Part shown: positions 1 through 64,000 of the stretch, in pieces | Layout: each line of letters begins with the position of its first letter | Position numbering within the stretch: position 1 is the first letter of the stretch | Assembly: GCF_030547005.1 (NCBI RefSeq) | Contig: NZ_JAUOPN010000018.1 | Coordinates: 1 to 64,000 of the forward strand | From: Maribacter sp. 1_MG-2023 | GTDB taxonomy: Bacteria; Bacteroidota; Bacteroidia; Flavobacteriales; Flavobacteriaceae | DNA: 64,000 nucleotides | Direction: 5' to 3' | Made by a program: the position numbers and the translations under genes | Notes under the pieces: generated by a model | What the model saw: only the letters and a program-made list of their open reading frames with translations | Database searches by the model: none | What the model was told of the DNA's origin: nothing

Positions 1-516
1 GTTTTTCATCGTGACAGTTTGAATTTAAAGTTAGTAAATTCGAATTATGAACTGTCCTATTTTTAGGGAAGCCTACACTACGGAGACGCAAATAAATATA
101 AAACCAAGGAAGATAGAATGTCCGTTTTGGTCATCTATAGAAAAGTTTTATTACGACTACTGAACCAAGGTTATGACCCCTATTCCGATATGATAGAATT
201 ATACAAAAATATAAATGATAAAAACAATGTTGTCGTTTCTACTGATTTACCCAATGAGAATTTAGACAAGCCAGACACGATACAAGATAAAATATCAATG
301 ACCATTCAAGAAGCTTTTGATTTCGGAATGAAGCTAAAAGAAAAATTGATCAGCCCTACCCAATTTATCACAATGTGGTGGCAATGCTTATTTATTTACG
401 CCACATAAATAGATAGAATATGGAATACAGATGAAACCAATAAAAGAGTTTATTTTACCATGCGCTTTAAAAAGGTGGTAAAAACCATATTCGAGGTTCA
501 ACATCCTATACCATAA
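1..516 (+). pseudogene. Decayed or partial unknown reading frame at window edge
   Basis: Frame 1 stays protein-like from the first base to TAA at 514-516, broken by only two stops, TAG at 64-66 and TAA at 406-408. In DNA this AT-rich about 14 stops would be expected in 172 codons by chance, so I read it as one coding frame that has decayed or was misread. The longest open piece starts at ATG 118 after an AAGGA motif and gives 96 residues, hydrophobic at its start and charged in the middle. The piece after the second stop (RIWNTDETNKRVYF...) also looks like protein. I do not recognise a family. Alternatively 118-408 could be a small intact gene and 1-66 the tail of an upstream gene. Confidence 0.35.
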
Positions 517-595
517 TCAAATTAACATAGCATCAACTGAAAAGAGAAAATAATTGAAATAACTTTTGCATGAATTAAGTCAATTAGAAACCTAA

Positions 596-1210
596 TTATT
601 TTTTATTAAATATGGATTCATTCAATTCACCCTCTAAAAATGTTTTAGAGCCAACTCCTAATTTTCTAAATAATTTCATAGCATTTACACCCTTTACATT
701 TAACTTTTTTAATCGATCCAATTTCACAATTACCACATTACCAGCCATAGGGTTTGGTGCTCCTGGAATAAATACAACATTAAGATCTTCATCAATCTTC
801 TCCATTAAAAACCCAACTTGCCAAACCTCTTCTATATCAACAAGAACAACCTCTTTTAAATTATTAGAATCTAATCCTGCTGCTGTCTTACTCACTCCCT
901 GCATTAGCGTATAACCAGGGATATTCGAAAGAATATTAACCTCAACCCAATCTTTAAACTGATTAATTTTCTGCATTTTTACTAAAATACCTGCGACAAA
1001 ACACAAAATAAATAAAATGATTACAGCCAATATTCTAGAGGTTGTTTCTAATCCTAGTAGAGAAATATCAATTCTATCTACAAAGGGAGCAACCATTTTT
1101 CTAAATATGCCAATCACTTTTCCTAGTAAATAAATCACCAAAACAATAGGAATTATTAGAAATAATCCGTCAATTATGGTTCTTTTAATAAAAGACAATA
1201 CCTTATTCAT
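596..1210 (-). CDS. DUF502 family membrane protein
   Basis: This 204-residue protein has two clear membrane segments (about residues 12-32 and 58-78). A soluble C-terminal part follows, with the DUF502-like pattern IPGYTLMQG near residue 96 and FIPGAPNPMAGNVVIV near residue 147. The family is widespread in bacteria and has no settled function. The length is normal for it. The gene stands alone between an unknown frame and an IS remnant, so context gives no clue to its role. The start MNKVLSFIKR is followed directly by the first membrane segment, as is usual in this family. Confidence 0.8.
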   Translation of the reverse strand: MNKVLSFIKRTIIDGLFLIIPIVLVIYLLGKVIGIFRKMVAPFVDRIDISLLGLETTSRILAVIILFILCFVAGILVKMQKINQFKDWVEVNILSNIPGYTLMQGVSKTAAGLDSNNLKEVVLVDIEEVWQVGFLMEKIDEDLNVVFIPGAPNPMAGNVVIVKLDRLKKLNVKGVNAMKLFRKLGVGSKTFLEGELNESIFNKK

Positions 1211-1366
1211 AAATCATTTTTATTTGTTTGCTTTAATCGGATACAAATATCCATTAAGCACTTGTTGTGACTATTGGCAATTCACTCTTTTTAAGGAATT
1301 AGGTAATTCACCTAGAAAGATCAACACAAAAATAAGTTACCTTTCTAAGACTGACCTCATCCCATA

Positions 1367-2201
1367 TTATGTACCGGTTAAAAATAGAGAATCCAGGCTA
1401 TTTTGATTCTTTTCGATATACTCGTTGGGGGACATGTCCCCCAACGAACTGTAAGGTCTGAAGCCGTTATAATCCTTTCTCCAAATATCGAGCTTTTCCT
1501 GTGTACCCGCAAGGGAAAAGAACCAGTTAGCATTGAGACATTCGTCCCTTAACGAACCTATGAAGCTTTCGACAAACGGGTTGTCGGTAGGTTCTTCGAG
1601 CCTTGAGAAATAGAGTTCCACTTTATTTTCATAGGCCCATTTATCCAATACCTTACTTATGAACTCACTGCTGTTGTCCACTTTTATTCGTTTTGGAAGC
1701 ACTTCGCCGCAAAGGTAGTGGTATGCATGACTTGTACTACATCACTTCCTTTTAAGAACTTCCTGCATGAATGGCAAGGCATTTTCTACTATAATAATCC
1801 ACTACAGTCAAGCCCATGAACCTACTGCCGTTGTAAAGCTGGTCAGAGACAAAATCCATACTCCAGCAATCATGTAAACTGTAGGCATTGCCTTCAATTG
1901 GTTGCCTTTGTGCTGCGGAACGGTTTCTTTTGGACCGCTTAAAACTGAGGTTCAACCCTTTATCGCAATAAACCTTGTAAACATGCTTATGGTTGTCCAT
2001 GAAATCCTCACGTCTCAAAAGTATGTAGATCCGCGAAAAACCATATCTGACCCTTGTGGCAGCTATTTCGTTCATACGCATCAGAAGAAACTCATCGTTC
2101 GTCCCATGCGCTTTATAATAGAACACAGTTTTGTGTAAAAGCACCAAGCTGGCACAACGGTTTATGGAGATATTGTATTCTATGCGTATGTTGCAGACCA
2201 T
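1367..2201 (-). pseudogene. IS3-family transposase OrfB, frameshifted
   Basis: Two open pieces, 1752-2201 and 1367-1702, together form the rve integrase core of an IS3 OrfB. The catalytic acidic residues are visible: D in CWSMDFVSDQL, D in IKVDNSSEF, and E in PFVESFIGSLRDECLN. The pieces lie in different frames: the first ends in a stop after LAIHAGSS, where the family continues as SLKG...DVV, and the second resumes at LPKRIKVDN. At least one indel and one stop separate them, so the enzyme is dead unless the sequence is wrong here. Confidence 0.8.
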
Positions 2202-2227
2202 CTCACGTTTTCGAACTGGTCTCAGAA

Positions 2228-2486
2228 CTTTTTATCAGTACATCTTGTAGGGTCTGTTTATTAAGGCTAAGGTCCGCAACAAGCTTTTTAAGCTGGGAAT
2301 TCTCCTCCTCTAGGTTTTTTTACCAGCGTAATTCTGAGACCTCAAGACCTCCATATTTCTTCTTCCAACTATAAAATGTGGCCTCGCTGATGCCCATCTT
2401 TCGACAGACCTCCTGGATACGGGTGCCCGTCTCCACCTGTTTGATTCCAAATACGATCTGCGACTCTGAATACTTTGATCGTTTCA
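2228..2486 (-). pseudogene. IS3-family transposase OrfA, interrupted
   Basis: From ATG 2486 the frame reads MKRSKYSESQIVFGIKQVE, then a helix-turn-helix (IQEVCRKMGISEATFYSWKKKYGG) and the leucine-rich stretch KNLEEENSQLKKLVADLSLNKQTLQDVL. This is the usual OrfA of IS3 elements, which binds the ends and pairs with OrfB by frameshifting. A TAA stop lies between SELRW and KNLEEE, where the family has leucine; TTA to TAA would explain it. The 3' boundary is approximate. Confidence 0.7.
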
Positions 2487-2602
2487 TAAGCAAATAATAT
2501 ATTTAAAGTTAAACATTTATTCGCCCTATTTTCTCTTGTTTTATTCTGTCCAGTTTATCGGGAGGATGTCAAATTCTTAAACAACAAAAAGTCATTTAAC
2601 AA

Positions 2603-2630
2603 AAACTAGAGAAGCTTGCTTCTCTAGTTT
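2603..2630 (-). terminator. Rho-independent terminator at the 3' end of the sulfatase locus
   Basis: A perfect 13-bp stem (AAACTAGAGAAGC paired with GCTTCTCTAGTTT, TT loop) lies about 90 bp past the stop of the last sulfatase. On the minus strand it is followed by a T-rich run (GTTTTTGTT). It probably ends the long leftward transcript. Confidence 0.75.
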
Positions 2631-2721
2631 AATATTAATTATTTAAAGACTGTCAACCTATTTTAAGACGACTCATACTATTGAATAATAGCAAGTATAA
2701 AAATAGAATACAAACTACTAT

Positions 2722-4218
2722 TTAATTTTCTTCCAGTTCAAAAGTTCCATTGAACTTTGCCATTTCTTGTTCCTCCCAATCTTTTTGTAATTCTTCTGGA
2801 TCGAACCATTGCGGTTCTGTATGGGTCTTACTCCAGTTCTGAGCCTCTAAAACCATTTGCTTTAATTGCTCTGGGTGTTCTTTGCTTAGGTCATTACTCT
2901 CCCCTAAATCATTTTCAATATTAAAGAGTTTCCAAGCGTTTTTATTTGTCTTCAAGGCTTTCCATTCATTCTGTCTAACACCGACATCGCTATACCCTTC
3001 CCTATGTCTTAAAACAAATACAGGTTCATCTTTTCTCGGGTTGTTACCATTAAGTAAATTTTGCCAAATATCTTTACCATCCAATTTTTTGTTCTTTGGA
3101 ATAGAAGTGTTTGCCAACGTGGCAAACGTAGGATAGAAATCTAATGTAGAGATAGGATAATCAAACTTTTTACCAGCAGTAATTGCACCTGGCCAATGAA
3201 AAAACATAGGCACTCGGTAACCGCCTTCAGCAGTACTTCCTTTTCCTTCTCTTAATGGGTAATTATTTGCGCCCCTAGAAAGCTTACCTCCATTATCACT
3301 TAAGAATACGATAAGTGTATTCTCATACTCTTTTTTTGCCTTCAGCGCTTTTACTAATTCACCCACTCCTCTATCAACTGCATACACCATGGCGGCATAG
3401 GTTCTTCTGTCTTTATCTTCAATATGCTTAAACAATTCTAAATCTTCTGCTTTTGCTTCGAGAGGTACATGTGGGGCGTTATATGCCAAATACAAAAAGA
3501 AGGGATTTTCGTCGGTACTGGTAGTTTTTACAAAATCTACGGCTTTTCTAGATAACTCATCCGTAAGATACTCTGTAGGATTTTCTACATTTACCCCATT
3601 ATGCTCCAAAGGTTTTAAATAATCGAAAATAACTTTTTGCCCTGCAGCTTTTTGCTTATTATAGGTTGCTGTATATTCCTCTGGAAAATACTTGTGACCA
3701 CCACCTAAAAATCCATAAAAATCATCAAAACCTCTTTTATTTGGATGATAATCGGCTACTGCGCCTAAATGCCATTTACCAATTGCCCCAGTTGTATAAC
3801 CGGCATTTTGAAGCATTTTACTCATGAAAGTTTCTTGCAATGGTATACCCTTACCTATATTTACTTCACTATTAGCAGGTAAATTAAATTGTGAACCAAT
3901 GGTATGCGGGTAGCGACCTGTCAACAATGCTGCCCTACTAGGACCACAAAATGGATGGGCAACATAACCAGAAGTTGCAATTGTACCGTTAGATGCCAGT
4001 TCGTCTAATTGCGGAGTAGTAATATCTTTTGAGCCATTAAAACCCACATCAGCATACCCTAAATCATCTGCAACGATCAGTATAATATTTGGTCTTTTAT
4101 CAGTTGAAACTTCTTCTGTAATTTGAAGTTTCTGGTTTTCTTTACATGCTATTAAAAGCAATAATATTACTATTACGAATATATTAATTTTTAAGATTCT
4201 ACCGTTTTTTACACACAT
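2722..4218 (-). CDS. Type I (S1) sulfatase, lipoprotein
   Basis: A 498-residue formylglycine sulfatase. An N-terminal membrane stretch ends in a lipobox (LLIAC, Cys25), which predicts a lipid-anchored enzyme. The alkaline-phosphatase fold starts at [17 protein letters not shown], whose two Asp bind calcium. The modification motif is C-G-P-S-R at Cys91, the residue turned into formylglycine. GKWHLG (near residue 147) and FLSDNGG (near residue 306) are further active-site blocks. The family removes sulfate esters from glycans. It is the last gene of the locus, 5 bp after the FMN-binding-like gene, and is followed by a terminator. The subfamily and the sulfate position it attacks cannot be told from sequence alone; a sulfated galactan is the likely substrate by context. 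Confidence 0.92.
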
Positions 4219-4223
4219 GGCGT

Positions 4224-5342
4224 TTAAAGTTTTTCACTATTATTATTATAAAAAAACTGCAACTGATTTTTATTTTGTTTTGATAATTCTTGCTTTGATA
4301 AAAACCAATAAACTCTTCTAGCAAGTATAAAATCAGATTGCATAAGTATTGTCAACATATGTTTATTGATGCTAGGTGAAACGAGTTCTTTTATCTCTAG
4401 TATTCTAATGAACAAATCTATTTGTTGAAAAGAATTGGAACTAACAAGTTGTTTGCTTAATGTATTTAAAAAATCTTCAGATGGTTCTTTTGATGTATTC
4501 AATAATGACTGTAAGGCAAGTACCGATATTTTTTCATTCTCTCCTTTTAAAAGACATTCAATAGCTTCAAAATAATCAACACTAGGGAGTTGCTCTATGT
4601 AGTCTATTATTAGCTTTTGTAATTTTAGATTTTCTTGGAATTTTAATTGAAGTACTGCATTGGTCACCTTGCTTTCATGAAAATTCAATCGAATCAATTG
4701 CTCTAAGGCAAATTTTTTTTTGGTCATAGAGTTCTCTTGTAAATCATTTACGAGAGCATTTAAAGTCATTGATTCTCCCGTTATATCTCTAATAGTAGTT
4801 GTAATATTTCCATTAACCCAATGCCATAAGGTGTAACATGTCCAAACTGCTCCTTTTACATAAGACTTGGTGTCTAAAGCTATTGTTGCTCCTGCCAATG
4901 CATCCACTCCTTCGCTAGTCTCACTTCCTGTGACCTCATACTTTTGAACATCTTTCAGACTCGAATTTCTATCCGACAAAATACTATCCATTTTTTTGTA
5001 ATCAACCTGACTAAACGATGCTCCTTCTGCCTTTTCAAGTTCCACACCATTTGGCAATTTAATTCGTTTGTAAAAGCCTAATTCGTCCCAGTAGATACGA
5101 ATTATATCAATTCTACATTGTAAATCTCCACAAACTACCGATTCTACATCCATATAAAACTCTGCGGGTTCTATTAAACTGCATGTTGATCTAACTAAAG
5201 TTTTATCCACAGTTTCTACCATATCAATTCCAGGGTGCAGAACCTCAACAACATAATTTGTTTCACACACCACTGCTTTCTCTGGAATAGACCATCCAAA
5301 GAAAAGAAAAACCATAGCTATCTGTAGCACAACTATTTTCAT
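4224..5342 (-). CDS. FMN-binding-like exported protein with helical repeat C-terminus
   Basis: A 372-residue protein with an N-terminal hydrophobic segment (residues 3-17), probably exported or membrane-anchored. Residues 146-154 read VDALAGATI, close to the D-x-(S/T)-G-A-T motif by which FMN_bind domains (NqrC, RnfG) carry covalent FMN on the last Thr, here Thr153. A Ser/Thr before the Gly is replaced by Ala. From about residue 195 the chain is leucine-rich and helical, like HEAT-type repeats. Several Cys are present, including C71-x4-C76. The gene starts in a TAATG overlap with the upstream Tat-type FAD oxidoreductase, so the two are translationally coupled and may act as an electron-transfer pair. 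The FMN assignment is an inference from one motif. Confidence 0.55.
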
Positions 5343-7300
5343 TAGGCTTCGTAGGCTCTCAATTCAAATAATTTTCCGTTTTTATGACCATACGTTTCAT
5401 TAAGTTGAATACGTATTGCAGTAGTCTTTACCTCGTTGAACTTAAATTTAACCAATCTGGTTTTGTTTTTATCAACGGCGCCAATATTCATCCATTCACC
5501 ATTTACACGAGCTTCCAATACTAAAGATTTCATGAGTTCTTCTGGAATATTATTTCTATAAATCCCTTCATTGCTAGAGTCTTTTCGCATCATAATATTA
5601 CGCTTCACATTAGTATCACATTTAAGTTCGATCGTAGAAAGCGATATTGGGTTTTCCCATTCCATTTGTACCGTAGCAGGTAAGCCGTCGGATTGCCAAT
5701 GATGAAATTCGCCATCTATATCACGAGACATGCCATCTGTCAATAGTTTTGCGTCGCCAGAAGTTGTTGAGGACGCAAAAATTAAGCTCGCTTTTTTTGC
5801 CAAATCTTTAGGATCATTCGCCGGTCTTTTAGGAATGAAAGCATCATCACGCATTAATTGCTCTTGTAATTCATTAACATATTTTTCGCTAATGCCTTTT
5901 GGCATAACTTCATGTTTTAAACAAAGCGCTGCCGCAGTACCAACTGCCTGCCCTTCAAGCGCACAGGTTGCCATAATTCTAGATGAGGATAAGGCCATGT
6001 GAGTCTGACTAATATTTCTGCCTGCAAAAAGAAGATTTGAAACATTCTTAGAATATAAGGAACGGAACGGAATCTGATATACCTCCGCGAATCTTGCATG
6101 GAAATAACTTGGCGGTTCCGATAGATTTTCAATCCCACCAGGATTATGTTCATCTAAAGACCAACCACCAAATGCTACTGCATCTTCAAAATTACGGTTC
6201 TCGAGAAGGTCTCCTTCAGAAAGAATAAAATCGCCAATAAATCTGCGCGATTCTCTTTTCCCTGGTAACGAACAAACCCAGTCCAAAGCATAATTCTCAG
6301 ATTCAGGGAATTTTCCAGAGTTTTTTACATAATCCCAAACTCCATATGCATACCCCATTAACTTATGTCTATTTTCTTCATAATCGGCAATAATATCATC
6401 ATCGCTTCCTAATTCTACCCACCAAAACCCTTCAACAAAAGGTGTTAGTTTTCTGCCCTTATGTGATTTTTCTGTCTCGTATTTTCTAACAAATGAAGGT
6501 GGTTCAAAAGGCATTGGCCTACCCATATCTTTTGAAGACAGTAAGACCGTACCTCCCATTTGCCACCCGTCTGCCTCTTTTGGCGCGTACCTTTCATTGA
6601 ATTCAGCAGCAGCCTCACGTCCTGTTCTATATAATGCACCAGCTGTTGCCGCTAATAAACCATCGCCAGAACAATCAATAAATTGTTTTCCGTTAATGGT
6701 AAATTCCAATTCTGTAGTTAATTGATAGCAGTATGCCGAAAGTATTTTTCCATTTTTAGTATTGGCCCGCATTGCAGAAGTATTCAACAATAAATCTAAA
6801 TTAGGTTCACGGGTTACAAAATCATAAAGCACATGATCCCAAACGGTAAAAGATTCCTGTGGATTCTGAAATCTATTAAGCAATAAGAACTCTTCAATAA
6901 TGCCAGTTTCTCTTTCAGGAAGGCCATCTTGCAAATGGTTCACTCCATTCAAATGCACACGAATTTCGCTCGAAGCATTACCCCCAAGAACAGGTCTATC
7001 TTGTACTAAAACCGTTTTAGCGCCATTACGTGCTGCTGCAACAGCAGCACAAATTCCGGCCGCACCGCCACCGATAACAACAACTTCATAATCCAACGTT
7101 TTGTTTCTGTCAGGATGCGGCCTTTTTCCATTACCCATCTGATGCCATTGCTCAGAATCGCCTGAACCCTTTTGAATACCATTTTCTGGTAAATTTATTT
7201 TGATACTATCAGCAGTCGTCGCCGCAGAGCCTACTATAGGCATCATACTTGCTGCGATGGCTCCTTGTGTTCCTCTCTTGAAAAATTTTCTTCTTTCCAT
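5342..7300 (-). CDS. Tat-exported FAD-dependent oxidoreductase (FAD_oxidored type)
   Basis: A 652-residue flavoprotein. It opens with MERRKFFKRG followed by an Ala-rich stretch, a twin-arginine signal (RRKFFK), so it should be exported already folded with its cofactor. The dinucleotide-binding motif VVVIGGGAAG is at residues 74-82, followed by the ASSEIRV block. FIDCSGDGLLAATAGALYRTGRE and LLFAGRNISQTHMALSSSRIMATCALEGQAVGTAAAL are typical FAD_oxidored blocks. The last about 130 residues look like a beta-rich C-terminal domain. The reaction is unknown; the family is common in polysaccharide loci. A second copy at 10868-12712 lacks the signal. It lies 18 bp after a sulfatase and overlaps the FMN-binding-like gene. 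Confidence 0.85.
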   Translation of the reverse strand: MERRKFFKRGTQGAIAASMMPIVGSAATTADSIKINLPENGIQKGSGDSEQWHQMGNGKRPHPDRNKTLDYEVVVIGGGAAGICAAVAAARNGAKTVLVQDRPVLGGNASSEIRVHLNGVNHLQDGLPERETGIIEEFLLLNRFQNPQESFTVWDHVLYDFVTREPNLDLLLNTSAMRANTKNGKILSAYCYQLTTELEFTINGKQFIDCSGDGLLAATAGALYRTGREAAAEFNERYAPKEADGWQMGGTVLLSSKDMGRPMPFEPPSFVRKYETEKSHKGRKLTPFVEGFWWVELGSDDDIIADYEENRHKLMGYAYGVWDYVKNSGKFPESENYALDWVCSLPGKRESRRFIGDFILSEGDLLENRNFEDAVAFGGWSLDEHNPGGIENLSEPPSYFHARFAEVYQIPFRSLYSKNVSNLLFAGRNISQTHMALSSSRIMATCALEGQAVGTAAALCLKHEVMPKGISEKYVNELQEQLMRDDAFIPKRPANDPKDLAKKASLIFASSTTSGDAKLLTDGMSRDIDGEFHHWQSDGLPATVQMEWENPISLSTIELKCDTNVKRNIMMRKDSSNEGIYRNNIPEELMKSLVLEARVNGEWMNIGAVDKNKTRLVKFKFNEVKTTAIRIQLNETYGHKNGKLFELRAYEA

Positions 7301-7318
7301 ACAGAAATGTTTACATTC

Positions 7319-9001
7319 TTAATTTGGTAATCTACCTTGAAGCCCTTTATTTAACTGCACCAATAGATCTGCTACAATATCCTTATTTTCATTAGCGATA
7401 TTGACACTTTCCGTTGAATCTGTTTTGTGATCATAAAGTTCCACGAACAATGGTTCTTTGGTAGGTTTTGTTCTATCTTTCCAAGCAACCAAACGGTATT
7501 GTTCTGTTCGCATAGCATAGCCAAATAGATTGTTTTCGAATAAATCCCTATTCCATTTTTCTTTTTGTTGGATTATAATACGCTCTTCTACTTCTTTTAA
7601 TAAAGGTCCGAAGTAAGTTTCACGCATTCCCTGCCGTAAAGGAATAGAGCCCCATTCGCGTAATGCGGGGGAAGGAAATTGACTAAAGGCTGCTGTTTTC
7701 CAAGGCATATCCGGCTGCTTTATAAGCGGCATAAAACTGGTTCCGTCAAGATAATCCGGCTTATCCAATCCAGCCAATTCACATAAGGTTGGGTAAATAT
7801 CAACCAGTTCTATCAGGGCATTTGTCTGTCTACCTCGATTCTTTTCTATCATATTCGGTGTCCAAATCATCATAGGAACACGGGTTGCAATTTCGTAATT
7901 GGTGGCCTTGCCCCAAATACCCATATCACCCAAGTGATATCCATGATCGCTCCATACTATTATAATGGTATTGTCACGTACTCCAGCTTCTTCCAAAGCT
8001 TTAATCATTCGCCCTATTTGTGCATCAACATAGCTAATACATGCTAAATATGCATGCATAAGTGTACGCTCTAATTTTGGATCTAGGTCTCCTTTTTTAG
8101 GAATACCGTCACGCACACGAAGCTCAAATGAGGGATGTAAACCCATTGCCGCTCCGTTCTCTGGACCATGAATCTGTTTCGTGATTTCTATTTCCTCAGG
8201 ACTATATAAATCCCAATACTTTTTTGGGGCAATCCAATTCAGATGTGGCTTGTTCATTCCTAAGCCTAAGAAAAAAGGTTTATCACCCTTAGCAACCATA
8301 TCTTTCATAGTTGCAATTGCCAAATCTGTATTATACCCATCAACATAAGTGTTATCAGGTACATCTGCAAATTCGTAAGCTGGGCCCATAGCTAGGCCAA
8401 ACTTTGCTACATCGCCGTATTTCGCGAACATTTCTTTTCGCACCTTATCCCTCTTATCTATATTTTCCTGTAAAGCAAAACCGCTTGTTCCAAGGATTTC
8501 CTGTTTTCCAAAATCTGGGTGTACAACTGGTTTTCTGCTCCATGATTTTTCTTCATCTTTATCTCCATGATGAAATATTTTTCCGGCATAAACTGCTTCA
8601 TAACCATTTTCCTTAAAGTGTTGTGGCAGTGTAACTATATCAGGAAATTGATCTCTTATTTTTATATAGTTATGGATGATACCGCTATTCTCTGGCCTCA
8701 TACCTGTTAAAACACTTGCACGTGAAGGACCGCAAATAGCTTGTTGACAATAAGCATTATTGAACTGCAAACCTTCACTTGACAATTTGTCTAAATTGGG
8801 ACTTATGGCAATTTCAGAACCATAGCTACCTAGTTCGGGCCTAAGATCATCAATTGCTATAAATAGAATATTTGGTTTAATATCCTCCTTAACCACATCA
8901 AGTTCTTTTTCCTTTAGCTTACAACCAACTGAAAAGTAAAGAAGAAAAAGCCCCCCAACTAATATCTTGGAAAAAGATTTTATTTCTTGTTTTTGTTTCA
9001 T
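7319..9001 (-). CDS. Type I (S1) sulfatase, iduronate-2-sulfatase-like, lipoprotein
   Basis: A 560-residue sulfatase. A lipobox (FSVGC, Cys27) follows the hydrophobic start. The fold begins PNILFIAIDDLRPELGSYG, the signature of the iduronate-2-sulfatase-like branch (probably SulfAtlas S1_7). The formylglycine motif is C-G-P-S-R at Cys90, and WSDHGYHLGDMGIWGK is the conserved metal/substrate block of this branch. The neighbour downstream is the Tat-type FAD oxidoreductase. It is close to the sulfatase at 12727-14373 through its whole length, including the C-terminal LYDHKTDSTESVNIAN block, so the two are paralogues from one duplication. S1_7-type enzymes occur in carrageenan loci; the exact sulfate position is not readable here. 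Confidence 0.92.
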   Translation of the reverse strand: MKQKQEIKSFSKILVGGLFLLYFSVGCKLKEKELDVVKEDIKPNILFIAIDDLRPELGSYGSEIAISPNLDKLSSEGLQFNNAYCQQAICGPSRASVLTGMRPENSGIIHNYIKIRDQFPDIVTLPQHFKENGYEAVYAGKIFHHGDKDEEKSWSRKPVVHPDFGKQEILGTSGFALQENIDKRDKVRKEMFAKYGDVAKFGLAMGPAYEFADVPDNTYVDGYNTDLAIATMKDMVAKGDKPFFLGLGMNKPHLNWIAPKKYWDLYSPEEIEITKQIHGPENGAAMGLHPSFELRVRDGIPKKGDLDPKLERTLMHAYLACISYVDAQIGRMIKALEEAGVRDNTIIIVWSDHGYHLGDMGIWGKATNYEIATRVPMMIWTPNMIEKNRGRQTNALIELVDIYPTLCELAGLDKPDYLDGTSFMPLIKQPDMPWKTAAFSQFPSPALREWGSIPLRQGMRETYFGPLLKEVEERIIIQQKEKWNRDLFENNLFGYAMRTEQYRLVAWKDRTKPTKEPLFVELYDHKTDSTESVNIANENKDIVADLLVQLNKGLQGRLPN

Positions 9002-9110
9002 ATGCCTAGAGGATATAACTAGAAACCTTTAAGATTTCTTCAAATTATTTGAACAAATTCAATACAGCAATCTAACCAAATCAATAAAACTATTATAGCA
9101 TAATTTTAAC

Positions 9111-10841
9111 TTACACCTTACTAATATTACCCTTTTCGGATATACGAATAATGAGATAAATTCCACTTGAAATAAATATCAACATGAATGCAAAACTCAA
9201 AAGAATCCTAGTTTCTTCCATATTAATGAATGATAGAACAATCATTACCAGAGCCAGAATAGCGAGAGCATACATAACCATCTTTGCTGGCATTGTAGAG
9301 GACTGAACGCTCTTTATCCTAGAAAACTTTTGTTGAGATTCCTGAACCCTAGCCCACCCGGGGTGCTCATTTTTTTCAAAGAACTCTAGCACTACCAAAA
9401 CAATAAACGGTACTAGAATTCCAGAGGTTAAATCGGCAATACGCATATTAGCAATTACCCAATCCGAAAGTGGCCCTAGAAAGTCTGAGCCTGCAAGAAA
9501 ACCATTCTCAGTGAGTCCAAACTTAACAATTACAGCAGAAATGAAACCTATTATTGTTGTTCCCCAAACGGCTTTTATCCCTATTTTTTTTGAAAACAAA
9601 CCCCAAATAGTTGGTAAGACCAGAGGCCCTGTCAGCAATGTTGTTAAATCTATGATAAAACTCGTATACCCATATCGTGGTATCAATAATGCACCTGCAA
9701 TGACGATACCTCCCAAAAGAATAGTAAAAATACGTCCAACAAAGACTAATTTTTGTTCGGATGCATTTTGATTAAAAATCCTTTTATACACTTCAGTTGT
9801 AAAAGCACCAGCAAATACATTAAGTTGAGAAGTTGCCGCACTTGCCGTTGCCGAAGCCATAGCGGCAATCATAAGCCCCATCATACCTGCGGGAAGTACT
9901 AAATTACAAGCCAAAATATAAGCTTGCTCTACATCTTGATTGGGTTCTATAGTACGATAAACTAGTGCAGGAAGCATCCAAAAAATAGGGCTTATTAAGT
10001 ACATAGCCCCAAAAATAAATGCAGCCTTCTTTGCATCTTTGGCAGTTGGCACGCATGTATAACGCTGAACAAATGCCCATTCACCACCTATTTTAAAAAA
10101 ATGTATGACTACCCAACCTACAAGAAACCACCATGTGAAATCTGAAGCAATGGGAGACATAAAACCCTCAGGAGCTTTCTCTATAATTAGGTCCATACCA
10201 CCTGCTTTCTTTATAATTAGTGGCACCACAAAAATTACAGAAATTACCAGTATTACAAACTGTAGAACATCGGTTACCAATACTGCCCACAAACCGCCCG
10301 AAAAAGTAATAAGAATTACCATGAGACACAGAACAACAGAGGTAAAGGGAACAGATAGCATACCAGTGACAGGATCAGACAAAAGATGCCCTTCGGGCAA
10401 AGGCATTAAAGCGCATACTATTTTAGATAGCGCATATATAGCACCACCTACGGCAAATATGCCAAAAGTACCTTGAAACCATGTGTAAAATTGAACTATA
10501 GATCCCCCAAAGCGTAATTGTAAAAATTCTGAAGCGGAATTAACACCTAATTTTCGCCAATAGCCTGCAAGAAACCAACCAACCAGCATTGCAGCAATAC
10601 CGTAACACATATTTATTGCTACGGCCACCATACCATATTGATAGGCTATACCGCCCCAAACCACAAAGGTTCCTGCTGAAAAAATAGTCATAAAACCAGA
10701 AAGTCCTGATACCCACCAAGGCGATTGCCCACCTGCGGCGAACATATCTTTCGAATTTTTCATTTTTCCCGCAAGTAGCATTCCGGCTCCAACGACCCCC
10801 ACCATATAAAGAATGATTACAATATAATCTGCTATTTGCAT
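9111..10841 (-). CDS. Sodium/solute symporter (SSS family)
   Basis: A 576-residue inner-membrane transporter with about 13-14 hydrophobic segments. The start MQIADYIVIILYMVGVVGAGMLLAGKM with the next block FAAGGQSPWWVSGLSGFMTIFSAGTFVVWGG is the classic SSS (SLC5-like) N-terminus. Length is normal. The family couples Na+ to uptake of sugars, amino acids or organic acids. It sits between the two sulfatase-FAD oxidoreductase cassettes, so it probably imports a sugar or sugar acid set free by them. The substrate cannot be read from sequence. A 109-bp gap separates it from the downstream sulfatase. Confidence 0.9.
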   Translation of the reverse strand: MQIADYIVIILYMVGVVGAGMLLAGKMKNSKDMFAAGGQSPWWVSGLSGFMTIFSAGTFVVWGGIAYQYGMVAVAINMCYGIAAMLVGWFLAGYWRKLGVNSASEFLQLRFGGSIVQFYTWFQGTFGIFAVGGAIYALSKIVCALMPLPEGHLLSDPVTGMLSVPFTSVVLCLMVILITFSGGLWAVLVTDVLQFVILVISVIFVVPLIIKKAGGMDLIIEKAPEGFMSPIASDFTWWFLVGWVVIHFFKIGGEWAFVQRYTCVPTAKDAKKAAFIFGAMYLISPIFWMLPALVYRTIEPNQDVEQAYILACNLVLPAGMMGLMIAAMASATASAATSQLNVFAGAFTTEVYKRIFNQNASEQKLVFVGRIFTILLGGIVIAGALLIPRYGYTSFIIDLTTLLTGPLVLPTIWGLFSKKIGIKAVWGTTIIGFISAVIVKFGLTENGFLAGSDFLGPLSDWVIANMRIADLTSGILVPFIVLVVLEFFEKNEHPGWARVQESQQKFSRIKSVQSSTMPAKMVMYALAILALVMIVLSFINMEETRILLSFAFMLIFISSGIYLIIRISEKGNISKV

Positions 10842-10867
10842 CTATTTTGAATAAAATTTAAAATGGT

Positions 10868-12712
10868 TTATTCATAACATCTTACCTCGAACAATTTTGC
10901 GTTTTTAACGCCATACGTCTTGGTTATATGAATTTTAAAGGCTGTTGTTTTCGTAGTGTTAAAATTGAATTTGATTAAACGCTTTTGATTTTCATTTACC
11001 ACACCATATTCTACCCAATTTCCGTTAATCATTAGGTACAGTTTTAAAGATTTTAAAAGTTCTGGTGGTATTATGGTAGTATAAGCTTCATTCTCACGAG
11101 TGTTCTTCAACATCATGATATTCTTTTTCACATTGGTATCACATTTCATTTCTACAGCAGAAAGATGTAATGGTTTATCCCATTCAAAAATTACTTCAGC
11201 CGAAAGTCCGTTTGATTGCCAATGATGTATTTTACCATTCTCATCTCTAGAAACACCGTCGGTCAATAACTTTACATCTCCTTGACGAGTGGAAGAAGCT
11301 AAAACTCTATTGGCAGTTTTAGCTAAGTTCATTTTATCGTTTGCTGGTCGTTGTGGTATAAATGCATCATCCCGCAATAATTGATTTTGGAGTGTAGCAA
11401 TATGGTTTTCCCTTAACTCCCTCGGGCTAATATTCTTTTTTACACACAAAGCAGCGGCAGTACCCACTGCCTGGCCCATAGTAGCACAAGTTCCCATAAC
11501 CCGTGAAGAGGAAAGTGCCACATGTGTTTGACTAATGTTTCTACCCGCAAAAAGAAGGTTGGAAATGTTTTTAGAATATAAAGAACCAAAAGGAATTTGG
11601 TAAATTTTCTCAAAATGTTCATGCCAAAAACTAGGCGGTTCAGCTAAATTCTCAATGCCACCGGGATTGTGTTCATCTAAAGGCCATCCTCCAAATGCAA
11701 CCGCATCATTAAATTGTTTAAATCCTATTTGGTCAGGTTCTGAAAGAATATAATCTCCCATAAAACGACGAGATTCTCTTCTTCCCGGCAGAGAACCCAC
11801 CCAATCTAAAGCGAAATTATCGGCTTCTGGAAATTTACCTGAATTCTTAACATAATCCCAAACACCATAGGCGTGGCCCATTAGGCGATGCCTATCTATT
11901 TCTGCCGTACCAATAATGTCATCATTACTCCCAATTTCTACCCACCAAAAACCTTCTACAAAGGGTATTATCCTTCTATCTGAATGTGTGTTTTCAGCAT
12001 CAAATTTTATAGTATAGGGAGGAGCTTTAAAATCCATCGGTTTACCCATATCTTTTGAAGAAAGTAATATGGTTGCCCCCATTTGCCAACCATCAGCTTC
12101 TTGAGGCGCATATTTTTCTCCAAATTCAGAAGAAGCTTCACGTCCAGTCCTATAGAACGCTCCCGCGGTAGCAGCCAGTAGTCCGTCTCCAGAACAATCG
12201 ATAAATATATCTGCATCAATGGTGATAACCGTTTCGGTAGACAACTGCCAACAGATAGCAGATTCTATTTTATTTTTAGAAGTGACCGCTCTTATTGCCT
12301 GGGTATTCATCATCAACGTAATGTTGGCTTCTCTAGTCACATAATCATATAGAACATGATCCCAAACGGTAAAAGAATGCTGTTCGTTATAAAACCGATT
12401 TAATAATAGTATTTCCTCAATAATTCCAGTTTCCCGTTCTGGAAGACCACTTTTCAACTTGGTAACCCCATGAACAATGACACGAATTTCACTAGATGCA
12501 TTTCCTCCTAAAACAGGTCTATCTTGAACAAGTATTACCTTAGAACCATTTCTAGCTGCTGATACGGCAGCACAAATTCCTGCCATACCACCACCGATAA
12601 CAACTACATCAGTTTTAAGCTTTTTTTCTCGGATAGGAGTTCTCATTTCTCCCGTCCCCATATGAATCCATTGATCGGAAGATCTATCGGTCAAGTCTGT
12701 TAATTTATTCAT
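10868..12712 (-). CDS. FAD-dependent oxidoreductase, cytoplasmic paralogue
   Basis: A 614-residue relative of the protein at 5342-7300, alike from the FAD motif (VVVIGGGMAG, residues 36-45) to the C-terminal block CDTNVKKNIMM. It has no signal peptide: the chain starts MNKLTDLTDRSSDQWIHMG, and the codon just before the ATG is an in-frame TAA, so no longer start is possible. It should therefore stay in the cytoplasm, unlike its twin. It lies 14 bp after a sulfatase and 26 bp before the SSS symporter. The substrate is unknown; oxidation of a galactan-derived sugar is an inference from context. Confidence 0.85.
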   Translation of the reverse strand: MNKLTDLTDRSSDQWIHMGTGEMRTPIREKKLKTDVVVIGGGMAGICAAVSAARNGSKVILVQDRPVLGGNASSEIRVIVHGVTKLKSGLPERETGIIEEILLLNRFYNEQHSFTVWDHVLYDYVTREANITLMMNTQAIRAVTSKNKIESAICWQLSTETVITIDADIFIDCSGDGLLAATAGAFYRTGREASSEFGEKYAPQEADGWQMGATILLSSKDMGKPMDFKAPPYTIKFDAENTHSDRRIIPFVEGFWWVEIGSNDDIIGTAEIDRHRLMGHAYGVWDYVKNSGKFPEADNFALDWVGSLPGRRESRRFMGDYILSEPDQIGFKQFNDAVAFGGWPLDEHNPGGIENLAEPPSFWHEHFEKIYQIPFGSLYSKNISNLLFAGRNISQTHVALSSSRVMGTCATMGQAVGTAAALCVKKNISPRELRENHIATLQNQLLRDDAFIPQRPANDKMNLAKTANRVLASSTRQGDVKLLTDGVSRDENGKIHHWQSNGLSAEVIFEWDKPLHLSAVEMKCDTNVKKNIMMLKNTRENEAYTTIIPPELLKSLKLYLMINGNWVEYGVVNENQKRLIKFNFNTTKTTAFKIHITKTYGVKNAKLFEVRCYE

Positions 12713-12726
12713 TTACAATTAGAAGT

Positions 12727-14373
12727 TTATTTAGCGATATTACCTTCCCAACCTTTATTGAACTGGGACAAAAGTTCTTTAACTATTTTAGGATTATCAT
12801 TTGCGATATTGACGGTTTCAGTTGGATCCTTTTTATGATCGTACAATTCAAAAAATATAGGTTCTGCTTCAAGGTCGGTATAATCTTTCCAAACGGTAAA
12901 ACGATAGTTTGCCGTTCTCATTGAATAACCCATTAATCGATTCTCGAAAAGGTCTCTATCCCATTTACCGCCTTGCTGTGCTATTATTTTTTCCTCAACC
13001 TCTTCTAACAAAGGACCAAAAGATGTTTCTCTCATTCCTTTAGATAAAGGGTTAGCAGCCCATTCTCGAAGTGCCGGACTTGGGAATTGTGTAAATGCAG
13101 CATCTTTCCACTTTCTGTTTGGATCAGACAATAAAGGTTTAAAACTTTGCCCTTCTAAACTCTCAGGAATTGAAACTCCCGCCAGATCGCATAATGTTGG
13201 GTACATGTCCACTAATTCAACTAATGCATTAGTCTTGGTGCCACGTACAGCTTCTGACATGTTAGGTGTTGAAACAATTAATGGCACCCGAGTTGCTATT
13301 TCATAGTTTGTCGCTTTTCCCCAAATACCCATATCTCCTAAATGCCAACCGTGGTCACTCCACAGCATAATGATTGTATTATCTCTTAAACCAGCTTCGT
13401 CCAAAGCTTTTAACATCTTCCCTATTTGGGCATCCACATAACTTACCGTTGCCAAATAAGCGCGTTTTAAATTTTTGGCCTGCTCTTCATCTATATCACC
13501 ATAATTAGGAATATCTGCTCTTGCGCGTAATTCAAAAGAAGCATGAAGACCCATTGCAGCACCATTTATTGGTCCTTCATGTTGATCCGTCATTTGCAAA
13601 TCTTTACCTTCGTACAAATCCCAATACTTCTTTGGTGCAATCCATTCTAAATGGGGTTTTAAAAACCCTAGCCCTAAGAAAAAGGGCTTTTCGTTTTTCG
13701 CCATTTCTTTCATGGTCTCAATAGCTAACTCTGTATTATGACCATCTTCGTAAGTATTATCTGGTGCATCTGCAAATTCATACGCCGGACCTTTTCCTAA
13801 CCCATTTCTTGGTGCATTTTCACCATATTTCGCAATAACCTCTGCTTGGTTCTTTTTAAACATTTCCTGATTTTCAGGAAGAACGTAGCCTCTTATTCTT
13901 TTGGGCATATCTGCTACATTTGGACCTGAATATGCTTTTCTACTCCATGAGAGCTCTTCGTCTGTATACCCAGGATGGAATATTTTACCCGCATAAACGG
14001 TCTCATAACCTTCTGTCTGCAAATGTTGTGGCAAGGTTACGATATCTGGATTTAGGTCTCTGAAATAAGAGAAATTCTCAATGACCTTAATAGTCTCTGG
14101 TCTGGCACCTGTCATAACACTAGCCCTAGAGGGACTACATATTGCTTCTTGACAATATGCATTGTTGAATAAAAGACCTTTAGATGCGAGTGCATCCATA
14201 TTAGGTGTTATGGCAACTTCTGACCCATAGGCTCCTAATTCTGGACGAAGGTCATCTATCGCAATAAATAGAATATTAGGTTTCTTACTAGGTTCATCTA
14301 TTGATTTTTCTACTTGAGCTTTACAGCTAAAAAGAAGAATATTTAATAAAACAAAAAAGGTTATTCTTTTCAT
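12727..14373 (-). CDS. Type I (S1) sulfatase, iduronate-2-sulfatase-like, lipoprotein
   Basis: A 548-residue paralogue of the sulfatase at 7319-9001. The lipobox is LLFSC (Cys17), the core opens PNILFIAIDDLRPELGAYG, and the formylglycine motif is C-S-P-S-R at Cys79. LWSDHGWHLGDMGIWGK is the conserved downstream block. It heads the second sulfatase-FAD oxidoreductase cassette and follows the FG-GAP/UnbV gene by 39 bp. Expected to desulfate a glycan at the outer membrane or in the periplasm once matured by a formylglycine-generating enzyme encoded elsewhere. Confidence 0.92.
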   Translation of the reverse strand: MKRITFFVLLNILLFSCKAQVEKSIDEPSKKPNILFIAIDDLRPELGAYGSEVAITPNMDALASKGLLFNNAYCQEAICSPSRASVMTGARPETIKVIENFSYFRDLNPDIVTLPQHLQTEGYETVYAGKIFHPGYTDEELSWSRKAYSGPNVADMPKRIRGYVLPENQEMFKKNQAEVIAKYGENAPRNGLGKGPAYEFADAPDNTYEDGHNTELAIETMKEMAKNEKPFFLGLGFLKPHLEWIAPKKYWDLYEGKDLQMTDQHEGPINGAAMGLHASFELRARADIPNYGDIDEEQAKNLKRAYLATVSYVDAQIGKMLKALDEAGLRDNTIIMLWSDHGWHLGDMGIWGKATNYEIATRVPLIVSTPNMSEAVRGTKTNALVELVDMYPTLCDLAGVSIPESLEGQSFKPLLSDPNRKWKDAAFTQFPSPALREWAANPLSKGMRETSFGPLLEEVEEKIIAQQGGKWDRDLFENRLMGYSMRTANYRFTVWKDYTDLEAEPIFFELYDHKKDPTETVNIANDNPKIVKELLSQFNKGWEGNIAK

Positions 14374-14412
14374 ACTATAGCTTTTAGGTTTTAGGTTTTA
14401 AAACTTTATTTT

Positions 14413-16299
14413 TTATTTCTTACCAATAAACACTTTGGTATTCATTTGAAGATTTTCGCTAACACTTTCTCCATTGGTCCACGTTACATTTACCTTTAAA
14501 GGTCTTGTACAAGTACCTACGCCGAAATGTATGAATGAATTAAAAGATGAAGAATAAGCTGAACCTGTAGCCCCTACTCTTTTTAACTGTTTGTTTTTAC
14601 AATTAGTAAGGCTCACCAATGCTCCTAATGCCGTTGCTTTTCCTGAAGGTGCGTTACCTACCTCAACAGTTATAAATTTTTTTTTAGATTTTGAAATTTC
14701 CGAATTCTCAAATAAGTGCCATTTACCTCGCTCATTGCCAATGACAACATCAACATCGCCATCTAAGTCATAATCTAACACTTCTACAGCCATACCCATT
14801 GATCCAATATCCGAGGTTGAAATTCCATTATAATTTAATTGCTTAAATGTAGCATCACCTTGATTCAAGTAGATAACCACGTTGTTTTCAAAGACCAATT
14901 CACCTCTTCTAATAACTAGTATATCTTCTGATCCATTATTATCAAAATCTGCAACCGAAACACCTACAGTATGGTCTTCTAGCAGAAGGTTTGCTTTTTT
15001 TGTTACATCTACAAATTTTCCATTTTTATTTTCTAACAGAACATCTGAAAGCCCCTTCGGGTGTTTATAGTCAGGATATTCTTTAACACCTATTATTGCA
15101 CCTGTAGTTGGTGCAAAAGTACTACCGGCAATACGCCACTTATCATTCCCTACGTACCCAACATGTATACCACCTTCTGGATTTAATACATCTGGAAAAC
15201 CTAATGCATTGCTATTCACCAAACGTATGTCTTTTCCAGAGTGTGTTTCTCCTGAAAATTCATATTTATAGGCAGATTCGCCGATATAATATGCATCGTT
15301 AAATGGCCATTGCGACTGAAAATTATTCATATTCAAGACATCACCAACGAATAAATCTTGAAATTGAAAATCTCCCCGTTTAGTGAAAAATCCCCAAGTT
15401 TGGGTTTCCTTGTTTAAAAATGTTTCACCGATTTCAAATTCTTTACCTCTGGTCATGATCAAATCAAAATCACCATCATTATCAAAATCGATTTCACTTA
15501 TAGCCGTGACCTCTTCTATATCAAAAGGTAGAACATTCGTTTTTTCAACAAAAGTTAAGTCACCATTACCTTGGTAAATTTTAACCTTGCCGTTTCCATA
15601 TAAAAGTATATCTACAATACCATCATCATTAAAGTCAGTTAAGGTAGATTTTTGTCCATCTGCCTTTATCATGGGCAAAGTAGCTTTTAAAAGAAGTTGA
15701 CCTTGGGTATCATTTTCATAAATATAATTTTCAGATTGCCCTTTTTTTTCTTTGGATGGAAAAGCAAAATTCAACAGATCTAAGTCACCGTCCATATCAC
15801 CATCAAAAAATTTTAAGGTTCTGCCTCTCATCATTTCTAACGGAACATTAAAATCTGGCATTGGTATAAACTCTCGCTTCTTAGTAATTTTATACATTTT
15901 TGAGTTACGTGCGTTGCTACCAGACCCTCCACCTCTAGACAATACCATTTCGTTAACACCATCAAAGTCGAAATCACCAATAGCAACCCCATGTAAATCA
16001 CCCATGATAACATCATAAGGTTTTGCGAATTTGCCTTTGTTATTCCAACAAACACTGATACCTAGACCGTGATCGTTTAGAATTAAATCTGGGTAACCAT
16101 CTTTATCTAAATCCGCAACAACGGGAGCATCCCATTTTCTAAGATTCACTTCTTTTCTAGGGAAATCCTCAAAGGTTTCAGTGAAAAGAGATGCTAAGCT
16201 AGACTTTTCTTGAGACCATGCATTTAATACAAACCCTAAAAAAATAATATTGATAATTACAAACACCTTTGTTTTGTACTGCATATGATCGCTTTTCAT
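14413..16299 (-). CDS. Exported FG-GAP/VCBS repeat protein with ASPIC/UnbV domain
   Basis: About 628 residues. I take ATG 16299 (MKSDHMQYKTKVFVIINIIFLGFVLNAWSQ) as start because it gives a clean signal peptide; a TTG further up would overlap the GH127 gene, and ATG 16284 is also possible. The body holds many Asp-rich FG-GAP/VCBS blades (DLDKDGYPDLIL, DFDFDGVNEMV, DFNDDGIVDILL, DFDNDGDFDLIM, DYDLDGDVDVVIG), which form a calcium-binding beta-propeller. The end (about residues 540-625) matches ASPIC/UnbV: FITVEVGN, then RVGATGSAYSS and IHFGVGTC. It has no known catalytic residues. In this locus it may be a secreted glycan- or cation-binding protein; this is a guess from domains and context. Confidence 0.8.
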   Translation of the reverse strand: MKSDHMQYKTKVFVIINIIFLGFVLNAWSQEKSSLASLFTETFEDFPRKEVNLRKWDAPVVADLDKDGYPDLILNDHGLGISVCWNNKGKFAKPYDVIMGDLHGVAIGDFDFDGVNEMVLSRGGGSGSNARNSKMYKITKKREFIPMPDFNVPLEMMRGRTLKFFDGDMDGDLDLLNFAFPSKEKKGQSENYIYENDTQGQLLLKATLPMIKADGQKSTLTDFNDDGIVDILLYGNGKVKIYQGNGDLTFVEKTNVLPFDIEEVTAISEIDFDNDGDFDLIMTRGKEFEIGETFLNKETQTWGFFTKRGDFQFQDLFVGDVLNMNNFQSQWPFNDAYYIGESAYKYEFSGETHSGKDIRLVNSNALGFPDVLNPEGGIHVGYVGNDKWRIAGSTFAPTTGAIIGVKEYPDYKHPKGLSDVLLENKNGKFVDVTKKANLLLEDHTVGVSVADFDNNGSEDILVIRRGELVFENNVVIYLNQGDATFKQLNYNGISTSDIGSMGMAVEVLDYDLDGDVDVVIGNERGKWHLFENSEISKSKKKFITVEVGNAPSGKATALGALVSLTNCKNKQLKRVGATGSAYSSSFNSFIHFGVGTCTRPLKVNVTWTNGESVSENLQMNTKVFIGKK

Positions 16300-16316
16300 G
16301 AAATCAGAAGTTTTGA

Positions 16317-18392
16317 TTAATTCCAAATCATAGGCATAAATACCGTCATTTCACCAACACCTCGATTACTCCAAGCGTAGTATGGAATTAAATGGGTTTT
16401 ATAAGTGTCAAATTTTGGCATACCTACCTCTTGATACATTCCTAAGGCTTTGTCTTTACGGATCATAAACTCACCATCTAAGGTAGCCATACCACCAAGG
16501 TAATCTGGTCTATAAGTTGGTTTCAATTCGTTACTACCTTTAACATACACATCAAATATGCTAGTGTCTTTTGGTAAATCGGCAGATTCTACACAATAAA
16601 CCACAGGTCCTCTTTTAACGGCAACTTGGTTACGAACCTCTTCTATTCTTGGATGCCCTTCTATAAACTTCACATCCATTGGCATATCTAACGTAATAAC
16701 ATCGCCAGCTTTCCACTCACGTTCTATTTTAGCAAAACTGCCAGCTACTACATTTTCAATTGCTTTGCCATTAACATTAAGTGTACTACCTTCTGCCCAA
16801 GCTGGTATTCTTAATAACATTTCAAAAGCCTCTGGCTTACTTTCTTCTATTGTAATCTTTACTTCTCCTTCCCAAGGATAATTACTTTTTTGATTCAGTT
16901 TAATAGCCGAACCATCTAACAAGGTTGTTTCAAGTTCATTACCGCCATATAAGTTTACGGCAATACCATTTTCTGATTTACTGTACGCCCAACCTGGAGA
17001 TTTTGCTATGGTACGCACTAAATTTGGCGGACAGCAAAAACATTTTAGATAAGGTTGACGCTCAGGAAACTCAACATTCATTTTATCATAATCCAAAGCG
17101 CCATCAACTTTACGTAAAGGGTTGGAGTAATAATAATCTTTACCTTCAAGACTAATACCTGAAAGTCCGCTGTTATGCAAAACCAACTCCATAATATCGC
17201 CATGCTTAGAATCTCCGCTCAACGTCAACATTCTATAGTTGAACATTGAATTACAAATGTTGGCACATGTTTCATTATACGCGGTCATATTAGGCATCAT
17301 ATATTCATCAATAAAGCCTTCTTCAATTTTATCTAATCGAGACGATCTACCGTAATGTGTTTGTCCTATTGCACCGGTAACGTACATTTTTTTGTTCGTT
17401 ACATTATCCCAAAGTCTGTTCAAAGCATCCATTAACTCTTTCTCGCCTGTTTCAGCATAAACATCTGCGGCACCGGCATAATAATAAAGTGCTAAAACCG
17501 CATGACCTACTGCTTCTGTCTCTTCTCTTAACGGAACTCTTTCTTGAACCATATCACCAATAGGATAACCCTTTGTCGTTGAATCTTCAACAATATCAAA
17601 CGTTCCCCTAAGGTTAATAAACTGTTCTGCAAGTTCTAAATAGCGCTCATCTTTTGTAGTACGATAAAGCTCTACCAAACCCATTATTTGAGTTTGATTA
17701 AAACCGAATCTTTTCAATGAATCTTGTATTGGCACGAATAACTCGTATAAATAATCTGCATGTTTAATTGCGATATCTAAAAAGTTAGTTTTACCTGTAA
17801 CACGATTATGAATACAAGCCGCAGTCAATAAATGCCCACTATTATACAACTCATGATACCTTCTATTGGTAAAAGGATCAATGGTATCATTAATTATAAT
17901 AGGGGTTGACAAATAACCATCTTCTTGTTGTGCCTTACCAATAACCTCAATGATTTCATCAAGTTCATTTGCTATTGCTTCATTCTTGTTTACACCGTAC
18001 AAGTACAAATTGGCTTCCATCCATTTATAAAAATCCCCATCATGCCACCAAAACCCTTTATGTTCTCCTTCTTTTAGCCCTGCCGCAATTTTAAAGTTAT
18101 TATATCCATGACCCACATCACCTTTTAAGATTTCTCCCATATGCGGAATCATAACCTCTTCGGCAATTTTCCATTTATCTGCCCAAAAACCTTCGGTCCA
18201 GCGACAATCGCCTATGTCAATGCTTTTAAGTTTAACATGCGGACTATTTGTATTGTTTACTATACCACCGTTTTTATCAAGTGCTAAAACTTTCTTATTT
18301 TGATTTATATCTGTTGATGCCGTTTCTTTATTTTCTTTACAAGAGAAGAATAAGGCAAATAGACATAAGCTGAGTAAAGTTATTTTTTTCAT
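16317..18392 (-). CDS. GH127 family glycoside hydrolase, lipoprotein
   Basis: A 691-residue GH127 (formerly DUF1680) enzyme with a lipobox (LFFSC, Cys18). The barrel carries GFWADKW near residue 68, HDGDFYKW near 117 and the active-site pair: NETCAN with Glu374 and Cys376, and CFCCPP with Cys451, Cys453 and Cys454. In the family founder, a beta-L-arabinofuranosidase, one Glu and three Cys bind zinc and one Cys is the nucleophile; all are kept here. GH127 members in carrageenan loci have been reported as 3,6-anhydro-D-galactosidases, which fits the anhydrogalactose operon nearby. A beta-sandwich region ends the chain. It precedes the paralogue at 18523-20508 on the genome, with 130 bp between them. 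Confidence 0.9.
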   Translation of the reverse strand: MKKITLLSLCLFALFFSCKENKETASTDINQNKKVLALDKNGGIVNNTNSPHVKLKSIDIGDCRWTEGFWADKWKIAEEVMIPHMGEILKGDVGHGYNNFKIAAGLKEGEHKGFWWHDGDFYKWMEANLYLYGVNKNEAIANELDEIIEVIGKAQQEDGYLSTPIIINDTIDPFTNRRYHELYNSGHLLTAACIHNRVTGKTNFLDIAIKHADYLYELFVPIQDSLKRFGFNQTQIMGLVELYRTTKDERYLELAEQFINLRGTFDIVEDSTTKGYPIGDMVQERVPLREETEAVGHAVLALYYYAGAADVYAETGEKELMDALNRLWDNVTNKKMYVTGAIGQTHYGRSSRLDKIEEGFIDEYMMPNMTAYNETCANICNSMFNYRMLTLSGDSKHGDIMELVLHNSGLSGISLEGKDYYYSNPLRKVDGALDYDKMNVEFPERQPYLKCFCCPPNLVRTIAKSPGWAYSKSENGIAVNLYGGNELETTLLDGSAIKLNQKSNYPWEGEVKITIEESKPEAFEMLLRIPAWAEGSTLNVNGKAIENVVAGSFAKIEREWKAGDVITLDMPMDVKFIEGHPRIEEVRNQVAVKRGPVVYCVESADLPKDTSIFDVYVKGSNELKPTYRPDYLGGMATLDGEFMIRKDKALGMYQEVGMPKFDTYKTHLIPYYAWSNRGVGEMTVFMPMIWN

Positions 18393-18522
18393 TTTATTGA
18401 GTGTTGAAATAAGGATTACAAGTAACGTAAATTCAGTATAAAGGGTGATGTAATTATTAACTAAGACCTACACTATATTACCCTTTATTTAATCTTCAGA
18501 ATTACTTTTCCACCAATAAAGT

Positions 18523-20508
18523 TTACTCCCAAACAACAGGCATAAACACCGTCATTTCTGCTTGCCCCCTGTTACTCCAAGCAAAATAAGGAACAAACTT
18601 ATTCTTGTAGGACTCCCATTCTGGCTTAGTAAACGTATGATACATACCTTCAGATTTGTCTTTCCGTATTAAAATTTCACCTTTCACAACAGATACTCCG
18701 CCTAAAAAATTAGGCTGAAATTCCTCTTTAAGTTCGGTGTTTCCATTAAAATACACATTAAGCACCTCTGTATTTTCTGGCAAATCTGGAGACTCTATGC
18801 AATAGACAATAGGACCACGCTTTATAGCTACTTGATTACGAACTTCCTCGATTCTAGGATGCCCTTCCACTAGATTAATTTCCATTGGAATATCTAAAAG
18901 AACAACGTCACCCATTTTCCAAACCCTATTAATTTTAGCAAAGGTCCCTGGGTTTATTTGTATTGAAGTGGGCTCTCCATTAATTTGTAATGTAGCAGAT
19001 TTTGCCCAACCTGGTATTCGAAATGCAATTTCAAATGATTCGGTTTTACATTCCTCAACGGTGATTTTGATACGACCTTTCCAAGGATAATCAGTTTCTT
19101 GGGAAAGTGCTATAGCAGTACCGTCAGATAGATTTGTTTTTAAGTGATTTGATCCATAAAGATTTACAGAAACCCCGTTATCAGACACACTATATGCCCA
19201 CCCTGAAACTTTTGATATAGTCCTAACCAAATTTGGAGGACAACAAAAGCATTCTAAATAAGGCTCTCTATTAGGTGTTTCTGTTACATTTTCATGGGCT
19301 TCATAATCTCGCGTATTATTGACCATTCGTAACGGATTGGCATAGAAATACTCTTTACCTTCTACACTTATACCAGATAGCCCACTATTATAAAGTACCA
19401 GCTCTATGATATCCATATATTTAGATTCTCCATGAATACCGAACATGCGATAACTGAACATGGCATTACATAAATTGGCACAAGTCTCGTTGTAAGCGGT
19501 CATATTAGGCATCATGTATGCATCTATAAATCCCTCTTCAATCATATCTAAATTGGTAGAAGCGCCGTAATGCGCCTGACCAACTGCACCGGTTACGTAC
19601 ATTTTCTTTTGGGTAACATTATCCCAAAGTAGGTCTAACGCATTTAGTAATGCCTGCTCCCCAGTTTCAGAATATACATCTGCAGCACCGGCATAATAAT
19701 ATAAAGCCAATACGGCATGACCGACAGCTTCTTTAGATTCGCGCAAAGGAGTACGCTCTTGAACCATATCACCTATAGGATACCCTATTGTGGTAGAATC
19801 ATGTTTTACCTCATACTTGCCACGGTTATTTATGAATTTTTCTGCTAACCTCAAATACTTCGCATCGCCAACTGTTCTATATAACTCTACCAAGCCCATA
19901 ATTTGAGTTTGGTTAAATCCAAATCGTCCAAAATGTTTCGTTTCGGGCATGAATATGGTATGCAGTAAATCGGCATGTTTTATGGCGATATTCAGAAAAT
20001 TATTTTGCCCGGTAACGTTATGATGAATACAAGCACTTATTAACAAATGCCCAGTATTATACATCTCATGATATTTTCTGTTTTCGTAACGATCAGCGTC
20101 TTTACGAAGTTGTATTTGTGTTTGCAGATAACCATCTTCTTCTTGAGCTTGTGAGATAATGGAGATATATTCATCTATTTCAGAAAGTATGCCGGCATTC
20201 TTGGTATACGCATAGATATATGTTTTTGCCTCAATGAATTTATAAAAATCACCATCATGCCAAAACATCCCTTTATGCTCACCTTCTTTAAGACCAGCGG
20301 CAATTTTAAAATTGTTTAAGGCATGACCAACATCACCACATAGTAGGTCTCCCATATAGGGTACCATAATTTTCTCTGCAGTTTTGAACTTATCGGCCCA
20401 AAAACCTCCTGTCCAATTACAATCTCCGATGCCAATACTTTTCAATTTACTATTTGTATTAAAAGTCAAATTTGCGGCTAGTTTCTGATCTATTTTAGAA
20501 ATGCTCAT
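18523..20508 (-). CDS. GH127 family glycoside hydrolase, cytoplasmic paralogue
   Basis: About 661 residues from ATG 20508 (MSISKIDQKLAANLTF); a TTG two codons earlier is possible, and an in-frame TAA a few codons above rules out a signal peptide. The zinc/nucleophile residues are kept: NETCAN (Glu341, Cys343) and ECFCCPP (Cys420, Cys422, Cys423). It is similar to the lipoprotein GH127 along the whole length, so the locus holds one exported and one cytoplasmic copy. The cytoplasmic one should act on short oligosaccharides after import, perhaps through the MFS transporter encoded 33 bp upstream. Likely activity is 3,6-anhydro-galactosidase or arabinofuranosidase-like; context favours the first. 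Confidence 0.88.
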   Translation of the reverse strand: MSISKIDQKLAANLTFNTNSKLKSIGIGDCNWTGGFWADKFKTAEKIMVPYMGDLLCGDVGHALNNFKIAAGLKEGEHKGMFWHDGDFYKFIEAKTYIYAYTKNAGILSEIDEYISIISQAQEEDGYLQTQIQLRKDADRYENRKYHEMYNTGHLLISACIHHNVTGQNNFLNIAIKHADLLHTIFMPETKHFGRFGFNQTQIMGLVELYRTVGDAKYLRLAEKFINNRGKYEVKHDSTTIGYPIGDMVQERTPLRESKEAVGHAVLALYYYAGAADVYSETGEQALLNALDLLWDNVTQKKMYVTGAVGQAHYGASTNLDMIEEGFIDAYMMPNMTAYNETCANLCNAMFSYRMFGIHGESKYMDIIELVLYNSGLSGISVEGKEYFYANPLRMVNNTRDYEAHENVTETPNREPYLECFCCPPNLVRTISKVSGWAYSVSDNGVSVNLYGSNHLKTNLSDGTAIALSQETDYPWKGRIKITVEECKTESFEIAFRIPGWAKSATLQINGEPTSIQINPGTFAKINRVWKMGDVVLLDIPMEINLVEGHPRIEEVRNQVAIKRGPIVYCIESPDLPENTEVLNVYFNGNTELKEEFQPNFLGGVSVVKGEILIRKDKSEGMYHTFTKPEWESYKNKFVPYFAWSNRGQAEMTVFMPVVWE

Positions 20509-20541
20509 TTTCAAAGGATATGTTTAATTACGATATTAATT

Positions 20542-22107
20542 TTATTTTTTTAGAAGTGCCAATTGTATTTCTTCAATACTCATATTCTTGGTTTCTTTTA
20601 AGTACCTCCATATTATTACCATACCTATGGCAACAGTAGCTGCATAAAAAAGAAAAATAGCACTACCACCCATTGTGGCTAATTGCCACGGAAAAAACTG
20701 TTGTACTACATAGTTGGTTAAACTTGTAATGATGGTGAAAAAAGGTATGGCAATACCACGTATAGAAATTGGGAATATCTCAGAAAACAAGACCCACATA
20801 ATTGGTCCGACAGAAAAATGGAATGCCGCAATAAAACTTAACAGACCAATTAGAATTAAGGTCGCGTTTAAATCTGCCGCTTTTTCTAAGAGTAAGCTGC
20901 TATTATTACGCGCACCCTCTTCACCTAGAACTTCTTTTAATGCGTTTTTAAATTCAGTATCGCTACCAAATTCTTTACCAACAAGCACATTAAGTTTGTC
21001 AACACCTTCCATATCCGACATTTGAGAAATAGCATCTTGTGTAATGGTATAGCGGGCACTTTTAAATCCGTAAGAACACATACCTAAACTAATGATGATC
21101 CAGACCATGCCAAAAATAATCATTGGTTTACGCCCAATCCTATCAATCAATAAAATAGCAAGTACAGTAAATATAACACTGGTCAGTCCAATCCAAATAG
21201 CTTGGGCAAAGGCAGTATCTGTTCCTAAACCTAATTGTTCAAAAACTGTAGGTGCATAAAACAAAATAGCATTTATTCCAGTAGATTGTTGCACAATGGC
21301 TATCGTTGTAGCTATGATCAAAATATTGCGCATTGGTTTACTGAAAATCTCCTTAAACTGAGCCACCATTGAACGATTTTCATCTCCCTTATCCAAACTC
21401 TTTTGAGTCTCTTGAATATGTTGGTCAATTTCATTAGAAGGAATAATTTTTGACAAGGTTCTTTTAGCATCAGCGATTCTATTTTTATACACCAACCAAG
21501 CAGGACTTTCTGGTATAAAAAATAACAGCACCAACCATACTAAGGCAGGTAATATTTCAGAAGCCAGCATCCACCGCCATGTATTTTCATTAACTCCCCA
21601 ACTTATTGTCCATTCTGCACCAGACCCAATAGCTTGCAGAATTAAATAATTAATAAAATATGCCGTCGATAAACCTACCACTATATTAATTTGAGTCGTT
21701 GATACTAGTTTGCCACGTAATTTTGGAGGTGCTATTTCACCAATATACATTGACGCCAATGAGATTGAACTAAAAGCCAAACCGCCTATAAAACGAGCAA
21801 TAACCAAAGTCCAATAGTTTGGTGCCAAGGCAGAAGTTATTGCAGAAAAGAGGTAAAGTATAGCAACAATCTGTAAGGTTTTTTTACGACCAAATTGATT
21901 ACAAGCATACCCTGCAAAAGGCAATGCCAATAAAACCCCAAGCGCGGGTGCACTTACAGCTGTACCTAGTTGTAAATCTGTTAAACCGAATTCTTGAGAA
22001 ATAAAATTTACAGTTCCTGATATCAACGCAGCATCTAATCCAAAAATAAAGCCGCCAATTGCAACTATTATAGCATAGGTAAATGCTCTATTCTTCTTTG
22101 CTCCCAT
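20542..22107 (-). CDS. MFS sugar:proton symporter (SP family)
   Basis: A 521-residue, 12-segment transporter of the sugar-porter family. Signatures are GLDAALISGTVNFI in segment 1, GRKKTLQ after segment 2, PESPAWLVYKNR before the central loop, STGINAILFYAPTVF in segment 7 and RIGRKPM after segment 8. An acidic hydrophilic insert of about 60 residues (near 350-410) between segments 9 and 10 is longer than in XylE-like proteins. It lies directly upstream of the signal-less GH127, which suggests that it brings in the oligosaccharide or sugar on which that enzyme acts. The precise sugar is unknown. Confidence 0.9.
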   Translation of the reverse strand: MGAKKNRAFTYAIIVAIGGFIFGLDAALISGTVNFISQEFGLTDLQLGTAVSAPALGVLLALPFAGYACNQFGRKKTLQIVAILYLFSAITSALAPNYWTLVIARFIGGLAFSSISLASMYIGEIAPPKLRGKLVSTTQINIVVGLSTAYFINYLILQAIGSGAEWTISWGVNENTWRWMLASEILPALVWLVLLFFIPESPAWLVYKNRIADAKRTLSKIIPSNEIDQHIQETQKSLDKGDENRSMVAQFKEIFSKPMRNILIIATTIAIVQQSTGINAILFYAPTVFEQLGLGTDTAFAQAIWIGLTSVIFTVLAILLIDRIGRKPMIIFGMVWIIISLGMCSYGFKSARYTITQDAISQMSDMEGVDKLNVLVGKEFGSDTEFKNALKEVLGEEGARNNSSLLLEKAADLNATLILIGLLSFIAAFHFSVGPIMWVLFSEIFPISIRGIAIPFFTIITSLTNYVVQQFFPWQLATMGGSAIFLFYAATVAIGMVIIWRYLKETKNMSIEEIQLALLKK

Positions 22108-22139
22108 TTATTTTTAATTAGTGGTTTTATATCTTATTA

Positions 22140-23900
22140 CTACTTAGTATTAATTCGTTTTACATCCACAAAAAGCGGTCCTGTTGCCAACCTACCAATT
22201 TTAAAATAGGCATGAAAATTACCTTCTCCTTTTGGTAATGAAACATCGTTAAATACTACATTTTTCTGACCTTTACGAATGGGTTGTTCAAGATGAAGGT
22301 CGTTATATTTTAAGTGGGCAACACCATCGTCATTCACTTCTGGCAAATCTAAACTTACAGTATACATCCCTAATTCTGTAGTTACCCGCCAATGCCCCAA
22401 CTCATTTTTTGAAATTACTCGTGGTCCGCCCCAATCGAATCTTGAAAGGTTTACTTCTGGTTGTTGCGCGGTACCTAAATATATTCTTTGAATGCCTTTA
22501 GCGTCTCGTTCTTCAGTAACCTCATCGAACCAATTTTCATATTCAGCCAATAGCTGCTCTACCATTTCAGGGTGTTTTGCTGCAAGATCTATTCGTTCAC
22601 TTGGATCTTCTTCAACATCGTAGAGCTCTAAATTTGAAAGTACCTCTTGTAACTCTTCATCTTTAGGTTGATATAAAATACCATGCGGAAAATCATGCGG
22701 ACTGATCAATTTATATTTTTGCGCCCGTACTGCAAAATGCATGTATTTAAAAGGTGTAGGACCATAATGCATTTGGGTAAAAAACAAGCTGTTTTCAAAA
22801 ACATCTGTTTCACCTTTCCATAATGGCAAAAGAGATTTACCATCTATTTTAATATTTTCTGGTGCCTGTACATTACAAGCATCCAATATGGTGGGTAAAA
22901 TGTCGATAACCGTACCCATAGTTTTTGAAGTTTGATTCGGTTTTATTTTACCTGGCCACCTTACAAAAAACGGCACCCTTATTCCACATTCATATACACT
23001 TGTTTTAGTCCCTCTTAAATTAGCCGTCCAACGGCCAGGGTATACATCATTTTTAGTCCTTCTATTTCTTGGACCGTTGTCAGATAGAAAAATAACGATC
23101 GTGTTTTCTTCAATACCTAATTCTTTTAATTTTTCTAATACACGACCAACATTATAATCTATATTATCGATCATGCCATACGTTAAGGCATTGTCTTCAT
23201 GCAAACCCTTTTTACGATAAGGTTCAGCACGTTCATCAGGAACTTGTAATGGAAAATGAGGAAGATTGGTCGCTAAATAAGCTAAAAAAGGTTTTTTATT
23301 TTTTTGACTTATGAAATCTATAGCGGCTTCAGTAAAAATATCATCACAATATCCCTCATACTTTTTTGATACGTTATTATGCTCTAGAATAGGGTCAAAA
23401 TAGGTATTCCCTGCAGGACCTGCCGCCTGTCCTATTCCGCCACCTTTATGTACCAGTGCTTCTTGAAAACCTTGATCTGTTGGTCTCATTGGTGCATTAT
23501 CGCCTAAGTGCCATTTTCCGAAAATGCCCGTTCTGTATCCGTTATCCTCAAGTATTTCCGCTAATGTTTCTTCAGATGTATTCATAAAATGATCTACCTG
23601 AGTTACTGCGGTTACCCCAGTTCTATATGGGTATCGACCTGTTAAAACTGCTGCACGAGATGCAGAACAATTTGGGTACGCAAAAAAATGGGTCATCTCT
23701 ACACCCTGTTCTCCAATAGATTCCATATTAGGGGTTTTCAAAAACGGGTTACCGTGAGATCCAATATCACCATAACCTTGATCATCGCTCATCATAATAA
23801 TAACATTAGGGCGATCTTGTGATTGCAAAATTGAACAGGCAGAAATAAATGTTACAGTTAACAATATTCTTGACAATCTAATCTTTAGGTGCGTACTCAT
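22140..23900 (-). CDS. Type I (S1) sulfatase with C-S-A-S-R motif
   Basis: A 586-residue sulfatase. The N-terminus has a hydrophobic stretch with a possible lipobox (FISAC, Cys22). The core starts PNVIIMMSDDQGYGDIGSHG. The formylglycine motif is C-S-A-S-R at Cys78: alanine stands where most relatives have proline, a substitution that the consensus C-x-(P/A)-S-R allows. GKWHLGDN and FLSDNGPRNRR follow. A C-terminal beta-rich extension of about 110 residues (from near residue 475, after LGTAQQPEVNLSRFDWGG) is an addition beyond the core. It lies 13 bp after the enolase-family gene. The subfamily is not assigned. Confidence 0.9.
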   Translation of the reverse strand: MSTHLKIRLSRILLTVTFISACSILQSQDRPNVIIMMSDDQGYGDIGSHGNPFLKTPNMESIGEQGVEMTHFFAYPNCSASRAAVLTGRYPYRTGVTAVTQVDHFMNTSEETLAEILEDNGYRTGIFGKWHLGDNAPMRPTDQGFQEALVHKGGGIGQAAGPAGNTYFDPILEHNNVSKKYEGYCDDIFTEAAIDFISQKNKKPFLAYLATNLPHFPLQVPDERAEPYRKKGLHEDNALTYGMIDNIDYNVGRVLEKLKELGIEENTIVIFLSDNGPRNRRTKNDVYPGRWTANLRGTKTSVYECGIRVPFFVRWPGKIKPNQTSKTMGTVIDILPTILDACNVQAPENIKIDGKSLLPLWKGETDVFENSLFFTQMHYGPTPFKYMHFAVRAQKYKLISPHDFPHGILYQPKDEELQEVLSNLELYDVEEDPSERIDLAAKHPEMVEQLLAEYENWFDEVTEERDAKGIQRIYLGTAQQPEVNLSRFDWGGPRVISKNELGHWRVTTELGMYTVSLDLPEVNDDGVAHLKYNDLHLEQPIRKGQKNVVFNDVSLPKGEGNFHAYFKIGRLATGPLFVDVKRINTK

Positions 23901-23913
23901 AATTCTATTTTTT

Positions 23914-25071
23914 TTACCAATTTGTATAGGATCCGTCTCTCTTTTTTAAGCGAGGCGTCTCTACTGGAATAAATTTTTTCGATAAGGCTAATTCTTCATT
24001 AAACTCAACACCCAAACCTGGCACATTTGGTATAATATATTTAGCACCATCTAATTTGGGTTGTGTCGGATAAAATTCAGCAGCATTGGTACCTAATTGT
24101 TCTGCAGGTGTATTAATTTCCTCTAACCATGCTACATTGGGGCATGCTGCTGCCAAGTGAATAGAAGCCGCCGTACAGATCGGACCTAACGGGTTGTGCG
24201 GCATTAAATCTATATAATGAGCTTCTGCCATAGCAGCAACTTTCATTGCTTCGGTAATACCGCCCACATTGCATACATCTACCCTTGCAAATTGTGTAAT
24301 ACCTCTTTCTATATATGGTAAAAACTGCCATTTACTTGCAAATTCTTCTCCTATAGCAAATGGTATATCTATCATTTTACGAAGACTTTCATATGCTTCT
24401 GGCGTTTCATCTCTAATAGGCTCTTCAATAAAATCTAAAGTTCCATGTGGCATTTTTGAGAGAAATGAAAACGTCTCGGCCGCTGAAAGACGATGGTGAT
24501 AATCGATACCTACAACGGGGTCAGGCCCTATTACCTCTCTTAATTTAGTAACCCATTTAGATACTGTAGCAATTGATTCTCGAGGTTCAAAAATAGCCTT
24601 GCTATTCTCTTCATATTCCGCAGGTGCCAAGCGTAACACATTCCACCCCTCTTTAATTAAAACCTGAGCTCTACTAATCAATTCTTCTTCTGTTGTAAAC
24701 CGTAATGATGCAAAACAGTCTACATGGTTTCTTTGCTTGCCACCCAATAATTCATAGACAGGCACACCTAAAGATTTACCTTTAATATCATATAAGGCAA
24801 TATCAATTGCAGAAATAGCAGCAGTTAATACGCGACCTCCTTCAAAATATTGACCTCTATACAAATCTTGCCAAATGGCTCCAATTTGGTGTGGATCCTT
24901 ACCTAGTATATTAGGTCTAAAGTGGTCTATTGCACCCATAACCGCTAACTCTCTACCAGAAAGACCTGATGCTCCCCAACCATAAATACCAGAGTCGGTT
25001 TCAATTTTAATAATCAATTGACTACCAAAACCAATATTGATAGGAAATGTTTTTACTGCCGTAATCTTCAT
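23914..25071 (-). CDS. Enolase-superfamily dehydratase, galactonate dehydratase-like
   Basis: A 385-residue member of the mandelate racemase/muconate lactonizing group. The metal and acid/base residues match D-galactonate dehydratase (DgoD): GIDYHHR (Asp190 and His192), DFIEEP (Glu216), IGEEF (Glu242) and LMPHNPLGP (His292). DgoD removes water from D-galactonate to give 2-keto-3-deoxy-D-galactonate (KDGal), the substrate of the kinase at 34168-35118. It sits between a galactonate/hexuronate-type transporter (9 bp) and a sulfatase. Related members act on other sugar acids, so the substrate is probable, not certain. Confidence 0.8.
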   Translation of the reverse strand: MKITAVKTFPINIGFGSQLIIKIETDSGIYGWGASGLSGRELAVMGAIDHFRPNILGKDPHQIGAIWQDLYRGQYFEGGRVLTAAISAIDIALYDIKGKSLGVPVYELLGGKQRNHVDCFASLRFTTEEELISRAQVLIKEGWNVLRLAPAEYEENSKAIFEPRESIATVSKWVTKLREVIGPDPVVGIDYHHRLSAAETFSFLSKMPHGTLDFIEEPIRDETPEAYESLRKMIDIPFAIGEEFASKWQFLPYIERGITQFARVDVCNVGGITEAMKVAAMAEAHYIDLMPHNPLGPICTAASIHLAAACPNVAWLEEINTPAEQLGTNAAEFYPTQPKLDGAKYIIPNVPGLGVEFNEELALSKKFIPVETPRLKKRDGSYTNW

Positions 25072-25080
25072 ATATAATTC

Positions 25081-26361
25081 TTATGTTATGGGTTCTGCTA
25101 CTTCAATTCGTTTTACTTTGCCAACAACCAACAAAAAGGATAAAAAACCAAGAAGTGTTATTGCACCTATAAAATATAGTGCGGGACTAAAATCCCCATC
25201 CTTTACCAAAATTCCTATTACTACAGGAACAATTACCGCCGATAGTCCTCCTATTAAATTAAACACTCCGCCTACTAATCCAATTAAATGCTTAGGTGCC
25301 ATTAGTGACACAAACACCCATGTTATCGATGCCAAACCATTACCAAAAAAAGCCAAGGTCATAAACAAAATGACATAAAAAGTATCATCAGTAAAATTGG
25401 CACCTATGATCGTTACCGATAATAATAACCCACACAATACCGGTGTCTTTCTCGCAAACTCTATAGATTTTCCTTTTTTGATTAAATAATCTGATGTGAA
25501 ACCAGAAAGTAACACTCCTGCGAATGCTGCAAGGAAAGGTACTGATGCCAAGAAGCCAGATTTTATAAAATCTAATCCTCGATATTCTACTAAGTAAGTT
25601 GGAAACCATGTCAAGAAAAATATAGAAACAGATCCTACACAAAATTGACCAAGATATACTCCCCACAATTTTCTGTGTTTAAAAGCTTGCGCTAAATCTG
25701 ACCAGCTAAACTTGGTTTTTTCAGCAGATGAATTACTTGCCTTCACCAAACCACCGCCTTCTCTTATATGCGCTAATTCTTCGGCACTTACCGATTTATG
25801 ATTATCTGGATCACGATAAAAAGCATACCAAACAATAGCCCAAAGTACACCTATAATACCTGATACAATAAATAAGCCTCGCCACCCCAATTGATCTTGA
25901 ATTACGGTAAGAACAGGAAACAAAAAAGCCAAACCAATAAATTGCCCCGAAGTATAAATAGCTATAGCAGAAGCCCTTTCATTTTCAGGAAACCACTTTG
26001 TAACGATAGCATTATTTGCGGGATATGCCGGTGCTTCAAATATTCCAATACTTGCACGTAAACCCAACAAGACTATAAATGAATTGACAAAACCTTGTAA
26101 CAGGGTAGATATTGACCAAAAGAAAAGCATTAGACCATATAACAATCTAGCACCGATTTTGTCAACAACGATACCACCTGGTATTTGAAGCGCAACGTAA
26201 GTCCACCCAAAAGCGGAAAATATTAACCCCAATTGTACCGATGAAAGATCTAAAGCTTCTTTTATAGCCGGGGCGGCAACTGATATATTCGTCCTGTCCA
26301 AATAATTGATAACCACACTACCAAAAATCAAGGCAAGCATATTATATCGTTTCTTGGTCAT
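25081..26361 (-). CDS. MFS transporter, anion:cation symporter type (galactonate/hexuronate-like)
   Basis: A 426-residue, 12-segment MFS protein. The start (NYLDRTNISVAAPAIKEALDLSSVQLGLIFSAFGWTYVALQIPGG) is the ACS-family signature found in hexuronate and galactonate transporters (ExuT, DgoT). WFPENERASAIAIYTSGQFIGLA in segment 4-5 supports this. It should move an organic anion with protons across the inner membrane. Ten bases separate it from the galactonate dehydratase-like gene, so the two probably form an uptake-and-dehydration pair for an aldonate. Confidence 0.88.
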   Translation of the reverse strand: MTKKRYNMLALIFGSVVINYLDRTNISVAAPAIKEALDLSSVQLGLIFSAFGWTYVALQIPGGIVVDKIGARLLYGLMLFFWSISTLLQGFVNSFIVLLGLRASIGIFEAPAYPANNAIVTKWFPENERASAIAIYTSGQFIGLAFLFPVLTVIQDQLGWRGLFIVSGIIGVLWAIVWYAFYRDPDNHKSVSAEELAHIREGGGLVKASNSSAEKTKFSWSDLAQAFKHRKLWGVYLGQFCVGSVSIFFLTWFPTYLVEYRGLDFIKSGFLASVPFLAAFAGVLLSGFTSDYLIKKGKSIEFARKTPVLCGLLLSVTIIGANFTDDTFYVILFMTLAFFGNGLASITWVFVSLMAPKHLIGLVGGVFNLIGGLSAVIVPVVIGILVKDGDFSPALYFIGAITLLGFLSFLLVVGKVKRIEVAEPIT

Positions 26362-26373
26362 AAGATTTGATTT

Positions 26374-27783
26374 CTATTTGTTAGGTTCTCCGTTTAAATA
26401 CTTTGATTGATCTCTGTACTGATCCATACGATCTATATCGACTTTTTCAAAAGACTTCTTAAGCATCCATCGAGGTCTTTCAAGCGTAAGTTCCCAAGAG
26501 AAAAGCTCTTTAAAAAGTTCCTTTACCATTTCAGGATGGTCTGCTACCACATTATTAGTTTCTGAAATATCTGCAGGTATATTATAAAGTTCTGCAGGCC
26601 TATCTGGATATCTTATAAGTTTCCAATCTCCTTTACGTATAACACCCCTTGCATCTTTTTTCCAAAAGAGCGTTTCATGTGGTCTATTTTTATCTATACC
26701 ATTGATGTAAGGTATAAGGTTTACACCATCAATATCTTTTAGTTCTTTTTCATTACCGCCTGCTACAGCATAAAATGTAGGTAGCAGATCTAATGTACTT
26801 ATTGGGTAGTCATATACCGTATTCGGTTTCACCTTACCTGGCCACTTCATTAAAAACGGCACACGTATACCTCCTTCTAAATGACTTGATTTAGTGCCAC
26901 TTAACGGATAATTTACTCCTGCATTTTTATCTGTAGGTCCGCCATTGTCATTCGTGAATATTACAATGGTATTATCTTCTATACCTAAGTCCTTTAGCTT
27001 ATCTAAAACTTTACCACAAGCACGATCTAGTGCCAAAGTCATGGCGGCAACTGTCTTTCGTTTACCTTCTAAACCAGGAAATTGTTTTAAATCATCTTCG
27101 GTTGCATCCATAGGGGTATGAACTGCATTAAATGATAGTATGGTAAAAAATGGTTTTGATGCTTTTACATTTCTTTCTATAAAATCTACAGATTCTTTTG
27201 CCAAGGCATCTGTCAAATATTTTTCTGGTTCTACAAAATTACCAAAGCCGCGTTCCATTAAATCCATTTCACTTGCAGGTGCATCTGAATATGGAAAATA
27301 ACTTCTTGCGCCACCTCTAAAACCATAAAACTCATCGAAACCGCGTTTTGTTGGGTGAAAACGGTCATCGCCACCTAAGTGCCATTTTCCATAAAATGAA
27401 GTGGCATACCCTTGCTTTTTTAAGTAGTCTGCAATAGTTACTTCTTCTACTGGCACACCCATTTCACGGTCATCAGCTGCAGATACAGCACTCATATAAC
27501 CAGGTACATTATTCTCTTCGAAACCAAATCTCTGTTGATATTTACCTGTAATCAACCCTGCCCTTGAAGGACCACATGTAGGATCAGAAACATACGCTTG
27601 GGTAAATCGCACACCTTGGCTTGCTAGTTTATCTAGATTAGGGGTCTTCATTATTTTGCTTCCATGAAAACCAAAATCTGCATAACCTGCATCATCAGAA
27701 AATAAGAGCACGATATTAGGCTTTTCTTGTGCCGAACAAAACAAAGACATAAGACAAACTGTTACAAATATTATTTTTTTCAT
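26374..27783 (-). CDS. Type I (S1) sulfatase, exported
   Basis: A 469-residue sulfatase with a cleavable-looking signal ([19 protein letters not shown]). Core blocks are [20 protein letters not shown], the formylglycine motif C-G-P-S-R at Cys70, [24 protein letters not shown] and [12 protein letters not shown]. It resembles the sulfatase at 2722-4218 in layout (GKWHLG, RGFDxFYGF, YPIST motifs), so these two may belong to one subfamily. It is the first enzyme gene after susCD, 97 bp from susD across a hairpin. Substrate position is not readable. Confidence 0.92.
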
Positions 27784-27813
27784 TACAATTCTTTTTTAGA
27801 GTCCAAAATACTT

Positions 27814-27853
27814 CAGTAAAGGAAAGCCGGAGACATGCCCCGGCTTTTTACTG
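27814..27853. terminator. Hairpin between susD and the first sulfatase
   Basis: A GC-rich inverted repeat (AAAGCCGG paired with CCGGCTTT, extended outward by CAGTAAA and TTTACTG) lies between the susD stop and the sulfatase start. On the minus strand no strong T-run follows, so it may be a partial terminator or an RNA-stabilising hairpin that keeps susCD transcript above the downstream genes. Confidence 0.55.
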
Positions 27854-27880
27854 TATTCAAATTAAATAAGTAACAACTAA

Positions 27881-29632
27881 TTAGTACCCCACATTTTGAA
27901 TAAGTGCCTCAGTTCTATTTATTTCTGATTGAGGTACTGGTAAGTAGTACTGTTTTTGATCAAATGGTCTTGTTTCAATTGCAAATTCTTCAAAAGAAAC
28001 ATTTTCAGCAAGATCTTTTGTCCAGCGCATACCTTGTACATCAAAACCAAGATTATCCTCATTTAACCAACGTCGTTCGTCAAAGAAGTTATGGCCTTCA
28101 AAGGCAAGTTCTACTCGTCGTTCTCTTTTTATAGCCTCTAAAAGTTCTGGTCCACTAGCTATAATAGCCGGTTGTAACGCTCTTTCTGAAACTCTACTTA
28201 CATATCTTCTTGCCGTTTCTTCATCACCAGCTCTAAATGAAGCCTCCGCATAATTCAAATAAATTTCTGCAAGTCGATAAATGATGTATGGCCTTCCTGG
28301 GCTGGCTTGTTTTACATTTGTACCTAGTGCCTCATTTTGGAATTTACGCATTGCATAACCAGTTGTAGACCCATGTCTAAAGTTTCCTAAAGTTTGTTGG
28401 TCTTGTGAAAAAGAGTCCAAACCATCTGGGACAACCGTGTTATCTACAGAAATAGAGTAATCAATAGATCTTCCTCTAAAAATTGCCCCTTGATAATTGA
28501 TATTGGCATAAAAACGCATTTCACGGTTCTCATACGGGTTTGAAGTATCATAAGAAGGACTATCGGTAGTGTTACCATCGTCCATATTATAAATTAAAGT
28601 GTGGTTGTGCAATGGTGTAGAAAGACTCCATCCATCAAAACCTCTAGGTGACTGCGCATTGTCCGGCTGTGTCGTAACATCGGTACCAAATCCGAAAACA
28701 CTTCCACCAAAAGGTCTTGCGAACAAAATATCTTGATTTGCTGATAAAAATAGTTCTTGGTAAGCTTTTGCATTTGGTGTACTTATCAAATCTCGATCCC
28801 CTACCAAATCAATAACGGCTGCGGCAGCATCTGCAGCATCTTGCCATTTATTTGGCTTATCATATGTATACAACTCTAGATTAGATGATTGCGGTGCCAT
28901 AGCCGGGTCGTGCAAATCACTTGCCGCATATAATAATGTCCTAGATTTAAGAGCCAAGGCAGCTAATCTTGTAGCTCTACCAAATTCTCCACTATCTCTA
29001 GTCAAAGGTAAAAGCGGTACAATTTCATCGATTTCACTTACTATAAATTCTACAACCTCTTGATAGCTGTTACGTGGTATATTGAAATCATCATCTAGTG
29101 TGGCAGCAGAAGTCAATAATGGTACACCGCCATAGAATTTTAATAATTTTGAATACTGGTTGGCTCTCAAAAATCGCATTTCTGCCTTAAGTGCTTCAAT
29201 TTCATCAGGATTATTTTGTTGTGCCTCACTTTCTTCAACCAATTCCAAAAATACATTGGCTTGCCTTACATAGGTCCAAAGATCTTGCCACTTTTGACCC
29301 AACTGACCTACATTAGCAGAAGTCCACCCTCTAACTACATTGAAACGATCTTGTGCTTGCGTAGCCGCGTTAAAATTCATTCTAGCTTCAAAAGAGGCTA
29401 TCTCCACATTCATGTATCGGGCCCAAAATTGACTTCCAGCCCCAAATGATTCCGTACTGTTATATGTAGTGAATAGTAATAATTCAACTTGCTCGGGAGT
29501 ACTTAATACCAAATCACTGGCAAAAGAATCTCTTACGTCTATTTCTAGACTATCTTCACAAGCCCCCAGTGTAAAGAGAATGAATGTTAGTACTATCGCA
29601 CTATATCTTTTAATTGATTTATAATTTTTCAT
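27881..29632 (-). CDS. SusD-like glycan-binding lipoprotein
   Basis: A 583-residue RagB/SusD protein. The signal ends in a lipobox (FTLGAC, Cys25), so it is lipid-anchored at the outer membrane. Tetratricopeptide-like helices (ALKAEMRFLRANQYSKLLKFYGGVPLL near residue 150) and the C-terminal RRVELAFEGHNFFDERRW...YLPVPQSEINRTEALIQN block are family hallmarks. SusD caps the SusC channel and captures oligosaccharides. It lies 11 bp after susC. The glycan, by context, is a sulfated galactan such as carrageenan. Confidence 0.95.
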   Translation of the reverse strand: MKNYKSIKRYSAIVLTFILFTLGACEDSLEIDVRDSFASDLVLSTPEQVELLLFTTYNSTESFGAGSQFWARYMNVEIASFEARMNFNAATQAQDRFNVVRGWTSANVGQLGQKWQDLWTYVRQANVFLELVEESEAQQNNPDEIEALKAEMRFLRANQYSKLLKFYGGVPLLTSAATLDDDFNIPRNSYQEVVEFIVSEIDEIVPLLPLTRDSGEFGRATRLAALALKSRTLLYAASDLHDPAMAPQSSNLELYTYDKPNKWQDAADAAAAVIDLVGDRDLISTPNAKAYQELFLSANQDILFARPFGGSVFGFGTDVTTQPDNAQSPRGFDGWSLSTPLHNHTLIYNMDDGNTTDSPSYDTSNPYENREMRFYANINYQGAIFRGRSIDYSISVDNTVVPDGLDSFSQDQQTLGNFRHGSTTGYAMRKFQNEALGTNVKQASPGRPYIIYRLAEIYLNYAEASFRAGDEETARRYVSRVSERALQPAIIASGPELLEAIKRERRVELAFEGHNFFDERRWLNEDNLGFDVQGMRWTKDLAENVSFEEFAIETRPFDQKQYYLPVPQSEINRTEALIQNVGY

Positions 29633-29643
29633 GATTATTTTTT

Positions 29644-32600
29644 TTAGAAACTAAAATTAACACCTATAGAATATGTCTTTAACGGAGTATATCGTGCTCC
29701 TCTAAAATTATTATAACCCGTAGCTTCTGGGTCAAGACCTAAATCCCAAATATCAGAGAAGAAAGTAGCGAGGTTATACCCCCTTGCAAATAAGCGAACA
29801 TCAGCAAATTTGATAACCTCCCTTTTAAGGGTATATGACAATTCAACTTCTTTAAGGCGCACAAAAGAGGCGTCAAAATAATAAATATCAGCAAAGCCCT
29901 CGATACCATCGATTTGCCCTCCGCTGTAGGGATCACCCTGTGCAAAGGCTCTTGGATAGATAGAATTTCTATTGTTTGGCGTCCATCTTTCGTTAAATAC
30001 GAATTCTGGTTTGGCTCCTGATTGATCAAAGAATACCAAAGTCTCTGCATCGGCTTGACCTTGGAACAAGAAATTTAGACCAAAGGCTTTATAATTGATG
30101 CCTCCAAAAATACCATATTGAACTTGTGGTATATTAGATGTTGATGTTCTAATAAAGTCATTTGCATCGGCTACACCATCATCATTTATATCCAAATAAA
30201 TAGGCTCTCCTTCTACAGTACCGTCCCTTTTTATTTCAGTGGCATCTACTTGGGCTTGATCTCTAAAAATTCCATCAGTTGGAAAAACTAAATATGAATC
30301 TATTGGTTTTCCGCTTTGCTTTTGAGAGTCTAATATATTATCGCCTTCTGGTAGTGAAATTACTTCGTTACGAGCTTTGGTAAAGTTCATTCCTAAGTTA
30401 TAAGAGAAATTATCGCTTACCTGGTCGTTCCATGCCAATTCAAATTCGTAACCCCAACTTCTAGTTTCACCAATATTTTCAGCTGGAATTTGACTGTTTT
30501 GCAATCCTATAAATCCAGGAATTGCCCCTGATCTGTTCACTAAAATATCTGACCTATCTTGTTCGTAGTAGTTGACATCACCAGATAATCTGTTTTCGAA
30601 AAACGTAAAGTTCAAACCAATGTTCCATAACTGAGCAGTTTCCCAAGTTACATCGGTATTTGCTAATCTAGCAAGATTATAGGTGTTGAAAAAACTTTCA
30701 CCACCCGCTCCTAAAACATAATAATTTGGAAATCTTGTGCCCAATGGGTTGTTTGCGTTTCCTGTATTTGTTCCAAGATCAAATAAGGAAAGAAATTGGT
30801 TAGCGCCAATACGATCGTTACCCATTTCTGACCAAGAAGCCCTAAGTTTTAAACCGTCTATCCAACTAACATTCTCTAAGAAACCCTCTTTGTCTATTGC
30901 CCAAGAGGCTGCAACGCTAGGGAATGTCCCATAACGATTACCTTCTCCAAATCTACTGGACCCATCATAACGCATTGTAAAGTCTACAAAATATTTTTTC
31001 TTAAAATCATACGATAAGGATCCAAAGAAATCTTGCCTTTTGAATTCGGAGCTAGTTCCTCCAGATGACTGTCTATCATCATTGTTACCCTGAAACAATT
31101 CTCCTCTACTAGCATCAGGAAATCCACCTACTTTTGTTGCAAAGAAGTTATTTGAATCGTTCGTCAATCTTTCCATTCCCACAAAGGTGCTTATGGAGTG
31201 GTCGCCAAAAGTATGATCATAATGTAAACGTGCATTATAAATTTGCTCATCAAATTTGTTAAAACTTTCGGTCAAGATACGTTCTGTTCCTTGCTGGTTA
31301 GATCCAATTCTTGGCTCATAAGTTCCATCATCCAATTGTGCATAAAATGTCCATGGCGAATACCAAGATTTTGAATTATTTTCTATTTTTCTGAACCCTG
31401 TAAATCCTTTTATACTTAAGCCTTTTAAAACCTTATCTAAGTTCCAATCTACGGTAAAACGACCCGTTGTCGTGTTCGTAAAGTTATCTTCAAAACCAGA
31501 GTCATTACTAGATGTCAAAATAGGGTTACCTTCATCACCACCACGTGCTGGCAATCCATTTGGGAATCTAGCTATTTCGTTTGGTGGCAAACCATAAATT
31601 AATTTATAGATATTATTGGCATCTACACCTGGCGCGGTCGTTTTGCCAAAACGTGTAGACAAATCAACGCCTAATTTAAAGCTGTCAGTTAAATTGACAT
31701 CAATGTTAGAACGTAGCTGGTATTGCTTGAAACCTAAAGCACCTGAACTGTACAAACCCTTTTGGTCAATAAAATCACCACTTACAAAATATTTAGCTTT
31801 ATCGGTACCCCCTGATACAGAAAGGGAAGTTCTAGATTCTGGCGCGCTTTTTGCCAATACTTCATCAGCCCAATTGGTGTTAGGAAAACCTGCAATTTGC
31901 TCAGGACTAAACACTGGATCAGCATCAGCACCATTAACCCTTTCATTTATTTCATTCTCATATATAGCGAATTGATTGACATTCATCAATTCTGGCCGTC
32001 TAGTAAAAGATGAGATATTGTAAGCGTTAGAGAAATTAATTTTTGGTTTACCGCTCTTACCTCTTTTAGTGGTTACCAAAATAACCCCATTTGCTGCTCG
32101 TGATCCATAAATTGCCGCCGAACCATCTTTAAGAATGGTAAGCGATGCAATATCTTGTGGCGCCAATTGTGAGAATGAACCTGAAGGAACACCATCTATA
32201 AGTATTAATGGACTGTTATTGCCAAGAGTTGACTTTCCCCTAATCAAGATTGTAGTGGCATCATCATCCGTATTGCCGCCAGCACCATTTCCGGCACCAG
32301 GTACACCTCCACGGTCACTTATGATTAAACCAGAAGCCCTACCCGCCAATGACTTGGCAATATCTTTACTTGAAGACTGTTCTATAGCCTCACTACTGAT
32401 GGTACTTACAGAACCGGTAACTTCCCCTTTTTTCTTAGTTGTATATCCTAAAACGACAACTTCGTCTAATTTAGAGGCATCTTCTTCAAGAGTTATATTA
32501 ATTAGAGACTGTCCGTCAACCGGAATTTCCTGTGTGGCATAACCGATATAAGAAAAAACCAATACCTCACCATTGTTAACTGTTAAGGAATAGTTTCCAT

Positions 32601-32835
32601 CAAAATCTGTTTGAGCACCAGTTGTAGTACCTTTTACCACGACACTTGCTCCTGGCAATGGACCTTGAGCATCTGAAATAGTACCCGAGATTACCACTTC
32701 TTGGGCCATTACACTTGTAATACCCATAAATACGCATAGAAAAGCACAAAGTCCCATTCTATGAAATTCTTTAAAATAAAAACCACCCCCCCTAGGGTTG
32801 TTTTTTTTAGCGATTGCTTTTTTCAATTTTTCCAT
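29644..32835 (-). CDS. SusC-like TonB-dependent outer-membrane transporter
   Basis: A 1063-residue SusC/RagA protein. The N-terminus is long and basic before the hydrophobic signal (GLCAFLCVFMGITSVMAQ). A carboxypeptidase-like domain follows (ISGTISDAQGPLPGASVVVKGTTTGAQTDFDGNYSL), then the TonB-box region (LDEVVVLGYTTKKKGEVTGSV), the plug with SPLILIDGVP and DIASLTILKDGSAAIYGSRAANGVILVTTKRG, and a 22-strand type barrel ending in GVNFSF. It imports glycan fragments with energy from TonB. It is the first gene of the long minus-strand locus. Confidence 0.96.
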   Translation of the reverse strand: MEKLKKAIAKKNNPRGGGFYFKEFHRMGLCAFLCVFMGITSVMAQEVVISGTISDAQGPLPGASVVVKGTTTGAQTDFDGNYSLTVNNGEVLVFSYIGYATQEIPVDGQSLINITLEEDASKLDEVVVLGYTTKKKGEVTGSVSTISSEAIEQSSSKDIAKSLAGRASGLIISDRGGVPGAGNGAGGNTDDDATTILIRGKSTLGNNSPLILIDGVPSGSFSQLAPQDIASLTILKDGSAAIYGSRAANGVILVTTKRGKSGKPKINFSNAYNISSFTRRPELMNVNQFAIYENEINERVNGADADPVFSPEQIAGFPNTNWADEVLAKSAPESRTSLSVSGGTDKAKYFVSGDFIDQKGLYSSGALGFKQYQLRSNIDVNLTDSFKLGVDLSTRFGKTTAPGVDANNIYKLIYGLPPNEIARFPNGLPARGGDEGNPILTSSNDSGFEDNFTNTTTGRFTVDWNLDKVLKGLSIKGFTGFRKIENNSKSWYSPWTFYAQLDDGTYEPRIGSNQQGTERILTESFNKFDEQIYNARLHYDHTFGDHSISTFVGMERLTNDSNNFFATKVGGFPDASRGELFQGNNDDRQSSGGTSSEFKRQDFFGSLSYDFKKKYFVDFTMRYDGSSRFGEGNRYGTFPSVAASWAIDKEGFLENVSWIDGLKLRASWSEMGNDRIGANQFLSLFDLGTNTGNANNPLGTRFPNYYVLGAGGESFFNTYNLARLANTDVTWETAQLWNIGLNFTFFENRLSGDVNYYEQDRSDILVNRSGAIPGFIGLQNSQIPAENIGETRSWGYEFELAWNDQVSDNFSYNLGMNFTKARNEVISLPEGDNILDSQKQSGKPIDSYLVFPTDGIFRDQAQVDATEIKRDGTVEGEPIYLDINDDGVADANDFIRTSTSNIPQVQYGIFGGINYKAFGLNFLFQGQADAETLVFFDQSGAKPEFVFNERWTPNNRNSIYPRAFAQGDPYSGGQIDGIEGFADIYYFDASFVRLKEVELSYTLKREVIKFADVRLFARGYNLATFFSDIWDLGLDPEATGYNNFRGARYTPLKTYSIGVNFSF

Positions 32836-33201
32836 AAAGCTTTCTGTTGTTTATTTAAGTTTAGTTTAAGTATTTCATTGTGTTTACTTGTTTGAATTTG
32901 AGTCTGATACGGAATACTCTTAACCCATCTTTAACAATTCTTTTACAAAAGAAGCGGAAGTAGCCCTGTTTTAACTCCAAAAAATTACCTAGTACTAGCA
33001 TTATTCTAACCTTTTTGATTTCTTACCAAATTTTAAGGGTAAATTTTGCGAATATAACATTATCACATCCGCATTTTAAGCACATGTCTAAAAAAAAAGT
33101 GATTTGTAAAGAATAGTAAAAACGAAGAAGCTAAATATTAAATATTAGCGGCAATCATCAATATTAGTGGTAGAAAAAAAGTGTAGATAGTGTAGTCTTA
33201 G
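32836..33201 (-). promoter_or_regulatory. Intergenic leader of the susCD locus
   Basis: This 366-bp gap lies between the anhydrogalactose operon end and the susC start, both read leftward. It must hold the susC promoter. I found no convincing TAnnTTTG box on the minus strand and no copy of the GGTnAACC repeats seen in the alginate locus, so control here must be different, perhaps by the AraC-type protein at 40683-41579. There is no RNA gene or other ORF that I can support. Confidence 0.4.
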
Positions 33202-33522
33202 TTATTTTGAAATCTCCATAAATTCAACAGGAGAACCGTTGTGCTTGATGAAAGCCACCCGAACACCATCACCCGGAGAGAATGTTTCTACCAATATATC
33301 TCTACCTAACAAAGCTTCTTCTATATTATCGACTAGATAAGCCACGTGAGGTATAGTGCGCATCATTTCTGGCATTGGGCTATCAGCATCGAATTTCACC
33401 CACTCTATTGCATACTCATCATTATTGAAATCTGTATAATGTATTTTACCGGGCTCATAATAACCATCCCAGTCTTTTTCTTCTTGTGTAGGTATTCCAA
33501 TATGACTGAATTGATAATTCAT
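33202..33522 (-). CDS. Small VOC/glyoxalase-fold protein
   Basis: A 106-residue protein with a VOC-like layout: FSHIGIPT at the start, then HVAYLVDNIEEAL and a final strand VRVAFIKHNGSPVEFME. In VOC enzymes His and Glu at such places bind a metal; here His7, His60 and the C-terminal Glu are candidates. It overlaps the KDPGal aldolase by 4 bases (ATGA), so it is translated with the anhydrogalactose operon. The function is not known; an epimerase, lactone-handling or sugar-binding role are possibilities that the sequence does not decide. Confidence 0.7.
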   Translation of the reverse strand: MNYQFSHIGIPTQEEKDWDGYYEPGKIHYTDFNNDEYAIEWVKFDADSPMPEMMRTIPHVAYLVDNIEEALLGRDILVETFSPGDGVRVAFIKHNGSPVEFMEISK

Positions 33523-34178
33523 AATGCTATTTTTTTTGTAAAAAGTTTGATTTCGTTTCGTATTGCTATAAAATGATTCTGCAATGCATCAAAATCATTA
33601 TCCTTGATCATTTGCTTATTAAATAAAGAACTCCCCATACCAGCACCCACTACGCCAGCTTCAAAAAAAGAGTTGATATTTTCTTTAGATACCCCACCTG
33701 TTGGCATTAGCTTGATTTGATTTAAGGGTGCCAACACATCTTTTATATATTGCGGACCTAGTTGTGTGGCAGGAAATACCTTTACCGCAGAAGCCCCTAT
33801 TGACCAAGCCTTGTATATTTCACTTGGGGTATATGCCCCTGGAAAAATTGGAATCTGCATTTCAACGCATTTCTTTATAACCGCTTCATCTATAATTGGT
33901 GTTACTATAAACTGTGCTCCTGCTGCAATTGCGGTATCTAAGTCTGCCATAGTACACACCGTACCCGCACCTACATTTAAATCGGGGTAATTTAAACGTA
34001 ACTCTGCTATTATTTCAGCTACGCTAGGCGTATTCATAGTAATTTCTATAGTGTAATAATGTGCACTGATATAGGCGTCAACAATCTGCCTTACCGTATC
34101 TATACCCAAACCTCTAACAATACCCACAATCGGAGTACTATTATATCTCTGCCAAGAAAAAGCTGTTTTATTTTGCAT
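33519..34178 (-). CDS. dgoA: 2-keto-3-deoxy-6-phosphogalactonate aldolase
   Basis: A 219-residue class I aldolase of the KDPG/KDPGal family. It splits KDPGal into pyruvate and glyceraldehyde-3-phosphate in the cytoplasm. The catalytic Glu45 lies in EITMNTP and the Schiff-base Lys133 in KVFPA; GAGTVC and MPTGGVS are phosphate-binding blocks. It overlaps the KDGal kinase gene by 11 bases, which makes KDPGal (not KDPG) the likely substrate. In the anhydrogalactose pathway literature the same step is done by a dau-named protein. Confidence 0.9.
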   Translation of the reverse strand: MQNKTAFSWQRYNSTPIVGIVRGLGIDTVRQIVDAYISAHYYTIEITMNTPSVAEIIAELRLNYPDLNVGAGTVCTMADLDTAIAAGAQFIVTPIIDEAVIKKCVEMQIPIFPGAYTPSEIYKAWSIGASAVKVFPATQLGPQYIKDVLAPLNQIKLMPTGGVSKENINSFFEAGVVGAGMGSSLFNKQMIKDNDFDALQNHFIAIRNEIKLFTKKIAL

Positions 34179-35118
34179 GAATTTGTATAATTTTTTTTTG
34201 CCCTATCAACAGAGCTTTTTCCAAAACTTTATCACCAAAACATATTACTTGCGTATCTTTTAGAAAGGTTTCTAAAGCTAATTTGTACATACTATAAAAA
34301 GGTTCTGTTGCCGCGAGAAAAATTGTCTGCCTCGTACCTTTTAAATAAGAAAGTTCATCTCCTATCAGCATACCGCTCAATAAATAATAGTTATCTTTTT
34401 TATTGGCATCGTTGAGAATATGCCTAGCCCTTATAGAAAAAAGATTTGCGCTCAACTCTCCACTAAAACCAATTTCTAACCCCTGTTTAAATGCATCATG
34501 TCTTTTATTGATCCAATGACATTTCTCTACACTATTCGACAAAATACTATTACAAGAAAACAACTCAAAAACTTCACCTGTCATGAAACTTTTTAAAGTG
34601 CTAAACTCCCCTTTTTTATAATCGATATGTTTACTGTGGGTGCCTGGTAATATGAGAATACCAGATTGGTAAGACTCCAAGTATTTAGCTAGACCAAATG
34701 CCTGTATTTCCTCGCCACGCATCATACCGGATTCTGTTTTGACCCCAGAAATCAATAAAATGGCTAAATTTTCTTTGAAAGACATTACTTGCCAAAGAAG
34801 ACCATCGCCTTGGGTATTAAATGGTATTTGACCATAAGGTAAATTCTGCATCCCAATATTGGAAGAAGCCATACCAGCGGCTATTACCAGCCCTGCCTTA
34901 TTGTTTTCACCAAGATTACTGATTTGACTTTCGAGGTAATTCTTAAAAAACTGAGTTCGGCCTATCTCATTTTGCTGTAAGAATTTTTGGTAAATAATTT
35001 TTACACCTTGATCGGTTTTATGCTCGACCAAAACATTTAACGTTTCGGTCTCTACCAACCTAAGCCTAAAGTTAGAGGTACCCCAATCACAACTAATAAA
35101 ATAATCAGGAATTTTCAT
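34168..35118 (-). CDS. dgoK: 2-keto-3-deoxygalactonate kinase
   Basis: A 316-residue DGOK-family kinase, normal length. The start MKIPDYFISCDWGTSNFRLRLVE holds the ATP-binding DWGTSNFR block; AAGMASSN, LLISGVKTESGMMRGEE and ILPGTHSKH are further family motifs. It phosphorylates 2-keto-3-deoxy-D-galactonate at C6. It overlaps the aldehyde dehydrogenase by 4 bases and the aldolase by 11, so all are translated together. Both the anhydrogalactonate route and the galactonate dehydratase-like route feed this enzyme. Confidence 0.92.
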   Translation of the reverse strand: MKIPDYFISCDWGTSNFRLRLVETETLNVLVEHKTDQGVKIIYQKFLQQNEIGRTQFFKNYLESQISNLGENNKAGLVIAAGMASSNIGMQNLPYGQIPFNTQGDGLLWQVMSFKENLAILLISGVKTESGMMRGEEIQAFGLAKYLESYQSGILILPGTHSKHIDYKKGEFSTLKSFMTGEVFELFSCNSILSNSVEKCHWINKRHDAFKQGLEIGFSGELSANLFSIRARHILNDANKKDNYYLLSGMLIGDELSYLKGTRQTIFLAATEPFYSMYKLALETFLKDTQVICFGDKVLEKALLIGQKKIIQIHAK

Positions 35119-36563
35119 TTGTTCAAAGCCAGTGAAACTCTCTTTTTAATCAAATAATCATCTAATGCATATGTAGAACAATCTACACCTATACCACTAT
35201 TTTTAACACCACCATGAGGCAGATAAATATCATATTTAACTCCATTAAGTTGCACCTCGCCAAATTCCAATTTTTCTGCAAAAAAGTTTAAAGTGTCCTT
35301 ATTTTCTGCAAAAACATAAGAAGCTAAACCGGCATCTGTATTATTCGCCAATTCAATAACCTCTTCTTTCGTTTTAAAGGGAACAATTATTGCCACAGGA
35401 CCAAAAATTTCATGCTGAAGTATTTCTGCATTATTATCTTTCATGCGGATAACCGTTGGTTCAAAATAATAGCCTTTTCCATCAAGAGGATTGCCACCAT
35501 ATACAAGTTCACCGCCTTGGTCTATTGCTTCTTTTACTATTCCATGTACTTTTTTTACCGACCCTTCATTTGCCAATGGTCCCATATCAGGACCGTTTTC
35601 ACGGCCGAATCCGATTTTAGCACTACTGAACTTTGTTGCCAAACCTTCCGTAAATTTATCGATAAGTGATTCGTGAACGAAGAAGCGATTAGGCGCTACA
35701 CAAATTTGACCTGTGTTTCCAATTTTTAATGCAGCTCCGAGATTTATAGCCAACTCTAAGTTAGCATCATCCATTACAATAAAAGGGGCATTACCGCCAC
35801 ACTCCATACTATATCTTTTGATAGATGTTCGTGCACTTTGAACTATAAGTTTCTGTGCCGTTTCAGTTGAGCCGATCATGGTAATTAACCTTGGTATTTT
35901 ACTCTCACATAATGGAATACCCACATCTTTTAAATCACCACAAATTACATTGACAACACCTCTTGGAAAATCTATTTCCGCACAAAGTTCACCTATTATA
36001 TAAGCCGATAAGGGTGAAAATTCAGATGGTTTCAATATGATACTAGATCCTGATGCCAGTGCCGGTCCTAGTTTAAAACCTAGATTTAATAATGGAAAGT
36101 TATATGCCAAAAAAGCAACGGCTACACCTAACGGTTGAGATACCATATGATGTTCATGACTACCGTCTTCATCTTCAATCGGTATATCTTTTCTTAATTG
36201 AATTTCGTCAGAATAGTATTTTAATGAGTTAGTGATACTGGTAAGATCTTCTTCTGAACCTTGCCACGTTTTACCCATTTCATACATGATACTTTCACGT
36301 AGCAAATCGCTATTCTCTATTATTTTATTTCTTAATTTATCAATCCACTGTAACCTGGTCGCTAATGGCATTACTGACCATATCTCGAATCCTTTTTGTG
36401 CAGATTCTAAGGCTCTATTCGTATCTTCAATACTTGCCCATGCAATGGTAGCAGTAGGCTTCTCATCTGCAGGGCATATCACTTCAAAAGTCTTTCCGTT
36501 GGAAGCTTCAGTTAATTGCCCGTCTATATATAATTTTTTATGACCGAATTTCAATGCTTTCAT
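35115..36563 (-). CDS. Aldehyde dehydrogenase, probable 3,6-anhydrogalactose dehydrogenase
   Basis: A 482-residue NAD(P)-dependent aldehyde dehydrogenase. Catalytic residues are Glu254 (YSMECGGNAP) and Cys288 (NTGQICVAPNRF); FNFP-type FLAYNFPLLN and GSTETAQKL form the cofactor site. The gene overlaps the cycloisomerase by 26 bases and the kinase by 4. In carrageenan and agar degraders, 3,6-anhydrogalactose is oxidised to the aldonate by such an enzyme just before cycloisomerisation; this is called DauA in the D-anhydrogalactose pathway. The family alone would also fit succinate-semialdehyde-type activity, but the operon makes the sugar role much more likely. Confidence 0.82.
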   Translation of the reverse strand: MKALKFGHKKLYIDGQLTEASNGKTFEVICPADEKPTATIAWASIEDTNRALESAQKGFEIWSVMPLATRLQWIDKLRNKIIENSDLLRESIMYEMGKTWQGSEEDLTSITNSLKYYSDEIQLRKDIPIEDEDGSHEHHMVSQPLGVAVAFLAYNFPLLNLGFKLGPALASGSSIILKPSEFSPLSAYIIGELCAEIDFPRGVVNVICGDLKDVGIPLCESKIPRLITMIGSTETAQKLIVQSARTSIKRYSMECGGNAPFIVMDDANLELAINLGAALKIGNTGQICVAPNRFFVHESLIDKFTEGLATKFSSAKIGFGRENGPDMGPLANEGSVKKVHGIVKEAIDQGGELVYGGNPLDGKGYYFEPTVIRMKDNNAEILQHEIFGPVAIIVPFKTKEEVIELANNTDAGLASYVFAENKDTLNFFAEKLEFGEVQLNGVKYDIYLPHGGVKNSGIGVDCSTYALDDYLIKKRVSLALNK

Positions 36564-37707
36564 TATTTGTATTTGTTTCTTTCTCCTTAAATTTTTCTAA
36601 AGCGTCAACATCAACATCTACCCCTAACCCTGGTGAATTTGGTACATTTATTAAACCATTTACCACTTTAACATCGCTTTTTGTAACTAAATCTCTAAGG
36701 GCATTTTCGGTACGATCTAGTTCCATCGTTGGTAATTCGCAGTACATTCTACCAGGATTCATATCTAAATTACCCACAAAATGTACGGCTGCACTAATGG
36801 CGATCCAAGTACCCCAAGTATGTGGTACAACATCTTTACTATAGGTTTGTGCTAAAGTTGCTATGCGCTTAGCCTCGGTTAGTCCGCCGGTAGCACAAAT
36901 ATCTGGCTGGGCAATATCTACGCACTCATTCTCAAACAAGCGTTTAAAACCAAACTTTAGATATTCACATTCACCACCAGCTATAGGAATTGATGTATTC
37001 TCTCTCAACCTTCTATAACCTTCATAATCTTCTGGAGAAACAGGCTCTTCAAACCATGAAATATCAAACTTTTCAACTTGTTGCGCAAGCTTTAAAGATT
37101 CACGGTAATTATAGGCATGATTAGAATCGATCATTAGCCTAATATCTGGTCCAATAGCTTTTCTTATTGCAGAAATATATTTAAGATCTTCTTCAACTCC
37201 AAGACCTACTTTCATCTTTACCGCCTTAAAACCTTGACTTTTATATAGTAGTGCTTCTTCAACCAATGTTTCTTCAAGATTTTCTACTCTTGTAAAATAT
37301 AAACCGGTTGCATAAGGCTGTATTACAGGATTTTTAACCCCTCCCAATAGTACAGAAACAGGCTGATCTAATAATTTTCCTTTAATATCCCATAGTGCAA
37401 CATCTATTGCACTAATCGCAGCTTGCAGGCTTCCACTACGGGCATAGTCTAATGAACGGCGGTACATTTCTTGCCATAATATTTCATGCCCTAAAGCGTC
37501 TTTACCTAGAAGAAAAGGTGTAAAAAATTCAATACCTGCCTTAATAACACCTGCTGGTCCATAGCCTTCTCCCCAACCATAGGTACCATCTTCTAAAATA
37601 ACTTTTACAATACAAATTCTACGGGTATCATATTGCCACTGAGAAAAATAGAAAGGAGTGTCTAGCTTGTGAACTATGATATAAGGTTCGATTTTCGCTA
37701 TCTTCAT
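36538..37707 (-). CDS. Enolase-superfamily 3,6-anhydrogalactonate cycloisomerase
   Basis: A 389-residue mandelate racemase-type enzyme. Base and metal residues are visible: KMK at 164-166, Asp194 (MIDSNHAYN), Glu220 (WFEEP), Glu246 (AGGECEY) and His296 (VVPHTWGT). In agar and carrageenan users this family opens the anhydro ring of 3,6-anhydrogalactonate to give 2-keto-3-deoxygalactonate (step called DauB in the D-series). It is the first gene of the operon with aldehyde dehydrogenase, kinase and aldolase, which fits that step exactly. It differs in its ligands and length from the galactonate dehydratase-like protein at 23914-25071. Confidence 0.85.
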   Translation of the reverse strand: MKIAKIEPYIIVHKLDTPFYFSQWQYDTRRICIVKVILEDGTYGWGEGYGPAGVIKAGIEFFTPFLLGKDALGHEILWQEMYRRSLDYARSGSLQAAISAIDVALWDIKGKLLDQPVSVLLGGVKNPVIQPYATGLYFTRVENLEETLVEEALLYKSQGFKAVKMKVGLGVEEDLKYISAIRKAIGPDIRLMIDSNHAYNYRESLKLAQQVEKFDISWFEEPVSPEDYEGYRRLRENTSIPIAGGECEYLKFGFKRLFENECVDIAQPDICATGGLTEAKRIATLAQTYSKDVVPHTWGTWIAISAAVHFVGNLDMNPGRMYCELPTMELDRTENALRDLVTKSDVKVVNGLINVPNSPGLGVDVDVDALEKFKEKETNTNNESIEIRS

Positions 37708-37761
37708 TTGTATATATTATTTACTTAAAATCAATTTAATTCATACCCTTACGGCAACTCA

Positions 37762-38769
37762 TTAATAATTTGCATACCCTAATATGCATATTGCTATAAT
37801 AAGCACAGCAAGACCCATCATTAGTAACTTGAATGGCGCTTTTGCATTTTTCCATTCACCTGCTCTATATGCCCATATATTACTAATGATCAATGCTAAA
37901 CCAAGTAGTATTGGCCATCCAATTACCGGTCCCATTTCACCCATTAACGCAGCACCTTGTCCATAAACGCCAAGTGCCGAAAACCAGAATATACCAGAAA
38001 CAATTGCCCACATATAAGCCTTTCCACTATTGGCTACTTTGTAAGAACTCCAAGAATTATTTTTTATCAATCTAAACACAGCATAGCCGCCATTAACAAG
38101 AAATGCACCAATAAGCACTACTACCCACGATGCTAAACTTGCATTTTGAGTACCGACACCAAAATCATCAACAGCCACTTGTGCAATTGATGTCGCATTT
38201 GAGAACCCCACATTTAAAAAAGCAGAAAGAACACCAGATATTATAGCTATCAATACACCGGTTTTAATCGCAGTATTGGTAGATGACTCATCAATTTTCA
38301 ACTTATCTCTACGTACACCTGCTACAGCTGTAATTGCAACCCCTACTATTAAAAGCACTACACCAATCATTATTATCGGGAAGGACGGTTGCGCAAAAGC
38401 CCCTTCAATTTGAAACAAAGGAATTATTGACCCGACCGAAGCCGCTAAACCCATTACTACCCCATAAGTAATAGAAATACCTGTCTTTTCTACACTAACC
38501 CCAAAAAGGATGCCTCCAACACCCCATAAAGCACCATATAAAGCGGGTAGCACTAATGCATTACTATCTATTGAAGCAATTACCTGAAACAGATCAGGAA
38601 TGACCAAAATCGCCCAAACGAAAGGAACTAAAATCATTGCAACAAAGGCATGGAGCAACCACCATGCTTCCCATTTTAAAGGAGCCATATATTTCATACC
38701 CAAACCAAATGTTCCCTGAAAGAAACTTGCTAAAAGCACTAATATTAAAGGAAGGAATTCAATATTCAT
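37762..38769 (-). CDS. RhaT-like sugar:proton symporter
   Basis: A 335-residue protein with ten hydrophobic segments. The start (LILVLLASFFQGTFGLGMKYMAPLKWEAWWLLHAFVAMILVPFVWA) and the block LYGALWGVGGILFGVSVEKTGISITYGVVMGLAASVGSIIPL are RhaT-type (drug/metabolite superfamily). RhaT takes up L-rhamnose with protons. Placed 54 bp upstream of the anhydrogalactose operon and in the same direction, it more likely carries anhydrogalactose or a related sugar here; the substrate is inferred. Confidence 0.85.
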   Translation of the reverse strand: MNIEFLPLILVLLASFFQGTFGLGMKYMAPLKWEAWWLLHAFVAMILVPFVWAILVIPDLFQVIASIDSNALVLPALYGALWGVGGILFGVSVEKTGISITYGVVMGLAASVGSIIPLFQIEGAFAQPSFPIIMIGVVLLIVGVAITAVAGVRRDKLKIDESSTNTAIKTGVLIAIISGVLSAFLNVGFSNATSIAQVAVDDFGVGTQNASLASWVVVLIGAFLVNGGYAVFRLIKNNSWSSYKVANSGKAYMWAIVSGIFWFSALGVYGQGAALMGEMGPVIGWPILLGLALIISNIWAYRAGEWKNAKAPFKLLMMGLAVLIIAICILGYANY

Positions 38770-39197
38770 AATTTAATTTTATACAAAAAAAAGAGCTATT
38801 CGATATACATGCACTATTTGAATTCATCATGCACAAACACAATTTTACCCTCGTTTTAATTTCATTTATTAGAAAGATATAGCTGGATTTAATATCATTT
38901 TTAAGAATAAATAATTGACCCTATCAAATTGTCATATTATAATATAAAACACGGCAATACATGTAAATTACTACCGTGCTTATATGCAACAACTAACTCA
39001 ACAACTATAATTGTCTTAATTCAACTAACAATTCAAAGTACGTGGTTATCAAGAAGATCCACTATGCAATTATTAACCTAGGACTGCACAATATTATCAA
39101 TTTGACAAAATTCTTATAGCCAAACAGATAATTTTAATAAATTTTGAAGATTTTTAAATGTAATTCAAAGACAATGAAGCATTTACTTATATTATTC
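38770..39197. other. 428-bp intergenic region
   Basis: AT-rich gap between the GntP-like gene and the RhaT-like gene, both leftward. I see no ORF or RNA gene. A weak inverted repeat, CACGG at 950-954 and CCGTG at 974-978 of the 38 kb block (38950-38978), might end the GntP transcript. It probably also holds the promoter of the RhaT-anhydrogalactose operon, but no clear TAnnTTTG box was found. Confidence 0.4.
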
Positions 39198-40508
39198 TTA
39201 GTTGAAAAACCAAAATAATATTAGAACCAGCATACCACCACTAATTGCTACTACACCAGATAGCACACTAAATGACCTTAGTAGCCTGGTCACCGAAATA
39301 TCATGCACCTCTTTAAATAGCCAGAAAAAACTACTGTTTACATGAATTATACCTAAAGACCCAGCACCAATGGCAGCAGCCGTTAATTCAGGGTTCAAGA
39401 CGCCACCAGTTACCAAAGGGGCTGCAATAGAAGCTGTAGTTATCAATGAGACGGTTATAGAACCAGTAACTGTGGTGAACAAAAAGCTAAGTAAAAAAGG
39501 AATAATAACACCTAACACAGAAAGGCTGCCCATATCTACTTCTGAAAATAGGGAATTGACAATCTCGGTATCCTTAATTACTTGACCAAAGGCACCACCT
39601 GTACCAGTGATAAGTATCACTATGGCACATTTGGCTCCTGCAGACTGAAAATACGAATTTAGGCGTGATGAAAAATTCACTTTACCTATTAAAGGAAGCG
39701 CAAAGCAAACACCAATCATCAATGCCCAAACCGGATTCTTAATAAAATCTATAAACGGATTGTTAGCCGAAAATATACTTCCTACAGACATTAAAATTAA
39801 AGGAACAAGTAATGAGGCAAAGGGTAATATTCGTTTATAACCAACTAATTCTTTCTTATCTCTAATATCAGCATCTTGTTCAAATGAATTTGAACTTGGC
39901 ATATTCAATCTCTTTGCATTGAGCTTTATCCATATTAAACCACCAACTACCGCAACCAATGCCACCATAACATTAAATGGTATCATATCACCAATATTGA
40001 TTTCTAAAAGTGCAGCTACGGCTAAAGGACCTGGGGTTGGAGGAATAAGTGCATGTGCCACCGTTAAACTCATTGCAAGCGACAACCCTAATACCAAAAT
40101 AGACTGACCAGATCTCTTTGATAACGCTACCATAGTTGGCAACAACGTTAAATAGGCAACATCCATAAAAACAGGTATACCTACCAGAAAACCGATTACC
40201 GCCATGCCCAATGGCAAACGATTGATTCCAAAAAGTTTTATGATACTTTCGGCAATTACATCTGCCCCACCGGTCTCTGCCAAAATTTCACCTAGCAACG
40301 TCCCAAATAGAATGACCAAGCCTATCCATTTTAACGTATTACCAAAACCACTTAAAAGACTTTCGGTTACTATTTCGACTGAATTACCGGTTGCCAACCC
40401 TAAAACTAATCCAGCAATTAAAAGCGCAGGAATAGGGTGCACCTTAAATATCGTGACACCAACTATTAATAAAACAATGCAAAAAATTAAAATAAAAAGC
40501 GAGGTCAT
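39198..40508 (-). CDS. GntP-family organic acid permease
   Basis: A 436-residue permease with about 12 hydrophobic segments. The blocks KVHPIPALLIAGLVLGLATG, FGNTLKWIGLVILFGTLLGEILAETGGADVIAESI and GIPVFMDVAYLTLLPTMVALS are typical of the gluconate:H+ symporter family. Family members take up gluconate, D-glycerate, 2-keto-gluconate and similar acids. Located between the AraC regulator and the anhydrogalactose operon, it could import an aldonate such as galactonate or KDGal. The precise acid is unknown. Confidence 0.88.
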   Translation of the reverse strand: MTSLFILIFCIVLLIVGVTIFKVHPIPALLIAGLVLGLATGNSVEIVTESLLSGFGNTLKWIGLVILFGTLLGEILAETGGADVIAESIIKLFGINRLPLGMAVIGFLVGIPVFMDVAYLTLLPTMVALSKRSGQSILVLGLSLAMSLTVAHALIPPTPGPLAVAALLEINIGDMIPFNVMVALVAVVGGLIWIKLNAKRLNMPSSNSFEQDADIRDKKELVGYKRILPFASLLVPLILMSVGSIFSANNPFIDFIKNPVWALMIGVCFALPLIGKVNFSSRLNSYFQSAGAKCAIVILITGTGGAFGQVIKDTEIVNSLFSEVDMGSLSVLGVIIPFLLSFLFTTVTGSITVSLITTASIAAPLVTGGVLNPELTAAAIGAGSLGIIHVNSSFFWLFKEVHDISVTRLLRSFSVLSGVVAISGGMLVLILFWFFN

Positions 40509-40682
40509 ATTCTTTTGATTCTACGGAAAGTTAATTTCAATTAATTGTTTATTGATAACATTCCTCTTACAAACTTAACAGAAATAGCGGTTAACTATAG
40601 CTACACGATTACCCTGTAGAAACACTATATTAACATATATAAAACCTTATAAAAGTACCTAAATCGGTAGTGAATCAATTGC

Positions 40683-41579
40683 CTAAACATCTTCTAACTC
40701 TAACTTTTGATCCGAAATATAAGGTTCCATATATTCAGTTGGAGTCATATTCATTAGCGCCTTAAATTGGCGATTGAAATTTGTGACAGTATTGAAACCA
40801 GATTGATAGCAAATTGTAGTAATCTGTAGTTTACCTTCTATTAATAATTTGCAAGCGTGCCCAATTCTAATTTCATTTAAAAACTGCACAAATGACTTTT
40901 GAGTTCTTTTTTTAAAGTACCTACAAAAGGCATTTGGCGCCATATGAGCAATAGATGCCACGGTCTCTAATTCTATCTTATTTTCAAAATTCTCATTGAG
41001 ATATGAGATTATTCTAGCCATTCGCTCTTTCTCACTTTTCTTGTATGAATTATCAAAACCATTGGAACATAGAAAATTAAAATTCTCGCTTACCGACAAA
41101 ATATCTAATATTTTCAATAGCCCAACGATTCGTGAAAGCCCCTGCCCCCTAACAAGACCCATCATATGAGTATGTACTAAATACGTTGCAGCCTTAGAAA
41201 ACTTAAGACCCCTATTTGCATTATCAAAAAGTGTTTGTAATCTTTTTGCTTCGGGTAATTCTTTAAAAGCCTCTCCTAAAAAATCACGTTCAAATTTTAC
41301 TACAATTAAATCTGCTGAGTTATTTTCGTCTAAACCATCATAATACTCACGATGGTTTCTGAACAAATGCGGTACATTACTACCTATCATATAAAGCTCA
41401 CCCTCCTCAAAATTACCAATCGAATTACCCACATAACGTGTACCAGTACTTTTCAAAAAATAGATAAGCTCTATCTCTGGATGAAAATGCCAATCTTGCT
41501 CAATACAAGGTATCGTGTCTTGTCGTGCTAAAAATGAATTTTCAGGCTTTCTGTCGGTTTGTTTATAGGTTAGTTTCAT
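40683..41579 (-). CDS. AraC-family transcriptional regulator
   Basis: A 298-residue AraC/XylS regulator. Residues about 20-100 form a cupin sensor domain (QDWHFHPEIELIYFLKSTGTRYVG, MIGSNVPHLF). The C-terminus has two helix-turn-helices (IELETVASIAHMAPNAFCRYFKKRTQKSFVQFLNEIR and ITTICYQSGFNTVTNFNRQFKALMNMTPTEYM). Such proteins bind a sugar in the cupin and activate nearby genes. It is the last gene on the right of the anhydrogalactose/galactan region, and is read toward it, so it is the best local candidate for its control; target sites were not found. Confidence 0.9.
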   Translation of the reverse strand: MKLTYKQTDRKPENSFLARQDTIPCIEQDWHFHPEIELIYFLKSTGTRYVGNSIGNFEEGELYMIGSNVPHLFRNHREYYDGLDENNSADLIVVKFERDFLGEAFKELPEAKRLQTLFDNANRGLKFSKAATYLVHTHMMGLVRGQGLSRIVGLLKILDILSVSENFNFLCSNGFDNSYKKSEKERMARIISYLNENFENKIELETVASIAHMAPNAFCRYFKKRTQKSFVQFLNEIRIGHACKLLIEGKLQITTICYQSGFNTVTNFNRQFKALMNMTPTEYMEPYISDQKLELEDV

Positions 41580-41799
41580 AATGCCTATTGCTAAAATTTA
41601 ATATTGTGAAAAATTACAATTCGATTAAATTCAAATATTCTGAAACTAAATATATAACAATATTTTCACTTTATTTTTATCACATTTATAATTTCAAGAT
41701 AATTTATTGCTACATCTTAAAAAATAACAAGTTATTATTTATTTAAATGTTAGAAATTGAACCGTGTATAATTACCCTTTTGTAGACTGATAAAGGCTT

Positions 41800-44100
41800 T
41801 TAGTTTTCTCTAAATATTTTAAAAACCAACTCTTTACTCAATGGCTGTCCTTTTGCTTTTTCACGAATAGCATCGAAACTAAAACGAAAGTCGCATCCTG
41901 CTTTGTATTCACTACAGCCATACGCAGTTTTTCCTTTAACTATAATACCTTTATTACATTTAGGACACTTATTTTCTTCAGTAGTATTCTTTGCTTGAAC
42001 TTTAGACTTCTTAGGTTCTAACTTCAGCTTAAAGCTTTCATCAAATCTAACCAAACCTTCAACGGAAGCATTGTTGACTTTAAAGCCTTTTAAATTTACT
42101 GTCGAACCTTTTTGAAACAGCCTAATGTATTGTTTTTCTGAAATAGTTTTTCCTTCAAACTTAAAAGGAATTACAAAATCGCAAGTCTTATTAAACTCAG
42201 AACAGCCATAGGCTGATTTCCCTTTTCGTATTGTTCCTTTCTTACATTTAGGACAAACCTCTGATGTTATTCCTGTAGCCTTTTTAATTGCTATTTTCTT
42301 AGAAGTCGCTGCTGCCGGTTTATTATTTATAGCCGAAATATTAGCCTTTCTAGTTTCACTTCGAACGTCGTAAACCAATTGATCCACCATTTGTTTCATC
42401 TGCTTGATAAAACTACCTGCACTAAAAGCACCTTTCTCTATATCTTTTAATTGCTTTTCCCATTTACCAGTAAGTTCGGCAGACTTCAGCCTTTCATTTT
42501 GAATGGTATCTATTAACTGAATACCTGTAACGGTGGGAATCACTTGCTTTTTATTTCGCTTTATATATTTTCTGCGAAACAATGTTTCAATGATATTGGC
42601 ACGTGTAGAAGGTCTACCAATTCCGTTTTCTTTCATTAGCTCACGAAGTTCATCGTCATCGACCTTTTTACCTGCTGTTTCCATTGCACGCAAGAGTGAA
42701 GCTTCTGTATACTGCTTTGGTGGCTTTGTTTGCTTTTCTAGAAATGAAGGTTCGTGTGGTCCCTTTTCGCCTTTCTTAAAAGTTGGCAATATTCCCGTTT
42801 CTTTTGATGATGAATCAGGTGTTTCAAAAACAACACGCCAACCCTTTTCTAAAATCTCTTTCCCTGTGGTTTTAAACTTTACTGTTTCAGCTTTACCTAT
42901 CACTGTAGTATTCGAAACTTTACAATCTGGATAAAACACCGCAATAAACCGACGGACAATTATATCATAAACCTGCTGCTGGTTGTACTGCAAGTTCATT
43001 TGTTGACCGGTAGGAATAATAGCGTGGTGATCTGTAACCTTACTATCGTCAAAAACCTTTTTGGTTTTCTTTATTTTTTTACCATCTAGAGGCTTCGTTA
43101 GCGTATCATACTTGGTAAGATTTTTGAGTATACCAGGAACTTTAGGGTACACATCATTAGGCAAAAATGTGGTATCTACTCTAGGGTAGGTTACTACTTT
43201 TTGCTCATATAATTTCTGAACGATTTTTAACGTTTCGTCTGCACTGAATCCGAATTTGGTGTTACAATACACTTGCAAACCTGTAAGATCGAAAAGCTTT
43301 GGTGCATATTCATTACCAGCTTTTTTTGTCGTGGAAACAATTTCAAAATCATGTTCTTTTACAATATTGGCAAGTTTTTCGCCATCTTCTACTTTCAAAA
43401 AACGACCTTCTTCATAACTGAACAACGCCTCGCGATATAATGTTTGAAGCTCCCAATAGGGTTGTGGCTTAAAATTTTCTATCTCCTTAAACCGGTCTAC
43501 CAACATGGCCAAGGTTGGTGTTTGTACACGCCCAACAGACAATACTTGTTTGTAGCCACCATGTTTTAAAGTGTATAAACGGGTGGCATTCATACCCAAA
43601 AGCCAATCGCCAATTGCACGAGAAAAACCTGCATAATACAAATTATCGTAATCTGTAGATGATTTTAAATTATTGAATCCTTCTTTTATAGCTTCTGTGG
43701 TAAGTGAAGAAATCCATAGTCTTTCAACTTTGCCTTTATAGTTCGCTTGATTTAATACCCAACGTTGTATCAATTCTCCCTCTTGCCCGGCATCACCACA
43801 GTTTATAACAACATCTGCCTTATCGAATAATTGCTTTATAATTTTAAACTGTTTTTGAATACCAGAATCTTTTGTCACTTTGGTTTCAAAATGTTCGGGT
43901 AACATTGGTAGATTATTTAAATCCCAACTTTTCCAATGTGGCTTATAATCATTTGGCTCTTTGAGCGTGCAAAGGTGTCCGAAAGTGTAGGTTACTGCAT
44001 AGCCATTGCCTTCGTAATAACCATCATGTTTGGTATTTGCCCCAAGAACGGAAGCGATTTCTCGAGCTACAGATGGTTTTTCGGCAATACAGACTTTCAT
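41800..44100 (-). CDS. topB: DNA topoisomerase III (type IA)
   Basis: A 766-residue type IA topoisomerase. The Toprim domain starts MKVCIAEKPSVAREIASVLGA with its acidic residue, and INCGDAGQEGELIQRWVL holds the metal-binding acids. SVGRVQTPTLAMLVDRF is the topB signature, and the active-site Tyr is in VVTYPRVDTTFLP near residue 305. The C-terminus carries two zinc-finger-like repeats (CPKCKKG...YGCSEFNKTC and CPKCNKG...YGCSEYKAGC). It relaxes and decatenates DNA. It is not part of the glycan loci and separates them from the spacer region. Confidence 0.95.
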   Translation of the reverse strand: MKVCIAEKPSVAREIASVLGANTKHDGYYEGNGYAVTYTFGHLCTLKEPNDYKPHWKSWDLNNLPMLPEHFETKVTKDSGIQKQFKIIKQLFDKADVVINCGDAGQEGELIQRWVLNQANYKGKVERLWISSLTTEAIKEGFNNLKSSTDYDNLYYAGFSRAIGDWLLGMNATRLYTLKHGGYKQVLSVGRVQTPTLAMLVDRFKEIENFKPQPYWELQTLYREALFSYEEGRFLKVEDGEKLANIVKEHDFEIVSTTKKAGNEYAPKLFDLTGLQVYCNTKFGFSADETLKIVQKLYEQKVVTYPRVDTTFLPNDVYPKVPGILKNLTKYDTLTKPLDGKKIKKTKKVFDDSKVTDHHAIIPTGQQMNLQYNQQQVYDIIVRRFIAVFYPDCKVSNTTVIGKAETVKFKTTGKEILEKGWRVVFETPDSSSKETGILPTFKKGEKGPHEPSFLEKQTKPPKQYTEASLLRAMETAGKKVDDDELRELMKENGIGRPSTRANIIETLFRRKYIKRNKKQVIPTVTGIQLIDTIQNERLKSAELTGKWEKQLKDIEKGAFSAGSFIKQMKQMVDQLVYDVRSETRKANISAINNKPAAATSKKIAIKKATGITSEVCPKCKKGTIRKGKSAYGCSEFNKTCDFVIPFKFEGKTISEKQYIRLFQKGSTVNLKGFKVNNASVEGLVRFDESFKLKLEPKKSKVQAKNTTEENKCPKCNKGIIVKGKTAYGCSEYKAGCDFRFSFDAIREKAKGQPLSKELVFKIFREN

Positions 44101-44239
44101 TTTATGAATTGAAAATTAAAGATTTAGGCATTATTATTAGTCTAAGCAGTCATAGCTATTTATGAAACTAAAATTCACAACCGTCGGACATTTTTATTTG
44201 GACAAATATAGAAATAGTTTGTCATAGGTAATAGTATAT

Positions 44240-44274
44240 AAAAAGCTTCTAAAACTGAGTTTTAGAAGCTTTTT
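44240..44274 (-). terminator. Rho-independent terminator downstream of the DsrE-like gene
   Basis: A long perfect stem, AAAAAGCTTCTAAAACT paired with AGTTTTAGAAGCTTTTT around a one-base loop, ends in T-rich tracts on both strands. It lies past the stop of the DsrE-like gene and upstream of topB, so it ends the former's transcript. Confidence 0.8.
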
Positions 44275-44379
44275 AATTCTAGTTATTTAGCTAACATAAA
44301 AATGATGCCAATTACCCAGAGTGTTCAAAAAAATTCCTATCAAAAAGATATAGGGTAATTTTAATTTTTATGTATTCTC

Positions 44380-44820
44380 TTAATAGGTTAACGTATTATA
44401 ACCGTTTGCTTGTAGTTGCAGTACACGTACCGATGCGGTCGGCGTAACATCAAGACCATCAAAAAGTGTTTCTTCTGCTACACCTAGTTTCTCCATAGCA
44501 ACACTGCATACACTTACCTTTACCTTTCCCTTATATTTTTTAAAGAACTCTTCAAGCTCTGAACCTTTTACCAATTGGGTCACCACTTTACCTTTTACCA
44601 CAATTTCATAATCCTCTATTTTAACGCCGTTCTCAATAAGAAGGTCATACATACTTAGCACACCCTTAAAATGTCTTTCTGTAGTAAGTATAAAACCATA
44701 TTTAGGTGTTTTCTGTAAATCGGCAACAGCTTGTTCGTCTAATTTTTTTTGTCCATATGCTTGTGTGCCACTAGCAATCATTACAATAACTACTAAAAGT
44801 GTTCGTAAAATATTATTCAT
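44380..44820 (-). CDS. DsrE/F-like exported protein
   Basis: A 146-residue protein with a cleavable signal (MNNILRTLLVVIVMIASGTQAYGQ). The body has the alpha/beta DsrE-like pattern: YGFILTTERHFKGVLSMYDLLIENGVKIEDYEIVVKG, a central SVCSVAMEKLGV with Cys104, and DVTPTASVRVLQLQANGYNTLTY at the end. DsrE-like proteins handle sulfur in sulfur relay systems, but many exported relatives have no known role. Cys104 is where the active Cys usually lies. It stands alone between terminators. Confidence 0.75.
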   Translation of the reverse strand: MNNILRTLLVVIVMIASGTQAYGQKKLDEQAVADLQKTPKYGFILTTERHFKGVLSMYDLLIENGVKIEDYEIVVKGKVVTQLVKGSELEEFFKKYKGKVKVSVCSVAMEKLGVAEETLFDGLDVTPTASVRVLQLQANGYNTLTY

Positions 44821-44970
44821 AATTTCTATTTTGATGGATGTATTTGTTATTTAAAAATACAGAAAAATAGTTCTAAATATTAATTTAGGAATGATAAAAA
44901 AAGGAATCATTTTTTAGCATTACATAACACCATCAATCGATTATAAAAATTGTAGCAAAGTTCACTTCAT

Positions 44971-45408
44971 TTACAATAGAACAACGAATTCATCTTTATG
45001 TACTACTTCATCATTCTTGAACGGCACCTTTCTCAAAGACTTCGACAACAGCTCTCTTAATTCTTTCAAGGAAGATGATTTTTTTAAGAATTGATTAGCC
45101 CCATCTTCTTTAAGCTGATTCACTTCTCTATCTCTATAAATTGAAGAATAGGCAATGATGTATATATCCTTAAATTTTTTGAAATTTCTGATATCAATAA
45201 GACACTCAAAACCATCCATAATAGGCATATATAAATCTAGAAATATTACATGTGGCAAGGTAACATCAGAGAATAACCTATCCATTCAATCAACACCATT
45301 ATCAAATTGAGACACTTCTGTATTTATATCTACACTCTGCAAAGCATCCATAAAAAAATCACGGTCGTCAAAATCATCATCCGCAATATATACATTCAAT
45401 TCTTCCAT
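44971..45408 (-). pseudogene. Response regulator receiver protein, broken by an in-frame TGA
   Basis: From ATG 45408 the frame reads MEELNVYIADDDFDDRDFF, the acidic pocket of a receiver domain, and at codon 41 a TGA (45286-45288) stops it: GVD-stop-MDRLF. The rest continues in the same frame with LPHVIFLDLYMPIMDG (phosphoacceptor Asp) and ends in a Lys-bearing FLKKSSS block. In relatives a Leu stands at this place, so TTA to TGA would explain the lesion. Without the stop it is a 145-residue single-domain regulator of the CheY-like type found in flavobacteria. Either the gene has died, it is made as two parts, or the sequence is wrong at one base. Confidence 0.8.
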
Positions 45409-45605
45409 TATTTCTATATAAATCAGTGTGTCTTTCAAAACTATATAGAAATATCAAATAAAATTCTACCAATAAAAACGAAAAATGACTCAAAAGCACA
45501 AAACATGTTCTATTATCAAACACTTAAAATTCAGTTTTTTACCTTTTGTATTACTTAATAAGTGTACGAAACATTTTCTCTAATAATATGATTCAATAAC
45601 CGCTT

Positions 45606-46046
45606 TTAATTAAAATTATCATGCCCTATTTTATTCAATAAATTCTTTGCCGCCAGCCAAAATCTTTTAGAAGTTGGATTAGGAATAACCGACATATCGG
45701 GAATTTCAAATTCAGAAGTAACCATTAACTTAATGTATTGAAAAGCTTCGTTTGGAAGTTCATCTGAGAGGTACGCCATACTCCAAGTATCGAACTCCCT
45801 TGAATATATATTACCTTGAGATAGAAGAATTACTTCATAATGACGAGTATCTGCCCTGATTTTCTCGAATAATGCCAAGACTATCTCGGCATCGCCTTCT
45901 AAATATTGCACAAAAAAACCATCATGATAGATAAGACATCCTGTAACATCATGTTTGCCATTAAAATCTCTTGATTCCATTAGAATTTCATCAACCTGAG
46001 CAGGTGTTAGGCTATTGGCAATTGACTTATACAGAATATTGTACAT
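45606..46046 (-). CDS. BLUF-domain blue-light photoreceptor
   Basis: A 146-residue BLUF protein that binds FAD. The light-switch residues are all there: Tyr6 (ILYKS), Asn29 (SRDFNGK), Gln47 (FFVQYLEG), Trp88 and Met90 (TWSM), in the same spacing as AppA Tyr21/Asn45/Gln63/Trp104/Met106. There is only a short C-terminal helix region, so its output must be another protein. The broken response regulator starts 197 bp away on the same strand and might once have been a partner. Confidence 0.9.
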   Translation of the reverse strand: MYNILYKSIANSLTPAQVDEILMESRDFNGKHDVTGCLIYHDGFFVQYLEGDAEIVLALFEKIRADTRHYEVILLSQGNIYSREFDTWSMAYLSDELPNEAFQYIKLMVTSEFEIPDMSVIPNPTSKRFWLAAKNLLNKIGHDNFN

Positions 46047-46268
46047 TTAGTAAGGTTTATAAAACTGCTTAAAACAGTTATTAAGGTACCAACTTTCAAT
46101 GAATTAGACCTATTTAAACATGGTATTTTTCTTACAAAAATAAGTCGATGTAAATTTTCATCCTTAACATTTATAAAAAAACTATTACACCCTAAGAGTC
46201 AATTTTAATTGTGATGGCGACTATAGAAATATATTTTAAGCCATAATTTTCGATGAGAATTTTAAAAG

Positions 46269-46736
46269 ATAAAAATCATAGTTAATTTAGCATTAATCGC
46301 CATCTTGACCTCATGCTCAAGCACTAAAAAAACGACTTCAAACAAGGCGGAAGCAGTAACAGCACGAATGAATACCGCGCAAAATGAAACGAGCACGAAG
46401 TCAACAGAAAATACTGCTTCTGAAACAGCTATGAATCAAAAAAGTAGCACTGAACAAGTGAACGAATCTACTGGCGCCATGAACAATGTAGCGACTAAAA
46501 ATAGCTCAAATAGCTTAGGTGCCGAGTATTCTGATATGTTCACTGCATTAGAGATGAGCGAAAATCAAATCAGCATTTTCAAATCTTCTATGGAACGATT
46601 TAAAACAAAACAGGCTAATATGGCTATTGGTAAAATATTAGGCAGTATAGAAAGTGAACGTACACGACAAATGGAAGGTATTTTGTCTAGCGCACAGTAT
46701 GCCAAATACGAGCAATGGTTAGCTTATAGCAAATAA
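46269..46736 (+). pseudogene. Small lipoprotein gene with a damaged start
   Basis: From 46305 (TTG) the frame gives MTSCSSTKK and a Ser/Thr/Asn-rich, low-complexity region, then a helical C-terminal part (YSDMFTALEMSENQISIFKSSMERFKTKQANMAIGKI). Just upstream in the same frame, IKIIVNLALIAILTSC is a perfect lipoprotein signal, but it begins with ATA (46269) instead of ATG. Alternatively ATG 46253 (MRILK) is out of frame by one base and one indel joins it. So either the start codon or the frame is lost, or a rare ATA start is used. Function unknown. Confidence 0.6.
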
Positions 46737-46845
46737 ATATCCAATTCAAATTCATGTATTGCATAAATACTAAAAGGTATGCAACAAAGCTTTAACAAGA
46801 ACCTCATTTACCTTTATAACTTACTAATTATAAAATAACATTACC

Positions 46846-47373
46846 ATGATAAAACCCAAATCAGAAGTACCTGATTTAAAAATACCTTTTATCAACGATA
46901 CACAATGGAGCTTATATGACCAAGCTAGTACATCTTTTACTATGGTCGTTTTTTAAAGAGGACTGCACTGCCCTGTTTGTAAAAACTACTTAGAATATCT
47001 TGCGACAAGATTGAAAAATTTTAGCGACATAGGTGTTCACTTAATCGCTATTAGTAGTGATAGTGAAGAACGGGTAAAAAAAGCTGGCAAAGAATGGAAT
47101 ATACCTGAACTACCTGTTGGTTATAATTTACCAATTGAGACTGCTAGAGAATGGGGATTATATGTTTCTAAAAAAACATCGGACAAAGAGCCAGATGAAT
47201 TTTCAGAACCTGGATTATTTTTAATTCGCCCTGATAATACATTATATGCAAGTGCTATTCAAACAATGCCATTTGCAAGACCCCATTGGGATGATATTTT
47301 GAACGCAATAGATTACGTCAACAAAAATAACTACCCTGCAAGAGGTGGTGAGTACAATACTTTACATAAATAA
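46846..47373 (+). pseudogene. Peroxiredoxin-like (AhpC/TSA) protein interrupted by TAA
   Basis: ATG 46846 opens a 175-codon frame for a thioredoxin-fold protein: VPDLKIPFINDTQWSLYDQ, then TMVVF, a stop TAA (46954-46956), then RGLHCPVCKNYLEYL with the CPVC active site, and later LIAISSDSEERVKKAGKEW and EPGLFLIRPDNTLYASAIQTMPF. Relatives have Tyr before RG (VVFYRG), so TAT to TAA is the simplest explanation. The stop falls right before the catalytic cysteines, so the product from the normal start would be dead. The frame after the stop is otherwise clean. Confidence 0.8.
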
Positions 47374-47407
47374 GGTGACTAGTGCTGTTATAGCGCTAAT
47401 CACCTTA
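47371..47407 (+). terminator. Terminator between convergent genes
   Basis: An imperfect hairpin (TAAGGTGACTAGTGC with GCGCTAATCACCTTA) is followed by a T-rich run (TTTTTTTAT). It overlaps the stop of the peroxiredoxin-like gene and faces the RraA-like gene, so it may end both transcripts. Confidence 0.6.
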
Positions 47408-47433
47408 TTTTTTTATCTGCCAAAATGACTCAA

Positions 47434-48150
47434 CTACATGTTATCTAACTTCCATTTTTCGAATTTAACTTTAGCCTCATCACTTACCATTGGGTACAGC
47501 CCTATGACAGGTTCTCCTCCTTGCACCATTTCCAAAACAAAATCTTCATACAATGTCATCTGAATACATTCATCTGCAACCTCATCGGCAAGATTTGCAG
47601 GTATTACCATTACTCCGTCATCATCACCGAGTATAATATCACCAGGAAAAACTGCTACATCACCACAACCAATAGGATCATTTATAGCAATAGCTTGGTG
47701 CAAAGTCAAATTGGTAGGTGCTGTAGGTCTATTATGATATGACGAAAAATCTAAATCGGCAATTTCGGCGGAGTCTCTAAAGCCGCCATCGGTAATAATA
47801 CCTTCTGCTTTCCTAACCATTAATCGTGTAACTAAAATTGAACCGGCAGACGCAGCTCTAGCATTTTGTCTACTATCGATTACCATAACAGCACCTTCTG
47901 GACATTCTTCAACGGCTACTCTTTGTAAATGCTTAGGGTCTCTAAAAACCGTTATAGGATTCAGATCTTCTCGAGCAGGTATGTAACGTAAAGTGTACGC
48001 CTCACCCACCATAGTAGGTCTACCTAGCTTTAATGGTTTTACGTGCTGTATAAACTGATTTTTCAATCCTTTTTTAAATAAGCAGGTTGCAACGGTTGCC
48101 GTACTAACCTTTCTTAATTTATCTTTTGTTGCTTTAGCTATTTTGGTCAT
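47434..48150 (-). CDS. RraA-like / HMG-aldolase family protein
   Basis: A 238-residue member of the RraA/HMG-CHA aldolase group. Family features are VSTATVATCLFKKGL near residue 15, GEAYTLRYIP, PEGAVMVIDSRQNARAASAGSILVTRLMVRKAEGIITDGGFRD near 90-135 (Arg and Asp at the metal-pyruvate site) and PGDIILGDDDGVMVIP. Members either split 4-hydroxy-2-oxo acids or inhibit RNase E; length and residues fit the aldolase-like side. It lies 23 bp downstream of the frameshifted TIM-barrel gene and is read with it, which hints at a sugar-acid pathway, but the substrate is unknown. Confidence 0.8.
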   Translation of the reverse strand: MTKIAKATKDKLRKVSTATVATCLFKKGLKNQFIQHVKPLKLGRPTMVGEAYTLRYIPAREDLNPITVFRDPKHLQRVAVEECPEGAVMVIDSRQNARAASAGSILVTRLMVRKAEGIITDGGFRDSAEIADLDFSSYHNRPTAPTNLTLHQAIAINDPIGCGDVAVFPGDIILGDDDGVMVIPANLADEVADECIQMTLYEDFVLEMVQGGEPVIGLYPMVSDEAKVKFEKWKLDNM

Positions 48151-48173
48151 TCTATTTGATCTGAAAATTTATA

Positions 48174-49143
48174 TTATTCCTCTTTTTTCCATGCTTCTTT
48201 GATAAAGGTTAAATCCTTTTTCATCTTAGCGAACACTTCTTTTTTATCTATTGTAATTTTTGATGCACCGTGCTCTGCCCCGCCGAGATCATATTCTAAA
48301 TGTAATGATATGGGCACGTTGATTTTGTACTTTTTAAGTAAGGAAAAGTATCGGTTAAAATCTATCATACCTTCCCCTAAAGGTGTATTGATAGGCTCCC
48401 ATACTCCATCTTTCTTTCCCCATTTAAAATCTTTAATAACTATAGATTTAATATACGGCTGAATGCTTCGCAAATCTAATTCCCAACTTTTGCCACCCTC
48501 TACTACTGCATGTCTTATATCGTACTGACATCCTAAAAATTCAGTATCCGTTTTTGAAAAAATTGTAGGCAAATCCCAAATTGGTGCACCTACGTGATTA
48601 CCTGCATGATTTTGATAGCATCCGATTAATCCTAATTCCTTAATTTAAAATTTCTAAATGTTTAGCCTGCGTTGCATATAATGCCAGACTTTCTTCTATT
48701 GATTTTTCTTCGGGATAGCTTAACCAACCCGTTCGGTAATATTGGAACCCTAACGTGCTAGCTGTCTTTAAAACTTTTTGCTGACCGGCATCTGTAATAT
48801 CCCAAACATTGGTGGTCATCATCTTGGACTTCAATCCATATTTTTTCATGGCTTCTACTGCCACCGGTAAATCTTCATCTACCCTGTCTGGTAATACATG
48901 CCCTTTTGGGCGTACTGTTAAATCTAACCCATTAAAACCCATTTCTGCTGTTGCGGCAGACATCTCATTATAATCAAGAAATTGTAAATGTTTAGAGAAT
49001 AGGTGTACTTCAATACTATCATCTGTAGTTAAAAATGGTTTCAGAAAATCACTATCTAACTGTACTAAAGGTATGCCCGCCAATGCCATAGCTGATTTTT
49101 TTGCAAAATTTCTTCTAGTAACACCCTTTTTATCTTCTCTCAT
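48174..49143 (-). pseudogene. Tat-exported sugar phosphate isomerase/epimerase-like TIM barrel, frameshifted
   Basis: Two pieces in different frames make one AP-endonuclease/xylose isomerase-type barrel. The first starts MREDKKGVTRRNFAKKSAMALAG, a twin-arginine signal, and runs to KHLEILN; the second continues KELGLIGCYQNHAGNHVGAPIWDLPTIF. One extra base at about 48642 (AAT-T-AAG instead of AAT-AAG) breaks the frame at a TAA. Removing it gives a clean product of about 322 residues with NHAGNHVG and the metal-site blocks QYDIRHAV and LHLEYDLGG. The role would be isomerase or epimerase on an unknown sugar. It precedes the RraA-like gene. Confidence 0.8.
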
Positions 49144-49190
49144 TTTTGATCTCTCTTTTATATTTTATTAATAGGTTTTGTGTTAATTAG

Positions 49191-49246
49191 TTGTCATTCT
49201 TACAAATATATGTATTTTTGGTCAACCAAACTGGTTAACCAGTTTG
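49191..49246 (+). promoter_or_regulatory. Promoter and tandem operator before PL6 copy 1
   Basis: TTG at 49191-49193 and TATTTTTG at 49213-49220 are 19 bp apart, as in Bacteroidota promoters. The box runs into GGTCAACC (49220-49227), and 13 bp further GGTTAACC (49233-49240) lies in the perfect 20-bp palindrome CAAACTGGTTAACCAGTTTG (49227-49246). A bound repressor would cover the -7 box and the transcript start. The TGGTnnACCA core is typical of GntR/FadR-type operators. Confidence 0.8.
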
Positions 49247-49309
49247 TAGTGATTACACAATAAATCACAGATCTACATTGAGTTTCAAACCAGATTAATA
49301 TACTATCTA

Positions 49310-51628
49310 ATGAAAAAGTATTTTATACTATTAGCTTCCGTTTTCTTATTACTTTCTTGTAGTGAAGAATCAATCAGTAACGCTATCACCGTAAACGATA
49401 TTACAGAGTTAAATACAGCAATATCTGAAGCAAAACCTGGCGACGATATTGTTATGGCCAATGGAGATTGGAAAGATGTGAATATCAAATTTGTAGCCTA
49501 CGGAAAAGAGAAAAACCCTATTACTTTACGTGCAGAAACGCCTGGTAAAGTTAGAATTACCGGCACTTCTGATTTGAAACTTGCTGGCGATTATTTAATT
49601 GTTGATGGGTTGCACTTTACTAACGGATCATCTCCATCTTCAGCTGTTATCGATTTCGGTATTAGTGAAGACTCGGTCGCAAACCATAGTAAGATTACCA
49701 ATTCTGCAATTATAGATTTCAACAAAGCACAACGTAATCAAACAGATTTATGGGTTTTATTTAAAGGTCGACACAATGAACTAGACCATTGCTATATTTC
49801 AGGAAAGTCGAATAGAGGACCAACGGTTAGAATTGATTTGGCAGGTAATAATAGTATTAAGAATTACCATAAAATTACCAATAACTATTTCGGACCTCGA
49901 CCACCTAAAGGCGGACCTAGTGCTGAGACCATTCAACTTGGTAATAGCTTTACCTCTATGGCCCCTAGTTATACTTTAGTTGAAAATAACTTTTTTGACC
50001 ACTGTAATGGTGAAGTAGAGATTATTTCTAGTAAAACCAATTTCAATGAATTTAGAAATAATGTGTTTTATAAAAGCGAAGGTTCTCTAGTTACAAGGCA
50101 TGGTAACTACTGCATTATTGATGGCAATGTATTTATAGGAGATGAAAATTCTGATCAAATAGGTGGTATTCGATTAATAGGAACAGGACACTGGGTAACT
50201 AATAATTACTTCTACAATTTAAACGGAAAAACATTTAGGAGTCCGCTTGCCGTAATGAACGGTATTCCAAAATCACCATTGAACAGATATTTACAAGTTA
50301 CCGATGTTGTTGTTTCCAATAATTCTTGGATAAATTGTGTGTCGCCTTGGCAATTTGGAGTAGGATCGAATACCGATCAAAAAGATATTTTACCTAAGTC
50401 AGAGATTAGATCCGCAACACCTATACGAACAATTGTGGCAAATAATCTTATCTATAATGACAAAGGAGATAAGCAGCCTATTGTTACCCATGACTCTATA
50501 GATGGCATTAGATTTAAAAGTAATGTCATTAATAATCAAGGAGTGATGTTTAAGGCGGTTGACGGACTTACCCAAAAAGATTTTCGCACTACTGTAGCCG
50601 ACGGAGATATTTTAATGCCCGATAATTCATTGGATGCCTTTAAACTTTATTACGGATTTGAATTTGACCAGATTACTGCCGATTTGTTTGGTAACTCTAG
50701 AGCTGACAAAAATTTGGTTGGTGCTGTAATAGGTAAGCCAGTGAATAAAAAAGATATGATGGATGTATCGCAATATGGTCCTGACTGGTATTCTAAAACA
50801 AATTCTACGAGCACCGAAAACAAAACACATTCAGCAAGTACCGTTGCCGAGCTTACCAGCGCCCTTACAACTGCAAATAGTGGAGATACTATTGTACTAT
50901 CTGCCGAGCGTTACGATTTAGATACCCCTTTAATAATTAATAAAGGTATTACCATAATGGCTACTACCTCTGATACAAAAGCCATTATTCAATATAAAGG
51001 AGCATCTGAAACTCCGGCTTTTGAAATGAATCCTAAAGGGCAACTTACTCTTAAAAATGTTCAACTTATTGGAGCTAAAGAACAGTATGCTTTTGCTAGT
51101 TTAAAGAATAATATGTCGAGCCTGTACAATTTAACCGTTGTCGATTGTGAAATATCGAATTTCGATTATGTTTTAAAAGCATACAAGCTTTCGTTCTCTG
51201 AGCATATTACTTTCAAATCTACTCAAATTAAAGATTGCGCAAATGGTTTAGAACTGTCTGAAGAAACAGATGATAGGGGGGAATACAATGCCGAGAACAT
51301 TACAATTGACAACTGTTTATTTGATGGGGTTGCGAGTAATGTTCTGGACTACTATAGAGGTGGCTATGATGAATCTACAGTTGGTGGTAATTTAATAGTA
51401 ACTAACAGTACATTCACACATTGTGGATCTAAATCTAAAGAAGGACTACTTCTTAATACTTATGGTATTATCAATGTAAACCTTGCTAACAATAAATTCA
51501 TTGACAACCCTGTAAAACTTGTTGCACGTCTATGGGGTGCAAAGAACAACAAGGCTTTTAACAATGAAATAAAAAATTCCGGGAAGCTGGTTGTACAAGA
51601 AAACCTACCTCTTAAACTTATGTACTAA
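49310..51628 (+). CDS. PL6 alginate lyase, lipoprotein (copy 1)
   Basis: A 772-residue PL6 (chondroitinase B-like) lyase with a lipobox (LLSC, Cys17). It cleaves alginate by beta-elimination. Catalytic Lys242 (EVEIISSKTNFN) and Arg263 (VTRHGNY) are 21 residues apart as in chondroitinase B (Lys250/Arg271). NNYFGPRPPKGG and EVEIIS mark the calcium/substrate cleft of the first right-handed beta-helix, residues about 25-430. A second beta-helix fills 510-770. The two-domain layout and length fit the PL6 enzymes of flavobacteria. It is first of the alginate genes and 15 bp before PL7; the operator described at 49191-49246 precedes it. Confidence 0.94.
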   Translation: MKKYFILLASVFLLLSCSEESISNAITVNDITELNTAISEAKPGDDIVMANGDWKDVNIKFVAYGKEKNPITLRAETPGKVRITGTSDLKLAGDYLIVDGLHFTNGSSPSSAVIDFGISEDSVANHSKITNSAIIDFNKAQRNQTDLWVLFKGRHNELDHCYISGKSNRGPTVRIDLAGNNSIKNYHKITNNYFGPRPPKGGPSAETIQLGNSFTSMAPSYTLVENNFFDHCNGEVEIISSKTNFNEFRNNVFYKSEGSLVTRHGNYCIIDGNVFIGDENSDQIGGIRLIGTGHWVTNNYFYNLNGKTFRSPLAVMNGIPKSPLNRYLQVTDVVVSNNSWINCVSPWQFGVGSNTDQKDILPKSEIRSATPIRTIVANNLIYNDKGDKQPIVTHDSIDGIRFKSNVINNQGVMFKAVDGLTQKDFRTTVADGDILMPDNSLDAFKLYYGFEFDQITADLFGNSRADKNLVGAVIGKPVNKKDMMDVSQYGPDWYSKTNSTSTENKTHSASTVAELTSALTTANSGDTIVLSAERYDLDTPLIINKGITIMATTSDTKAIIQYKGASETPAFEMNPKGQLTLKNVQLIGAKEQYAFASLKNNMSSLYNLTVVDCEISNFDYVLKAYKLSFSEHITFKSTQIKDCANGLELSEETDDRGEYNAENITIDNCLFDGVASNVLDYYRGGYDESTVGGNLIVTNSTFTHCGSKSKEGLLLNTYGIINVNLANNKFIDNPVKLVARLWGAKNNKAFNNEIKNSGKLVVQENLPLKLMY

Positions 51629-51652
51629 TACCACACAAAAAATATGTTACCA

Positions 51653-52705
51653 ATGAAAAAATCAATAATTACCATCATAGCAGTAGTAGCTTTATTTGCC
51701 TGTAAAGACAACTCAAAGAAAGCTTCGGACACTACTGAAACATCCATTATCGATAGTGTAATTGCCACTACATACCCTAGCGATGTTATCCCGTTTATGG
51801 ATGAATGGAAAATTCTATTAGGTGATGGCACCTACGAGGATAACCTTAAAAATTACGCCAAAGATGATTTCTTTTATGTTGCTAATGACGGAAAAACTGA
51901 TTGGGTAGTTTACAAAACACCAAATAGCGGCATAACATCTCGTACATCTAGCAACACAAGAACAGAATTAGGTCAAAAAGAACATTGGATACCTGAGACT
52001 GGGGGCAAATTAACCGGAACTTTAAAAGTACAACACGTATCTACTTCTGGCGATGCAAGAGTTGCCGCTTCTTATGCTGTTGTGGTAGGACAGATACATA
52101 GTGATGAGGGACATGAGAATGAACCAATAAAAATTTTCTACAAGAAATTTCCCGGACATACAAAAGGATCTGTTTTCTGGAATTATGAAATCAACACAGA
52201 AGGGGATAATTCAAAAAGATGGGATTTCTCATCAGCTGTTTGGGGTAATGATATGTCAGTTGTTGGATCAGACGCAACAACTCCTCCCGCAGAACCAGTA
52301 AATGGTATCGAATTAGGTGAAGAGTTTAGCTATGAAATTAATGTTTATAAAGGCATCATGTACTTAACTTTTACAAGTGAAGGTCATGAAACCGTAAAGT
52401 TCACCAAAAACCTATTGGCGTCTGAATTTACTAAAACCTTACCTGAACAAATTAAAACACTATATGCCTCAATAGGTCGTGATGGTTTGGAACGCGAAAA
52501 TGCATATGCTGGCGAAATTCAATATTTCAAACAAGGTGCATATAATCAAACTAATGGTAAATCTCCAGAAGACAATATTGTTTGGAGTACAGGTGCTGAT
52601 ACCTATGATGGTGATATCGAAAAACAATATGCAAATGGTGATTATACAGAAGTGTGGTTTAGAGAAGCAACGGTAGGTGCAGGTACTGAACCAAATGAGG
52701 AATAG
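51653..52705 (+). CDS. PL7 alginate lyase, lipoprotein
   Basis: A PL7 (alginate lyase 2) enzyme of about 350 residues. I take the second ATG (51653, MKKSIITIIAVVALFAC) because it leads straight into the lipobox; ATG 51644, three codons earlier, is also possible. The jelly-roll motifs are all present: RTELGQ, QIH in VVGQIHSDE, and YFKQGAYNQ near the end. QIH instead of QVH is usually linked to activity on G-containing blocks rather than pure polyM. It lies 24 bp after PL6 copy 1 and is probably co-transcribed. Confidence 0.94.
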   Translation: MKKSIITIIAVVALFACKDNSKKASDTTETSIIDSVIATTYPSDVIPFMDEWKILLGDGTYEDNLKNYAKDDFFYVANDGKTDWVVYKTPNSGITSRTSSNTRTELGQKEHWIPETGGKLTGTLKVQHVSTSGDARVAASYAVVVGQIHSDEGHENEPIKIFYKKFPGHTKGSVFWNYEINTEGDNSKRWDFSSAVWGNDMSVVGSDATTPPAEPVNGIELGEEFSYEINVYKGIMYLTFTSEGHETVKFTKNLLASEFTKTLPEQIKTLYASIGRDGLERENAYAGEIQYFKQGAYNQTNGKSPEDNIVWSTGADTYDGDIEKQYANGDYTEVWFREATVGAGTEPNEE

Positions 52706-52889
52706 CATTCAGTTTTCTTATAGGGTTGTTTTGAAGTTTATTTAGACCATAAACAAATCACTCTTTATGTGACCAAATAGACTTCTAATTACTGATAGAT
52801 TTACAAGTAACGAAATTTATCGAATTGATGATTTCTAAAGTAGATATTTATCGATTCGTAATTTAAACCACCCTTTTTATGTTAAATAT
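52706..52889. other. Gap between PL7 and the second promoter
   Basis: AT-rich, no ORF seen. GAAGTTTATTT (from 52732) and AAATAGACTTC (to about 52794) could pair in a long-looped stem, a possible weak terminator for the PL6-PL7 transcript, but no T-run follows. Confidence 0.3.
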
Positions 52890-52945
52890 TTGCTAGTCTT
52901 GCAAATATCCTTATTTTTGGTAAACCAATTTGGTTAACCAATTTC
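52890..52945 (+). promoter_or_regulatory. Promoter and tandem operator before PL6 copy 2
   Basis: TTG at 52890-52892 and TATTTTTG at 52912-52919, again 19 bp apart. GGTAAACC (52919-52926) fuses to the box and GGTTAACC (52932-52939) follows 13 bp later inside CAATTTGGTTAACCAATTTC. Geometry equals that at 49191-49246. The start codon at 52951 lies only 6 bp beyond, so the leader is about 25 nt. Confidence 0.8.
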
Positions 52946-52950
52946 AACTC

Positions 52951-55287
52951 ATGAAACGATATCACCTTCTATTCTTATCTGTTTTTATATGCCTAGCATA
53001 TTCCTTTTCAACACCACAACAAACTTATAACGTAAAAAATGTAGCAGAGTTTACAGCTATACTTCAAAAAGTACAGCCTGGTGATAGCATAGTTCTTGCC
53101 AATGGAATTTGGATGGATTCTGAACTACTCTTCGAAGCAAATGGTACCGCAGAAAATCCGATTACGCTTATAGCAGAAGAAAAAGGAAAAGTGATTTTAT
53201 CTGGCGCATCTAATTTAAGAATCGCTGGCGATCATTTAATCGTAAAAGGTCTTGTATTCAAAAACGGTTTTACGCCGACCAACGCTGTTATTTCCTTCAG
53301 AAAAAGTAGAGAACAAATGGCTAATAATTCTCGCCTTACCGAATGTGTAATCGATAACTTTAATAATCCTGAGCGTCAAGTTCAAGATTATTGGATAACC
53401 ATCTACGGAAAAAATAACCGAATTGACCATAACCATATTGCAGGTAAAAAGAATTTAGGAGTTACCATGATTGTTGGTTTAGATACCGAAGATAGTAGAG
53501 CGAACAATCACCAAATAGATCATAATTATTTTGGACCACGCCCTACCTATGGAAACAATGGAGGAGAAACCTTAAGAATAGGAACTAGCCACCATGCATT
53601 AGAAAAATCCAACACCTTGGTTGAATCTAACTATTTTGATAGAACTAACGGTGAGCACGAAATCATCTCTAATAAATCTTGTAATAACACTTTTAAGTAC
53701 AATACATTTTTTGAATGTACAGGTACATTGACTATGCGCCATGGCAACGAAACATTGGTAGATGGTAATGTTTTTATAGGCAATAATAAACCAAGTACTG
53801 GCGGCGTTCGTGTCATTAATGAAACGCAAACAGTTATTAACAACTACCATGTTGGCTTGACAGGATATCGTTTTAGAGGTGCCTTTGTAATGATGAACGG
53901 CGTACCTAATTCACCACCGAATAGGTATGTACCCGTTATCGATTCTAAAGTAAACAACAACACTTTTGTAAACTGCGATAATATTCTTTTTGGTGCAGGT
54001 AGCGATGCCGAAAGAAGTCAGGCACCAAGAACCTCTGAGTTTTCAGAAAACATCATTTACAACGATACCAAAAAAGATGTTTTCACAATTGATGATGATA
54101 TTAGCGGTATCACTTTCAAGAACAACATCCTTGGCGAAAATTCAGAAACTACTATTAAGGAGGGTTTTAAGAATGCCAAGATTAAATTGGTAAAAGACAA
54201 AAACGGATTCCCGATACCAACTTCAAACAAGATTAAAACTAAAGTTGTTATTAGTCCGAAAATCGCAACTAAAGAGAACACAGGTATATCATGGTATTCA
54301 AAAGCAGATAATACGGTTGCGTTAAATTCTGGTAACACTATCAATGTAGCCGCAGGTATTAATACCTTGTACGATAAAGTAAAAGAAACGAAAGCAGGTG
54401 ATATTATTATTCTTGAAGAAGGTGGCACCTACTTATTGACCAAGGCGGTAAAAATCAACCATCCACTTACCTTTAAAACACTTGGCAAAGAAAAAGCTAC
54501 AATCTTATTTGAAAGAATGATGGCTTTTGAAATTGAAAATGGCGGTAGTCTTTCTTTAGAAAATATCACTTTTGACGGTACCAAATCCCCAGACTACGCA
54601 GGCAACTCGGTTATTAGTACTAGCAAAAAATCAATGATCGATAATTATAAACTGTTTATTGATAGATGTGAGTTTAAAGATATGATCGTAAATCATTCTT
54701 TTGATGTGTTACGCGTTTCTAAAGGCACCTTTGCCGACACTATTAGTATTCAAAATTCTAGCTTTAAAAACATCTCTGGTAGCATTGCAGCCTTAGATAA
54801 AGAAACTGATGATATCGGTGCTTACAATGTGGAATACTTTTTAATGAAAAATAATGCCATTAATGATTTACAAGGCGCAGCATTAAGACTGTATAGAGGC
54901 GGTAAGGACGAAAGTACCTTTGGACCATTTTTAGAAATGGAGCATAATGTATTTGACCATGTCGGTTACGGTTCTAAAAATAAATATGATGCTACCGTTT
55001 CTTTATACGGAGTTCAAGAAACAGCTATTAAAAACAATATTTTTAAAGATAGTAAGGCAATTAACATGCATCTGGTAGTGGGTGAGCCAATTGTAAAAGT
55101 TCTTAATAATGCTTTGAGTAATTCAGAAAAACTTATGGTCACAGGCGATCAAAAATACCAAGTAGAAAATCAATGGGAACTTGTTCCTGAATTTTCTAAA
55201 GACACCAACTACTCATTACCTTCAGATTCTCCATTGAAAGGAAAAGGTACTGATGGCAAAGACTTAGGCCTACTTAAAAACGAATAA
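52951..55287 (+). CDS. PL6 alginate lyase, exported (copy 2)
   Basis: A 778-residue PL6 lyase from ATG 52951 (MKRYHLLFLSVFICLAYSFS), which gives a normal signal peptide; a TTG at 52930 would lie inside the operator and is unlikely. Unlike the other two PL6 copies it has no lipobox, so it should be periplasmic or secreted. The catalytic pair is Lys242 (HEIISNKSCNN) and Arg263 (TMRHGNE). Two beta-helix domains follow as in copy 1. It is the most divergent of the three PL6 copies. It heads a second alginate transcript with PL17 and kdgF. Confidence 0.93.
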   Translation: MKRYHLLFLSVFICLAYSFSTPQQTYNVKNVAEFTAILQKVQPGDSIVLANGIWMDSELLFEANGTAENPITLIAEEKGKVILSGASNLRIAGDHLIVKGLVFKNGFTPTNAVISFRKSREQMANNSRLTECVIDNFNNPERQVQDYWITIYGKNNRIDHNHIAGKKNLGVTMIVGLDTEDSRANNHQIDHNYFGPRPTYGNNGGETLRIGTSHHALEKSNTLVESNYFDRTNGEHEIISNKSCNNTFKYNTFFECTGTLTMRHGNETLVDGNVFIGNNKPSTGGVRVINETQTVINNYHVGLTGYRFRGAFVMMNGVPNSPPNRYVPVIDSKVNNNTFVNCDNILFGAGSDAERSQAPRTSEFSENIIYNDTKKDVFTIDDDISGITFKNNILGENSETTIKEGFKNAKIKLVKDKNGFPIPTSNKIKTKVVISPKIATKENTGISWYSKADNTVALNSGNTINVAAGINTLYDKVKETKAGDIIILEEGGTYLLTKAVKINHPLTFKTLGKEKATILFERMMAFEIENGGSLSLENITFDGTKSPDYAGNSVISTSKKSMIDNYKLFIDRCEFKDMIVNHSFDVLRVSKGTFADTISIQNSSFKNISGSIAALDKETDDIGAYNVEYFLMKNNAINDLQGAALRLYRGGKDESTFGPFLEMEHNVFDHVGYGSKNKYDATVSLYGVQETAIKNNIFKDSKAINMHLVVGEPIVKVLNNALSNSEKLMVTGDQKYQVENQWELVPEFSKDTNYSLPSDSPLKGKGTDGKDLGLLKNE

Positions 55288-55292
55288 CACCC

Positions 55293-57521
55293 ATGATCAA
55301 ATACTTAACAACATTACAAATTTTTATTTGTGCGATTTTAATAACGTTCAGTGCAACTGCACAAGAACACCCTAGCCTTATTCTCACTAAAGAGGGAGTT
55401 GAAAAAATAAGAGCAGAATTAGGTTCTGTACCACTATTTGATGCCTCGTTACAAAAGTTAAAAGCAGAGATTGATGCCGAAATAGCTTTAGGCATAGACA
55501 CACCTATACCTAAAGATTATTCTGGCGGCTATACTCATGTACGTCATAAACGTAACATGATAGTAATGCAACAAGCTGGTGTTTTATATCAAATTTTAGA
55601 CGACGAAAAGTATGCAAAGTATGTAAAAGACATGCTTATGCAATATGAAGGAATGTATAAAACATTACCTCTGCACCCCAAAACCAGATCTTATGCTCGT
55701 GGTAAATTATTTTGGCAATGTTTAAATGATTCTAACTGGTTGGTTTACGTTAGCCAGGCATACGATTGTGTATATAACTACTTAAGTGCAGCCGAAAGAA
55801 AGAAGCTAGAGAAAAATCTTTTTAAACCATTCGCAGATCACATTTCAGTTGATAGTCCGCAATTCTACCAAAGAGTACACAACCATAGTACATGGGGCAA
55901 TGCAGCTGTTGGTATGATTGGTTTAGTAATGAACGATAAAGAATTAATTGATCGCGCTTTATACGGTATTCCAGATTTAGAAATGGACAAAACCGCTAAA
56001 GACGATGATGGCGGATTCATTAACAAAGAAGGTAAAGCTGGATTTCTAGCAAACATAGAAGAACCTTTTTCTCCTGACGGGTATTATAATGAAGGTCCGT
56101 ACTACCAGCGTTATGCCATGTATCCATTTTTGATTTTTGCAGAAGGTTTACACAATGTAAAACCAGAATTGAAAATTTTTGAATACAAGGACGGTGTACT
56201 TTTAAAATCAATCAATGCCCTTTTAAATTTATCTGATGCAGATGGAGATTTCTTTCCCCTTAACGATGGTCAGAAAGGAATGTCTTATTACAATGATGCC
56301 TTAGTTACTGCTGTAGATATTTCTTATTATTTCGGAAACCAAGACTCTGGATTATTAAGTATCGCCGAAAAGCAAAACAAGGTTTTACTAGACGATTCTG
56401 GATTGGCAGTTGCACTTGGTGTAAAAAATGGAAAAGCAAAGCCTTTCGATAAAAAATCAATTAACTTATCTGACGGACCTAACGGAAAACAAGGCGGTGT
56501 GGGTATTTTACGAAGTGATGATTTAGAACTTGTTTTTAAATATGCAGCACAAGGCTCAAGTCATGGCCACTATGATAAGTTATCATACTCTTACTACGAA
56601 AATGGTGATGAAGTATTGCAGGATTACGGATTAGCTCGTTTTGTAAATATTGAACAGAAAGGTGGTGGTAATTATCTGAAGGAAAATAAAACTTGGGCTA
56701 AGCAAACTATTGCCCATAATACACTAGTGCAAAATGAGAAATCTCACTACCAAGGCAAATATGATATTGGCAGCAAGCACAACCCTACTTTATATATTTT
56801 TGATGATTCTAATGCCAATATACAAATTGTTAGTGCTATAGAAACTAATGCGTATCCTGGTACAGAGATGCACAGAACAATGGCTATTATTAAAGATGGT
56901 GAATTTGAAAAGCCTTTCTTGCTTGATATTCTACGAGTTAAATCTGATAATACCAACCAATATGATTTGCCCTTTTATTTTATGGGTCAAGTATTGAAAA
57001 CAAATTTTGAATACGAAGTTCCGAAAACACTTGAACCTTTAGGTATTAATAGCGGCTATCAACATTTATGGTCAGAAGGTTGCGGAAGTACTACAGAAGA
57101 AAACACTAAATTGAGTTGGCTAGAAAAAGGGAAGTTCTATACCTTAACATCTGCAACCTCAAAAGATGACGAGTTAAGATTTGTACGAATAGGCGCCAAT
57201 GACCCTGAATTTAATTTAAGAAGAGAAGCTGGTTTTATTATCCGCAGAAAAGATACTCAAAATACGCTTTTTGTTTCAGCTATAGAAGCGCATGGAAGCT
57301 ATAGCCCGGTTTCAGAATCTGCTGTTAATTCTAATAGTTCTATCTCAGCGTTAAAAGTAATTTTAGATACTATAGATTACACCGCTATTTCAATAACTAC
57401 CGTAAAAGATTCTACCAAACTATTTATTATTGCAAATACCAATGCTTCAAAAGAAGCTACACATACATTAAAAATTAACGATAAGAATTATGAGTGGTCT
57501 GGTTCTTATTATTTTAAATAA
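55293..57521 (+). CDS. PL17 alginate/oligoalginate lyase
   Basis: A 742-residue PL17 enzyme with a signal peptide (LQIFICAILITFSATAQ). The N-terminal alpha-toroid holds NHSTWGNAAVGMIGLV (about residue 198) and YYNEGPYYQRYA with the catalytic Tyr (about 265); the C-terminal heparinase II/III beta-sheet domain starts near residue 390 (GVGILRSDDLEL) with SSHGHYDKLSYS. PL17 enzymes are mostly exolytic and release unsaturated monouronate from alginate ends. It is 5 bp after PL6 copy 2 and 20 bp before kdgF, so lyase and monomer handling are made together. Confidence 0.94.
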   Translation: MIKYLTTLQIFICAILITFSATAQEHPSLILTKEGVEKIRAELGSVPLFDASLQKLKAEIDAEIALGIDTPIPKDYSGGYTHVRHKRNMIVMQQAGVLYQILDDEKYAKYVKDMLMQYEGMYKTLPLHPKTRSYARGKLFWQCLNDSNWLVYVSQAYDCVYNYLSAAERKKLEKNLFKPFADHISVDSPQFYQRVHNHSTWGNAAVGMIGLVMNDKELIDRALYGIPDLEMDKTAKDDDGGFINKEGKAGFLANIEEPFSPDGYYNEGPYYQRYAMYPFLIFAEGLHNVKPELKIFEYKDGVLLKSINALLNLSDADGDFFPLNDGQKGMSYYNDALVTAVDISYYFGNQDSGLLSIAEKQNKVLLDDSGLAVALGVKNGKAKPFDKKSINLSDGPNGKQGGVGILRSDDLELVFKYAAQGSSHGHYDKLSYSYYENGDEVLQDYGLARFVNIEQKGGGNYLKENKTWAKQTIAHNTLVQNEKSHYQGKYDIGSKHNPTLYIFDDSNANIQIVSAIETNAYPGTEMHRTMAIIKDGEFEKPFLLDILRVKSDNTNQYDLPFYFMGQVLKTNFEYEVPKTLEPLGINSGYQHLWSEGCGSTTEENTKLSWLEKGKFYTLTSATSKDDELRFVRIGANDPEFNLRREAGFIIRRKDTQNTLFVSAIEAHGSYSPVSESAVNSNSSISALKVILDTIDYTAISITTVKDSTKLFIIANTNASKEATHTLKINDKNYEWSGSYYFK

Positions 57522-57541
57522 AAATTAAAAGAATAAAAATT

Positions 57542-57916
57542 ATGAAAAGATTCAGTGAAAAGTACGTCATCACTAAAGACATGGAATGGGAATTACTTGG
57601 AGGAGGAGTATCAAGAAAGTTTTTAGGTTATGACAACCAAATCATGATGGTTAGAGTAAAATTTGACAAAGGAGCATTAGGTGCCCCTCATCAACATTTT
57701 CACACACAAGCTACATATTGCGTTTCAGGTAAATTCGAATTTGTAATTGACGGTGAGAAGCAAATAGTAGAAGCAGGTGACGGAGTTTATATTGAACCAA
57801 ATTTATTACATAGTGCTGTTTGCCTTGAAGAAGGGGAACTTATTGATACTTTTAGCCCTGTCAGAGAAGATTTCTTAAGTGGTGTGGGTCCATCTTATTT
57901 CGGAGATAAAGAGTAA
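57542..57916 (+). CDS. kdgF: KdgF, unsaturated uronate linearising cupin
   Basis: A 124-residue cupin that converts the 4,5-unsaturated monouronate from lyases to the linear ketouronate DEH. The metal site is in GAPHQHFHTQATYCVSG (His50, His52, Gln56) with His90; Asp102, Phe104 and Arg108 in LIDTFSPVRED match the C-terminal residues important in characterised KdgF proteins. The length is normal. It follows PL17 by 20 bp, in the classic arrangement of alginate operons. Confidence 0.95.
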   Translation: MKRFSEKYVITKDMEWELLGGGVSRKFLGYDNQIMMVRVKFDKGALGAPHQHFHTQATYCVSGKFEFVIDGEKQIVEAGDGVYIEPNLLHSAVCLEEGELIDTFSPVREDFLSGVGPSYFGDKE

Positions 57917-57921
57917 GACCT

Positions 57922-57966
57922 AATCTATTTACAGTTACTTTTTGCGGCTTTAAATAGATTTTTTGA
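57922..57966 (+). terminator. Terminator after kdgF
   Basis: AATCTATTTA and TAAATAGATT form a 10-bp stem with a 19-nt loop, followed by a T-run (TTTTTTG). It ends or weakens the PL6-PL17-kdgF transcript before the transporter gene. Confidence 0.65.
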
Positions 57967-58006
57967 AGTACTATTTTATAACATATTAAATGCTGAACCA
58001 ATACTT

Positions 58007-59260
58007 ATGACAACAGAAAATATGTCCTTTTCAGGAAAATTTAAAAAACGTCTCAAGGATTTTGGTCCAGCATTTTTTATTATTGGTTATGTTGTAGGTA
58101 CCGGTAGTGTCACCTCAATGGTAGTTTCTGGCGCTAAATATGGTCTTAGTCTTTCATGGGCTTTACTACTTTCTTGTTTTTTCACCTATTTCTTATTGGT
58201 GTCTATTAGTAAATTGACCATCGTCTCTGGAAATACCCTAATGTTCAATTTCAAAAAGGCATTCGGTAAACCACTCACTATTTTTATTATTACTGCATTA
58301 CTCGTCTCTATAGTTTCATCTTGTATTGGCGTTATGGGCGTTGTGGCAGAAGTAACAATGGAATGGATTTCAGTAAAAACTTCCATTTCATTTCTTAACA
58401 AACCTGTAGTTTCCATCTTTTTTATAGCCTTACTTATCGGTCTTTTTTGGACCGGTAAACACGAAAATTTCATAAAAGCCATGAGTATTATGGTTGGCTT
58501 CATGGCCTTAGCCTTTATTATCACCAGCTTTATGGTGGTTAAAGAAGCAGGCACTTCTATTACCGAATTTTTTCCTGAATTACCTAAAGGTGATAATAAC
58601 GGATTGGTAATTGCCGGTATAGTTGGTACTACAATGGCAGGTGTTTGTTTAGCGTCGAGAAGTATTCTCGTTCAAGAACAAAATTGGGGCTTAAAAGATT
58701 TAAAAACTGAAAACAAAGATGCAATGTCTTCAATGGTAATGACCTTTTTTATAAGTCTTGCTATAATGATCAGCGCAACGGGAACCCTGTACTTTAAGGG
58801 CGCACCTGTTGAAGATGCAACAGATATGATGCATGCATTAGGACCATGGGCAGGAGATTTCGCCCTTACCCTATTTACATTAGGAATTATTGGTGCGGGT
58901 TTGTCATCCATCTTTCCTAACCTATTATTATTCCCTTGGTTAGTTGCTGATTACACAGGTACAGAACGCGACATGAAAAAACCGCTGTACAAACTAATTG
59001 TTGTATTGGTGGCATTGTCTGGTTTAATTGTCCCTATTCTAGGAGGAAAACCAGTTTGGATATTAATTGCTTCTCAAGCATTAAGTCCGTTTGTAATGCC
59101 ATTGATTACACTCTTTCTAATTATTCTCTTAAACAAAGAGAGTATCATGAAAGAGTACAAAGTAGGTATAGGGATGAATTTAGCCTTAGGCGCCACTTTT
59201 ATTTTCAATTGTTATATGCTTTACGTTGCATTAAACGGATTTATTGATTTCATTCAGTAA
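58007..59260 (+). CDS. NRAMP-fold transporter lacking the usual metal residues
   Basis: A 417-residue, about 11-segment membrane protein related to NRAMP. The first segment, GPAFFIIGYVVGTGSVTSMV, aligns with the place where metal transporters have DPGN, yet here it reads GTGS. The sixth segment (GIVGTTMAGVCLASRSILVQEQNWG) lacks the Met-Pro-His type metal ligands. So metal uptake is doubtful, and a role in carrying an organic solute such as an unsaturated uronate or DEH is an inference from its place between kdgF and a PL6 gene. The start could also be the internal Met6. Confidence 0.75.
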   Translation: MTTENMSFSGKFKKRLKDFGPAFFIIGYVVGTGSVTSMVVSGAKYGLSLSWALLLSCFFTYFLLVSISKLTIVSGNTLMFNFKKAFGKPLTIFIITALLVSIVSSCIGVMGVVAEVTMEWISVKTSISFLNKPVVSIFFIALLIGLFWTGKHENFIKAMSIMVGFMALAFIITSFMVVKEAGTSITEFFPELPKGDNNGLVIAGIVGTTMAGVCLASRSILVQEQNWGLKDLKTENKDAMSSMVMTFFISLAIMISATGTLYFKGAPVEDATDMMHALGPWAGDFALTLFTLGIIGAGLSSIFPNLLLFPWLVADYTGTERDMKKPLYKLIVVLVALSGLIVPILGGKPVWILIASQALSPFVMPLITLFLIILLNKESIMKEYKVGIGMNLALGATFIFNCYMLYVALNGFIDFIQ

Positions 59261-59301
59261 ACAAACAGACGCTAGTTCATTTTATTTAACAAGTTACTTT
59301 T

Positions 59302-61620
59302 ATGAAGAATATTCTACTAGCGATTACTGTTTTTATTGCACTAGCATCTTGTACAGAAAATAGTTCTAAAAAAGCTCTCATTGTTAATGACATTGCCGAA
59401 TTAAATACTGCAATAGCCAAAGCCAGTCCTGGTGATAAGATTTTATTAGCCGATGGCATTTGGAAAGATGCTGCTATAAAATTCTACGGTAACAGTACAG
59501 AAAAACAACCTATTACCATTAGTGCAGAAACACCTGGTAAAGTATTTTTAGAAGGTAATTCATTTATTCAACTAGGCGGAGAGTATTTAACTGTAAGTAA
59601 CCTCTACTTTAGAAATGGATACTCCCCCAACAGTTCTATAATTCGTTTTATGATTAATGAAGATAGCGTTGCAAATAACTGTCGTGTAACCAATACCGTC
59701 ATTAAAGATTACAACCAACCAAACCGATACACGAATGACCGTTGGATAGAACTTTACGGTAAGCACAACCAATTTGATCATAATTATATATCTGGAAAAT
59801 CTAATGATGGAGAAACGTTAAGAGTATTCTTCGCGGGTAACCAACATATAGAGAATCACCATCAAATAGTAAACAACTATTTTGGACCACGTCCCAGAAA
59901 AGGAGGCCCTAGAGGTGAGACCATACGTATAGGTGATAGTAAAACCCGTTTTTCTCCAGGTTATGTAAACGTATCAGATAATTTTTTTAATGCCTGTAAT
60001 GGTGAGGTCGAGATAATATCAGACAAGACAAATTTCAATTCTTTCAATCATAATATCTTTTACAAATCTGAAGGCTCTTTGGTATTACGACATAGCAATT
60101 ACGCTAAAGTAAATGGTAATATTTTCATTGGTGGTGATGATTCTGAATTCTATGGTGGCATTAGAGTTGTAAATGCAGGTCATTGGATTACCAATAATTA
60201 TTTCTACAACATCAAAGGAGAAGAATTTAGGTCGCCACTTGCGATTATGAACGGCATACCCATGACTCCTTTAAACAGATATCTACAAGTCTCAGATGTT
60301 GTGGTCGCTTTTAATACCTGGGTAGATTGCACATCACCTTGGCAAATAGGTATTGGTCAAAATTTAGAAAGTGCCAGTGTACTGCCTGCGAGTGAAATTA
60401 GATCTGCAGCACCTATTCGATCTATCGTTGCGAACAACCTTATCTATAATTCGAAAGCTGATAGGACACCTGTTATAAACCACAGTGAAATGGATGGCAT
60501 TTTATTTAAGAATAACATTATTGACAATAATGGCACTGTATATTCTGAGTATGATGTACTACAAAATGGAGAAGTAAAAATGGAGCAAATTAATGAATGG
60601 CTCTTTGCTCCTGCCAATTTTAAAGATAGTATTTCGAAAGTGGTGTATTACGGATTCGATTTTAGCAAAATCAACAAAGATATTTTTGGTGCATCGCGAA
60701 GTTATAAAAATAGTCCAGGTGCCATAAACGACCTTTCTTTAGCTAAAAAATTTATAATCGACAAGAAAAAGTACGGACCAGATTGGTTCTCGCCCGAAGA
60801 AGAAGTTTATGAACCTCAAATAATAAAAGCCACAGCTGCAGAAGGTGAACTTGCTGCTAAAATTCAACAGGCACATACTGGCGACATTATAGAATTAACC
60901 GATGCCATTTATCAAATAAATACTCCATTAGCTATTGACAAGAGTATCACCTTACGTTCAAAAGACGCTACCACTAAAGCTGAATTAATATTCACGAATG
61001 ATAAAGATAGCGTGGCTTTTAAAATGAAGCCTAAGGGAAAGTTAAGATTGGAACATATTATAGTAAAAGGCTTAAACAACCAGATTGCTTTTGCACCATT
61101 AACAACAAATATGTCATCTGCCTACAGTCTAGATATAGTGGGTTGTGAAATAAGCAATTTCGCCTTTATCTTAAAAGCCTACAAAGGCTCTTTTGCGAAT
61201 AGCATTTCATTGAAAGATACTGCTTTCAATAATTGCTTAAACGGTATAGTTCTCGCTGCCGATGAAAAGGGTGACTACAATGCCGAAATGGTCTCTATTT
61301 ACCAATGCGAGTTTGATAATATTGGGCAGAATGTTATTGATTTCTATAGAGGGGGTTATGACGAATCTACTATTGGTGGATATTTAACAATAAAAAATAG
61401 CAGTTTTACAAATTGTGGAAAGAATGAAAAAAGTGATATTCTATTAAAAACCAAAGGTATAATCAACGTGCTAATTGCAGATAACACTTTCAAGAACAAT
61501 CCTGTTAGCTATGCTGCTCTTTTATGGGGAGAAAAGAATAATCATCACACTAATAACACAACTATAAATTCTGGTGAAATTAAAGTAGAAGAACAGCAGA
61601 AGCTAAAAATTCTATATTAA
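59302..61620 (+). CDS. PL6 alginate lyase, lipoprotein (copy 3)
   Basis: A 772-residue PL6 lyase with a lipobox (LASC, Cys17) and the same two-helix plan as copy 1, to which it is closely similar from start to end (LKLMY versus LKILY). Catalytic Lys242 and Arg263 are kept, but the conserved RHG reads RHS here (LRHSNY), as the glycine after the His is Ser264+1. It lies 41 bp after the NRAMP-fold gene without an operator of its own. Copies 1 and 3 probably come from a duplication and may differ in preference for M, G or MG blocks. Confidence 0.93.
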   Translation: MKNILLAITVFIALASCTENSSKKALIVNDIAELNTAIAKASPGDKILLADGIWKDAAIKFYGNSTEKQPITISAETPGKVFLEGNSFIQLGGEYLTVSNLYFRNGYSPNSSIIRFMINEDSVANNCRVTNTVIKDYNQPNRYTNDRWIELYGKHNQFDHNYISGKSNDGETLRVFFAGNQHIENHHQIVNNYFGPRPRKGGPRGETIRIGDSKTRFSPGYVNVSDNFFNACNGEVEIISDKTNFNSFNHNIFYKSEGSLVLRHSNYAKVNGNIFIGGDDSEFYGGIRVVNAGHWITNNYFYNIKGEEFRSPLAIMNGIPMTPLNRYLQVSDVVVAFNTWVDCTSPWQIGIGQNLESASVLPASEIRSAAPIRSIVANNLIYNSKADRTPVINHSEMDGILFKNNIIDNNGTVYSEYDVLQNGEVKMEQINEWLFAPANFKDSISKVVYYGFDFSKINKDIFGASRSYKNSPGAINDLSLAKKFIIDKKKYGPDWFSPEEEVYEPQIIKATAAEGELAAKIQQAHTGDIIELTDAIYQINTPLAIDKSITLRSKDATTKAELIFTNDKDSVAFKMKPKGKLRLEHIIVKGLNNQIAFAPLTTNMSSAYSLDIVGCEISNFAFILKAYKGSFANSISLKDTAFNNCLNGIVLAADEKGDYNAEMVSIYQCEFDNIGQNVIDFYRGGYDESTIGGYLTIKNSSFTNCGKNEKSDILLKTKGIINVLIADNTFKNNPVSYAALLWGEKNNHHTNNTTINSGEIKVEEQQKLKILY

Positions 61621-61663
61621 GATAATTTCTGGTTTCCGCTGTTATATTTAATTTCCAAACTCC

Positions 61664-62758
61664 TTATTTTGGTGGGTAACATAATAATATCTTCGATGCT
61701 ATAGTAGACTTAAACTCAACTTGGTCTATTGCTGCAGAAAAGAAAATTTCATCACCTTGAGTAAAACTGTATTCTTTACCGCCACTAATTATAGTTCCTT
61801 CCCCAAAGTAAATAACAGCTACAAAAAAGCTTCCATTTGCCTTAATAGTATGTGATCCGTTTAAATCTAGTTCGCTTAGACCAAAACAATCTGTATGAGT
61901 TTCATTGAAAATCGTATTTAAGGTATGAGTATCAGATGAATCTATCGTTTTAGGTGAGACCTTCCATCTTTTTATTGCTTCTTCATAAGAACAACCATCG
62001 TAATGAAAACAATCAAGCATATTTTGCTCCCCCACCCCTTGGTGTATTAATTCATCAGAAATTGTTAATCCTGCAGGAGTAACTTTTTCTACACGCATGG
62101 TATAATCTGTAGGCTCTTGAACTTCCATTAAAAAGCAACCACTACCAATTGCATGTGGTACACCACCATATATCATATATGCATCACCAGGGTTTACCTC
62201 TATCTTATGAAGACTGTTCAACATGCCTTCTATATCTTGAGCAACAAATAAGGTTTCCCATTGTTCTTTGGTCACACCTTCTTTAAAGCCCATATAAATG
62301 ACACTCTTCTCTCCATTTATTTCTCTCTTATTCAAAACGTACCATGATTCAGTTTTTCCGAAAGCGGAATTCAACATGGTCTTGGCATAATCTTTATCTG
62401 GGTGAACTTGTATCGTTAACCTTTCTTTAGAATCGAGCATTTTTATCAATACTCCCGTAGTACCAAATTTATCTGCCAATGCTTTACCTAAGTACAGTTC
62501 TTTGTTCGAAGCAACCAATTCTTTTAACGAATGAGTACCTGACGGAGTTTCAACAAGAGAGAGTCCTTCGTTTTCTGGTCGGCCATTCCCTCTTGCAGTT
62601 ACGGTAGACATAATCCATTCTTCTGGCATGCTACCATCTACTTCTGGAGCGTCTTTTTTCCACTTATCAATTAATGCTCCACCTTCATAAGTTCGCCAAA
62701 CTCTGTTAGAAAATTGTTTTAAAGGTATATACGCGTATTGCTCAAAATCAGTATTCAT
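61664..62758 (-). CDS. manA: Class I mannose-6-phosphate isomerase
   Basis: A 364-residue type I phosphomannose isomerase, which interconverts mannose-6-P and fructose-6-P. Zinc-site blocks are TIQVHPDKDYAKTM (residue about 117) and GDAYMIYGGVPHAIGSG (about 193). The length fits the bacterial short form. It is read against the alginate genes. Alginate breakdown does not make mannose-6-P, so it may serve another sugar in the same diet (mannitol or mannans of brown algae) or exopolysaccharide synthesis. Confidence 0.88.
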   Translation of the reverse strand: MNTDFEQYAYIPLKQFSNRVWRTYEGGALIDKWKKDAPEVDGSMPEEWIMSTVTARGNGRPENEGLSLVETPSGTHSLKELVASNKELYLGKALADKFGTTGVLIKMLDSKERLTIQVHPDKDYAKTMLNSAFGKTESWYVLNKREINGEKSVIYMGFKEGVTKEQWETLFVAQDIEGMLNSLHKIEVNPGDAYMIYGGVPHAIGSGCFLMEVQEPTDYTMRVEKVTPAGLTISDELIHQGVGEQNMLDCFHYDGCSYEEAIKRWKVSPKTIDSSDTHTLNTIFNETHTDCFGLSELDLNGSHTIKANGSFFVAVIYFGEGTIISGGKEYSFTQGDEIFFSAAIDQVEFKSTIASKILLCYPPK

Positions 62759-63340
62759 AATAATGTATTAGTGTTCATTAAAAATCATGGAAATCAATGA
62801 AAATCAAAATGTTGAATTCATGTATTTTATCCTAAAACCAAATAACTTTTTGAAAATTTAGAGAGGAAAACCGTTCAAATCTAGCAATTTATACGTGAAT
62901 TTTAGATAAAAAAATGCTCTAAACAGCCTGAAAAATATTCATTTGAAAAAATACTTCATTTGTTAACAAAATACCATATCCTCAATATTTATAGGACTTA
63001 AAAGAGGAATTCAAAAAATTCATCAAGCCCAAAGTTGTTAAAATGTATATTTCTCTTTTTTTAACGAATAAATAACATATATTTGGTAAACCAAATTGGA
63101 TAACCAGTTTGGGAAACCAAAATAATAGCTTACTCAAATTATTATCGAACTTAATATTAATTAAAACTCAATGACAAAAAAACACATTAAAACATTTACT
63201 AAGACAAGTAATTATTAAACTGTTAACACAAACTTCTAAATAGTAGAATTAAAAAGTGTAACAGACTAAAAATGAAACAAAGCTCAATTTTCATTTTAGA
63301 ATGCTTTAATCAGACTTAAATTAACATAACAAGACTACAA
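62759..63340 (+). promoter_or_regulatory. Divergent intergenic region of manA and alginate susC with triple operator
   Basis: This 582-bp gap holds the susC promoter: TATATTTG at 63078-63085 runs into GGTAAACC (63085-63092), then GGATAACC (63098-63105) and GGGAAACC (63111-63118), each 13 bp apart. That is one copy more than before the PL6 genes. The -33 place (63056-63058) has TTT, not TTG. The leader to ATG 63341 would be about 250 nt, AT-rich. No further gene was seen. The manA promoter must be near 62760-62820; none is clear. Confidence 0.75.
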
Positions 63341-64000
63341 ATGAATTTAAAAACAAAATTAGGATTAGTGATGATGTTGTTATTCAACATATCATTGTTC
63401 GCACAAGACGGTTATAACTTGACCGGTACGGTAACAGATGAGACAAGTATGCCTGTACCAGGTGCAAATGTTGTTATACAAAATACAACTACAGGTACTT
63501 CTACAGATTTTGATGGTAATTTCTCTATCACAGTTTCTAACGGAGATGTTTTAGAGTTTTCTTCGATTGGATATACTACTAAAGCAGTTAACATTACAGG
63601 CCAACAAACTTTAAATGTTGTTCTTGCCGAAGATGCAAGCCAACTTGAAGAGGTTGTTGTAGTAGGTTATGGTACTCGTAAAAAATCACACTTAACAGGT
63701 GCGGTTGCAAAAATTGGCGGCGATGACGTTGCTGCCGTGCAAGCCACTCGTGTTGATGATGCTTTAGCAGGAAAGTTGCCAGGTGTTTTAATTCAGAATC
63801 AAGACGGTGCGCCAGGTGCGGATCCAAAGATTCAAATTAGGGCAGCATCATCTATTTCAGGTGCATCAAATCCATTAATTGTTGTTGATGGCTATCCCAT
63901 TTCTGGAGGTATAGCATCAGTTAACCCAAATGACATTGAGAGTTTAGAGGTATTAAAAGATGCTGCTTCTGCTGCAATTTATGGTTCTAGAGGTGCGAAT
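63341..64000 (+). CDS. SusC-like TonB-dependent transporter (N-terminal part)
   Basis: The first 220 codons of a second SusC, cut by the window end. A signal (MNLKTKLGLVMMLLFNISLFAQ) is followed by a carboxypeptidase-like domain (LTGTVTDETSMPVPGANVVIQN), the TonB-box region (LEEVVVVGYGTRKKSHLTGAV) and the plug with NPLIVVDGYPISGG and SLEVLKDAASAAIYGSRGAN. It should import alginate oligosaccharides and is expected to be followed by a susD. It is controlled by the triple operator upstream. Confidence 0.94.
   Translation, partial: MNLKTKLGLVMMLLFNISLFAQDGYNLTGTVTDETSMPVPGANVVIQNTTTGTSTDFDGNFSITVSNGDVLEFSSIGYTTKAVNITGQQTLNVVLAEDASQLEEVVVVGYGTRKKSHLTGAVAKIGGDDVAAVQATRVDDALAGKLPGVLIQNQDGAPGADPKIQIRAASSISGASNPLIVVDGYPISGGIASVNPNDIESLEVLKDAASAAIYGSRGAN

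Follow-up and report, generated by a model that had tools for sequence, protein, structure and literature searches.

Three alginate promoters in the window, by which is meant the whole 64,000-nucleotide stretch of Maribacter sp. 1_MG-2023 DNA that was analyzed, carry palindromic units that follow one another at 13-bp steps and are fused to the -7 box. As predicted from their sequence, these phased units are very probably bound as operators by an AusR-type repressor, which belongs to the FadR (FCD) group of GntR proteins. The layout is common to many related genera; the import gene usually has the most copies and the gene of the repressor itself the fewest. Operator systems of this kind are already known.

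Direct reading of the letters showed that in each promoter the last letter of the flavobacterial -7 box, TAnnTTTG, is also the first G of a GGTNAACC unit (boxes at 49213, 52912 and 63078) and that a second unit begins 13 bp after the first, while a third, again at a 13-bp step, was present only before susC. The 10-bp core of all units was TGGTNNACCA, which is palindromic, and unit 2 of the first PL6 promoter was surrounded by a perfect 20-bp palindrome at 49227-49246. An upstream TTG with a 19-bp spacer was found in two of the three promoters. An earlier sequence-only reading had described the fused boxes, the repeats, the palindrome and the two TTG elements, and all were recovered here; the susC promoter has TTT in place of TTG. 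The start positions in Table 1 were predicted with a promoter ruler from another flavobacterium, in which the -7 box lies at -12 to -5 (available text of PMC9723704).

Table 1. Promoter elements, candidate operator units and genes of the alginate locus.
Feature	Position	Strand	Remark
TTG (-33 element), first PL6 promoter	49191..49193	+	19 bp ahead of -7 box
-7 box TATTTTTG, first PL6 promoter	49213..49220	+	predicted start ~49225 if box is -12 to -5
Operator unit 1 TGGTCAACCA, first PL6 promoter	49219..49228	+	candidate operator, read from sequence
Operator unit 2 TGGTTAACCA, first PL6 promoter	49232..49241	+	candidate operator; centre of 20-bp palindrome
Lyase gene (Pfam Chondroitinas_B)	49310..51628	+	Pfam match
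Alginate_lyase2 gene	51644-52705		Pfam match; follows 49310..51628 lyase gene
TTG (-33 element), second PL6 promoter	52890..52892	+	19 bp ahead of -7 box
-7 box TATTTTTG, second PL6 promoter	52912..52919	+	predicted start ~52924
Operator unit 1 TGGTAAACCA, second PL6 promoter	52918..52927	+	candidate operator
Operator unit 2 TGGTTAACCA, second PL6 promoter	52931..52940	+	candidate operator
Same-strand gene run behind second array	52951..61620	+	PL6-type, PL17-like, cupin, Nramp-fold transporter, PL6-type
-7 box TATATTTG, susC promoter	63078..63085	+	predicted start ~63090
Operator unit 1 TGGTAAACCA, susC promoter	63084..63093	+	candidate operator; inner GGTAAACC from 63085
Operator unit 2 TGGATAACCA, susC promoter	63097..63106	+	candidate operator; inner GGATAACC from 63098
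Operator unit 3 TGGGAAACCA, susC promoter	63110..63119	+	candidate operator; inner GGGAAACC from 63111
susC	63341..64000, extends beyond window	+	then susD, ausR, MFS, SDR genes on contig
ausR (GntR + FCD, PF00392 + PF07729)	C10:68068-68769		behind susD, 5 kb downstream of susC promoter
LacI-type gene	C10:71040-72056		end of locus

The PL17-like gene of the run behind the second array scored 670 bits with the oligoalginate lyase model against a cut-off of 1400. We take the Chondroitinas_B gene to belong to family PL6 and the Alginate_lyase2 gene to PL7, and the cupin gene is presumably KdgF-like. A second alginate locus, on contig C5, has a triple array ahead of its susC and encodes an AusR paralog that is 76% identical. 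Counted in units, this genome has 2, 2 and 3 at the window promoters, 2 ahead of ausR and 3 ahead of the C5 susC.

With TGGTNNACCANNNTGGTNNACCA as the pattern and up to two mismatches allowed, four matches were found in the window against 0.03 expected, all at the three promoters (susC twice), and none of 100 shuffles attained four. Since all four matches were at alginate promoters, no further phased copy was found at that level in the sulfatase locus of the window, in keeping with the earlier statement that no other strong copy was seen there. A single lone GGTAAACC, at 58265, lies inside a gene. The weaker test with TANNTTTGGTNNACC and at most one mismatch gave five window matches against 1.9 expected, and 4 of 100 shuffles attained five.

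When the whole genome was searched with at most one mismatch, the phased pair occurred only at the three window promoters and at C10:68018-68040, just beyond the window, where two units form the own phased operator of ausR, the GntR/FCD gene beside susCD. Random occurrence in many non-alginate intergenic regions, named in the sequence-only reading as evidence against its proposal, was not observed, the pattern being absent from other intergenic regions at this level. At up to three mismatches the phased pattern gave 24 genome matches against 23 for the control, which is noise. A genome search for the single unit TTGGTNNACCAA at up to one mismatch was too noisy for use (377 matches against 249 for the reversed control). 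Exact TTGGTNNACCAA sites numbered 16 in the genome, comprising four in the window promoters, the C43 site, and 11 others, nine of them inside called reading frames and two intergenic (C1:657836 and C8:76510); at these two a fused TAnnTTTG box was not seen by eye.

The arrangement was also studied in relatives. Within 118 loci, pairs of exact cores up to 100 bp apart were spaced at 13 bp (105 pairs), 26 bp (25) or 45 bp (1) and at no other distance. With one mismatch allowed, the 13-bp spacing accounted for 198 pairs and the 26-bp spacing for 67, with at most five pairs at any other spacing up to 80 bp; two of four control palindromes also peaked at 13 or 26 in this test because their near-matches overlap the same arrays. 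Removal of repeated contexts reduced the arrays from 345 to 329, and from 263 to 260 in a subset survey that excluded the named loci lest one species count twice. The unique multi-unit arrays numbered 194; a downstream gene lay on just one side of 173 of them, and 172 had enough flank for the box test. The TAnnTTTG box was fused to unit 1 in 159 of these 172 oriented arrays and on the mirror side in 5, the corresponding figure in the subset without named loci being 130 of 138. Among 159 arrays with the TA in place, an upstream TTG was found at a spacer of 19 in 59, of 18 in 14 and of 20 in 12, and at none of the spacers 15-24 in 64.

The 13-bp register could be a functionally meaningless legacy of one duplicated promoter, as the pattern-bearing genomes are nearly all of one family and the promoters within a genome could be copies. 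We regard this as unlikely, given that in 70 susC triples the core letters and the 13-bp step were constant while linker and flanking letters varied, and given the near-exclusive spacings of 13 and 26 described above. The register also loosened where one good unit remained. Only one good unit was present in 61 of 81 array-bearing ausR promoters, and in such promoters the box-to-unit distance varied (three adjacent offsets, with 32, 17 and 5 loci), so that a strict register is a property of the multi-unit promoters. The fused box was absent from 6 of 20 multi-unit ausR arrays, and by eye no correlation was seen among the letters flanking each unit.

Copy number was graded by gene class. All gene-class counts cover the 20-kb stretches around AusR genes. 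The gene-class table omits, from a set of 260 arrays, the 12 that have genes on either side and the 27 that have none, and the copy-number comparison takes no account of single units that fall within called genes. Of 67 genomes, 63 had more copies at susC than at ausR and 4 had equal numbers. Copy number was likewise higher at susC than at the lyases in 10 of 13 genomes and equal in the other three, which extends to relatives what the sequence-only reading had noticed in the window. Relatives mostly have three units at susC, two at the lyases and one good unit at ausR; the numbers here are 3, 2 and 2.

Across 397 genomes the unit pair accompanied the AusR gene, being present in 98 of the 103 genomes that have an AusR-like gene against 13 of the 294 that lack one (Fisher p 2e-71, a statistic that ignores kinship). 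Among the five AusR-bearing genomes without an exact pair, four had a multi-unit susC array once up to two mismatches per further unit were allowed. A reversed control pattern occurred in 35 of the 397 genomes, by hand count in 11 of the 103 AusR-bearing genomes and 24 of the other 294, and so showed no AusR link. Letters were listed for six of the 13 pair-bearing genomes without AusR (seven pairs, at spacings 13, 12, 21, 24, 24, 28 and 37), and the spacing-13 pair, in genome G154, resembles by eye a TonB receptor coding sequence. The count of four for the present genome in this survey seems to include one spacing-12 pair inside a gene on contig C1. In a class-wide sample the exact 13-bp pair was found in 8 of 395 genomes (reversed control, 3), of which five had an AusR gene of at least 70% identity, one a 52% relative and two none at E 1e-30. 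Outside the family, 11 of 12 genomes with an AusR relative (best match 46-52% identity) were without the pair, and the operator code is therefore not claimed for them.

AusR combines a GntR winged helix with an FCD effector domain, which is the FadR-subfamily architecture, and its PDB sequence relatives include FadR, PdhR and NanR. The GntR regulator of AusR type that the sequence-only reading had named has a counterpart in the ausR gene. The suggested likeness to ExuR/UxuR holds only loosely; those models scored 65-72 bits against 118-119 for NanR/LldR, all below cut-offs (NCBIfam NanR model, 119 bits against 260). According to the available text of PMC4494728, FadR-subfamily operators follow NyGTM-N0-1-KACNy with TKGT/ACMA boxes, and FadR R35 and R45 make specific G contacts. 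The TGGTNNACCA units agree with this palindromic TKGT/ACMA consensus in their TGGT/ACCA halves, and AusR has arginines at the contact positions: R41 and R51 were conserved in 121 of 121 sequences and R55 in 120, and if the alignment with FadR is offset by -6, as where it begins, they would correspond to FadR R35, R45 and R49. The difference is that here two or three sites stand at 13-bp steps; in the text available of PMC4494728 the word "tandem" is absent, and its table is without a FadR-type factor from Bacteroidetes. That the units serve some other regulator, such as the LacI-type protein whose gene closes the locus, is very unlikely in view of this consensus match and of the co-occurrence with AusR.

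The AusR alginate regulon of Zobellia galactanivorans was reportedly described by Dudek et al. 2020. In that organism AusR is a GntR repressor of most alginate genes that is relieved by alginate products (PMC7874173, PMC8286568, as far as available), with operators in single, double or triple copies (PMC7874173, likewise). As there, the regulator is encoded within the alginate PUL and promoters have two or three candidate operator copies; the organism is a different one and has two AusR paralogs. Judged by locus and description, the present locus fits AusR of Zobellia. A Zobellia record was not found among 30 named AusR loci, the closest named AusR relatives being from Maribacter, and the available parts of PMC3878776 and PMC9296495 hold nothing on the operator. 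The FadR-type E. coli NanR also uses a repeat operator, three dimers stacking side by side on (GGTATA)3 with cooperativity from a 32-residue N-terminal extension (PMC8012715, partial text). In contrast, the units here are full palindromes, not direct GGTATA repeats, and such an extension was not found in AusR, whose GntR match begins at residue 18 of 233.

The idea that the repeats act in RNA, a 5' stem-loop stabilizing or regulating the mRNA and the GntR operator match being secondary, can almost be discounted: units 1-3 of the predicted susC transcript do form a stem of 9 bp close to the 5' end and the whole leader has a z-score of -1.72 (12 of 200 shuffles fold as well), but the stem-loop reading of the array was unsupported by co-variation at the linker positions in 69 susC triples (47, 36 and 49 paired against 47.9, 35.7 and 54.6 expected), the promoter-overlapping unit 1 is the most constant, and unit presence tracks the gene of a DNA-binding protein.

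If the units are AusR operators, each 10-bp core would bind one dimer. Unit 1 runs from the end of the -7 box across the predicted start, and units 2 and 3 would lie at the very beginning of the transcribed region, so that dimers on these units would keep the promoter from opening or prevent escape from it. Release of AusR by a product of alginate breakdown would induce the lyases and SusCD import and, mildly, AusR itself, and copy number would set the strength of repression. It is also possible, though we propose it tentatively and with some doubt, that compact FadR-type dimers without a NanR-like extension touch one another at 13 bp in a phase-locked stack that nucleates at the -7 box; the step count of each gene class, kept across dozens of genera, would then encode a graded de-repression (regulator, then lyases, import last), with a two-hairpin susC mRNA leader as a second import lock in many relatives. 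A step of 13 bp is about one full DNA turn and a quarter.

Alginate ranks among the major carbohydrates of brown algae, and marine flavobacteria are among its important consumers. With a fixed and readable operator layout, alginate regulons in this family could be predicted from sequence. The loose idea of several repressor copies becomes testable, by setting copy number or the 13-bp step against repression, and promoters that are otherwise alike but have one, two or three units form a natural series for GntR cooperativity on DNA.

In many relatives the leader of the alginate susC has two conserved hairpins, which were not found in the window. Hairpin 1 had a unique match in 61 of 98 susC leaders, and in 53 of these a relaxed pattern also matched hairpin 2; the alignment comprised 51 of the 53, without the near copies L167 and L096. 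In the two susC leaders searched against Rfam, all matches fell far short of the gathering scores. If it acts as RNA, this leader element would add another level of control to polysaccharide import.

Direct reading of the window confirmed that, at three promoters of the alginate locus, a -7 box of the form TAnnTTTG ends in the first G of a 10-bp palindromic operator unit, with a unit-to-unit step of 13 bp without exception in the three arrays. The perfect 20-bp palindrome claimed in the sequence-only reading was exact, and the TTG described 19 bp upstream of the -7 box was present in two of the three promoters. Four phased matches were reached in 0 of 100 dinucleotide-preserving window shuffles, with 0.03 expected. 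The box-and-unit pattern without mismatches matched the window at the three promoters only; with one mismatch it gave five matches vs 1.9 expected, and 4 of 100 shuffles reached five, which in a single window is weak evidence.

Operator arrays and leader element in the window and in contigs of the same genome
Feature	Position	Strand	Description
-7 box TATTTTTG	49213-49220		final base is first G of operator unit
Operator units, 10-bp core TGGTNNACCA	starts 49219, 49232		first array
Palindrome, 20 bp	49227-49246		exact
-7 box TATTTTTG	52912-52919		final base is first G of operator unit
Operator units, core TGGTNNACCA	starts 52918, 52931		second array
-7 box TATATTTG	63078-63085		susC promoter; final base is first G of operator unit
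Operator units, core TGGTNNACCA	starts 63084, 63097, 63110		susC array
Regulator's own phased array	C10:68018-68040		TAAATTTG fused to TGATAAACCA, then TGGTTAACCA 13 bp on
Triple array, middle unit decayed	C5:119917-119952	minus	TATATTTG-fused, upstream of second susC
TATATTTG-fused unit and decayed unit	C43:37144-37166 (with box, L249:9139-9167)		upstream of SDR gene
Two-hairpin element	C5:119781-119847 (L074:19666-19732)	minus in L074	

Downstream of the arrays lie lyase genes with the Pfam domain Chondroitinas_B (PL6 type), an Alginate_lyase2 gene (PL7) and a PL17-like gene (670 bits with the oligoalginate lyase model, under its cut-off of 1400). Genes for a cupin, presumably KdgF-like, and an Nramp-fold transporter likewise lie downstream, with susC after them; outside the window the contig continues with genes for SusD, a GntR/FCD regulator, an MFS transporter and an SDR. 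The closest relatives of this regulator that carry an organism name are from Maribacter (best identity 96%). The sequence-only reading had pointed to AusR, a GntR repressor of alginate genes in Zobellia, and the gene past the edge is of this kind and has a phased array of its own; this array lay outside the stretch first read, and is therefore an independent success of the pattern.

Nramp-fold transporter genes are present in both alginate loci of the genome (window 58007-59260 and L074:8301-9572). A DPGN metal motif is expected in such transporters; the window copy may not carry divalent metal, because VVGTGSV stands at that place, and our guess is a uronate or DEH carrier. Two adjoining minus-strand frames (window 48174-49143) diverge from the first array and resemble a single gene that has been interrupted; the first had no match, and the second matched the C-terminal part of a xylose-isomerase-like TIM barrel. 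A LacI-type regulator gene (C10:71040-72056; L013:11040-12056) lies at the end of the alginate locus.

A search of the 4.27-Mb genome with the 13-bp phased pair, the check proposed in the sequence-only reading, found four places at up to one mismatch, all within this alginate locus. With two mismatches allowed, the search also picked up the second pair within the susC array and three further places. The first, on contig C5, belongs to a locus with two Alginate_lyase2 genes, SusD, a PKD-domain protein and a second AusR. The second, on contig C43, lies behind a histidine-tRNA ligase gene, and the gene after the adjacent SDR gene matches ribose pyranase weakly; this site is possibly a distant AusR target, as a candidate only. 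The third (C1:59559) falls inside a gene. The two AusR paralogs (C10:68068-68769 and C5:109767-110465), one per alginate locus, are 76% identical, and cross-regulation between them would be possible.

An AusR relative matching at E 1e-30 or better is encoded in 103 of 397 genomes of the family Flavobacteriaceae. Two exact cores separated by 0-30 bp were found in 98 of these 103 genomes and in 13 of the remaining 294 (Fisher p 2e-71, without correction for kinship), and a reversed control pattern in 11 and 24, respectively (hand count). Of the five AusR genomes lacking an exact pair, four show a multi-unit susC array when the setting is relaxed (loci L094, L120, L129, L142).

Exact-core pairs within 80 bp in 110 loci were spaced at 13 bp in 99 cases, at 26 bp in 20 and at 45 bp in one, and exact matches to four control palindromes gave no pairs in the same loci. 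Another set of 118 loci, with repeated contexts removed, held 105 pairs at 13 bp (from 54 genera), 25 at 26 bp (from 18 genera) and one at 45 bp, with no other exact-core spacing up to 100 bp. When up to two mismatches were allowed in further units, 151 sequences contained 94 double, 93 triple and one quadruple unique intergenic arrays, and six additional arrays inside called reading frames.

The fusion to the promoter was assessed with array orientation set by the downstream gene, not by sequence. TAnnTTTG ended in unit 1 in 159 of 172 oriented multi-unit arrays, and stood at the mirror-image position at the far array end in five. Fused boxes in a subset of relatives were found at susC (98/99), lyases (12/13), ausR (14/20) and other classes (6/6), and 73 of the 74 genera having a multi-unit array showed at least one. 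The position profile has TT where a -33 TTG with spacer 19 would be. In Flavobacterium psychrophilum the box is reported at -12 to -5 (PMC9723704), and by this ruler unit 1 would cover about -6 to +4, unit 2 +8 to +17 and unit 3 +21 to +30, a repressor position relative to the predicted start.

Copy number was graded by gene class in stretches around AusR genes only, a unit being counted if it had at most two mismatches and was in step with an exact unit. In this subset of relatives, susC arrays were 28 double, 70 triple and one quadruple, lyase arrays 13 double and no triple (with five single hits, three of them inside genes), and ausR arrays 61 single, 14 double and six triple. Genera with at least three copies numbered 48/70 for susC, 0/13 for lyases and 4/58 for ausR. 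Within genomes, susC had more copies than ausR in 63 of 67, the rest being equal, and lyases vs ausR gave nine more, one equal and one fewer. The higher copy number at susC than at lyases, first seen in the window, held in 10 of 13 genomes, with three ties. At single-unit ausR promoters unit 1 is decayed and the box mostly reads TAnnTTTA; the offset from box to good unit has three main values, 19, 20 and 21, at 32, 17 and 5 of 61 loci (double counting possible), so the register is strict with unit 1 and looser without it.

These data support the interpretation first proposed. In the most likely mechanism, the -7 box and the start site would be blocked by AusR dimers bound at unit 1, more dimers at 13-bp steps would strengthen the block, and alginate products would release them. 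The fixed step suggests that neighbouring dimers touch. An action of the repeats at the RNA level gained no support from a linker-linker pairing test in 69 triples.

AusR has GntR and FCD domains of the FadR subfamily, with R41 and R51 invariant in 121 AusR sequences and R55 in 120. The FadR match is offset by -6 where it begins and by -7 where it ends; taking the former, R41, R51 and R55 would therefore fall on FadR R35, R45 and R49, a correspondence we infer from the offset, and R35 and R45 are described as specific G contacts (PMC4494728). The AusR unit fits the TKGT/ACMA consensus of the FadR subfamily in the same survey, a table of which holds no FadR-type factor from Bacteroidetes (PMC4494728). 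The AusR of Zobellia is reported to repress most alginate genes and to be released by oligosaccharide effectors (PMC8286568), and its operators are described as single, double or triple copies; the clause that comes next in the latter passage, on enhanced inhibition after alginate addition, looks like a slip (PMC7874173). AusR-type regulation being described in the literature, the locus thus adds a new member to a known kind of system. For stacked FadR-type dimers the closest parallel is E. coli NanR (PMC8012715), which, unlike AusR, uses direct repeats and needs a 32-residue extension that AusR does not have. The 13-bp register, -7 box fusion and grading by gene may already be in print; a shallow literature test met no title or abstract opening on them. 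Ordinary as a type of system, the case has strong evidence behind it and yields two layout rules that can be tested; an unassigned leader element accompanies it.

A long leader separates the array from the susC start (median 262 nt in 98 leaders, simple ATG rule), and in many relatives it contains conserved hairpin 1, AAAAAAA-GGAYRGG-TGCACG-CCYATCC-TTTT, and hairpin 2, TTACTTC...GAAGTAA; one or both were found by pattern in 68 of the 98. Among 51 aligned leaders (alignment A1), one stem-1 pair alternates between A-U (31) and G-C (17) and supplies 17 of 20 two-sided changes, and the observed covariation counts were reached in 0 of 500 shuffles. The covariation score was higher with the partner shifted by +2 columns (0.072 vs 0.058 unshifted), stem 2 had no two-sided changes in these leaders, and the RNAalifold covariation term was only -0.22, so sequence conservation is strong and covariation modest. 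One stem-1 pair was unpaired in 32 of the 51, and a DNA palindrome would likewise co-vary.

The window held no match to a covariance model of the element; the genome held a single strong one, upstream of the C5 susC (E 1.6e-13; next best 0.09). In 199 family genomes the model gave 39 matches with E up to 1.1e-4 (38 genomes), each sharing a contig with an AusR gene, within about 23 kb. Because many of these loci had gone into the model, what counts is the absence of equally strong matches elsewhere; weaker matches, down to 0.01, were scattered. In the other, organism-named set, 11 of 30 loci had a copy. Two leaders searched against Rfam reached no family cut-off, and the titles and abstract openings from literature searches held nothing on the element. 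The element may act as an RNA attenuator or serve as a protein site, and the A and U runs of hairpin 1 give it the look of an intrinsic terminator.
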